From contig NZ_LMHZ01000046.1 of the NCBI RefSeq assembly GCF_001428545.1, positions 1 through 32,179 on the forward strand: a stretch of DNA of 32,179 nucleotides. The letters are read 5' to 3'. Below are positions 1 to 32,179 of this stretch, in pieces (position 1 is the first letter of the stretch; each line of letters starts with the position of its first letter). The translations under genes were made by a program, and so were the position numbers. A model generated the notes under the pieces. It worked only from the letters and a program-made list of their open reading frames with translations, was not told the origin of the DNA and ran no database searches. The DNA comes from Noviherbaspirillum sp. Root189 (lineage in GTDB: Bacteria; Pseudomonadota; Gammaproteobacteria; Burkholderiales; Burkholderiaceae_D).

Positions 1-1113
1 CACGCGGTTGGTGAAGTCGACGGGCAGTGGTTCGCCCTTGGCCAGCATGTCTTGAATACGCTTATGCGCCGCATCGCGGCCGGTCAGCATCTTGCCGTTA
101 AGCAGCAGGGTCTGGCCTGGTTTCCAGGACGCGACTTCTTCCTTGGACAAGGTATTCAGATCAACGCGCCGGCTGGCATCGGCATTCGCGCTCCGCGGCA
201 GTGTCGGCCATGCGTTCAGGTCTGGCATTTCCAGCCGTGCCGGGCCGCTCCCGTCGAGAATGAAATCGATCCGGCGTGTTGCCGCGCAGTTCGGAATGAG
301 CGCTACCGGCAGACTGGCCGCATGGGTCGGATAGTCGAGAATCTTTACGTCCAATACCGTCGTCAGTCCGCCCAAACCTTGCGCGCCGATGCCAAGCGCA
401 TTAATTTTTTCATACAGCTCGATCCGCGTTTCTTCGATGCGGCTCATAGGGCCCCGCGCCAGCAATTCATGCATGTCGATGGGGTCCAGCAGCGACTGCT
501 TTGCCAGCAGCATGGCCTTTTCCGCACTACCGCCGACGCCGATGCCAAGCATGCCCGGCGGGCACCACCCGGCACCCATTGCAGGCACCATGTTCAGCAC
601 CCAGTCGACAAAGGAGTCGGATGGATTGAGGGTAGTAAATTTCGCCTTGTTTTCCGCCCCGCCGCCCTTGGCCATCACGCGGCAACGCAGCGTCGCGCCC
701 GGCACCATGCGCATATGCACTACGGCCGGCGCATTATCTTGCGTGTTCGCGCGCGAAAACAAGGGATCGCGCACAACCGATGCGCGCAGCGGGTTGTCGG
801 CGCATAGATACGCCTGGCGCACACCTTCATTCACCATGTCTTCGATCGCATGATCGCCTTCCCAGCGCAACTGCATGCCGATGTCGAGAAACACGTTGAC
901 CACCCCGGTGTCCTGGCATACCGGCCGGCGGCCTTCCGCCGCCATGCGTGAATTGATCAGGATTTGCCCGATTGCGTCCTTGGCGGCAGGCGATTGTTCG
1001 CGTTCATAGGCGCGCGCCAAGTGCTCGATGTAATCCTTGGGATGAAAGTAGGAGATGAACTGCAGAGCGTCGGCAATGGATTGAATGAAGTCGGATCGTT
1101 TAATGGTGGGCAT
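1..1113 (-). CDS. fumA: Class I ([4Fe-4S]) fumarate hydratase, 3' end beyond window
   Basis: The enzyme interconverts fumarate and malate in the cytoplasm using a labile [4Fe-4S] cluster. The reverse strand reads as 371 uninterrupted codons from an ATG at 1113 to the window edge. The three expected cluster cysteines are visible: Cys66 in RPVCQDTG, Cys184 in GWCPPGM and Cys276 in IPNCAATR. Class I single-chain fumarases are usually 500-550 residues, so roughly the last quarter lies outside. It is the last gene visible in the catabolic strand order, about 230 bp after the LuxR-type regulator. A fumarase here makes sense because the fumarylacetoacetate-hydrolase-family gene at 2279-3277 should release fumarate. 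A tartrate dehydratase is related but normally split into two subunits, so fumarase is preferred. Confidence 0.9.
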   Translation of the reverse strand, partial: MPTIKRSDFIQSIADALQFISYFHPKDYIEHLARAYEREQSPAAKDAIGQILINSRMAAEGRRPVCQDTGVVNVFLDIGMQLRWEGDHAIEDMVNEGVRQAYLCADNPLRASVVRDPLFSRANTQDNAPAVVHMRMVPGATLRCRVMAKGGGAENKAKFTTLNPSDSFVDWVLNMVPAMGAGWCPPGMLGIGVGGSAEKAMLLAKQSLLDPIDMHELLARGPMSRIEETRIELYEKINALGIGAQGLGGLTTVLDVKILDYPTHAASLPVALIPNCAATRRIDFILDGSGPARLEMPDLNAWPTLPRSANADASRRVDLNTLSKEEVASWKPGQTLLLNGKMLTGRDAAHKRIQDMLAKGEPLPVDFTNRV

Positions 1114-1340
1114 CACGTGGTTCCGGTATTGAACAGGCAAACGACTCTCCGATGCATTGAAGAGCATGAGCAATGTAGTGGATCAAACATTGAGGCGCGT
1201 CGCAGCGAACTTGCGTTGCGATGCGATGCAATACGGCAAGGGAAACGTCGCTGCGCGCGCCGCCTCAAGGCGACACAACGCGAGCGTCGGAGCAGCGCTT
1301 GAGGGGTGCCGAACGTGGGCCCGGCCAGGAAGTACGCCGG

Positions 1341-2129
1341 TCAGCGCACCAGTGCAAACAATTGCTTGTGATCGTTGATACCCAACTTCAGGTAGGCGTT
1401 CTTGCGGTGCGTGATCACGCTGGTCGGCGCAATGCCGAGTCGCTTTGCGATCTGCTTGGCAGTCAAACCGTCGAGGATGCCGGCACAGACTTCTTTTTCG
1501 CGCTGGCTCAGGCGCGGGTGCATGCGTGCGATCAATGCATAATGATCGATGCAGTCGTTGACTTTGGCGAAATGAAGAAGCTGTGCATGGCGGTCGGCCG
1601 CCGCGGTCAGGATAGGCGCTACTGTCATCAGCGCATCGAAGTCCGAGCGTGAAAACAATCCCTGGCTGCGGTCGCGATAGACGTTCACGGCGATCCAGGC
1701 GTTGTCCTCGGAACGCTGCAATATCGACAGGCGATCGACGATGCCGGGTTGCTCGTAGCAATTGATGCGATAACCGGTATCGACGATATCGCTGGCGATC
1801 TGGTATTGCACGTGCACCTGCTGCGTATTGGGCTTTTCCGCATCGCGTACTTGCTGCCCCGGGTCGGACCGATAATGGGCCCCCAGGTAGGTCAGCGCAG
1901 TATCGTAGGCGATACGCGCTGACAAGGTGCTGCTGGTTCCCAGAAGATTGGGCCGGTGTTCCGGCCCGAACGAAAACATCGAAAGATGGGCAAGCCTGAA
2001 ATACCGGCTGAGGGAGCCGACCAAGCGTTCCGCAAAGGCGTCCTTGCCGATCACCCTGATCGATTCGATCGCCAGCGTCGGATCGACATTCGGGCGATGG
2101 TGTGCCAGATCGATACTGCAAATTTCCAT
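1341..2129 (-). CDS. LuxR-family transcriptional regulator
   Basis: This 262-residue protein has a clear LuxR-type helix-turn-helix at its C-terminus (about residues 206-262, beginning RLSQREKEV and containing LTAKQIAKRLGIAPTSV). The first 190 residues carry no receiver phosphorylation site and no domain I recognise, so the input signal is unknown. It is not obviously an autoinducer-binding LuxR. It lies 149 bp downstream of the fumarylacetoacetate-hydrolase-family gene on the same strand, between that gene and the fumarase. By position it is the likely regulator of the catabolic operon. The effector could be the pathway substrate; that is inference. Confidence 0.85.
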   Translation of the reverse strand: MEICSIDLAHHRPNVDPTLAIESIRVIGKDAFAERLVGSLSRYFRLAHLSMFSFGPEHRPNLLGTSSTLSARIAYDTALTYLGAHYRSDPGQQVRDAEKPNTQQVHVQYQIASDIVDTGYRINCYEQPGIVDRLSILQRSEDNAWIAVNVYRDRSQGLFSRSDFDALMTVAPILTAAADRHAQLLHFAKVNDCIDHYALIARMHPRLSQREKEVCAGILDGLTAKQIAKRLGIAPTSVITHRKNAYLKLGINDHKQLFALVR

Positions 2130-2278
2130 ATATCCCCCACAGCCTCAATATGGCATGTTGCCGATATGTGCAATCCGCCTCGATAAGGCGGATGATTGCA
2201 AGACCAGGGTCATTATGAGCGGATTTCTTCACAAGTCAATCTAGAGCCTGTTATGAACTATCGCAGAGGTCGCTCATA

Positions 2279-3277
2279 TCAAACAGGCAATGGCGGCGCG
2301 TAGGCGACGACGCGCTGCGATATCGCGCCGAATATGCTGTTGCCGTTACGGTCAAACATGTCGATGGTCATCCGATCGCCGAACTTCAGGAACGGGGTGC
2401 AGGGCTTGCCGTCGCGCACTGTTTCTAGCGCACGCTTCTCGGCCAGACAGGCCGATCCGACACTGCGGTCACCATTCGAAACGGTACCGGACCCGATAAT
2501 CGTGCCGGCGCCCAGAGGCCGGGTTTTTGCTGCATGAGCGATCAGTTGCGGAAAGTCGAACACCATATCGACTCCGGCGTCAGGGCGACCGAGCAGGTCG
2601 TCATTCACATGAACCGTCAGCGGCAGATGCACGCGCTGTCCATCCCAGGCATCGCCCAGTTCGTCCGGTGTCACCGCCACCGGCGAAAATGCGGTCCATG
2701 GCTTGCTCTGAAAAAATCCGAATCCCTTTGCCAGTTCGGACGGCACCAGACCACGCAGGCTGACATCATTAACCAGCGCAATCAAGCGGATATGGCCTTT
2801 CGCCTGCTGCGGCGATACGCCCATCGGCACGTCATCCGTGAATACCGCGACCTCGCCCTCCAGGTCGATACCCCAGTTGGTCGATTCCAGCGCGACATCA
2901 TCGCGCGCGCCCAGCAACGAATCGCCGCAGCCCTGATACATTAGCGGGTCCTGCCACAGTTCAGGTGTCAGTTCCGCGCCGCGCGCCTTCCTGACCAATT
3001 CACTATGCACCAGGTAGGCGCTGCCATCCGCCCATTGATAAGCGCGCGGCAATGGCGCGGCGAGCCGTGCGACATCGAGTGCGAACGCCTCCGTTGCGAT
3101 CCCCGCATTCAGCGCGCGATATACCTCGTCAAGGGCACGATGTTTTGTCGGCCATTCTTCCAACGCCTGCTGCATTGTCGACGCAATGTCCGGTACCGCC
3201 ACTGCTGTGCGCAAATCGCGGCTCACCACCAATAGCTGACCGTCCCTGCGGCCGTTTTTCAATGTTGCCAGTTTCAT
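2279..3277 (-). CDS. Fumarylacetoacetate hydrolase family protein
   Basis: The FAH family hydrolyses C-C bonds in fumaryl-type diketo acids, giving fumarate plus acetoacetate, pyruvate or a longer acid. This 332-residue protein has the metal-binding pattern GIDLEGEVAVF (Glu140, Glu142) and LVNDVSLRG (Asp171), followed by the QSKPW segment and the glycine-rich GAGTIIGSGTVSNGD stretch typical of the C-terminal domain. Length and N-terminal cap resemble true fumarylacetoacetases rather than the short fumarylpyruvate hydrolases, although the substrate cannot be read from sequence. It lies 24 bp after the ketopantoate-reductase-like gene in the same operon. With the divergent isomerase at 8605 and the fumarase at 1 it forms the lower part of an isomerise-hydrolyse-hydrate route. 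Confidence 0.9.
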   Translation of the reverse strand: MKLATLKNGRRDGQLLVVSRDLRTAVAVPDIASTMQQALEEWPTKHRALDEVYRALNAGIATEAFALDVARLAAPLPRAYQWADGSAYLVHSELVRKARGAELTPELWQDPLMYQGCGDSLLGARDDVALESTNWGIDLEGEVAVFTDDVPMGVSPQQAKGHIRLIALVNDVSLRGLVPSELAKGFGFFQSKPWTAFSPVAVTPDELGDAWDGQRVHLPLTVHVNDDLLGRPDAGVDMVFDFPQLIAHAAKTRPLGAGTIIGSGTVSNGDRSVGSACLAEKRALETVRDGKPCTPFLKFGDRMTIDMFDRNGNSIFGAISQRVVAYAPPLPV

Positions 3278-3301
3278 CTGTATTCCATTAAAAGTAAGAT
3301 T

Positions 3302-4279
3302 TCAATAAAGCGGGTGACGCGCACGTTCCTTGATCAATGCATACACTGTCCTTAATGCCGGTGTAGCGATACGGTGTTGGGCGGCAAGGTCCAGTACCGC
3401 GGTGACGATGGCATCGACTTCCAACGTGCGTCCAGCTTCCAGGTCTTGCAGCATCGACAATTTCGCCGCACCGATCGCACGCGCCATTTCCAGCCGCTGG
3501 TCTGCATCGACCGGAAAGTGAATGCCCGTGGCCTGCCCGATCGCCATGCCTTCCACCATGACCTGACGGGCCAGTCCAATCAATTCCCGATTCGCGAAAA
3601 TTTCATCCATGCGTGCGCCGGTGAGTGCCGAAATCGGATTGAATGCAAGGTTGCCGACCAGCTTGGTCCAGATTTCTTGCCGGACATCGTCGCTGGCTTG
3701 CGCGGTAATGCCGGCCTGCGCGAGCAGCGACGTGGTGTCCTGCAGAGATTGTGACCATCCACCCTCCGGCTCGCCCAGCACCAGCTTGCCGGGTGCGACA
3801 CAGCGCACCACACCCGGCTCCGTCATATGCGCAGAAACATGTGCGACGCAACCGATGATCCTTTCATGCGGGATTGCGTTGGCAATGCCGTTGTCAGGAT
3901 CAAGAACGGGCAGCGCATTCCGGAAGTACCACCACGGGATGCCATTCAATACCGGCACGATCCGCGTATGCGGCGCAAGCAGCGATGCAAGATCCGGTGC
4001 GACTGCACGCAAGCCGGTCGCCTTGACCGTCAGGAAGACAATGTCCTGCCGATCGAGATCGCTGCAGCGCGCCGCTGCCGGCACATGGGCGACTAGCTTT
4101 GTACCGCCCTCATGCAATACCAGCCCGTGGTCACGAATCGCTTGCAGTGCCTGGCCGCGCTGCACCACCGAGACGCAATGTCCGGCATTCGCAAGGCGTA
4201 CCGCAAGATATCCGCCTATCGCGCCGGCGCCCACCACCGTGATGCGTTTTACCTCACGCAGGTTCTGTGTCCTTGTCAA
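3302..4279 (-). CDS. 2-dehydropantoate 2-reductase (ketopantoate reductase) family protein
   Basis: This NADPH-dependent 2-keto-acid reductase-like protein has the N-terminal nucleotide-binding motif GAGAIGG (residues 17-23) and the catalytic lysine in EIWTKLVGNLAFNP (Lys206). The C-terminal LEVDAI segment is typical of the family. I place the start at the TTG at 4279, because a GGAAGGA ribosome-binding site lies 5 bp upstream. This gives 325 residues, a normal family length. A longer reading would run into the end of the preceding gene, whose stop is only 25 bp away. Inside a catabolic operon it more likely reduces a keto-acid intermediate than makes pantothenate; that is inference from context. 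Confidence 0.85.
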   Translation of the reverse strand: MTRTQNLREVKRITVVGAGAIGGYLAVRLANAGHCVSVVQRGQALQAIRDHGLVLHEGGTKLVAHVPAAARCSDLDRQDIVFLTVKATGLRAVAPDLASLLAPHTRIVPVLNGIPWWYFRNALPVLDPDNGIANAIPHERIIGCVAHVSAHMTEPGVVRCVAPGKLVLGEPEGGWSQSLQDTTSLLAQAGITAQASDDVRQEIWTKLVGNLAFNPISALTGARMDEIFANRELIGLARQVMVEGMAIGQATGIHFPVDADQRLEMARAIGAAKLSMLQDLEAGRTLEVDAIVTAVLDLAAQHRIATPALRTVYALIKERARHPLY

Positions 4280-4304
4280 TGCATTCCTTCCACAGTCGCG
4301 CCAA

Positions 4305-5258
4305 TCAGTTGTGCAGCCGCGCCCATAAATCCTGGTCGCGTGCCGCGGTCCAGATCTGCGGATGCTCCAGTCCGCGCAACTCGTCGTAGGCGCGGGCGAC
4401 GTCGAATGCCAGCGCATGCTTGTATACCGGCCAATCGCCGAAGCGCGGCGTCATCACCTGTTCAGCAATGCGATAACATCCCTTCAAATCCTGTCCCTGG
4501 CGCAAGCCGTGCTCCACCGCGCCGAGCAGCGTGACGATAAAGTCCTTGGTCGAGTCGATCGCATCCGATACCTGCTGGCGGCTGGTGAGAACTGCGCCGC
4601 GTCCCGGCACCATCACATCGGCCCGCAGTGCGCGCACCCGTTCCAGCGTCTGCGTCCAGTCGCGCATATAGGCGTCGCCGGTGTATACCGCGCAGTTGTT
4701 TTCGACCAGATCCCCGGCATATAGCACGCCGCAATCCGGCAGCCAGCAAACGGAATCGCCAGCCGAATGCCCACGTCCGAGGTGCATGAAGCGCAATTCA
4801 CGCCCGCCCAGCCAGAAGCTCATGCTGTCGTCGAACGTCACATGCGGCATGGTGAGGCCGGGAATTTCATCGACCCCCTTGAACAAGCGCGGGAAACGCC
4901 GAACCTCGGATTCATAATCGGCTGCGCCGCGCTCAAGAATCAGCTGATGTGTGCCCGTGCTGGAAAAAACCGCGTCGACGTTAAACGCCGACGCGCCAAG
5001 GACACGGACTGCATGGTAGTGGGTGAGAAAAATATATTTGACGGGCTTATCGGTGACAGTACGGATGTCGTCAATCAGATCGCGCGCCAGGGCGGGCGTG
5101 GCGCGCGTGTCGATGATAAGCACCGCATCGTCGCCGACCACGAAACCGCAGTTAGGATCCGAATCGCTGATATAGCCATAGGCGCCCTTGGCCAGTTCAA
5201 CGACTTTGGCCTTTTGTTCGGTAACGTCGCTGGCGGATGCGAAAGTGGTGCTGCTCAT
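4305..5258 (-). CDS. MBL-fold metallo-hydrolase with altered metal motif
   Basis: This 317-residue protein has the metallo-beta-lactamase fold, shown by the LIIDTR strand, the THYH motif at residues 79-82, GRGHSAGDS (His164) and YAGDLVE (Asp183). The usual HxHxDH signature reads HYHAVR, so the Asp and second-site His are replaced by Val84 and Arg85. A normal two-zinc site is therefore unlikely; a one-metal or different metal site is possible. Its start overlaps the end of the DUF2783 gene by 4 bp (ATGA), implying translational coupling. It could hydrolyse a lactone or thioester intermediate of the pathway, but the substrate is unknown. Confidence 0.85.
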   Translation of the reverse strand: MSSTTFASASDVTEQKAKVVELAKGAYGYISDSDPNCGFVVGDDAVLIIDTRATPALARDLIDDIRTVTDKPVKYIFLTHYHAVRVLGASAFNVDAVFSSTGTHQLILERGAADYESEVRRFPRLFKGVDEIPGLTMPHVTFDDSMSFWLGGRELRFMHLGRGHSAGDSVCWLPDCGVLYAGDLVENNCAVYTGDAYMRDWTQTLERVRALRADVMVPGRGAVLTSRQQVSDAIDSTKDFIVTLLGAVEHGLRQGQDLKGCYRIAEQVMTPRFGDWPVYKHALAFDVARAYDELRGLEHPQIWTAARDQDLWARLHN

Positions 5259-5476
5259 TGCGGTTCTCCATGGGATTGGGTAAAAGGTTTGCGGGCAATA
5301 TCGATGCAGTTCGCCAGCGTCTGCGGATCGCCGATCTGGTTGGCAAGCAAAAACACCAGCCGCATTGCCAGTTCGGCGCTCTGTTCGAGCGTAAGTTGCT
5401 CGTTGGCGGCGACCAGCGTCGCGTAAAACGTATCCGGATCAATGATGTTGGGATGGGTATTCAAGTTCAGCTCCAT
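5255..5476 (-). CDS. DUF2783 small protein
   Basis: This 73-residue acidic, mostly helical protein (TFYATLVAANEQLTLEQSAELAMRLVFLLANQIGD) matches the DUF2783 family, small proteins typically found beside FAD-dependent monooxygenases and MBL hydrolases like those flanking it here. It has no signal peptide, membrane segment or catalytic motif. Its stop overlaps the start of the MBL gene by 4 bp, and it begins 3 bp after the monooxygenase stop, so all three are probably translated together. A subunit or assembly role for one of the neighbouring enzymes is a guess from the tight coupling. Confidence 0.75.
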   Translation of the reverse strand: MELNLNTHPNIIDPDTFYATLVAANEQLTLEQSAELAMRLVFLLANQIGDPQTLANCIDIARKPFTQSHGEPQ

Positions 5477-5479
5477 AAA

Positions 5480-7132
5480 TCAATAGCCCAATGCGCGCTT
5501 GAGCAAGGCCTCTGCCTGCGGTGCAGTGACATGCTGCAAACGGCCTGCCACATGCAAATCGGGACGCAACAAGGCGAAGCCGCATTCGGCGCCGACCGCG
5601 CGGGCAAGCGCACCGTCATCGCGCAGGGTCGGCAAGCCGGCGCCCTCCACGTTGCATAGATAAATCGCAAAGCAGCGATAGCGTGCGGTCAGTTCGCGCA
5701 ATGCATCGAGTTGTTCGGGCCCCGGATGCTGGAAGCAGATGCCCAGATAAGCGGTACCATGCGAGCGCGACAGTTCGACCAGATTGGATACGGTTCTGTC
5801 GGGGAGGCCGATCGGCAGGTTGGGCACCGAATGTCCGCCGTGTTGCACGACAGGCGAATCCGGATAGTCGTTCGGTACCGACAAGCGGCCGGTATTGACC
5901 AACGCGCGGGCGAACGGGAATTCGCGCGCAAGATCCAACACGGCCTTGCGCATGATGCGCTCGAACAGCGAGGTCGGCGCAAGAAAACGCGAGGTCCGCG
6001 AGGTAACCTTGATATTCTCGACGGCAGCGGCATATCGCTCGTGATGATAGCTGTCGAGCAGCGTTTCGGGCGCATGGCCGTTGACAACCAGCGCCAGCTT
6101 CCAGCTCAGATTATCCGCATCCTGGATACCGGAATTGCCGCCGCGCGCCCCAAAGGGACTGACCACATGCGCGACATCACCAGCGAAGAAAATGCGGCCG
6201 AGGCGGAAACTGTCGAGCAGCTGTGTGCGGTATTGCCATGGACCGACCCACACCATCTCGAATTCGGTATCGGCGCCGACATGCGCACGCACGCGCTCGG
6301 CGGCAACGTCCAACTGGCTCACCTGCGCCGCGTCGGCATCGGGGTCCATCTGATAATCGAGACGCCATACGTTGTCAGCCATCAGGTGCTGCCATACCGC
6401 ACGGTTTTGATTGAATGGCGCTTCCACCCAGGTCCAGCGCTCGACCGGCAACGGCTTCTTGAAGCGCACATCACAGATGCACCAGCGATCCACGGAGCGC
6501 GCCGCATGCGTGTCGAGCCCGAAGCCTTCGCGGATCGCACTATTGATACCGGCCGCATCGATCACCCAGTCGGCATCGAGTTGATAATTGCCTGCAGGCG
6601 TTTCGACCGACAGGCGCACCCCATTGTCCAGATGTTCAGCGCCGGTTACCTTGTTGTTCCAGCGCAGATCGGTCTTGCCCAGTTCGGTGATGCGATCGAC
6701 CAGATACCATTCCAGGTAGAACTGCTGCAAATTGATGAAAGCGGATTGCTGCGATGCGTTATCGCTTGCGCGGTCAAACGAATACACTTCGTCGCCGCCG
6801 GTCATGGTGCGGCCGACCGACCAGGTAATTCCCTTTTTATGGATGCGGCGATAAATGCCAAGCCGCTCCATGATCTCCAGCGTCTTTTGCGCATAGACCA
6901 TGCCGCGGCTGGATGCGCCGCGCACGCCGACGGTATTGTCGTCATCGAGAAGAACGGTTTCTATCCCACGCACGGCGAGATCACAGGCGGCGGTCAGTCC
7001 GGCCAGCCCGCCGCCGACGATCGCGATGCGGTAGCGGCGCGGCCGTTCCAGATGCAGGTCGGGCGGCGGTTCGAATGGATAGGACGGCAGTTCGTAGCCG
7101 GTCGTGGTGTTGATTTCTTTTGTCTGCGTCAT
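5480..7132 (-). CDS. FAD-dependent aromatic-ring monooxygenase (group A type)
   Basis: This 550-residue flavoprotein resembles the single-component aromatic hydroxylases such as 3-(3-hydroxyphenyl)propionate hydroxylase. The FAD-binding GxGxxG lies in IVGGGLAGLTAA (residues 38-49). The internal DAAG motif is at 192-195, and the second FAD motif AGDVAHVVSPFGARGGNSG begins near residue 317. A thioredoxin-like C-terminal extension is suggested by length and by the LRPDLHVAGR ending, seen in phenol-hydroxylase-like members. It is the main oxygen-dependent enzyme of the operon and would hydroxylate the substrate using NAD(P)H and O2. It sits between the aldolase (3 bp gap) and DUF2783 (3 bp gap). 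Substrate specificity cannot be read. Confidence 0.9.
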   Translation of the reverse strand: MTQTKEINTTTGYELPSYPFEPPPDLHLERPRRYRIAIVGGGLAGLTAACDLAVRGIETVLLDDDNTVGVRGASSRGMVYAQKTLEIMERLGIYRRIHKKGITWSVGRTMTGGDEVYSFDRASDNASQQSAFINLQQFYLEWYLVDRITELGKTDLRWNNKVTGAEHLDNGVRLSVETPAGNYQLDADWVIDAAGINSAIREGFGLDTHAARSVDRWCICDVRFKKPLPVERWTWVEAPFNQNRAVWQHLMADNVWRLDYQMDPDADAAQVSQLDVAAERVRAHVGADTEFEMVWVGPWQYRTQLLDSFRLGRIFFAGDVAHVVSPFGARGGNSGIQDADNLSWKLALVVNGHAPETLLDSYHHERYAAAVENIKVTSRTSRFLAPTSLFERIMRKAVLDLAREFPFARALVNTGRLSVPNDYPDSPVVQHGGHSVPNLPIGLPDRTVSNLVELSRSHGTAYLGICFQHPGPEQLDALRELTARYRCFAIYLCNVEGAGLPTLRDDGALARAVGAECGFALLRPDLHVAGRLQHVTAPQAEALLKRALGY

Positions 7133-7135
7133 GGT

Positions 7136-7924
7136 TCAGAAACGAAAATTCGGATAGAGGTTATGGCGGACGATGTCCATCTTGCGCACCATGGCTTCCA
7201 GCATCTTTTGTCCGAGCAAACCGTCAGGATCGAAGTTCTCGCCGTCGAATGCACTCTGCCGGCGGATGGCGTCGCTGACCGGAATACTCTTGTTGCCCAT
7301 GGTTTCGACGCGGCATTGCACATCGCAAGCGCGCTGCAGGGTCCACATCAGCCAGAACGCTTTCATCAGCGATTTTTCAACTACCAGCAAACCATGGTTT
7401 TTCAGCACGAGGATGCTCTTGTTGCCGAGGCTTGCCAGCAACCTGGCCTGCTCTTCCCGATGCACGGTGATGCCTTCGAAGTCGTGATAGGCGACACGCC
7501 CGAACAGTTGGGCTCCATAGAAATTGTCATAGCTGATCCCGTCCTGCGAGCACGCGACCGCCATGCCGCTATCTGTATGCGTATGCATCACGCAATGTGC
7601 ATCGTCGCGCGCATCGTGGACCGCGCCATGAATAATGAAGCCGGCGCGGTTGCCACCATAGACGGAGGGCGTGACCAGCTGGCCGTTGACATCCACCTTG
7701 ATCAAGTTGCTGGCGGTGATTTCCGCATAGTTCAGACCGAAAGGATTGACCAGGTAATGCTTTTCGGGTCCGGGCACACGGACTGAAATATGGTTGAAAA
7801 TCGATTCGGTCCAGCCCAGAAAATCGAACACCTGATAGCACGCAGCCAGCTCTAGACGTTGGCGCCATTCCGCCTCGGTTATTTCCCCAGGCCGTCTGGC
7901 TATGCCTTCATCGAAAATTGACAT
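7136..7924 (-). CDS. Class II aldolase/adducin family protein
   Basis: Class II aldolases use a zinc ion held by three histidines to cleave or form C-C bonds; related members are decarboxylases or epimerases. This 262-residue protein has HTHTDSG (His114, His116) and KNHGLL (His177), plus the family segment VNPFGLNYAEITASNLIKVD. The start is the ATG at 7924, six or seven bases after a GGAG. Another ATG six bases upstream would sit directly against that GGAG and is rejected. It lies 10 bp after the VOC gene and 3 bp before the monooxygenase. A retro-aldol or decarboxylation step on a pathway intermediate is inferred. Confidence 0.87.
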   Translation of the reverse strand: MSIFDEGIARRPGEITEAEWRQRLELAACYQVFDFLGWTESIFNHISVRVPGPEKHYLVNPFGLNYAEITASNLIKVDVNGQLVTPSVYGGNRAGFIIHGAVHDARDDAHCVMHTHTDSGMAVACSQDGISYDNFYGAQLFGRVAYHDFEGITVHREEQARLLASLGNKSILVLKNHGLLVVEKSLMKAFWLMWTLQRACDVQCRVETMGNKSIPVSDAIRRQSAFDGENFDPDGLLGQKMLEAMVRKMDIVRHNLYPNFRF

Positions 7925-7934
7925 AGGCATCTCC

Positions 7935-8441
7935 TTACGCGGCGCGAGCTTGTTTTTCGGCAGCCCACGCATCCAGTTCGTCGCGAGCGCTCCGGTGCTT
8001 GGCTTGCATATAGGCATCGCTGCCCACGAAGGCCGTCAGTTCAAGCCGAATACCGTTCGGGTCGAAGAAATAAATGGAGCGGATGAAGTGATGATCGGTG
8101 ACGCCGACGACATCGATTCCGGCGGTTTCAAGGCGCCGCTTGGCATCGGCAAGATCGCTGTCGGAATCGACCCGCAATGCGATATGGTTTACCCAGGCAG
8201 GCGTATTGGCACTCGGTTCCGCCGCAACGTTATCGCCAAGGTCGAAGAAAGCCAAATGCGATCCGTCCTGCATCTGAAAAAAGATATGCACGAACGGACA
8301 GTCTTCGCCGGTGCTTGGCACCTTGTCTGCGCGGACCAGATGCACCAGCGGCAGGCCGAGCAAATCTTCATAAAAATGACGGGTTTCCGCCGCATCGCGG
8401 CAACGATATGCGAAGTGATGCAATCCACGGATCGGGACCAT
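7935..8441 (-). CDS. VOC family protein (glyoxalase/dioxygenase-like)
   Basis: This 168-residue protein of the vicinal oxygen chelate fold is probably the first gene of the minus-strand operon. The two beta-alpha repeats each offer metal ligands: His8/His9 (GLHHFAY) in the first, His86 (VNHIAL) and Glu134 (RLELTA) in the second. The start is the ATG at 8441, preceded by AAAGGAAG at a normal distance; the open frame extends to 8504 but has no better ribosome-binding site. VOC members include extradiol dioxygenases, glyoxalases and epimerases. It is the only candidate in the cluster for ring cleavage, although single-domain VOC proteins of this length are more often isomerases or lyases. Confidence 0.85.
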   Translation of the reverse strand: MVPIRGLHHFAYRCRDAAETRHFYEDLLGLPLVHLVRADKVPSTGEDCPFVHIFFQMQDGSHLAFFDLGDNVAAEPSANTPAWVNHIALRVDSDSDLADAKRRLETAGIDVVGVTDHHFIRSIYFFDPNGIRLELTAFVGSDAYMQAKHRSARDELDAWAAEKQARAA

Positions 8442-8604
8442 TTCGCTTCCTTTCTTGAATGACGGGGAGGAGATGTATGCAGGCCGGCCATACGCTTGGG
8501 ACACAAGATATGCGATGTCAAAGGTAAATACATTCCTCTCGGAGGAGGAGTGCCGGGGATGGCCGGTGCGGCATTACAATCACTGCACATTCCTGGAGGC
8601 TGCG
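8442..8604. promoter_or_regulatory. Divergent promoter region between VOC operon and isomerase gene
   Basis: This 163-bp gap lies between the start of the minus-strand catabolic operon and the plus-strand isomerase gene, so both promoters should be here. I see no unambiguous -35/-10 pair or operator. It is the natural place to look for the binding site of the LuxR-type regulator at 1341-2129. Confidence 0.45.
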
Positions 8605-9246
8605 TTGAACCTGTACACCTATTTCCGCTCGTCCGCGTCGTTTCGCGTTCGCATCGTGCTCAACCTGAAGAACCAAGCTTATCAATCGATTCCCGTGCAT
8701 ATGCTGCGCGACGGCGGCGAACAACATTCGCCCGCTTACCGCGGGATCAATCCCCTGGGTCTGGTACCGGCGCTTGAAATCGGCGAAGGTGCGGTGTTGA
8801 CGCAATCGATTGCGATATGCGAGTTTCTGGAAGAAAGTTATCCGGAGCCGCGACTACTGCCCGCAGACCGCTTCGAGCGCGCATGGGTACGCTCGCTGTG
8901 CAACGTCATCGCCTGCGATATTCATCCGATCAACAATCTGCGGGTCCTGAAATACCTTACGTCCGAACTCGGACATAGCGAGGAAGAGAAAATCGCGTGG
9001 TACCGCCATTGGATTCTGACTGGACTGGGAGCAATAGAGAAAATGCTTGGCGAACGTGCCAGTCAGTACTGCCTGGGCGATAGCGTTACGATGGCAGATG
9101 CGTTTCTGGTTCCTCAGGTGTGGAATGCCTTGCGCTTCGAGTGTCCACTTGACCAGTATCCGACCATTGCAAGCGTGTATAAAAACGCGATGGCGCTTGA
9201 CGCGGTGAAACTGGCGCAACCGTCGGCGCAACCGGATGCCGAGTGA
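8605..9246 (+). CDS. Maleylacetoacetate/maleylpyruvate isomerase, zeta-class GST
   Basis: This 213-residue zeta-class glutathione S-transferase would catalyse glutathione-dependent cis-trans isomerisation of a maleyl to a fumaryl acid. It begins NLYTYFRSSASFRVRIVLNL, the zeta-class active-site helix, and carries NPLGLVPAL, the SIAICEFLEE glutathione-binding turn and the zeta/NagL-type CDIHPINNLRVLKYL segment. The position of the catalytic cysteine of eukaryotic zeta GSTs (Ser-Ser-Cys) is Ala11 here. I take the TTG at 8605 as start, because a GGAGG lies 7 bp upstream and the protein then begins exactly where the family does. It is divergent from the operon holding the FAH-family gene that would act next. 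Confidence 0.87.
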   Translation: MNLYTYFRSSASFRVRIVLNLKNQAYQSIPVHMLRDGGEQHSPAYRGINPLGLVPALEIGEGAVLTQSIAICEFLEESYPEPRLLPADRFERAWVRSLCNVIACDIHPINNLRVLKYLTSELGHSEEEKIAWYRHWILTGLGAIEKMLGERASQYCLGDSVTMADAFLVPQVWNALRFECPLDQYPTIASVYKNAMALDAVKLAQPSAQPDAE

Positions 9247-9263
9247 GCATGTGTGGGAGGTAC

Positions 9264-9308
9264 ATGCCTCCAGCCGGAGTAGATGAAAGCAAATCTGTAT
9301 CTATATGA
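9264..9308 (+). pseudogene. 3'-terminal remnant of an acyl-CoA thioesterase-like gene
   Basis: This short reading frame (AGVDESKSVSI then stop) matches, in the same frame, the tail of the decayed thioesterase at 17760-18152 (AGEEERKSVST). The DNA match spans 9273-9324 against 18106-18157, 44 of 52 bases, in the same orientation. It is therefore either a leftover 3' end of a second thioesterase copy or one side of a duplication that framed the 8.8-kb block between the copies. Confidence 0.45.
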
Positions 9309-9324
9309 CGGAAGTGTTAAAAGA
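9273..9324 (+). repeat. 52-bp imperfect direct repeat, left copy
   Basis: This copy matches 18106-18157 at 44 of 52 positions without gaps, 8,833 bp apart. The best block contains AAATCTGTATCTA and GACGGAAGTGTTA. The two copies bracket the amino-acid catabolism block and fall at the end of, and just after, a thioesterase reading frame. Confidence 0.7.
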
Positions 9325-9587
9325 ACAAGACATGGCCCAAGCACGCGCTTGAATGACACTGCACAGACTTCCGACGAAATCATAGGCTATGCGATGGGCG
9401 AGCGCGTGACTCGGCATACGCCCGTTTTGTTCGACGCACCCAAAGTGCGTCCTTCCGATTGAGGCGTCAACCAACACATCCCATCAGGGACAGCGATTTA
9501 TCGTCGCATACAAAGTCTGCATGTACCGGGGCGTCCATGTACGAACAAAGTTCCCAGACTTTAACCCTGCTTAGCGCTATCAATGTT

Positions 9588-10496
9588 TCATCTCTTAAGG
9601 CGACTGTAGATGAATTCGGCCAGCGCAACGTCTTCTATACCGACCCCAATGGCTTTATAGAGGACGATACCGTGCTGGGATGGATTGCCCTGGCCGCAAT
9701 CCGTCAATACCTCTGAAAGCTCCTGAACCGTGTTCCAGTCTACTAAGCCTGGTTGAGCGAGGATGAGGTCTCCAGCTTCGACCATCGCTTGCTGCCGCCA
9801 CTCTACGACGATACGCGAAGCCCGCTTGATGAGATCATCGCCGACTTCCCTTGTATCCGGTTTGCTCGATCCAATGGCTGCCACGAACGCATTCGGCTTT
9901 ACGAGATGTCCATCAAAAAGAGGCGTCGCCGCTCTGGTTGCCGTTATCAACACATCAGCCTGCGCAGCCACAGATGCCGTTGACCCAACGGTGCATTTGA
10001 TCGAATAGCGACTTGAAATTTCGTCGGCAAACGCTTCGGGCCGGTCAATTCCTGCAACAATAACTTCCGAAAATTCCCGAACTGAAAGCATGGCAGGCAC
10101 GTGCGCCCTTGCTTGCACACCCGTACCAACGATGCCCAGTACTTTCGTGTCTTTTATAGCAAGAGCATCGGCGGCGAGAGCGGTGACTGCCGCCGTACGG
10201 AATTCCGTCATGGCATCTCCTTCCATCACTGCCAGGAGCGATCCATCGTCAGCAGAGAACAGCACCACGACAAACGTGAACTTGCCGTTTATGGTTGTGT
10301 AGAGTTTTGCTCCGACGGCATTTATTCCAGGGAGTATTGCTCCCATCATGCTCAACTTGGTCTTGTCACAATCAATCCGGACGCGCTCCTGCATCGTACC
10401 GCGACGAGCATATTCGCTGAAGGCGGTCCGCATGGTGCCGATTGCGTCTTCAACCGTCAGTGATGCAGCAACTTGTTCATTCGTTATAACGTTCAT
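9588..10496 (-). CDS. Ornithine cyclodeaminase / mu-crystallin family protein
   Basis: This family contains NAD(P)-dependent enzymes acting on cyclic or linear imines: ornithine cyclodeaminase, alanine dehydrogenase and ketimine reductases for pyrroline-2- or piperideine-2-carboxylate. This 302-residue protein has Lys64 in VGAKLYTT, the EFRTAAVTALAA segment and the nucleotide-binding GIVGTGVQAR (121-130). It lacks obvious extra domains. It is the last gene of the minus-strand group, 30 bp after a D-amino-acid dehydrogenase-like gene. That pairing favours reduction of the cyclic imine made by the dehydrogenase, as in D-proline or hydroxyproline routes; this is inference from context. Confidence 0.85.
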   Translation of the reverse strand: MNVITNEQVAASLTVEDAIGTMRTAFSEYARRGTMQERVRIDCDKTKLSMMGAILPGINAVGAKLYTTINGKFTFVVVLFSADDGSLLAVMEGDAMTEFRTAAVTALAADALAIKDTKVLGIVGTGVQARAHVPAMLSVREFSEVIVAGIDRPEAFADEISSRYSIKCTVGSTASVAAQADVLITATRAATPLFDGHLVKPNAFVAAIGSSKPDTREVGDDLIKRASRIVVEWRQQAMVEAGDLILAQPGLVDWNTVQELSEVLTDCGQGNPSQHGIVLYKAIGVGIEDVALAEFIYSRLKR

Positions 10497-10526
10497 ATGG
10501 CACCGTGTAAAATTTTCAGATTAGAT

Positions 10527-11783
10527 TTATGCAGCCAAGCCTTGGGATAGCCCTTGTATTGGCCTCGCCTTGCCTGCGATATCCGCAGCAAGCAGCTCGG
10601 CGCTCCCACAAGCAAGGGTCCAACCCAATGCGCCGTGGCCGCAGTTCAGAAATAGGTTTGCAACAGGGGTTTTACCAATAATGGGACGCCCGCTTGGTGT
10701 CGCTGGACGTAAGCCTGCCCAGGGCGCGACACTGTCCTCCGCGGGGTCATCTGGGAAGAACAATTGCCTTGCCTCAAGCGCAAGTTCATTGCAGCGCTTT
10801 TCGTCGATATGAAGGTCTTCACCGACGATTTCGGCACGTCCGGCTACCCTGAGCTTGTTGCCAATTCGGGCATAAACAATTTTCTTCGCCTGATCGGTGA
10901 TACTTACGCTTGGCAAGCGCGCGGTAAGCTTGTCACTTTCAATCGTTACGCTGTAGCCTTTGAGAGGATAGACCGGCAGCCGGAGTCCTACTTGTTGAGC
11001 TAGTCGTGCGCTGCCGACACCGTTGGCCAGGACAAAGTGGTCGGCCGTTATATCGCCAATGGATGTACCGACGGCGTGAATGATGCCCCTGGAATGCCGG
11101 ACTTTGTTGACGCTCGCGTTGAACAGGAATTGGACACCGTAATCGCGGATTAGTGTGGCACCAAGTTGTTCACAGAACTGTACGCAGTCGCCGATCTCTT
11201 CGGAAGGCGTATAAACACCGCCTACCCAGCGCTGAATGGCGTGGGCAAGTGCAGGCTCAACGGCGACGCATTCGTCGCGCCTCAGAAGCTGTTGCTCACA
11301 ACCGAGGTCGGCCTGCAAGCGGATTTGCCGCCAGGCCCCATCAAAAGCCTTTTCCGAAGAAATCATGACAAGCTTGCCTGCTGCCCGGTGATTGAACTTC
11401 AGGGCATATCGATTTTGTAGCTCGTGTAACTTAGTACGGCTCAGGCTTGCCAACTCAAGCAGCATCGCGGTGGTACGGCGAGAATCCGTTGCATTGCAGG
11501 CCGCTAGAAACCGCACCAACCAGGTCCACTGCCGTAGTTTGAATTCCGGCTTCCAGGTTAAAGGAGAAGTAGAGCTCAAGAGATAAGCAGGAAGTTGTCG
11601 CCAAATTGCAGGTTCCGCTAAAGGCGCCACATAAGAGTAGCTTAACTGTGCTCCGTTCGCGTAACTTGTCCCTTTGCCAAAGGAATCGCTTGCATCAACA
11701 ACGGTCACTTCATACCCGCGCTTCGCAAGTGCGTAGGCGGTCGTAATGCCGATTACCCCCGCCCCAACCACACAGACTTTCAT
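10527..11783 (-). CDS. D-amino-acid dehydrogenase-like FAD oxidoreductase (DadA type)
   Basis: This 418-residue membrane-associated-type flavoprotein would oxidise D-amino acids to imino/keto acids. The N-terminal dinucleotide motif is VVGAGVIGITTAYALAKRG, followed by YANGAQLSYSYVAPLA, characteristic of the DadA family. The C-terminal GLRPATPSGRPIIG motif is also present. I chose the ATG at 11783 (MKVCVVGAG) because GGAG lies 7 bp upstream; an ATG 6 bp earlier is too close to it. It lies 78 bp after the Rrf2-like gene and 30 bp before the cyclodeaminase-family gene. Substrate could equally be a D-hydroxyproline-like compound. Confidence 0.88.
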   Translation of the reverse strand: MKVCVVGAGVIGITTAYALAKRGYEVTVVDASDSFGKGTSYANGAQLSYSYVAPLAEPAIWRQLPAYLLSSTSPLTWKPEFKLRQWTWLVRFLAACNATDSRRTTAMLLELASLSRTKLHELQNRYALKFNHRAAGKLVMISSEKAFDGAWRQIRLQADLGCEQQLLRRDECVAVEPALAHAIQRWVGGVYTPSEEIGDCVQFCEQLGATLIRDYGVQFLFNASVNKVRHSRGIIHAVGTSIGDITADHFVLANGVGSARLAQQVGLRLPVYPLKGYSVTIESDKLTARLPSVSITDQAKKIVYARIGNKLRVAGRAEIVGEDLHIDEKRCNELALEARQLFFPDDPAEDSVAPWAGLRPATPSGRPIIGKTPVANLFLNCGHGALGWTLACGSAELLAADIAGKARPIQGLSQGLAA

Positions 11784-11861
11784 TGCCATACTCCTGCTTG
11801 CAATAGTTCGTATAAATGCATGCCGTATGTGGCACACCTGTTAGTTTGTGAACAGGTTGCT

Positions 11862-12368
11862 TTATGCATAAGCAGCTTCCACGGAGTCGACATCCGGTTC
11901 ATATTTGCGAGTGGTGGACATACGAACGAAGTGCCGTCCGGACGTCTGCACTGTGTCCAACCGAAAGCGACGCAAGTGGGTCGCAATACTCTGGTCCAGT
12001 CCCAGAAACGCCTGAGAAGTGAGCAAGTCGACTTTATACACAGAGGCGTTGTCACAATCATCCGAGTCAGGCCCGCTCACGCTGGCGATCCCACCAATGG
12101 CACGCCATACTTCTTCAAGCGTTACCTCGGCAGGATCGACCGATAATGACCAGTGCTCGAAATCCGGCGTTAGTACGATGACTCCAGTTGTAGCCAGACA
12201 GGTACACACGTCGCTGATATCACCGGATTTCGCCTTCAATTCACGTGCAAGTTGGTCAACTGAAAGCGCCGCGCTGCTTTTTGAAACAAAGCGTTGGAGT
12301 ACCATAGCCGTAAGACGGAAGTAATCTAAAGTTGATGCAAGAGCGAGGGTAATTTCTGCGACTTTCAT
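11862..12368 (-). CDS. Putative Rrf2-like winged-helix regulator
   Basis: In this 168-residue protein the first 95 residues look like an Rrf2-type winged helix: TLDYFRLTAMVLQRFV, then LSVDQLARELKAKSGDISDVCTCLATTGVIVLT, then VTLEEVWRAIGG, the usual Rrf2 dimer-helix entry. The three clustered cysteines that hold an iron-sulfur cluster in IscR/NsrR are not present as a set, so any sensing is by other means. An AGGTGA ribosome-binding site lies 7 bp upstream. It sits 15 bp after the amidotransferase stop and upstream of the dehydrogenase, so it may regulate this operon. The family assignment is by pattern only. Confidence 0.55.
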   Translation of the reverse strand: MKVAEITLALASTLDYFRLTAMVLQRFVSKSSAALSVDQLARELKAKSGDISDVCTCLATTGVIVLTPDFEHWSLSVDPAEVTLEEVWRAIGGIASVSGPDSDDCDNASVYKVDLLTSQAFLGLDQSIATHLRRFRLDTVQTSGRHFVRMSTTRKYEPDVDSVEAAYA

Positions 12369-12383
12369 GCTGAGTCACCTGGT

Positions 12384-13472
12384 TTAGATTGTTGTGGATG
12401 GGTTCGTAGCGTTCGTAGCGTTCGTAGCGTTCGTAGCGTTCGTAGCGTTCGTAGCGTTCGTAGCGTTCGTAGCGTTCGTAGCGTTCGTAGCGTTCGTAGC
12501 GTTCGTAGCGTTCGTAGCGTTCGTAGCGTTCGTAGCGTTCGTTGCGTTCGTAGCGTTCGTTGCGTTCGTAGCGTTCGTAGCGTTCGTAGCGTTCGTTGCG
12601 TTCGTTGCGTTCGTAGCGTTCGTTGCGTTCGTAGCGTTCGTTGCGTTCGTTGCGTTCGTAGCGTTCGTAGCGTTCGTTGCGTTCGTTGCGTTCGTTGCGT
12701 TCGTTGCGTTCGTTGCGTTCGTTGCGTTCGTTGCGTTCGTTGCGGAAGAGATCTGTTTGCCCAGCATCGACATTCGCACCAGTTCCATGAAGATGTTTCC
12801 TTCCGGTGCATTGACCAGATATTCCGGATGCCACTGCACACCGAGACAGAATGTTTGTCCAGGGGCTTCGATGGATTCCACTACACCGTCGTCTGCTGTA
12901 GCGCTGACGCGCAAGGCTTTATTGCCACTCATGACAGCCTGATGATGCAGGCTGTTTATAATCAGCGTATCGGTACCAAGGACGCGACGAAGAAGAGTTC
13001 CCGATTCGATGCGGATCCGGTGCGTACCGATGCTGCAAGATTCAAATTGTTTATGTTCAATATCAGTTACGAGGTCCGAAGGAAGGTGCTGGTACAACTT
13101 GGCACCCAACTCCACGGCAATCAGTTGCATCCCTCCGCAAATGCCGAGGATGGGCATGTCCTTTGCCAACGCCCTTCGTAGCAATGCACGTTCAAAGGCG
13201 GTTCTGTCTTTTTTGACCGTAATTTTGTCAGGATGTCGGGCTGCCGTCCCATACTCTGACGGATCAATGTCGAACATCCCGCCTGTAACAATCAATCCAT
13301 CGATTAGTTGAACGTGCTCGCCAACGGCGTCCATGTCGTAGGGCAGGATGATCGGTATTCCTCCGGCGGCGGAAACCGCTGCACAATAATTCCTACGGAC
13401 GTGAAACTGCGATTCCACATTGTGCGGTTCGTCGCTACGGTCTGTGGTGATTCCTATTATTGGTCTAGTCAT
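12384..13472 (-). CDS. Class C26 glutamine amidotransferase (gamma-Glu-GABA hydrolase-like) with Asn-Ala-Thr repeat tail
   Basis: Residues 1-243 form a complete PuuD-like amidohydrolase with catalytic Cys112 in LGICGGMQ, His215 and Glu217 in VQWHPEY, and the TGGMFDIDPSEY segment. Such enzymes release glutamate from gamma-glutamyl amides in putrescine-type degradation. Residues 244-357 are about 38 Asn-Ala-Thr triplets encoded by a 9-bp tandem repeat, ending NPSTTI. The catalytic domain is already complete at normal family length, so the tail is an addition. The repeat's one variable base is synonymous here (Ala codon GCA/GCT). It is the first gene of a minus-strand group with the Rrf2-like, dehydrogenase and cyclodeaminase genes, and divergent from a LysR gene 151 bp away. 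Confidence 0.88.
   Translation of the reverse strand: MTRPIIGITTDRSDEPHNVESQFHVRRNYCAAVSAAGGIPIILPYDMDAVGEHVQLIDGLIVTGGMFDIDPSEYGTAARHPDKITVKKDRTAFERALLRRALAKDMPILGICGGMQLIAVELGAKLYQHLPSDLVTDIEHKQFESCSIGTHRIRIESGTLLRRVLGTDTLIINSLHHQAVMSGNKALRVSATADDGVVESIEAPGQTFCLGVQWHPEYLVNAPEGNIFMELVRMSMLGKQISSATNATNATNATNATNATNATNATNATNATNATNATNATNATNATNATNATNATNATNATNATNATNATNATNATNATNATNATNATNATNATNATNATNATNATNATNATNATNPSTTI
12403..12744. repeat. 9-bp tandem repeat, 38 units (minisatellite inside a gene)
   Basis: Plus-strand unit TTCGTWGCG is repeated 38 times without a break (342 bp). The only variation is T/A at the sixth base: units near 12403 all read GTAGCG, units near 12744 all read GTTGCG, and the middle alternates. 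This pattern suggests growth by slippage or unequal exchange from two ancestral variants. It codes for the Asn-Ala-Thr tail of the amidotransferase on the minus strand, and keeps every other frame on both strands open. Confidence 0.97.
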
Positions 13473-13623
13473 GTACGTTCCCTGATGGCGATGAAACGCA
13501 TTCTTGCGATTATTCGCCGCTTCGACAAACCAAGATTTCTATCTGCCGGTATTAGTTGCGCTAATGTGCAGACACGTTCTAGACTGTGTTTTGACCTGGA
13601 ATTGCCGATCTGAGGACTTTGAA

Positions 13624-14619
13624 ATGTCGCGCTCCCAACGCCTTACTCCAGCCGTTCTTCATGCATTGAAATATTTCGATGCTGCGGCGCGGCAACTGAG
13701 TTTTACCCGTGCCGCCGACGAACTCCACGTCACCCAAGGGGCGATAAGCCAGCAGATACGCGGGCTGGAAGATCAAATCGGCGTCAAATTATTTCAGCGC
13801 CTTGCCAAGGGGATAGCACTGTCCTACGAAGGTGAGCGTCTGCACAAGGTCGTCAAGCAACTGCTTTCTGACCTGGAAGCCGAGATACAGGCGATACAGC
13901 CTCAGTCGCCGAACCGACATCTGATAATCCGGTCCTCGTCGTCGTTTTGCATGATGTGGCTTATGCCTCGGCTTAATCGTTTCAGTCGCATGTATCCTCA
14001 TGTGGAAATACGCCTGAAAGGCGAGATGTTTGGTATGCCGATGGCTCAGATGAACGCTGAAGCCATCGACGCACTGATCGTGTACGGCCGCCCGGGGAAT
14101 GACGAGGCCGTCGAAGCGGTACCGCTGATGTCCGAGTTTCTGTTACCGGTGGCCAGCCCGGCCTACATCGAAAGACATGGCCAGATAACTGAGCTGGCGG
14201 ACTTTGTAGACCATACGCTGCTTCACGATGACTCCCCGTGGGAAGGCGCCCCTCCGTATGCTGAATGGGTAGAGTGGGTACGCGGCGTGACCGACGACAG
14301 GCGAGGTAAGGCAGAGAAGTTAGGGAAGCGAGGGAATCTATACAATCTGGCCCAATTGGCGACGAATGCGGCGTTGCTGGGGCAAGGGGTGTCCATCGCC
14401 CGAACATCGCTGATTCTGGATGAATTGGAAACCTCGCAATTAATGCCGGTGTACCCGGCTTACGTACAGTCCGCATCGACATACAGTTTGTTGCTTAATC
14501 CTGGAACGAGGGGGCGGGAATCCATTGAAACGTTCAAGGAATGGCTGCGAGAGGAATGCCGGGAGTCGGAGAGAAGGCGAAACGTGATCCTCCAGAAGAT
14601 CGCAAGACAAAGTCCCTAA
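13624..14619 (+). CDS. LysR-family regulator (GcvA-like)
   Basis: This 331-residue LysR-type regulator has a clear N-terminal helix-turn-helix (HALKYFDAAARQLSFTRAADELHVTQGAISQQIRGLEDQIGVKLFQR) and a GcvA-type effector domain. The start is the ATG at 13624, where the family normally begins; the open frame extends further upstream to 13504 without family similarity. It is divergent from the amidotransferase gene. LysR proteins usually control the divergent neighbour, so it is the likely regulator of the amino-acid block together with the Rrf2-like protein. Confidence 0.88.
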   Translation: MSRSQRLTPAVLHALKYFDAAARQLSFTRAADELHVTQGAISQQIRGLEDQIGVKLFQRLAKGIALSYEGERLHKVVKQLLSDLEAEIQAIQPQSPNRHLIIRSSSSFCMMWLMPRLNRFSRMYPHVEIRLKGEMFGMPMAQMNAEAIDALIVYGRPGNDEAVEAVPLMSEFLLPVASPAYIERHGQITELADFVDHTLLHDDSPWEGAPPYAEWVEWVRGVTDDRRGKAEKLGKRGNLYNLAQLATNAALLGQGVSIARTSLILDELETSQLMPVYPAYVQSASTYSLLLNPGTRGRESIETFKEWLREECRESERRRNVILQKIARQSP

Positions 14620-14953
14620 GGGGAGCGGTTCAAGGATAGTCATTAAGCGTATTGCGCGTTGCTGGTCTAAAAAAAATCCGCCATTGGACCTGTCGCCACC
14701 TACGGATCTCTTAGGTTTGTAGCGCCCAGATAGGTGGGCAATTCTCAAGTTGTCCATAGGACAGGATACGCAGCCATTAGATCAACTAATGGATCCCGAT
14801 AGAAAACATGACTTGTCGATGACAAGGCGTCCGACAAGAATACGAGCACGGAAGAGGATATAGGCAGGGCAAAACACCTGCAATCTTATGTCATGCCGTA
14901 GAACGTCTGTGCAATGCAGGCGCAATCAAATCGTTGCTTTCTTGGGGACTACT
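14620..14953. other. Intergenic leader with two inverted repeats upstream of a binding-protein gene
   Basis: This 334-bp stretch has no convincing gene. It contains a perfect 7-bp inverted repeat CCATTAG/CTAATGG with a 5-bp loop (14774-14792). A second, CTTGTC-gat-GACAAG, lies at 14812-14826. Neither has a U-run, so operators or mRNA structure are more likely than terminators. They precede the substrate-binding protein at 14954. Confidence 0.4.
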
Positions 14954-16105
14954 ATGAATACCAACCTGAATCTTCTCGCTCTCAGCTTAACGTCTGCATT
15001 GACATTGAGCGCAAGTGCGCATGCTCAGGATCTCGTTGTAAAAATCGGCCATGTTGCACCACTCTCGGGGCAATCCGCGCATATGGGAAAGGATACGGAA
15101 GATGGGGCACGCCTGGCGATCGAAGAACTGAACGCGAAGAACATCAAGATTGGCAGTAGTGTCGCGCGATTCGAGTTGCTGGGAGAGGACGATGGAAGCG
15201 ATCCAAAGCAAGCAACGGCGGCTGCACAGAAGCTCGTCGATGCGAAAGTAAACGGTGTGATTGGCCACATGAATTCTGGAACGACGATCCCGGCGTCGAA
15301 GATTTACAATACCGCCGGAATACCACAGATCTCTCCTTCTGCAACCAACCCAAAATACACACAGCAGGGATTCAACACGGCGTTTCGAGTCGTCGCAAAC
15401 GACGGTCAGCTCGGCGGAACACTCGGGCGGTATGCCGTTCAAGTTAATCAGGCGAAAAACATCGCTGTTATTGATGACCGTACAGCGTATGGCCAGGGCG
15501 TAGCTGATGAGTTCGTAAAAGGCGCAACTGGCAAGGCCAAATCAGTGTCGATCGTCGCCCGGCAATATACAACTGATAAAGCGACCGATTTCAGTTCGAT
15601 CCTTACCCAAATAAAAAGCAAAAACCCCGACGTCGTCTTCTTCGGTGGCATGGATGCGGTTGGTGGTCCGATCCTTCGTCAAATGAAGCAGCTCGGGATT
15701 GAGGCAAAGTTTATGGGGGGCGATGGTATTTGTTCCACTGAGTTGGCGCGACTGGCGGGGGATGCCATTGGTGAAGGTAAGGTAGTCTGCGCTGAAGCGG
15801 GTGGCGTGGAAGAAGGAAAGAAGGCTGAGCTTGAGGCTTTCCGGACAAGGTTCAGCAAGCGGTTCGGCCACGAAGTAGTGCTGAATGCACCCTATGCATA
15901 CGACGCCGTGATGGTCATGGTAGCGGCCATGCAGAAGGCAGGTTCCGCCGAACCGGCCAATTACCTCCCTGAACTGGCAAAGGTTAACTACAAGGGCGTA
16001 ACTGGAACGATTGCCTTCGACAAGAATGGCGATATCGTCAATGGCACACTGACCTTATACACCTACAAGAACGGTAAGCGGGAAGTGATTACAGTAACGA
16101 AATAA
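14954..16105 (+). CDS. Branched-chain amino-acid-type ABC substrate-binding protein (LivJ/LivK family)
   Basis: This periplasmic binding protein of 383 residues has a signal peptide ending SASAHAQ near residue 24. The mature part begins DLVVKIGHVAPLSGQSAHMGKDTEDGARLAIEELNAK, the standard start of the Liv family. The GHMNSGTTIPASKIYN ligand-site segment and an internal two-lobe pattern follow. The ATG at 14954 is chosen because it places the signal peptide correctly. No permease or ATPase genes of a Liv transporter follow, so it must use a transporter encoded elsewhere or serve as a sensor. The ligand is probably an amino acid given its neighbours. Confidence 0.9.
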   Translation: MNTNLNLLALSLTSALTLSASAHAQDLVVKIGHVAPLSGQSAHMGKDTEDGARLAIEELNAKNIKIGSSVARFELLGEDDGSDPKQATAAAQKLVDAKVNGVIGHMNSGTTIPASKIYNTAGIPQISPSATNPKYTQQGFNTAFRVVANDGQLGGTLGRYAVQVNQAKNIAVIDDRTAYGQGVADEFVKGATGKAKSVSIVARQYTTDKATDFSSILTQIKSKNPDVVFFGGMDAVGGPILRQMKQLGIEAKFMGGDGICSTELARLAGDAIGEGKVVCAEAGGVEEGKKAELEAFRTRFSKRFGHEVVLNAPYAYDAVMVMVAAMQKAGSAEPANYLPELAKVNYKGVTGTIAFDKNGDIVNGTLTLYTYKNGKREVITVTK

Positions 16106-16207
16106 CGCGCGAGGCGGACCCTGCCAGGCGCCTCATGGCCCTGGCATGAAGTAGGAATCCAGGCTGCACAAGTGGCTCGGTCGTTACCTTCACAGTTAAG
16201 GGTAAAG

Positions 16208-17113
16208 ATGAAGAAAGCGCATGGTTACTGCCGAATTTCACTCGGCATCGCACAAGTGATGATAGCGACAGTAGCAATCGACGCATCTGCTGGAGAGACA
16301 TTAGGCCGCATTGAGCGCTCGGGCAAGGTAGTGCTTGGTGTAAGGACTGATTCTGTCCCATTTTCTTACACAGACGCATCCGGTAAGCCGATTGGATACT
16401 CGATGGATTTGTGTACCAAACTGGTGGAAGCCATCAAGGCAAAGGTCAAGCAGCCGGACCTTAAGACAGAGTTCCTGATCGTCACGCCATCGTCGCGATT
16501 TTCAGCCATAGTCGACGGCAAAGCCGACCTGGATTGTGGTCCCACCACCAATACCGCAGAGCGACGTAAGCTGGTAAGTTTCACCATCCCGCATTTTGTT
16601 GCAACAGCCCGAATGATTGTTCGTACTGATTCAGGAATAAAGAACTGGTCTGATCTGCGGGATAAAACCATCGTGACGACCAAGGGGACGACGAATGCGA
16701 CCTCGATCATGGAGCGCAACAATGCACGTGCGCTCAACCTAAAGCTGGTAGAAGCAGATAGCGATAGCGAAGCGTTCCAAAAGCTTGAGAAGAGATTAGC
16801 AGACGCCTTTGCGATGGACGACGTCCTTTTATATGGGCTGAAGGCTAACTCCGCAACGCCACAAAGTTATGACGTTGTAGGCGACGCTTTGACAGTTGAA
16901 CCGTATGCCATCATGTTTTCTAAGAGTGATCGTGAACTTCAGTTGTTGGTAGACAAGGAAATGGCGAGCATTATCAGTTCTGGCGATATTTACGGGCTTT
17001 ATGAAAAGTGGTTTACAAAACCCATTCCACCTCGGAACGTCAATCTGACCATGCCAATGCATCCTCTGCTCCGCTCATCATTTCGGTTTCCGTCAATCGG
17101 AGTAGGTGATTGA
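16208..17113 (+). CDS. Glutamate/aspartate-type ABC substrate-binding protein (GltI family)
   Basis: This 301-residue periplasmic binding protein has an N-terminal hydrophobic signal ending around VAIDASA. The mature part contains RIERSGKVVLGVRTDSVPFSYTDASGKPIGYSMDLC and DLDCGPTTNTAERRKLVSFTIPHFVATARMIV, the canonical amino-acid SBP_bac_3 motifs, and resembles GltI. The start is the ATG at 16208. It lies 102 bp after the Liv-type protein on the same strand and ends before a strong terminator. As with its neighbour, no permease or ATPase is present. Confidence 0.88.
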   Translation: MKKAHGYCRISLGIAQVMIATVAIDASAGETLGRIERSGKVVLGVRTDSVPFSYTDASGKPIGYSMDLCTKLVEAIKAKVKQPDLKTEFLIVTPSSRFSAIVDGKADLDCGPTTNTAERRKLVSFTIPHFVATARMIVRTDSGIKNWSDLRDKTIVTTKGTTNATSIMERNNARALNLKLVEADSDSEAFQKLEKRLADAFAMDDVLLYGLKANSATPQSYDVVGDALTVEPYAIMFSKSDRELQLLVDKEMASIISSGDIYGLYEKWFTKPIPPRNVNLTMPMHPLLRSSFRFPSIGVGD

Positions 17114-17224
17114 CGTGCGGCTAGCTTATCGCTAAGCCGTGTCTGCAACGCGGGTGTGCGCTACGGACTAGCGGCGTATTTATTGCTCGCACTTAACGAA
17201 TGTCTCCACTCCTCCTGGAGTTTA

Positions 17225-17250
17225 GGCCGGCATCGCGCCGGCCTTTTTTT
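17225..17250 (+). terminator. Rho-independent terminator
   Basis: A 7-bp perfect GC stem GGCCGGC/GCCGGCC with a 5-base loop is directly followed by seven T residues. It should end transcription of the two binding-protein genes. Confidence 0.9.
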
Positions 17251-17280
17251 CTTGGCACGACTGTGATACAGCAAGCCAGC

Positions 17281-17316
17281 TTTTAGCTCACCATATATTT
17301 TTAGCTCACCATATAT
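17281..17316 (+). repeat. Perfect tandem duplication of an 18-bp unit upstream of the RidA gene
   Basis: TTTTAGCTCACCATATAT occurs twice back to back, ending 15 bp before the RidA start. Each unit contains AGCTCACC, the reverse of the GGTGAGCT half of the origin iterons further right. It may be an operator pair or a recent slippage duplication. Confidence 0.8.
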
Positions 17317-17331
17317 TAACGGACATCAACC

Positions 17332-17694
17332 ATGAATCAACTGCAGCGATCCCATGTCGGTCCCCGGCTATCTGAGGTTGCCCACTATGAAGGCGTTTTG
17401 TATCTCGCCGGCCAGGTTACTAATGATACTAAACAAGATATAACAGGACAGACAGCCGAAGTGCTTACAATGATCGATACCTTGCTAGAAGAGCACGGTA
17501 GCGATAAAACACGAATCTTGTCATGCATGATTTACCTTGCAGATATGAGCATGTTCAAACAAATGAACGCAGTGTGGGATGCGTGGGTAGTGCCAGGCGC
17601 TACGCCACCTCGGGCAACCGTCGAAGCAAAGTTGGCGTCACCACAAAATCTAATCGAGATCGTAATTACAGCAGCAGTAAAGCAAACTACATGA
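17332..17694 (+). CDS. RidA (YjgF/YER057c) family protein
   Basis: RidA proteins hydrolyse reactive enamine/imine intermediates released by amino-acid-degrading enzymes. This 120-residue protein has the core GVLYLAGQV, the middle helices and PPRATVEAKL with the key Arg94, followed by LIEIVITA. The N-terminal pocket segment differs from archetypal RidA, so it is probably a paralogue with its own substrate range. It stands alone after a terminator. An imine deaminase is a natural partner for the dehydrogenase and cyclodeaminase-like enzymes at 9.6-11.8 kb. Confidence 0.85.
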   Translation: MNQLQRSHVGPRLSEVAHYEGVLYLAGQVTNDTKQDITGQTAEVLTMIDTLLEEHGSDKTRILSCMIYLADMSMFKQMNAVWDAWVVPGATPPRATVEAKLASPQNLIEIVITAAVKQTT

Positions 17695-17759
17695 CTGGAT
17701 TCCAGTTCCTAAAATGATGTCTCCACCTTGCCTATTAGACGAGCGAATCGGAAATCGTT

Positions 17760-18152
17760 ATGCAAACGAGTAAACATCGACGCCGCGAGATCATCTTATG
17801 GTTCCTTGCAGAGCCCGCAGACGTCAATTTTGGAGGCAAGGTACACGGTGGCGCAGTAATGAAGTAGATTGATCAGGCCGGATATACGTGCGCGGCAGGT
17901 TGGAGCGGTTAATACTGCGTAACGGTGTATGCAGGAGGTATCCGTTTCTTTAAGCCGATATTCATTGGCCAGATTGTGAAGGTCAGCGCTATGACAATCC
18001 ATACGGGTACGTCGAGCATGAATGTCAAAGTAGAAATAGCAGCTATTGACCCGAATACGGGGGATCGAAAGATCACAACGCTGCATGATAGTCTCCGTAG
18101 CCGTTGCCGGTGAAGAGGAAAGAAAATCTGTATCTACCCGACGGAAGTGTTA
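17760..18152 (+). pseudogene. Decayed acyl-CoA thioesterase (hotdog fold)
   Basis: The reading frame from the ATG at 17760 is recognisable as a YciA-like acyl-CoA thioesterase: REIILWFLAEPADVNFGGKVHGGAVMK, IDQAGYTCAAGWSG and GGIRFFKPIFIGQIVKVSA. Two in-frame stops interrupt it: TAG after AVMK, where a Trp codon is expected, and TAA after GWSG. A frameshift near 18081 moves the tail into another frame (CMIVSVAVAGEEERKSV). It is clearly non-functional. Its last 50 bp recur at 9273-9324. Confidence 0.88.
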
Positions 18153-18157
18153 GAAGA
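18106..18157 (+). repeat. 52-bp imperfect direct repeat, right copy
   Basis: This is the partner of 9273-9324 (44 of 52 identical). It covers the end of the decayed thioesterase gene and a few bases beyond. Confidence 0.7.
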
Positions 18158-18730
18158 CCGACGCTCCCTCCAATGCCTGAGCTGTTATTGTTACCATTCG
18201 ACTGCCCTCCCCGGCCCTTCCGCTGATGTTGTGTTCGCCCCCCTACTTCGCCGGTCAGCATACGCCTTGAGGCCGAGAAGGCCTCCCCTCTGGTCACTAC
18301 GTCCTTTCCTGCCGCTGGTACACGCTCCAAAGCTGAAACAGACATCCGACGTACCTGTGGGCATCGTTGCTTCGCGCGAAAACGCCATATTCATATATAT
18401 AAGTAGGTTTGGCCGCAATTTCCGTTTTCATCTTCCGTAGGCATGCCCATAGTTACCTGGTGGATCCACGTCTGGCACAAGTAATTGCGGTTCGCTCCCA
18501 CTGTTGCGTCGGCGACCTATTCGATAATGATGGCAGTTGTCCAACAAATCGTTGCCATGGGGGCAACTTACCGCCCAATTCAGGTGGGGTGCGACGCGGT
18601 GATCAATATGGCATACCAGAGGAGTCATGAAATAATGACGTTTAATTTCCAATCTGACATCTCATTCTGCTTATCCATTGACTGGCATGCATTATTGCGC
18701 TTTTACATTTATTGGGAGATTTATGGCGAA
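18158..18730. other. Non-coding stretch between thioesterase remnant and origin
   Basis: In these 573 bp several short open frames exist on both strands, but none has a recognisable product, a good ribosome-binding site or family-like composition. I see no RNA gene or repeat. It marks the edge between the catabolic block and the replication module. Confidence 0.5.
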
Positions 18731-19833
18731 GGTGAGCATTACAGGAACGCTTCACCTTTCGTCGCTTGCTTCCATAGCCGTCGGAATGTGGCCTATAGCT
18801 CATTGCCCAAGAGCAGATTATGAGAGTGAGCTCTACGGGAACAACTCACCTTCTTTTTACGGTGAGTTCTACAGGAACACTCGGAGTTGTTCTTTAACTG
18901 CCCATGTCAATCAAGAAATTTTTATAAGAATGAAGACTTGGCTGTTGGGTGTCACTGCCACCGGTGAGCCCCGCAGGAACGTAATCACCTTTTGAAAGGT
19001 GAGCTTGACGGGAACACCCTCACCTTTTGTCTAGATTTCCCTTTATAGGGCGCTCCATACTGGATATCGCTTAATGAAAGTACACACTTACTTACATCGG
19101 ATACCTGTTGACTGTGTGAAATGTCTTTTAAGGCGAGGATAAGTGCTCCTAACCTGGCTTGCTAAGGTGAGCCTTACGGGAACATGAAGCTCAGCGTTCC
19201 TGCAGAACTCACCTTAAGCCCGGGCTATGTATGCCACAAGAAGCCTCCTGCAAGCTGTTTGCTGTCCTCATGTTCCCGTACAACTCACCTTTGAGCGATG
19301 GAAGTCGAGATTTCGTTTGGAAAACAGCCTTAAGGTTTTACCCGCCGGGCGCTGCCGCACTGAATGCGTTCAACCGTCGCCGGCTAGACCGGTGCCTTGT
19401 ACGAGGTGTTCCTGTAGAGCTCACCATTCACGATGAGGAGCAACATGGCCGTGTCGCCTGCCAGCGGGGGTCTTCAGCGTGACGGAACGCGGGTTGTTAG
19501 AAGGGTGACTAGTATTGTGCGAGCTTAAGGAGCCCATGCAGTTGGCTTGTTTTCGTATTGCTCTCGCATTGAGGGTTTTTTGATAGTAAACCCTTGTAAA
19601 CCTTGTAAACCATTAAGGATCGCCGCAAACCCGCGTCCAGTAAGGGTTGTAGCTGGTTTGGGTGAGTGCATCCGTAACTCTGGTGAAGTCATACAGGAAC
19701 AGAAGTGAGTGGACTCGGTATCGTTTCCTGAATAGGTGAGTACTTTAGGGAACACGAGTGAGTGGACTCGGGAAAGGTCTCATCGTATCGGTGAGCGCCA
19801 CAGGAACAATCTATTGGTGAGTGCTACGGGAAC
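18731..19833. repeat. Iteron array, probable replication origin (oriV)
   Basis: About thirteen copies of an 18-19 bp iteron, consensus GGTGAGYNNTACRGGAAC, lie upstream of the initiator gene. Forward copies start at 18731, 18825, 18861, 18963, 18998 and 19166. Reverse copies span 19196-19213, 19272-19289 and 19408-19425. Forward copies again start at 19682, 19735 (both 19 bp), 19790 and 19816. Four of the first six are followed within 3-4 bp by an inverted TCACCTT half-site. AGTGAGTGGACTCGG also occurs twice, at 19704 and 19757, between iterons. No convincing DnaA box was seen. The gap at 19426-19681 holds an AT-richer stretch with TTGTAAACC twice. Confidence 0.9.
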
Positions 19834-19933
19834 GCAAAGGTGAAATCGATAACACATCGATCCAAACGTGAAAAAAAGGTTGATTGGAAATCACCTTACA
19901 TGCATAGTACCGATTTTCACCCCTACTCGAACC

Positions 19934-21286
19934 ATGGCGCCGAGAAGTAAAAAACCGAATGCAGTGATTCCGGTAGTTAGTGAAGAGGATAATGGTCCGG
20001 ACTCGATCGTCGAGTTTCGGAAGGCGAATGATTCAATTGGCTTACGTGTGGTAGAGGGGCAGTTTAGTCTTCTATCCCGAAAGCTCTACAACGTTTTTAT
20101 CTCGGCGGCCCAGCAACAGCAGCGCCCGGGAGTCAATGCACCTGTCGATGAACCTTCGGCCGAATCCTATTTCTGGATATCGATGCAGGATGTCGTCAAG
20201 GACACCAGGTACAACAGTAACGACTATGAGACGCTCAAGGAGCACGCGAACGAACTGCAAAACATTCGCGTCGAGGCAGAGAGCACGAAGATGTGGACAA
20301 GCGAAAGGCTTTTGTCCGGTGTGAAGATCTACAACTCCAAGGGCTTGAAAAGTAAAGGCGGGACGGTCTGGCTGGGATTTTCCTTTCCCCCTGAAGTTTT
20401 GCAGATGGTGCTGGCGCCGAGCATCTACACCAAGATGAGCTTGTGGTATCAGACGCAGTTGCGTACAGCGTCCAGCCTGGCCTTGTACGAGGTCTGTCGT
20501 CGTTACGCCTCCAGCCCTTCCCATCTTACCAACCGGGAAAAGTGGGAAAGCTGGTACTACAGGGTGACCGGGACATCGATCAACGACACCAATCTCCCGG
20601 AATACAAGTACTTTAAGCGGGATCACGTCCTGAAGTCCGTGGCAGAAATTAATGCGATCACGGATATCGAAGTGGAGCTTCTTGAATTCAGGGAGGGCCG
20701 CCGTGTAGCCGATCTGCAGTTCAAGGTGTATCTCAAAGCCCAGGCATCGTTTGAGCTGCCCTCGATCCCCATCATCAATACCAAGGTGGTGGACAGGATC
20801 ATTGCCTTTGGCATATCAAAGGACGAGGCTATTCAGATCTATACGTCATACGACGAAAACGTCGTGCTGGCGCATATCGACCTTGTCGAAAGCAGGCTCA
20901 AAAACGCCCGGGCCGCCCCGGTTGACTCCGCGGCGGCTTACTTTCGGACGGCGATAAAGAAAGGCTATGCCAACGGCAAAGTACTGGAAGTTGCTGAGGC
21001 ACCGCCAGCAGCGCCAAAGAAAAAGAAAAATCTTCGCGAGCGTTTTCTGGTTGCACGCGCCAAGGATGCGATGGTCCACTATGGCAAGCTTGTCACCGAT
21101 GAGCAGAAGAGATTTTTTACCGCTTTCTCCAAAAAGGCAGATAAAAGCATCAAGCCGTATTTGAAAAAGGGGCTGGAAATGGCGCTTGTGCGGAATGCAT
21201 TCGCTGACTGGCTCGCAACCGAACTATGGGGAGCACCGACGGATAGCCAGATCCTGGATTTTCTCGAATCTGAAGGTGGCGAGTAG
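19934..21286 (+). CDS. repA: Rep_3-family plasmid replication initiator
   Basis: This initiator should bind the iterons just upstream and open the origin. The protein (450 residues from the ATG at 19934) has the paired winged-helix organisation of Rep_3 initiators: SLLSRKLYNVFISAAQQ, then YWISMQDVVKDTRYNSNDYETLKEHANELQNI in the first half, and SSLALYEVCRRYAS with KYFKRDHVLKSVAEIN in the second. A lysine-rich C-terminal extension follows residue 340. An in-frame GTG at 19868 would add 22 residues; the ATG gives the usual charged start MAPRSKKPN, although neither has a strong ribosome-binding site. Iterons end 100 bp upstream, so autorepression is likely. Confidence 0.87.
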   Translation: MAPRSKKPNAVIPVVSEEDNGPDSIVEFRKANDSIGLRVVEGQFSLLSRKLYNVFISAAQQQQRPGVNAPVDEPSAESYFWISMQDVVKDTRYNSNDYETLKEHANELQNIRVEAESTKMWTSERLLSGVKIYNSKGLKSKGGTVWLGFSFPPEVLQMVLAPSIYTKMSLWYQTQLRTASSLALYEVCRRYASSPSHLTNREKWESWYYRVTGTSINDTNLPEYKYFKRDHVLKSVAEINAITDIEVELLEFREGRRVADLQFKVYLKAQASFELPSIPIINTKVVDRIIAFGISKDEAIQIYTSYDENVVLAHIDLVESRLKNARAAPVDSAAAYFRTAIKKGYANGKVLEVAEAPPAAPKKKKNLRERFLVARAKDAMVHYGKLVTDEQKRFFTAFSKKADKSIKPYLKKGLEMALVRNAFADWLATELWGAPTDSQILDFLESEGGE

Positions 21287-21371
21287 CAAAAATAAAGTAC
21301 CCGCACTTTCCGTAACGTTAATGGGTAATGCGTACAACCAGTACAGCCGGTCGGCACAACACAGTATGTTT

Positions 21372-21393
21372 TAATGCCGGTCCCCGGGCATTA
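21372..21393 (+). terminator. Possible terminator after the initiator gene
   Basis: A perfect 7-bp inverted repeat TAATGCC/GGCATTA with an 8-base loop lies about 85 bp after the repA stop. There is no U-run, only a C/T-rich stretch, so function is uncertain. Confidence 0.3.
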
Positions 21394-21477
21394 GTCCCCC
21401 CTTGGTCGCTGTTTTCAATCCGTTTAAAGCGTCAATATCACCTCTATCTGCCTTTTCTGAGCGCAACCAGCTTTTCG

Positions 21478-21507
21478 TTTACGTTTACAGCTTGTTAACG
21501 GTATGAT
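21478..21507 (+). promoter_or_regulatory. Candidate parAB promoter
   Basis: TTTACG (21478-21483) and TATGAT (21502-21507) are separated by 18 bp, a fair sigma-70 match. A transcript would start close to the inverted repeat at 21513. Confidence 0.45.
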
Positions 21508-21512
21508 CTGGC

Positions 21513-21553
21513 AATTCCATGCTTTGCCTAAAAAATAGGATAAGCATGGAATT
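21513..21553. promoter_or_regulatory. Inverted repeat in the parA leader, candidate operator
   Basis: Perfect 12-bp arms AATTCCATGCTT (21513-21524) and AAGCATGGAATT (21542-21553) are separated by 17 bp. They sit just downstream of the candidate -10 and end 16 bp before the parA start. ParA proteins with an N-terminal helix-turn-helix commonly repress their own operon by binding such repeats; alternatively it forms an mRNA hairpin. Confidence 0.65.
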
Positions 21554-21569
21554 CTTAAGAGAGGTAGGT

Positions 21570-22799
21570 ATGAGCGTTAAACCGTTGACACTGAAACGTA
21601 AAAAAATTGATGTTGTGAGGCTGAACAGCATCGCAGACCGAGCTGGCGGCGCGCTCACTGAACTCCGCAACATTCTGCTTGAGCCGTGGCCTCGCAAAAT
21701 GGCACCTATCGTCTCCGGCCCGCGTGTCGCAAAGCTTTCCGGTGTAACGCTCGAGAAATTGAACTACCTCGTCAAAAAAGGTGAAATCGAACCCGGCACC
21801 GTCAAAGGAAATGGTCGAAGCCGGGAGTATTCCCTCGCACAAGCGCAGGCGATTGTGCGGAAGATCGGCGGCAAAAAATATCGGTCGCCGGGTACAGGCG
21901 CGGTATCAATCAGCGTCGGAAATTTCAAAGGCGGCGTCGGCAAGACGACGAATGCGGTCGCAATCGCTCAGGGCTTCACCCTCCGTGGCTACAAGGTGCT
22001 CCTGATGGACCTTGATCCTCAGGCATCAAGTACAACAATGATGGGCTATATTCCCGACGCGGAAGTGCCTGAAGAAATGACGGTAATGCCGGCGGTATAT
22101 GGCGAGGAGACAGATCTTCGCTATGCAGTCCAGGAAACTTACTGGCATAACCTGTTTTTTATTCCAGCTTCGCCCTCTCTGTTTGGTGCAGATTTCTATC
22201 TGCCAAACAAACAGTCTCAAGATCCCAGTTTTGAGTTCTGGCGGGTGTTGGAGGTGGCCCTTGACCCGCTCCGGCAAGAGTACGACATCATCGTCATTGA
22301 TACCCCCCCTACCCTCTCATACTTGGCCATTGCGTCATTCATGGCGACTGATGGACTGGTTGTGCCGGTTCCGCCGGAAACCCTGGATTACGCGTCCAGT
22401 ACGCAGTTCTTCCGGCAGTTTGCAGAACTGTTCACGAAGATGCAGGAGATGAGGCCGATTCAAAAGGAATTTGAGTTCATCAAAATCTTCCTTTCGAAAG
22501 TCAAGGAGACGGCTTCGACGACCAACGCGGTACGCGGCTGGATTCGTCAGACCTACCCGGACATTCTCGGGACATCTGAAGTCCTGGAATCGGATGTCGT
22601 GAAAAACGCCTCGGCGCAGTTCAAGACGGTATACGACCTGAGTAATTACGAGGGTAGTGCACGTACATATAACCGCGCATTGGAAGCTTTCGATGGTTTG
22701 GTCGACGAGCTTGAAGAGGAAGTGACGGCCGTCTGGGAATCTGCGGACGAAGACACCGAAGCGAGTGAACCCAAAGAACCCACTGCCGTTCCGGAGTAA
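21570..22799 (+). CDS. parA: ParA partition ATPase (type Ia)
   Basis: This ATPase moves plasmid copies by dynamic binding to the nucleoid. The 409-residue protein has an N-terminal helix-turn-helix-like region (about 45-95, PRVAKLSGVTLEKLNYLVKKGEIEPG) and then the deviant Walker A KGGVGKTT (120-127). LMDLDPQAS and IIVIDTPPT follow. The N-terminal extension marks type Ia ParA, which also represses its own promoter; an inverted repeat lies just upstream. The start is the ATG at 21570 with GAGAGG before it; the frame is open to 21519. parB follows after 3 bp. The acidic C-terminal tail is low complexity. Confidence 0.93.
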   Translation: MSVKPLTLKRKKIDVVRLNSIADRAGGALTELRNILLEPWPRKMAPIVSGPRVAKLSGVTLEKLNYLVKKGEIEPGTVKGNGRSREYSLAQAQAIVRKIGGKKYRSPGTGAVSISVGNFKGGVGKTTNAVAIAQGFTLRGYKVLLMDLDPQASSTTMMGYIPDAEVPEEMTVMPAVYGEETDLRYAVQETYWHNLFFIPASPSLFGADFYLPNKQSQDPSFEFWRVLEVALDPLRQEYDIIVIDTPPTLSYLAIASFMATDGLVVPVPPETLDYASSTQFFRQFAELFTKMQEMRPIQKEFEFIKIFLSKVKETASTTNAVRGWIRQTYPDILGTSEVLESDVVKNASAQFKTVYDLSNYEGSARTYNRALEAFDGLVDELEEEVTAVWESADEDTEASEPKEPTAVPE

Positions 22800-22802
22800 T
22801 CA

Positions 22803-23828
22803 ATGACCGACAAAAAGCCTACTCCTGACAAACGTACCGGCCTCGGTGCGAAGCTCGAAAGCCGAACGGCCGCCCTTGGCAGTCGACTGGAACAACATCA
22901 AGGTCGTACCGCCAATTCACCACCTGTCACCATGCCCGGCCAGCTTGGCGCATTTCGTATCGAAGCCCAGCGCTGGCAGGAACGCATCAATGAGTTGGAG
23001 GAAGACCTCCGACGAGCAAAAGAGCAGGGCGGGGCGATGGAGATCAGCCTCGACGAACTGCATGAAGTGGAAGGTCGGCGTCGGCGGTTGTCAGCTGATG
23101 AATACGAAGATCTCAAAAATAACCTTTCCCATAATCCCTTGGCATCCCCCATCACCGTTCGTGTTCGCGCTGAAGGTGGATTTGAGATTGTGTCAGGTCA
23201 TAACAGGGTGCAGATTTACCGCGACCTGGGTAGAAAACAAATCAAGGCATGGCTGGCGGACGCAAGCGATGACGAAGCCGAAGATCTCGCTTTCTTTGCC
23301 AATGCCCTAGCTGCCAAGTTACCCGATTATGACAAGTACCGCGGTTACAAACGCATCATGGAAAAACATCCACATCTGGATGAGAAGGATTTATCTGAGC
23401 GTGTCGGTACTTCACTTCGGCAACTGAAACGGTTGTTGGCTTTTCAGAAGTTGCCGGAAACAGCGCATCAGCTTCTGCAAGAGCGCCCTTCACTGCTTGG
23501 TGCAACAGCCGCAGAAACCTTGGCTGATTTGAGTGTCAAGGGACGTGAAGGACAGGTGGCAGAAGCTGTACAAAAGCTTTTCAATGGAGAAATTGCTGAT
23601 GAGCGCGATGCCCTTCGCTATGCGGCGACAGCCGGCATTGAAAAGCCCGCCAAGCCGGTGCCGGTTGAACAGACTTTTAAAGTTGGAAAAACCAAGTACG
23701 CCACGCTACGTCAAGTCAGAGCGATGGTACGGGTTGATTGTGCATCTGAGGCTGAAGCTGCTGAAGTGAATGCGGCGATTGCCAAGCTGCTGGAAGACAG
23801 GGTACGGGCGTTGAAAGATGAAAAATAG
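22803..23828 (+). CDS. parB: ParB partition protein
   Basis: This 341-residue centromere-binding partner of ParA has a charged N-terminus and a short coiled coil (about 52-76). A ParB/sulfiredoxin-type nucleotide-binding domain contains PLASPITVRV and SGHNRVQIYRDLG (131-143). A helix-turn-helix follows around 195-217 (DLSERVGTSLRQLKRLLAFQKLP), with a C-terminal dimerisation part. The CTP-binding box usually reads GERRxRA; here it is SGHNRV, a variant seen in secondary-replicon ParBs. It starts 3 bp after parA. A palindrome immediately downstream (23832-23844) is a candidate binding site. Confidence 0.92.
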   Translation: MTDKKPTPDKRTGLGAKLESRTAALGSRLEQHQGRTANSPPVTMPGQLGAFRIEAQRWQERINELEEDLRRAKEQGGAMEISLDELHEVEGRRRRLSADEYEDLKNNLSHNPLASPITVRVRAEGGFEIVSGHNRVQIYRDLGRKQIKAWLADASDDEAEDLAFFANALAAKLPDYDKYRGYKRIMEKHPHLDEKDLSERVGTSLRQLKRLLAFQKLPETAHQLLQERPSLLGATAAETLADLSVKGREGQVAEAVQKLFNGEIADERDALRYAATAGIEKPAKPVPVEQTFKVGKTKYATLRQVRAMVRVDCASEAEAAEVNAAIAKLLEDRVRALKDEK

Positions 23829-23831
23829 GCT

Positions 23832-23871
23832 TGGCGACTCGCCATATCCCTATAAATCAATGACTTAGAAA
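23832..23871 (+). repeat. Composite palindrome, copy 1 (candidate parS)
   Basis: TGGCGACTCGCCA (23832-23844) is palindromic except for its central base. Nine bases later comes AAATCAATGACTTA. The same two-part element recurs at 25347 with identical spacing. Its place, 3 bp after parB, suits a centromere site. Confidence 0.6.
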
Positions 23872-23931
23872 AAACAAACTGGAGAAAACATGATGAAGCC
23901 GTAAAACAGAATGTTTTAGTGGCCGAAAAAA

Positions 23932-23961
23932 GCAAAAACCCGGTGGGGACCGGGTTTTTGC
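23932..23961. terminator. Strong hairpin terminator after parB
   Basis: A perfect 13-bp stem GCAAAAACCCGGT/ACCGGGTTTTTGC with a GGGG loop has A and T runs within the stem, so it can act in both directions. It should end the parAB transcript. Confidence 0.85.
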
Positions 23962-24181
23962 CGCAATCGGAGCACCTAGGGGAAGGAGACTCTCAATCAC
24001 TACGCAGATCAGAGTCTATCCCTAAGTTCTTCGAAGTGCAAGACGCCACAGCTATTTCTTGCACGCTTGGGGATGTTTTTGTGATTTATCACAGACGCAT
24101 CAGGGCAACGTTCGCCCGAAACTTCCCGACAGTGTGTGCCCGTAGACCTTTGCGCTCGTCCGCGAGCAGCGGAGTGATATT

Positions 24182-25240
24182 TTGCACCCTAACGAAAATC
24201 AAGTTGGGGCAGGGACGGGCTTGCCCGCTGAACCTGCCTATCGTCCTACACCGGTCCAAGGTCGTGTCTTGCCAAGAGCCCTGATCAACGCCCAAGCAGC
24301 CACCAAGCACCCGCATAACTGCATGGACCTTAAAAAGGGAGGGAGACGGGCGCTGCACGCGATTTTGGCGTTCTACAACTTAAAAACCAAAGCGGCTATT
24401 TTCCCGTATCGGGAAGCGCTCGCCCATGAAGCCTCCGTCTCTGTTCAGACGATACAACGCGACCTGGCAGAACTGGAAGCACGCGAATATATTATCCGGC
24501 AGCCGCAGAAGCATAAATCGGCTGCGGCAGGTCCCAATGCCGGCAGATTCTGGATTGCCCCAATCCTGCTCACGCAGAAGGCGCTGGTCTTGCTCGGCCT
24601 GCAGGAAGTTATTCACAGGCATCCGTCTTCCAAAATGAGAGACGGCGTATATATAGATATAGAACATACCAAGGAAGTACAGTCTTCTTCGAAGAACACA
24701 ATCCCTTCCGGAAGCCAAAGCGACAAATTACCCAAGCAGCCTGATGAGATTGATCCCGCAACCCGACTGCCAAAAGATCTCGTGCATCTACTGGAGCGCG
24801 GTGTAAGCAAAAGCGGCATCTTCCTGTTGATGAAACTCGCCGGGACGCATGGCAAGCGTCTCTCCGACATCGTCGCCTATCGTATGCCTCGAATCGACGC
24901 ACTTGCGTTGCAAGGGCGAGCACTTTTTAGCTATCTTCGTGATCTGTCGGCAGCGGATGTCGACTTTGCTCATCTTGCCGGACAAGCACGTGTCCAGCAA
25001 GATGATGACGAAAAACTCAACGAAGCAAAGGCATTGCAGCAGCGATTGCATCACCACTGCGATGGCTACGAAATTTGCAAAGATAACGTTGTCATCGGAA
25101 TTTTCAGGGCATCTGTGAACGTTGAGGAATGTGGACGCATTGAAATGGAAGGCGGGTCAAGGCCTCTGAATATTCGCACTGCCTTGGCGCTCCTGCGATC
25201 AGGCGTAAGGTTTCGAAGACCAGAAGCTTGCTCTTACTGA
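24182..25240 (+). CDS. Winged-helix DNA-binding protein, plasmid-associated, function unknown
   Basis: This is a protein of about 352 residues with a winged helix at roughly 75-108 (YREALAHEASVSVQTIQRDLAELEAREYIIRQPQ), similar in style to plasmid and phage replication or copy-control proteins. The rest, including a lysine/serine-rich middle (165-200) and an alpha-helical C-terminal part, is not recognised. The proposed start is a TTG at 24182 with GGAG seven bases upstream; an ATG at 24323 would give 305 residues and still keep the domain. It is flanked on both sides by the composite palindromes at 23832 and 25347. A role in partition or replication control is inferred from place only. Confidence 0.6.
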   Translation: MHPNENQVGAGTGLPAEPAYRPTPVQGRVLPRALINAQAATKHPHNCMDLKKGGRRALHAILAFYNLKTKAAIFPYREALAHEASVSVQTIQRDLAELEAREYIIRQPQKHKSAAAGPNAGRFWIAPILLTQKALVLLGLQEVIHRHPSSKMRDGVYIDIEHTKEVQSSSKNTIPSGSQSDKLPKQPDEIDPATRLPKDLVHLLERGVSKSGIFLLMKLAGTHGKRLSDIVAYRMPRIDALALQGRALFSYLRDLSAADVDFAHLAGQARVQQDDDEKLNEAKALQQRLHHHCDGYEICKDNVVIGIFRASVNVEECGRIEMEGGSRPLNIRTALALLRSGVRFRRPEACSY

Positions 25241-25960
25241 CCGGACGCCCAGATGAAGAAGCCAGAACGTGCATAAACGCACGGAATCCGTCGCTATGTA
25301 CCGCAAACCAGGCAAAAAGAATCCCGCGATGATGGTCTTCCTACGTTGGCGAGTCGCCACTTCTTTAAAAATCAAAGACTTATAAAAAATGAGCGATAAA
25401 TCGATGCATCCAAAAGTTGACTAGTCCAGTAAGAAGACTACGAGCGCTAAAGCAAACTTGTCTGCGCAAGGTGGCGTCAGCTACAGCCAAAATTTGGAAA
25501 GCTTTCTTGTTGAACTTGAATCGATGCGATTTGTACGCAGTTACCCATAGCGGCTAGTCGGATAGTTTGCGCTACGACTCATTACCCATCTAAGCTAATC
25601 CCCATTGCATATGGCTGCGGAGCAGCTAACGCGGTCTACACAAGCCATTAACTCGCTTTTAGGCGATGTTTTCTATTATCATTGCTCGCAAAAAACGGTT
25701 GATGAATGCCGCCATTAACCATCGTTTAAATAAAAATCTATAAAATCAAGGGCTTAAAGAGTGTTCCAATGTTTCGCAGCAAGTTTCTGTTCGCGCTTAC
25801 CAATATGTTGGCAGCCCGCCATTTGCCCAAAAGCCTCGAAGTGAAATTCCTCCATTCTCCACTCCGGTAGTTAGCCGGTTGGCCAGGCCGAGTCCGGTTA
25901 CGGAGGCAAGATCAATATGCGCTCTATTCGTACAAATGAAACGCTGCCTCAGGTGCGCAA
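25241..25960. other. Non-coding stretch after the partition module
   Basis: These 720 bp have no convincing gene. They contain the second composite palindrome (25347-25386) and, at about 25735-25757, a third partial copy of its AT-rich arm (AAAATCAAGGGCTTA) without the palindrome. Nothing else was recognised. Confidence 0.6.
25347..25386 (+). repeat. Composite palindrome, copy 2 (candidate parS)
   Basis: TGGCGAGTCGCCA (25347-25359) is followed, nine bases later, by AAATCAAAGACTTA. It matches copy 1 at 23832 in sequence, order, orientation and spacing; only the central base of the palindrome is swapped. Confidence 0.6.
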
Positions 25961-26653
25961 CTACAGCTTGCGCTGAATGTAGATATCGGTCTCGCCCCAC
26001 AGAAATTGTCCGCTGACTTTCTGTTCCAACTCGAACATCGGCACATCCGTATAGGACATGAGGGAGTAGCTGACCGAAACAACCCGCGTCCCAGGTCGCA
26101 GCGTGGCAAAGTGTTCGACCAGTTTGACAATCGCCGTATCGCTGAATGCCGTGCCGTATAAATAGATGACGGTCGCATCGCTATAGTCGGCATTCATCAA
26201 ATTGGCGAGCACGAATTCGACCCCATCAATATTCAGCATTTTCCGGATCCGCCGTGCCTGCGTGACGAATACCGGATTGATCTCGATGCCGACAGCGCGA
26301 CAGCCGAACATTGCGTTGAACCAGAACACGCTACGTCCTCGTCCACAGCCCAGGTCGTATACCACATCCTTGCTGTCAAGCTTGACCGCGCCGGCGACTT
26401 TGTCGAGCGTCGTGAAAAAACTTTCTCCGTACATTTTTTGCACTTGATCGTCGGGAAAGCTCTTTAAGAAGCGCTCGCAAATCGTATAAGGGTCACGTGT
26501 CAGATAAGTCCAAAGACAAAGCAGATCGGCGCGACGGAAGCGCGCATTTGGATAGTAGCGACGGAGGGTGGTCGCATATTCCTTCAGTCCGTTGACTACG
26601 TGAATGGGATAGGCAGCCAATGCAAGAAGGGGAGAGAGAAGACTTTTTTCCAT
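25961..26653 (-). CDS. Class I SAM-dependent methyltransferase
   Basis: This 230-residue protein has a Rossmann-type methyltransferase core: motif I VVYDLGCGRGRSVFWF (residues 97-112), then AVGIEINPVFVTQARRI with the ribose-binding Glu124. LANLMNADYSDATVIYLYGTAF is the motif IV region. The arrangement resembles Dot1-like protein methyltransferases, but substrate residues cannot be assigned. The N-terminus carries a hydrophobic segment (LLSPLLALAAYPIHVV) that might touch a membrane. It lies 72 bp after the putative effector on the same strand and may be co-transcribed with it. Whether it is secreted, modifies the effector or is unrelated is unknown. Confidence 0.75.
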   Translation of the reverse strand: MEKSLLSPLLALAAYPIHVVNGLKEYATTLRRYYPNARFRRADLLCLWTYLTRDPYTICERFLKSFPDDQVQKMYGESFFTTLDKVAGAVKLDSKDVVYDLGCGRGRSVFWFNAMFGCRAVGIEINPVFVTQARRIRKMLNIDGVEFVLANLMNADYSDATVIYLYGTAFSDTAIVKLVEHFATLRPGTRVVSVSYSLMSYTDVPMFELEQKVSGQFLWGETDIYIQRKL

Positions 26654-26725
26654 AGATTAGGCTACGCTGTCTTCTAACAGTGAAAAATTAATGAGTAAGT
26701 AACCCTGTTTATTTTATAAATCATC

Positions 26726-27751
26726 TTAGTGAGCAAAAACCGAACCGTTTTCTGAATCGAAGTCGTTTTCTGAATCGGATTGAACCTCCTGGAAAAGGAA
26801 AGGGACGTCCTCTTTCGAAACTGTTATACCGTTGTTCTCAAGTTCGGTTTGAAATAAAGAATAGAGGCTATTCGAAACATTTCCATCCAGGTTCGACAGG
26901 TCCTTAGATTTTGACGAAAAAACGTATTTTGACGGTATAGAATCTTTCGTCCTATAGCCCATACCGTCCCTGTCGTCGGGGTCCACAACATCAAGGAGAT
27001 CAGGATCCGGCTCGAGTGAAACGGTGTTGTCGCCCAAGCCTACTCTTACCAATGCCGGGTGGTTTCCGTCAGCAAGCTTGGCATACGATTTTGCCTCGTC
27101 TTTATCAGGTGTAACGTAATTATGCGTCGCCGCATTGAGAACGAAGTTATCGACATCCTCTTGTGTTGCCTTCTCACGCATTTCGGAAGTTTCTTCACTA
27201 TTTAAATAAGCGACAGTAGAGCCCGCCGTTTTCTTATTTGTGTCAAAACCATCCCGTTGAATGCCTTTCTTTGAGACAGCGCTCGTACCGTGATAGTGGC
27301 GTATCTCGTCGTACACAATTTTAATCGTCTGTTGGGCCTCGGGAGAATAGCCACTAAATATTGGCCATGCCTCTGAAGCAGATTTAATTCTAGATTGTTG
27401 TATCGGCTCCTTAATCGATGCTGTTTCCTCGTGACTTCCGGTGCCAACGGGCGCCGTCGCAGACCCGACGTGTGAAGGCTGACGATAACGAGTGACGGAC
27501 ATGCTTTGCTGGATTGGATGCGCGTCGCACCCAGCAGACGACGTGGCACTGGGCACCTTAGGTGCTGTGTCAACGACGGCGAGGCGATACAAGTCCGGAT
27601 GAGTGGGGCGTTTACCTGTGCGATAGATAGGCTGCTCACCCCTTGGCAAGGGAGTTGCGGCATTTGAAGAGCTTTCTGTGCTTTCAGCTCGGTTGTCTGT
27701 TGGCAAACAACAATTAAACAGAGAAGCTACTGCATCACGTATTGTATTCAT
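26726..27751 (-). CDS. Putative type III effector with ADP-ribosyltransferase-like domain
   Basis: Numbering is from the ATG at 27751 (341 residues). Residues 1-130 are rich in Ser, Thr and Pro with little predicted structure, as in type III effectors. From 150 on, elements of an ADP-ribosyltransferase fold appear in order: HYHGTSAVSKKGIQRDGF (His154), HNYVTPDKDEAKSYAKL (Tyr212), ALVRVGLGDNTVSLEPDPD and RTKDSIPSKYVF. This is the His-Tyr pattern of PARP-like enzymes; a catalytic Glu is not obvious. An ATG at 27787 adds 12 residues, but the 27751 start has AAAGGA upstream and leaves a sensible leader after the weak HrpL-like box at 27804-27831. Codon use is less GC-rich than in the catabolic genes. 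Confidence 0.55.
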   Translation of the reverse strand: MNTIRDAVASLFNCCLPTDNRAESTESSSNAATPLPRGEQPIYRTGKRPTHPDLYRLAVVDTAPKVPSATSSAGCDAHPIQQSMSVTRYRQPSHVGSATAPVGTGSHEETASIKEPIQQSRIKSASEAWPIFSGYSPEAQQTIKIVYDEIRHYHGTSAVSKKGIQRDGFDTNKKTAGSTVAYLNSEETSEMREKATQEDVDNFVLNAATHNYVTPDKDEAKSYAKLADGNHPALVRVGLGDNTVSLEPDPDLLDVVDPDDRDGMGYRTKDSIPSKYVFSSKSKDLSNLDGNVSNSLYSLFQTELENNGITVSKEDVPFLFQEVQSDSENDFDSENGSVFAH

Positions 27752-27803
27752 TTCCAGTGTGTTCCTTTGTGCAGTGAAGTTGGACATTCAGATTGACTGT
27801 TGA

Positions 27804-27831
27804 TGAGTGTCAGACAAGACGAAGTCGTTCC
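27804..27831 (-). promoter_or_regulatory. Weak HrpL-box-like promoter for the effector gene
   Basis: On the minus strand, GGAACG and ACACTCA are separated by 15 bp, against the HrpL consensus GGAACC-N15/16-CCACNNA (two mismatches). It lies about 50 bp before the preferred effector start. Confidence 0.4.
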
Positions 27832-27982
27832 ATATCGGTGTTGCAAGGAATCTAAGAAGCAGGATAAGAAAATGCTTTTCCTTTACATTAGCTTGGTCAA
27901 TTATTAGAAGAACAACCGGAAGAACGTCGTGTACAGCACTTACGCGGAATTTTCTTAGTTCCCCCGTAAATACGGCTCCGAT

Positions 27983-28010
27983 GGAACCAGCGGCCACAAA
28001 CCCCCACTCA
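27983..28010 (+). promoter_or_regulatory. Perfect HrpL box
   Basis: GGAACC (27983-27988), 15 bp, then CCACTCA (28004-28010) fully matches the HrpL sigma-factor promoter GGAACC-N15/16-CCACNNA. It lies 31 bp before the ATG at 28042 and should drive that ORF as part of the Hrp regulon. Confidence 0.8.
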
Positions 28011-28041
28011 TCGACATGTTGTCTTCAGGCGGGGCGTCACC

Positions 28042-28356
28042 ATGGTTGAATTGAGAGTTTCGGATGGCTTGCATCGCAGGGCGACATTGCCGCTCGAAGA
28101 GCACCCGCATCTGATGGGCTTCGCCTGGGGCGAGCCCGCACATATCGGCGGCATTTGGCTGATCGTGGCGGCTAAGTTGCCGGACGATGAATCTCGCGAG
28201 TCAGGCAACACCAATGTCTTCGATGATCAGCCGCAGGCGGGTACGCCATTTACCGATATATCCAAGCCTGTGTATCCGCCTGCGCCAGAACCGGTCCCCC
28301 ATGGCCGCCGCAGCAGATGGCGCTGGCGCGGCCGGCGCAGGGTATTGGTGCCATAG
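28042..28356 (+). CDS. Small HrpL-controlled ORF, unknown function
   Basis: This 104-residue frame begins at an ATG with a G-rich AGGCGGGG ribosome-binding stretch, 31 bp after a perfect HrpL box. The first 60 residues (VELRVSDGLHRRATLPLEEHPHLMGFAWGEPAHIGGIWLIVAAKLPDDE) look like a folded protein. The last third is Pro/Arg-rich and may reflect a frameshift. The same frame continues after its stop, through two further open pieces broken by stops, to the IS insertion point. I do not recognise the family; small Hrp chaperones or regulators encoded at the ends of hrp clusters are of similar size. Confidence 0.5.
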   Translation: MVELRVSDGLHRRATLPLEEHPHLMGFAWGEPAHIGGIWLIVAAKLPDDESRESGNTNVFDDQPQAGTPFTDISKPVYPPAPEPVPHGRRSRWRWRGRRRVLVP

Positions 28357-28392
28357 ATCATTGCGGCAGCGATTTCTGCCGCTGCGTACGTC

Positions 28393-28532
28393 ATGACGTC
28401 GATGTCGAAAAGTCTCGCCACCGGTTAACTCCGGCAAATACATCGCGCTTGGACACAGGTGGGACGCCTGGCCGACAAGACGGCCGCTGCTGCATTCAGC
28501 ACGCTTCATGGCGATGGCGCACTTGATCCTTA
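28393..28532 (+). pseudogene. Left part of a small decayed ORF split by the insertion sequence
   Basis: Frame: MTSMSKSLATG, stop (TAA at 28426), then LRQIHRAWTQVGRLADKTAAAAFSTLHGDGALDPY up to the insertion point. Removing the IS and one copy of the target duplication continues it as LNLVQVYCINTQPMQA and a stop at 29785-29787. The joined peptide has a DP-x-L-x-x-VQ-x-Y pattern slightly reminiscent of type III needle subunits; that similarity is weak. Confidence 0.4.
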
Positions 28533-28598
28533 TGACCTGTCTTGGGATTTTCGGACCACGGCAAATTTGAGAAGATAGCTCCCAAATGAAAGGGAGCA

Positions 28599-28862
28599 AT
28601 GAAGAAAAGCCGATACAGCGACGAGCAAATCGTCCGAATTTTGCGGGAAGCGGACAAGACCCCGATTGCCGAGGTGGCCAAGCGCCACGGCGTGAGTGAG
28701 CAAAGCATCTACGGCTGGCGCAAGCGTTTTGGCGAGATGGGGACCGACGAGGTGAAGAATCTCAAGGCCCTGGAGCAGGAGAATGCCCGGCTCAAGAAGT
28801 TGCTGGCTGAGCGGGATCTCGAAATTGAAGTGATGAAGGAGATTTCCCGAAAAAAATGGTAA
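28599..28862 (+). CDS. IS3-family transposase OrfA
   Basis: This 87-residue DNA-binding part of the transposase has a helix-turn-helix (SDEQIVRILREADKTPIAEVAKRHGVSEQSIYGWRKRF) followed by a leucine-zipper-like helix (LKALEQENARLKKLLAERDLEIEVMKEI). It ends in a run of seven A residues just before the stop, a plausible -1 slippage site that would fuse it to OrfB as in other IS3 elements. Confidence 0.93.
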   Translation: MKKSRYSDEQIVRILREADKTPIAEVAKRHGVSEQSIYGWRKRFGEMGTDEVKNLKALEQENARLKKLLAERDLEIEVMKEISRKKW

Positions 28863-29704
28863 GCGCACCAGGTCGACGGATTGCGGCGCTCTACGCAGTT
28901 GAGCGAGGAATCTCTCAACGTCGAGCTGGTGCGCTCATGCAGGTGGCAAGGTCCAGCCTGCTGTATATACCAACTCTGCCACAGAAGAATGCACCTGTGA
29001 CGAGGGCTATGCATCGGCTGTCATGCCAGTATCCCCGTTACGGATCCCGCCGTATCCGCGTGTTCCTCGGACGGGAAGGCATCGTTGTGGGCAAGGAGAA
29101 ATGCAGTCGTCTGTGGGCAGAACAAGGGCTACAGGTACCACGCAAGCGTCCCCGACGCAAAGTGGCAGCAAGCAGACCACGTCCACTTGCGCCGTCCAAG
29201 GCAAATTCGGTATGGAGCTACGACTTCGTCTTCGATGCCTGCGCCAACGGCCAGCAAATCAAATGTTTGACGGTAGTCGACGAATTCACTCGCGAGGCGC
29301 TTGCCATTGATGTGGCTGGATCGATTCGTTCGGGCCGAGTGATTGATGTACTGGCGCGCCTCATCAGCGTGCGAGGCGCGCCACGCTACCTACGCAGTGA
29401 CAATGGCCCCGAGTTCGTAAGCCTTGCCTTACTCAAGTGGATAACCGATCAAGGGATAGAATGTGCACTGATCGACCCGGGTAAGCCGTGGCAAAACGGA
29501 ACGACAGAAAGCTTCAACGGCAAGTTCCGTGACGAATGCCTGGCCATGGAATGGTTCAGGAATCGTCTTGAAGCCAGGGTTGTGATCGAGGACTGGCGGC
29601 AGCATTACAATCGAGTCAGGCCACATTCCAGCCTGAACTATGAAACTCCAGAAGCGTTCAGCAAGAAAGTAACAACTTTATCCACCGGAGCTATCCCAAA
29701 TTAG
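28856..29704 (+). CDS. IS3-family transposase OrfB (DDE integrase)
   Basis: This 282-residue catalytic part has the DDE triad at Asp123 (WSYDFVFDA), Asp182 (RSDNGPEF) and Glu218 (GTTESFNGKFRDECL), the last two separated by 35 residues as in all IS3 members. The HTH_21-like segment YPRYGSRRIRVFLGREG precedes it. It overlaps OrfA by 7 bp in the -1 frame and is intact, so the element may be active. Confidence 0.95.
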   Translation: MVSAPGRRIAALYAVERGISQRRAGALMQVARSSLLYIPTLPQKNAPVTRAMHRLSCQYPRYGSRRIRVFLGREGIVVGKEKCSRLWAEQGLQVPRKRPRRKVAASRPRPLAPSKANSVWSYDFVFDACANGQQIKCLTVVDEFTREALAIDVAGSIRSGRVIDVLARLISVRGAPRYLRSDNGPEFVSLALLKWITDQGIECALIDPGKPWQNGTTESFNGKFRDECLAMEWFRNRLEARVVIEDWRQHYNRVRPHSSLNYETPEAFSKKVTTLSTGAIPN

Positions 29705-29735
29705 CTCGGTCCGAAAAAACCGGGCAGGTCACTTA

Positions 29736-29787
29736 TTTGAATCTGGTGCAGGTCTACTGCATTAACACGCAACCCATGCAGGCATGA
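29736..29787 (+). pseudogene. Right part of the ORF split by the insertion sequence
   Basis: This reads LNLVQVYCINTQPMQA then stop, in frame with the piece left of the IS once one target-duplication copy is removed. It ends 19 bp before the HrpL box of the sct operon. Confidence 0.4.
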
Positions 29788-29805
29788 AGGGTTTTGGCGC
29801 GTGAT

Positions 29806-29833
29806 GGAACTTTGCAACCAGGCTCACCACCCA
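29806..29833 (+). promoter_or_regulatory. HrpL box of the sctIJ operon
   Basis: GGAACT (29806-29811), 15 bp, then CCACCCA (29827-29833) differs from the HrpL consensus only at the sixth base. It lies 35 bp before the sctI start, a typical distance. Confidence 0.75.
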
Positions 29834-29868
29834 TGGACAGTTAGAAACCACATTTTCAGGAGCCGAAC

Positions 29869-30303
29869 GTGAGCCAAATCGCCGCTATTTCCCCCGCTGC
29901 CAACATCTCTGCCGGCGGTGCCGCCTCGACCGGCCGCCTCAATCTGGAAATTCTCTCGATTGAAAACCATGGAGCCGGCGCGGCCGACGGTGCGCAATTC
30001 CGCGCCGCGCTGGAGCGGCACATGAACGCCGGTGCCGGCGGGGTGCAAGGCGCCACCAGGCCCGACAACGATGGATCGTTAGGACAGAAGATGGGCGCGC
30101 GTGCCACCAACCTGGCAACCGAGATCAACAAGGATCAGCAATACGTCTCCAAGCTCCTCGAAACCGCCACCCGCACAGGCGACTCGATGCAACTGATGAA
30201 GGCCATGATGGCGCTCAACGATTACTCGATCCGGGTACAGACCGTCGCGAAGACGGTATCCAAGGCGGCCTCATCCGTCGATCAACTCACCAAGCTCCAA
30301 TAA
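29869..30303 (+). CDS. sctI: Type III secretion inner-rod protein SctI (HrpB/YscI family)
   Basis: SctI forms the inner rod/adaptor between the export gate and the needle. This 144-residue protein ends in the diagnostic segment LLETATRTGDSMQLMKAMMALNDYSIRVQTVAKTVSKAASSVDQLTKLQ. The N-terminal half is Ala/Gly-rich and variable, as usual. The start is a GTG at 29869 with AGGAG eight bases before. It is the first gene after an HrpL box and 4 bp ahead of sctJ, the order of group I hrp operons. Confidence 0.87.
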   Translation: MSQIAAISPAANISAGGAASTGRLNLEILSIENHGAGAADGAQFRAALERHMNAGAGGVQGATRPDNDGSLGQKMGARATNLATEINKDQQYVSKLLETATRTGDSMQLMKAMMALNDYSIRVQTVAKTVSKAASSVDQLTKLQ

Positions 30304-30307
30304 CGCC

Positions 30308-31240
30308 ATGATCCTACGCATGCAGGCACGGCCACGCCATCCTCTCGCAACGCGAATCACAACCCGCTCGCGGCTCATGCCGACGGCGGTAGGGCGGCTT
30401 TCGGCGTTGTTGTTGCTGAGTCTTCTATGCGCATGCGGCAAGGTGGTCGACCTGCAGTCGGGACTCAAGGATGCCGACGCAAACGAAATGGTGACCGTCC
30501 TCAACCGTCACGGCGTCGATGCGCAGAAGCGGACCACCAAGGAAGGCGTCGCCTTGTCGGTAAAGGACACCGATATCTCGCGCGCCACCGAGGCCCTGAA
30601 CGCTGCAGGCCTGCCGCGCCGCAATCTGTCCAATCTCGGACAGGTCTTCAAGAAGGAAGGGATGATCTCCACCCCACTGGAAGAGCGGGTGCGATATATC
30701 CATGGCCTTTCTTCGGAGCTGGAATACACCTTGCAGCAGTTCGACCATGTCATATCGGCACGGGTGCACGTCGTTCTACCCGAACGCGTCGCACCGGGCG
30801 AGCCGATCCAGCCTTCCTCCGCCGCAGTGTTCATCAAATACATTCCGCCGCTGGACGAAGACATGATCGTGCCGCGCGTGCGCAATCTGGTCGCCTCCAG
30901 CATTCCCGGCCTGTCCGGCGAAGAAGGGCGCAGCAAGGTCTCGGTCGTGCTCGCCGCCAGCGAACTCACCGCACCGGCAGTCGAATGGACCACCGTCGGG
31001 CCGTTCCATGTCATGGCCGATTCCGCCGGGGGCTTGATCGGCACCATCACCAGCATCATCGCCGTGTTTGCGCTGGCGCTGCTTGCCATGTTGTTCGTGA
31101 TACTGCAGCTGCATCCAAAGACTGCCGATTGGATGCGCAAACGTTTCGGCAAGGTCTTGCCGTTCAAGGTGGACAACGAGACGAGTAATGAACAAGCGTC
31201 GCAGACGGCGGCACAGACTGCACCCAAGCCATCGAACTGA
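30308..31240 (+). CDS. sctJ: Type III secretion inner-membrane ring lipoprotein SctJ (HrcJ)
   Basis: SctJ builds the periplasmic face of the inner-membrane ring. The protein (310 residues) has a lipoprotein signal (LSALLLLSLLCAC, lipidated Cys43) and the YscJ/FliF domain: VVDLQSGLKDADANEMVTVLNRHGVDAQK, ISTPLEERVRYIHGLSSELEYTLQQFDHVISARVHVVLPE and SAAVFIKY. A C-terminal membrane helix lies at about 243-268, with a basic cytoplasmic tail after it. An ATG at 30377 would place the signal peptide right at the N-terminus (287 residues) and is a good alternative start; 30308 is favoured by coupling to sctI. Confidence 0.92.
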   Translation: MILRMQARPRHPLATRITTRSRLMPTAVGRLSALLLLSLLCACGKVVDLQSGLKDADANEMVTVLNRHGVDAQKRTTKEGVALSVKDTDISRATEALNAAGLPRRNLSNLGQVFKKEGMISTPLEERVRYIHGLSSELEYTLQQFDHVISARVHVVLPERVAPGEPIQPSSAAVFIKYIPPLDEDMIVPRVRNLVASSIPGLSGEEGRSKVSVVLAASELTAPAVEWTTVGPFHVMADSAGGLIGTITSIIAVFALALLAMLFVILQLHPKTADWMRKRFGKVLPFKVDNETSNEQASQTAAQTAPKPSN

Positions 31241-31343
31241 GGAAGATCGTGCATGCAGTCATGATTGAAAACGAACGGCGGCACATCGCGTCCGCAAGTT
31301 GCGGGCACGATGTGTCCTTAAACGCATCGGCATAAGGCAGCCA

Positions 31344-31796
31344 ATGGGAAACGACATGCTTTCAAGCGTATTCATCGACTGGTGGTTCGAGCCCTGGGTA
31401 TACGCGGAACGCGCGGTCCCTGCGCTGCATCCCGCCGCTGCCCAGGCAGGACGGCGAGACGCCTACCGGATCTGGTGCGAACAAGCCTGCGTGGCACCGG
31501 ACCTGCCCAAGCAATTCGACCCCGCTTGGCAAATCGCCGCGGTCGACAGCGCAGCGGAACTGGTCGGCGCAGCGCGTCCCTTTGCCGGATTGATCGCGGC
31601 CAGACAACATGACACCGCGGTACTGGACGAACTGGAGTTCGACGACCGAAAGTGGTGCATCAGCGTTGCCGCCACCCAGCCGTTGGTCGGATGCCGCGAT
31701 GTCTTCGCCGACGAAGATACGATCGAATTGCGCGGATTGTGCGAAATCGCGCGGCGATTGGACATGGAAATGCGGAGAACACTCCAGCGTAAGTGA
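31344..31796 (+). CDS. SctK-like (HrpD) type III secretion protein
   Basis: This protein of 150 residues contains VFIDWWFEPWVYAERAVPALHPA, then acidic and alpha-helical segments, with no signal peptide. Its place directly after sctJ corresponds to hrpD/sctK in group I hrp operons (hrpB-hrcJ-hrpD-hrpE), and SctK proteins are cytoplasmic sorting-platform parts of variable sequence. The frame extends upstream to 31299; ATG at 31344 or 31356 begins just before the conserved-looking part. The assignment rests mainly on gene order. Confidence 0.5.
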   Translation: MGNDMLSSVFIDWWFEPWVYAERAVPALHPAAAQAGRRDAYRIWCEQACVAPDLPKQFDPAWQIAAVDSAAELVGAARPFAGLIAARQHDTAVLDELEFDDRKWCISVAATQPLVGCRDVFADEDTIELRGLCEIARRLDMEMRRTLQRK

Positions 31797-31797
31797 C

Positions 31798-31923
31798 ATG
31801 TCGCATATATGGATGACTCACCGCACAGTTCCATTGACGCGACGGACCATCCCAAGCGCGGCTCACGTCAATCAAAACACAAGCCGGCCTGAAACGCGAA
31901 ATCATATACTTACCGCACGCTTA
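31798..31923 (+). pseudogene. Truncated sctL-like (hrpE) gene start
   Basis: An ATG overlapping the region after the previous stop (TGACATG) opens MSHIWMTHRTVPLTRRTIPSAAH. That is the kind of N-terminus expected for SctL, the stator protein that follows sctK. From about 31870 the frame loses sense and at 31922 enters the antisense of the enolase gene, where it stays open to the window edge. The gene is therefore cut off after roughly 25-40 codons. Confidence 0.4.

Positions 31924-32179
<256 letters not shown>

Follow-up and report, generated by a model that had tools for sequence, protein, structure and literature searches.

A nine-base coding minisatellite, probably grown by slippage, at the C-terminus of a Peptidase_C26-type enzyme in Noviherbaspirillum sp. 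Root189

Introduction

In one survey, satellites are described as abundant in Burkholderia, with units of 6-8 nt, and prokaryotic satellites are said to be often parts of genes, mainly with units that are longer than 30 nt and divisible by three (PMC6749651). A second study reports an under-representation of Asn in the low-complexity regions of prokaryotes (PMC6821194). Errors in repeat number occur in short-read assemblies, and the numbers can be far off, according to a third (PMC6868369).

The array presented here consists of near-identical tandem units in frame, as coding minisatellites or VNTRs do. It lies in the window (the whole stretch of DNA that was analysed, a contig of 32,179 nucleotides from Noviherbaspirillum sp. 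Root189), and it gives an enzyme an Asn-rich tail, which is atypical in composition in view of the under-representation of Asn mentioned above. No report of a named NAT (Asn-Ala-Thr) tail, or of a like C-terminal repeat extension, was found in the literature searched.

Results

The array and its gene occupy the following positions.

12384 to 13472, minus strand: Peptidase_C26-type gene, 362 aa with the tail (open reading frame and PF07722 match)
12822 to 13463, minus strand: Peptidase_C26 domain, residues 4-217 (Pfam, structure relatives and alignment)
12402 to 12743, minus strand: 9-bp array (GCW ACG AAC)x38, encoding (Ala-Thr-Asn)38
12384 to 12401, minus strand: end after the array, PSTTI and the stop TAA

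The array is situated in frame at the 3' end of the 362-residue open reading frame and accounts for 114 residues; in the gene direction it is preceded by ATC TCT TCC and followed by CCA TCC ACA ACA ATC TAA. TRF reported a period of 9 with 38.1 copies and 96% matches at 12402-12744, and the unit-by-unit reading agreed with it, which bears out the 38-unit array and the NAT tail of about 114 residues described in the first-pass annotation. The units are identical save for W, the third base of the Ala codon, which is A in 15 units and T in 23. Its order in the gene direction is AAAAAAAATTAATATAATTTATATTTTTTTTTTTTTTT, with A toward the 5' end, T toward the 3' end and a mixture in the middle. The two variants are clustered (12 runs versus 19.2 expected, z -2.5), which fits local copying.

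The array is not due to chance. The motif AACGCWACG has no further copy in the window, and across 794 kb of the source genome it was found as 10 single copies, never doubled. Four tandem units of the array DNA were present in one of 392 genomes of the family, namely the source genome itself, and five units in three records of a collection of 84,980 species; the numbers of pure peptide units in these three were 7, 8 and 7, with 65 to 394 open-frame residues past the repeat.

The variable base is silent in the gene, as had been stated earlier; that it is synonymous in this frame only did not hold, since the plus-strand frame reading FVA (GTA/GTT, both Val) is unchanged as well. Its silence in the gene is therefore no sign of selection, and the codon argument for selection is not sustained: there is one polymorphic site, perhaps the product of one event, and of the 27 single-base changes that the 9-bp unit can undergo, 7 are synonymous. 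Neither are all six frames open, as had been proposed: five are open within the array, and the plus-strand frame reading S-stop-R has 23 TAG stops.

The PF07722 match of the enzyme part (E 3.8e-58; 197.3 bits, gathering cut-off 20.5) covered model positions 1-219 of 219. Cys112, His215 and Glu217, the catalytic residues of this family, were invariant in all eight sequences of the core alignment (the window protein and seven orthologues). The structure relatives included 3fij (5.3e-32) and PuuD 6vtv (4e-25), and the cut-off of the PuuD equivalog model NF008471 (gamma-Glu-GABA hydrolase) was not reached (101.5 versus 266 bits). Judged from the sequence, the enzyme part seems to be intact, with the tail starting past the domain, which agrees with the earlier description of an in-frame minisatellite tail on a complete enzyme. 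The calculated masses are 37,989 Da for the whole protein and 26,610 Da for residues 1-243. The protein start is unlike a signal peptide by eye, and the enzyme is probably cytosolic. The AlphaFold single-sequence model had a mean pLDDT of 47.4, with residues 1-243 below 50 and residues 242-356 forming one helix (pLDDT about 97 in its middle); as the core failed, little weight is given to it. Low-complexity repeats tend to be over-called as helices. Two further matches on this protein were rejected as compositional, namely Plasmodium_HRP of Pfam on the tail (38 bits, below the cut-off of 45.8) and wall_bind_EntC of NCBIfam (23.1 bits, below the cut-off of 770).

Seven orthologues with 57-61% identity were found, all in one other genus (threshold 1e-50; with the source genome, 8 of 392 genomes of the family), and the same seven were returned when 43 genomes of that genus were searched. 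They are 240-278 aa long from the first ATG (the window protein without its array would have 248 aa), end near the start of the tail of the window protein and have no terminal repeat. Since their C-terminal residues differ among themselves, the form of the C-terminus before the array arose can only be guessed. In the genus of the window (15 genomes, the source included), 13 genomes had a match at E <= 0.001, and no orthologue was found in the 14 congeners, the non-self matches being of 28-37% identity and E 3.1e-26 or weaker. The search for closer orthologues in a sample of the order returned one genome of 399, with the window gene itself. No relatives were confirmed in genome contigs by short peptide patterns, a method that detects close relatives only. 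No near DNA match was found in the plasmid collection, and 177 of its records had more distant C26 relatives, all below 60% identity.

The neighbouring genes were compared with the seven orthologue loci (13.7-20 kb each).

9588 to 10496, minus strand: ornithine cyclodeaminase/mu-crystallin family gene (Pfam)
10527 to 11837, minus strand: D-amino acid dehydrogenase-like FAD oxidoreductase gene (DAO 1.5e-67; NF001933 455.1 bits, cut-off 383)
11862 to 12368, minus strand: 168-aa gene without Pfam or NCBIfam match (relatives of 30-35% identity in 6 of the 7 related-genus loci)
13504 to 14619, plus strand: divergent LysR-type regulator gene (Pfam; relative in 7 of 7 loci)
14888 to 16105, plus strand: periplasmic amino-acid-type binding protein gene (Pfam; relative in 7 of 7 loci)
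16172 to 17113, plus strand: family 3 solute-binding protein gene (Pfam; relative in 4 of 7 loci)
17332 to 17694, plus strand: RidA family protein gene (Pfam; relative in 0 of 7 loci)

Relatives of the DAO and ornithine cyclodeaminase family genes were present in five of the seven loci, and the distance from the C26 gene to the LysR-type relative is at most 0.3 kb in four loci and 2.5-5.3 kb in three. The ATG of the 168-aa gene stands 15 bases past the C26 stop, with AGGTGA at 12375-12380 as its likely ribosome site (by eye). The cluster of C26 hydrolase, D-amino acid dehydrogenase, ornithine cyclodeaminase family protein and binding proteins is partly conserved and is probably catabolic.

TRF was also run on a non-random sample of the genome, comprising 118 pieces and 2,316,435 bases, or 38% of the genome (assembly of 90 contigs and 6,147,767 bases); it took in the starts of most contigs as far as C50, part of C40 and the greater part of C1, C12, C13, C23 and C34. 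Sixteen further rows with at least five copies of units of 5-60 bp were obtained, representing 13 distinct places. The largest were arrays of 23.8 and 20.3 copies of 6 bp, 17.1 copies of 15 bp and 14.8 copies of 6 bp, followed by 13.9 and 11.2 copies of 9 bp and 12.0 and 8.4 copies of 8 bp, the rest being smaller. Among these 13 arrays, whose frames were examined in part, one was a 9-bp in-frame array near a C-terminus; it codes for TTS.

Positions 17019-18491 of L281 (G000:C34:177019-178491): gene of a 491-aa exported-looking hydrolase with nine TTS units (Peptidase_S15 and alpha/beta-hydrolase matches)

The TTS units form residues 451-477 and are followed by TTATAPTTAAVTGP, so that this array stops 14 residues short of the end; the start of the protein is signal-like by eye. 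The hydrolase was present in all 15 genomes of the genus, and the array was absent from the copies of the 14 congeners. Past the aligned hydrolase core there are 96 residues in the source genome versus 1-43 in the 14 congeners. TGP is the end of the protein in 11 of these and AGP in two, and in the fourteenth one residue is left. Elsewhere in the sample, 6-bp arrays gave rise to Thr-Pro stretches in open frames of 662 residues (L246:11606-12024) and 3036 residues (L231:13739-13899). An 8-bp unit, CCCAACAC, is repeated 8.4 times at L181:151-217 (G000:C10), immediately 3' of the stop codon of a DeoR-family regulator gene on the minus strand (218-979); the length of this unit is not a multiple of three.

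Several other features of the contig were recorded. Eight iteron-like 17-bp repeats and three inverted-sense copies lie at 18732-19833, followed by a Rep3 gene at 19868 and by ParA- and ParB-type genes at 21519-23828, and these together probably represent a plasmid origin. The 230-aa product of 25961-26653 has a match to DOT1-like methyltransferases (2.1e-11). A 353-aa open reading frame without Pfam match (26726-27787), whose product could be secreted, is accompanied on the contig by an integrase-core transposase gene (28856-29704) and a YscJ/FliF-family gene (30308-31240).

Discussion

Based on these results, the array is likely to be an intragenic coding minisatellite that arose through slippage or unequal recombination at a C-terminus under weak constraint and that probably has little function. 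The unit GCA ACG AAC near the 3' end of the C26 gene would have been tandemly copied by replication slippage or unequal recombination. Since the unit consists of three codons, is stop-free in the frame of the gene and lies past the catalytic domain, gain or loss of units would preserve the frame, the PSTTI end, the stop and the start of the next gene. The tail would be tolerated, probably close to neutral, and the enzyme would most likely still work in its cluster for the catabolism of amino acid derivatives. We infer the slippage route, a length that is variable at present, near-neutrality and the translation of the tail. Two enzymes of the genome have 9-bp in-frame arrays near the C-terminus and array-less orthologues, as is predicted by tolerated slippage. 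Several points speak against this reading: the 38 units exceed every other copy number in the genome sample, the next being 23.8; the dissimilar ends of the orthologues leave the starting point of the array to guesswork; PMC6749651 links units divisible by three with coding sequence mainly where the units are longer than 30 nt; and the tail helix of the AlphaFold model, which carries little weight, would, if real, be at odds with a disordered tail. Hairpins give slippage no help either, and expansion driven by them was rejected, as two stretches, on both strands, folded worse as single strands than all of 200 shuffles (z +3.7 to +4.8).

The locus is a clean natural example of how a conserved enzyme can acquire a long low-complexity tail, and both the orthologues without a tail and the second array of the genome are there for comparison. 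The codon-level neatness and the N-x-T motifs of such arrays stem from repetition and are by themselves no sign of function.

A reading compatible with slippage is that the array exists but owes its length to the assembly, the run of 15 identical units being a graph cycle or a duplicated overlap. We regard this as possible, though somewhat doubtful. The last run of the array consists of 15 identical units, i.e., 141 bp of perfect period 9, and six 127-mers are repeated in the window (none at 135); short reads are consequently unable to fix this run. In the sampled genome there were 34 two-copy duplications with a period of at least 80 and at least 97% identity, 18 of them in the first 5 kb of 13 of the 47 contig starts. 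The period of 11 of these 18 was 96-100, and 99 bp is exactly 11 units of the array. The duplications at contig starts resemble what unmerged overlaps would leave. Against this reading, the longest exact repeat through unit 24 is 66 bp, and that part would be hard to fake; the flanks of the array are unique on both sides, and no such duplication was found by TRF in the window. Moreover, 11 of the 34 duplications are interior (outside the first 5 kb and more than 2.5 kb from the contig end), and some of these may be real; the remaining five lie within 2.5 kb of a contig end. The array is thus taken to be real in kind, and the unit number of its last run may be wrong by several.

The near-exact two-copy duplications in the first 5 kb, which were seen in L172, L173, L183, L184, L185, L189, L197, L201, L203, L205, L208 and others, are probably assembly joins and could distort the genes there.

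It is very unlikely that the tail serves as a length-tunable low-complexity tag, whether as a helical rod, as an oligomerisation or partition element, or as a Thr-rich tail O-glycosylated by the resident GT41 enzyme. One OGT/SPINDLY-like protein of the GT41 family is encoded in the genome.

Positions 6777-8345 of L194 (G000:C40): gene of a SPINDLY/OGT-like GT41 glycosyltransferase of 523 aa with weak N-terminal TPR matches

Its structure matches were SPINDLY (1.1e-78), 5djs (3.3e-71), XcOGT (1e-45) and, more weakly, the HMW1C-like glycosyltransferase 3q3e (7.6e-7). The entry 5djs is labelled as a TPR protein, and we take it to be a bacterial OGT. A helical rod would be in line with the high pLDDT of the tail helix, but the core of that model failed and its prediction for the tail is not trustworthy. 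That another Thr/Ser-rich array lies close to a C-terminus in this genome could point to a shared use; the protein with that array, which has the signal-like start, would however belong to a different compartment. Pure NAT units are also encoded in phage contigs. The degenerate NAT pattern occurred in at least 120 viral stretches, 115 of the 120 listed having at least four pure units and the longest nine, and three of the seven viral NAT proteins scanned against PHROGs matched tail families. None of the seven orthologues of the C26 enzyme has the tail, which also argues against a function as a tag. Very unlikely, too, is the wider proposal that the species actively grows Thr-rich three-residue C-terminal arrays (NAT cytosolic, TTS exported) as length-tunable tags, e.g., as substrates of GT41 (O-GlcNAc/fucose-type) or as enzyme-clustering rods.

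That the array is a DNA element, such as a plasmid iteron or a partition site, which happens to fall in a gene is highly improbable. Rep3, ParA and ParB-like genes do lie on the contig, 7-11 kb from the array, but the 9-bp unit has no copy elsewhere in the window, and the eight iteron-like repeats before the rep gene have 17 bp and are unlike it; the repeat of the array is thus not the repeat at the replication gene.

Glycosylation of the tail through N-x-T sequons had also been suggested; N-glycosylation is unlikely, and selection of the tail as its target is scarcely credible: 37 of the 38 tail Asn residues do stand in N-A-T while residues 1-243 are without any N-x-S/T, but every repeat of this unit would yield N-A-T, no N-glycosyltransferase (STT3 or NGT) was found in the source genome, the sole GT41 protein found is SPINDLY/OGT-like rather than NGT-like (33.2 bits against the NCBIfam N-glucosyltransferase model, cut-off 1000) and has DUF4214 proteins on both sides, no export signal was seen by eye on the enzyme, and the seven orthologues lack the tail. 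Two Wzy_C matches were found in the source genome. The Wzy_C family also includes O-oligosaccharyltransferases, which act outside the cytoplasm. Some O-modification of the Thr residues in the tail is conceivable.

Slippage at a tolerant C-terminus remains the preferred reading, and the locus can be compared with known systems. With the PuuD-like gamma-glutamyl hydrolases and other Peptidase_C26 proteins (3fij, 6vtv), the window enzyme has in common the whole domain and the Cys-His-Glu residues. It differs from its seven orthologues, of 240-278 aa and without a repeat tail, in its 362 aa and the tail. The (TTS)9 hydrolase resembles it in having a 9-bp in-frame array near the C-terminus and orthologues without array, and is unlike it in its codons and peptide, the shorter array, the signal-like start, the kept T/A-GP end and an Ala/Pro/Thr-rich linker that was already present in the relatives. 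The phage NAT proteins of IMG/VR have pure NAT units, as does the tail in the window, but at most nine of them among the 120 matches listed versus 38, and no relation to C26 was seen. Compared with the coding satellites described in PMC6749651, which mostly have units of more than 30 nt, the array in the window has a unit of 9 nt, lies at the very end of a metabolic enzyme and is known from one strain; what it shares with these intragenic coding VNTRs is the array within a gene, the unit divisible by three and the resulting amino-acid repeat.
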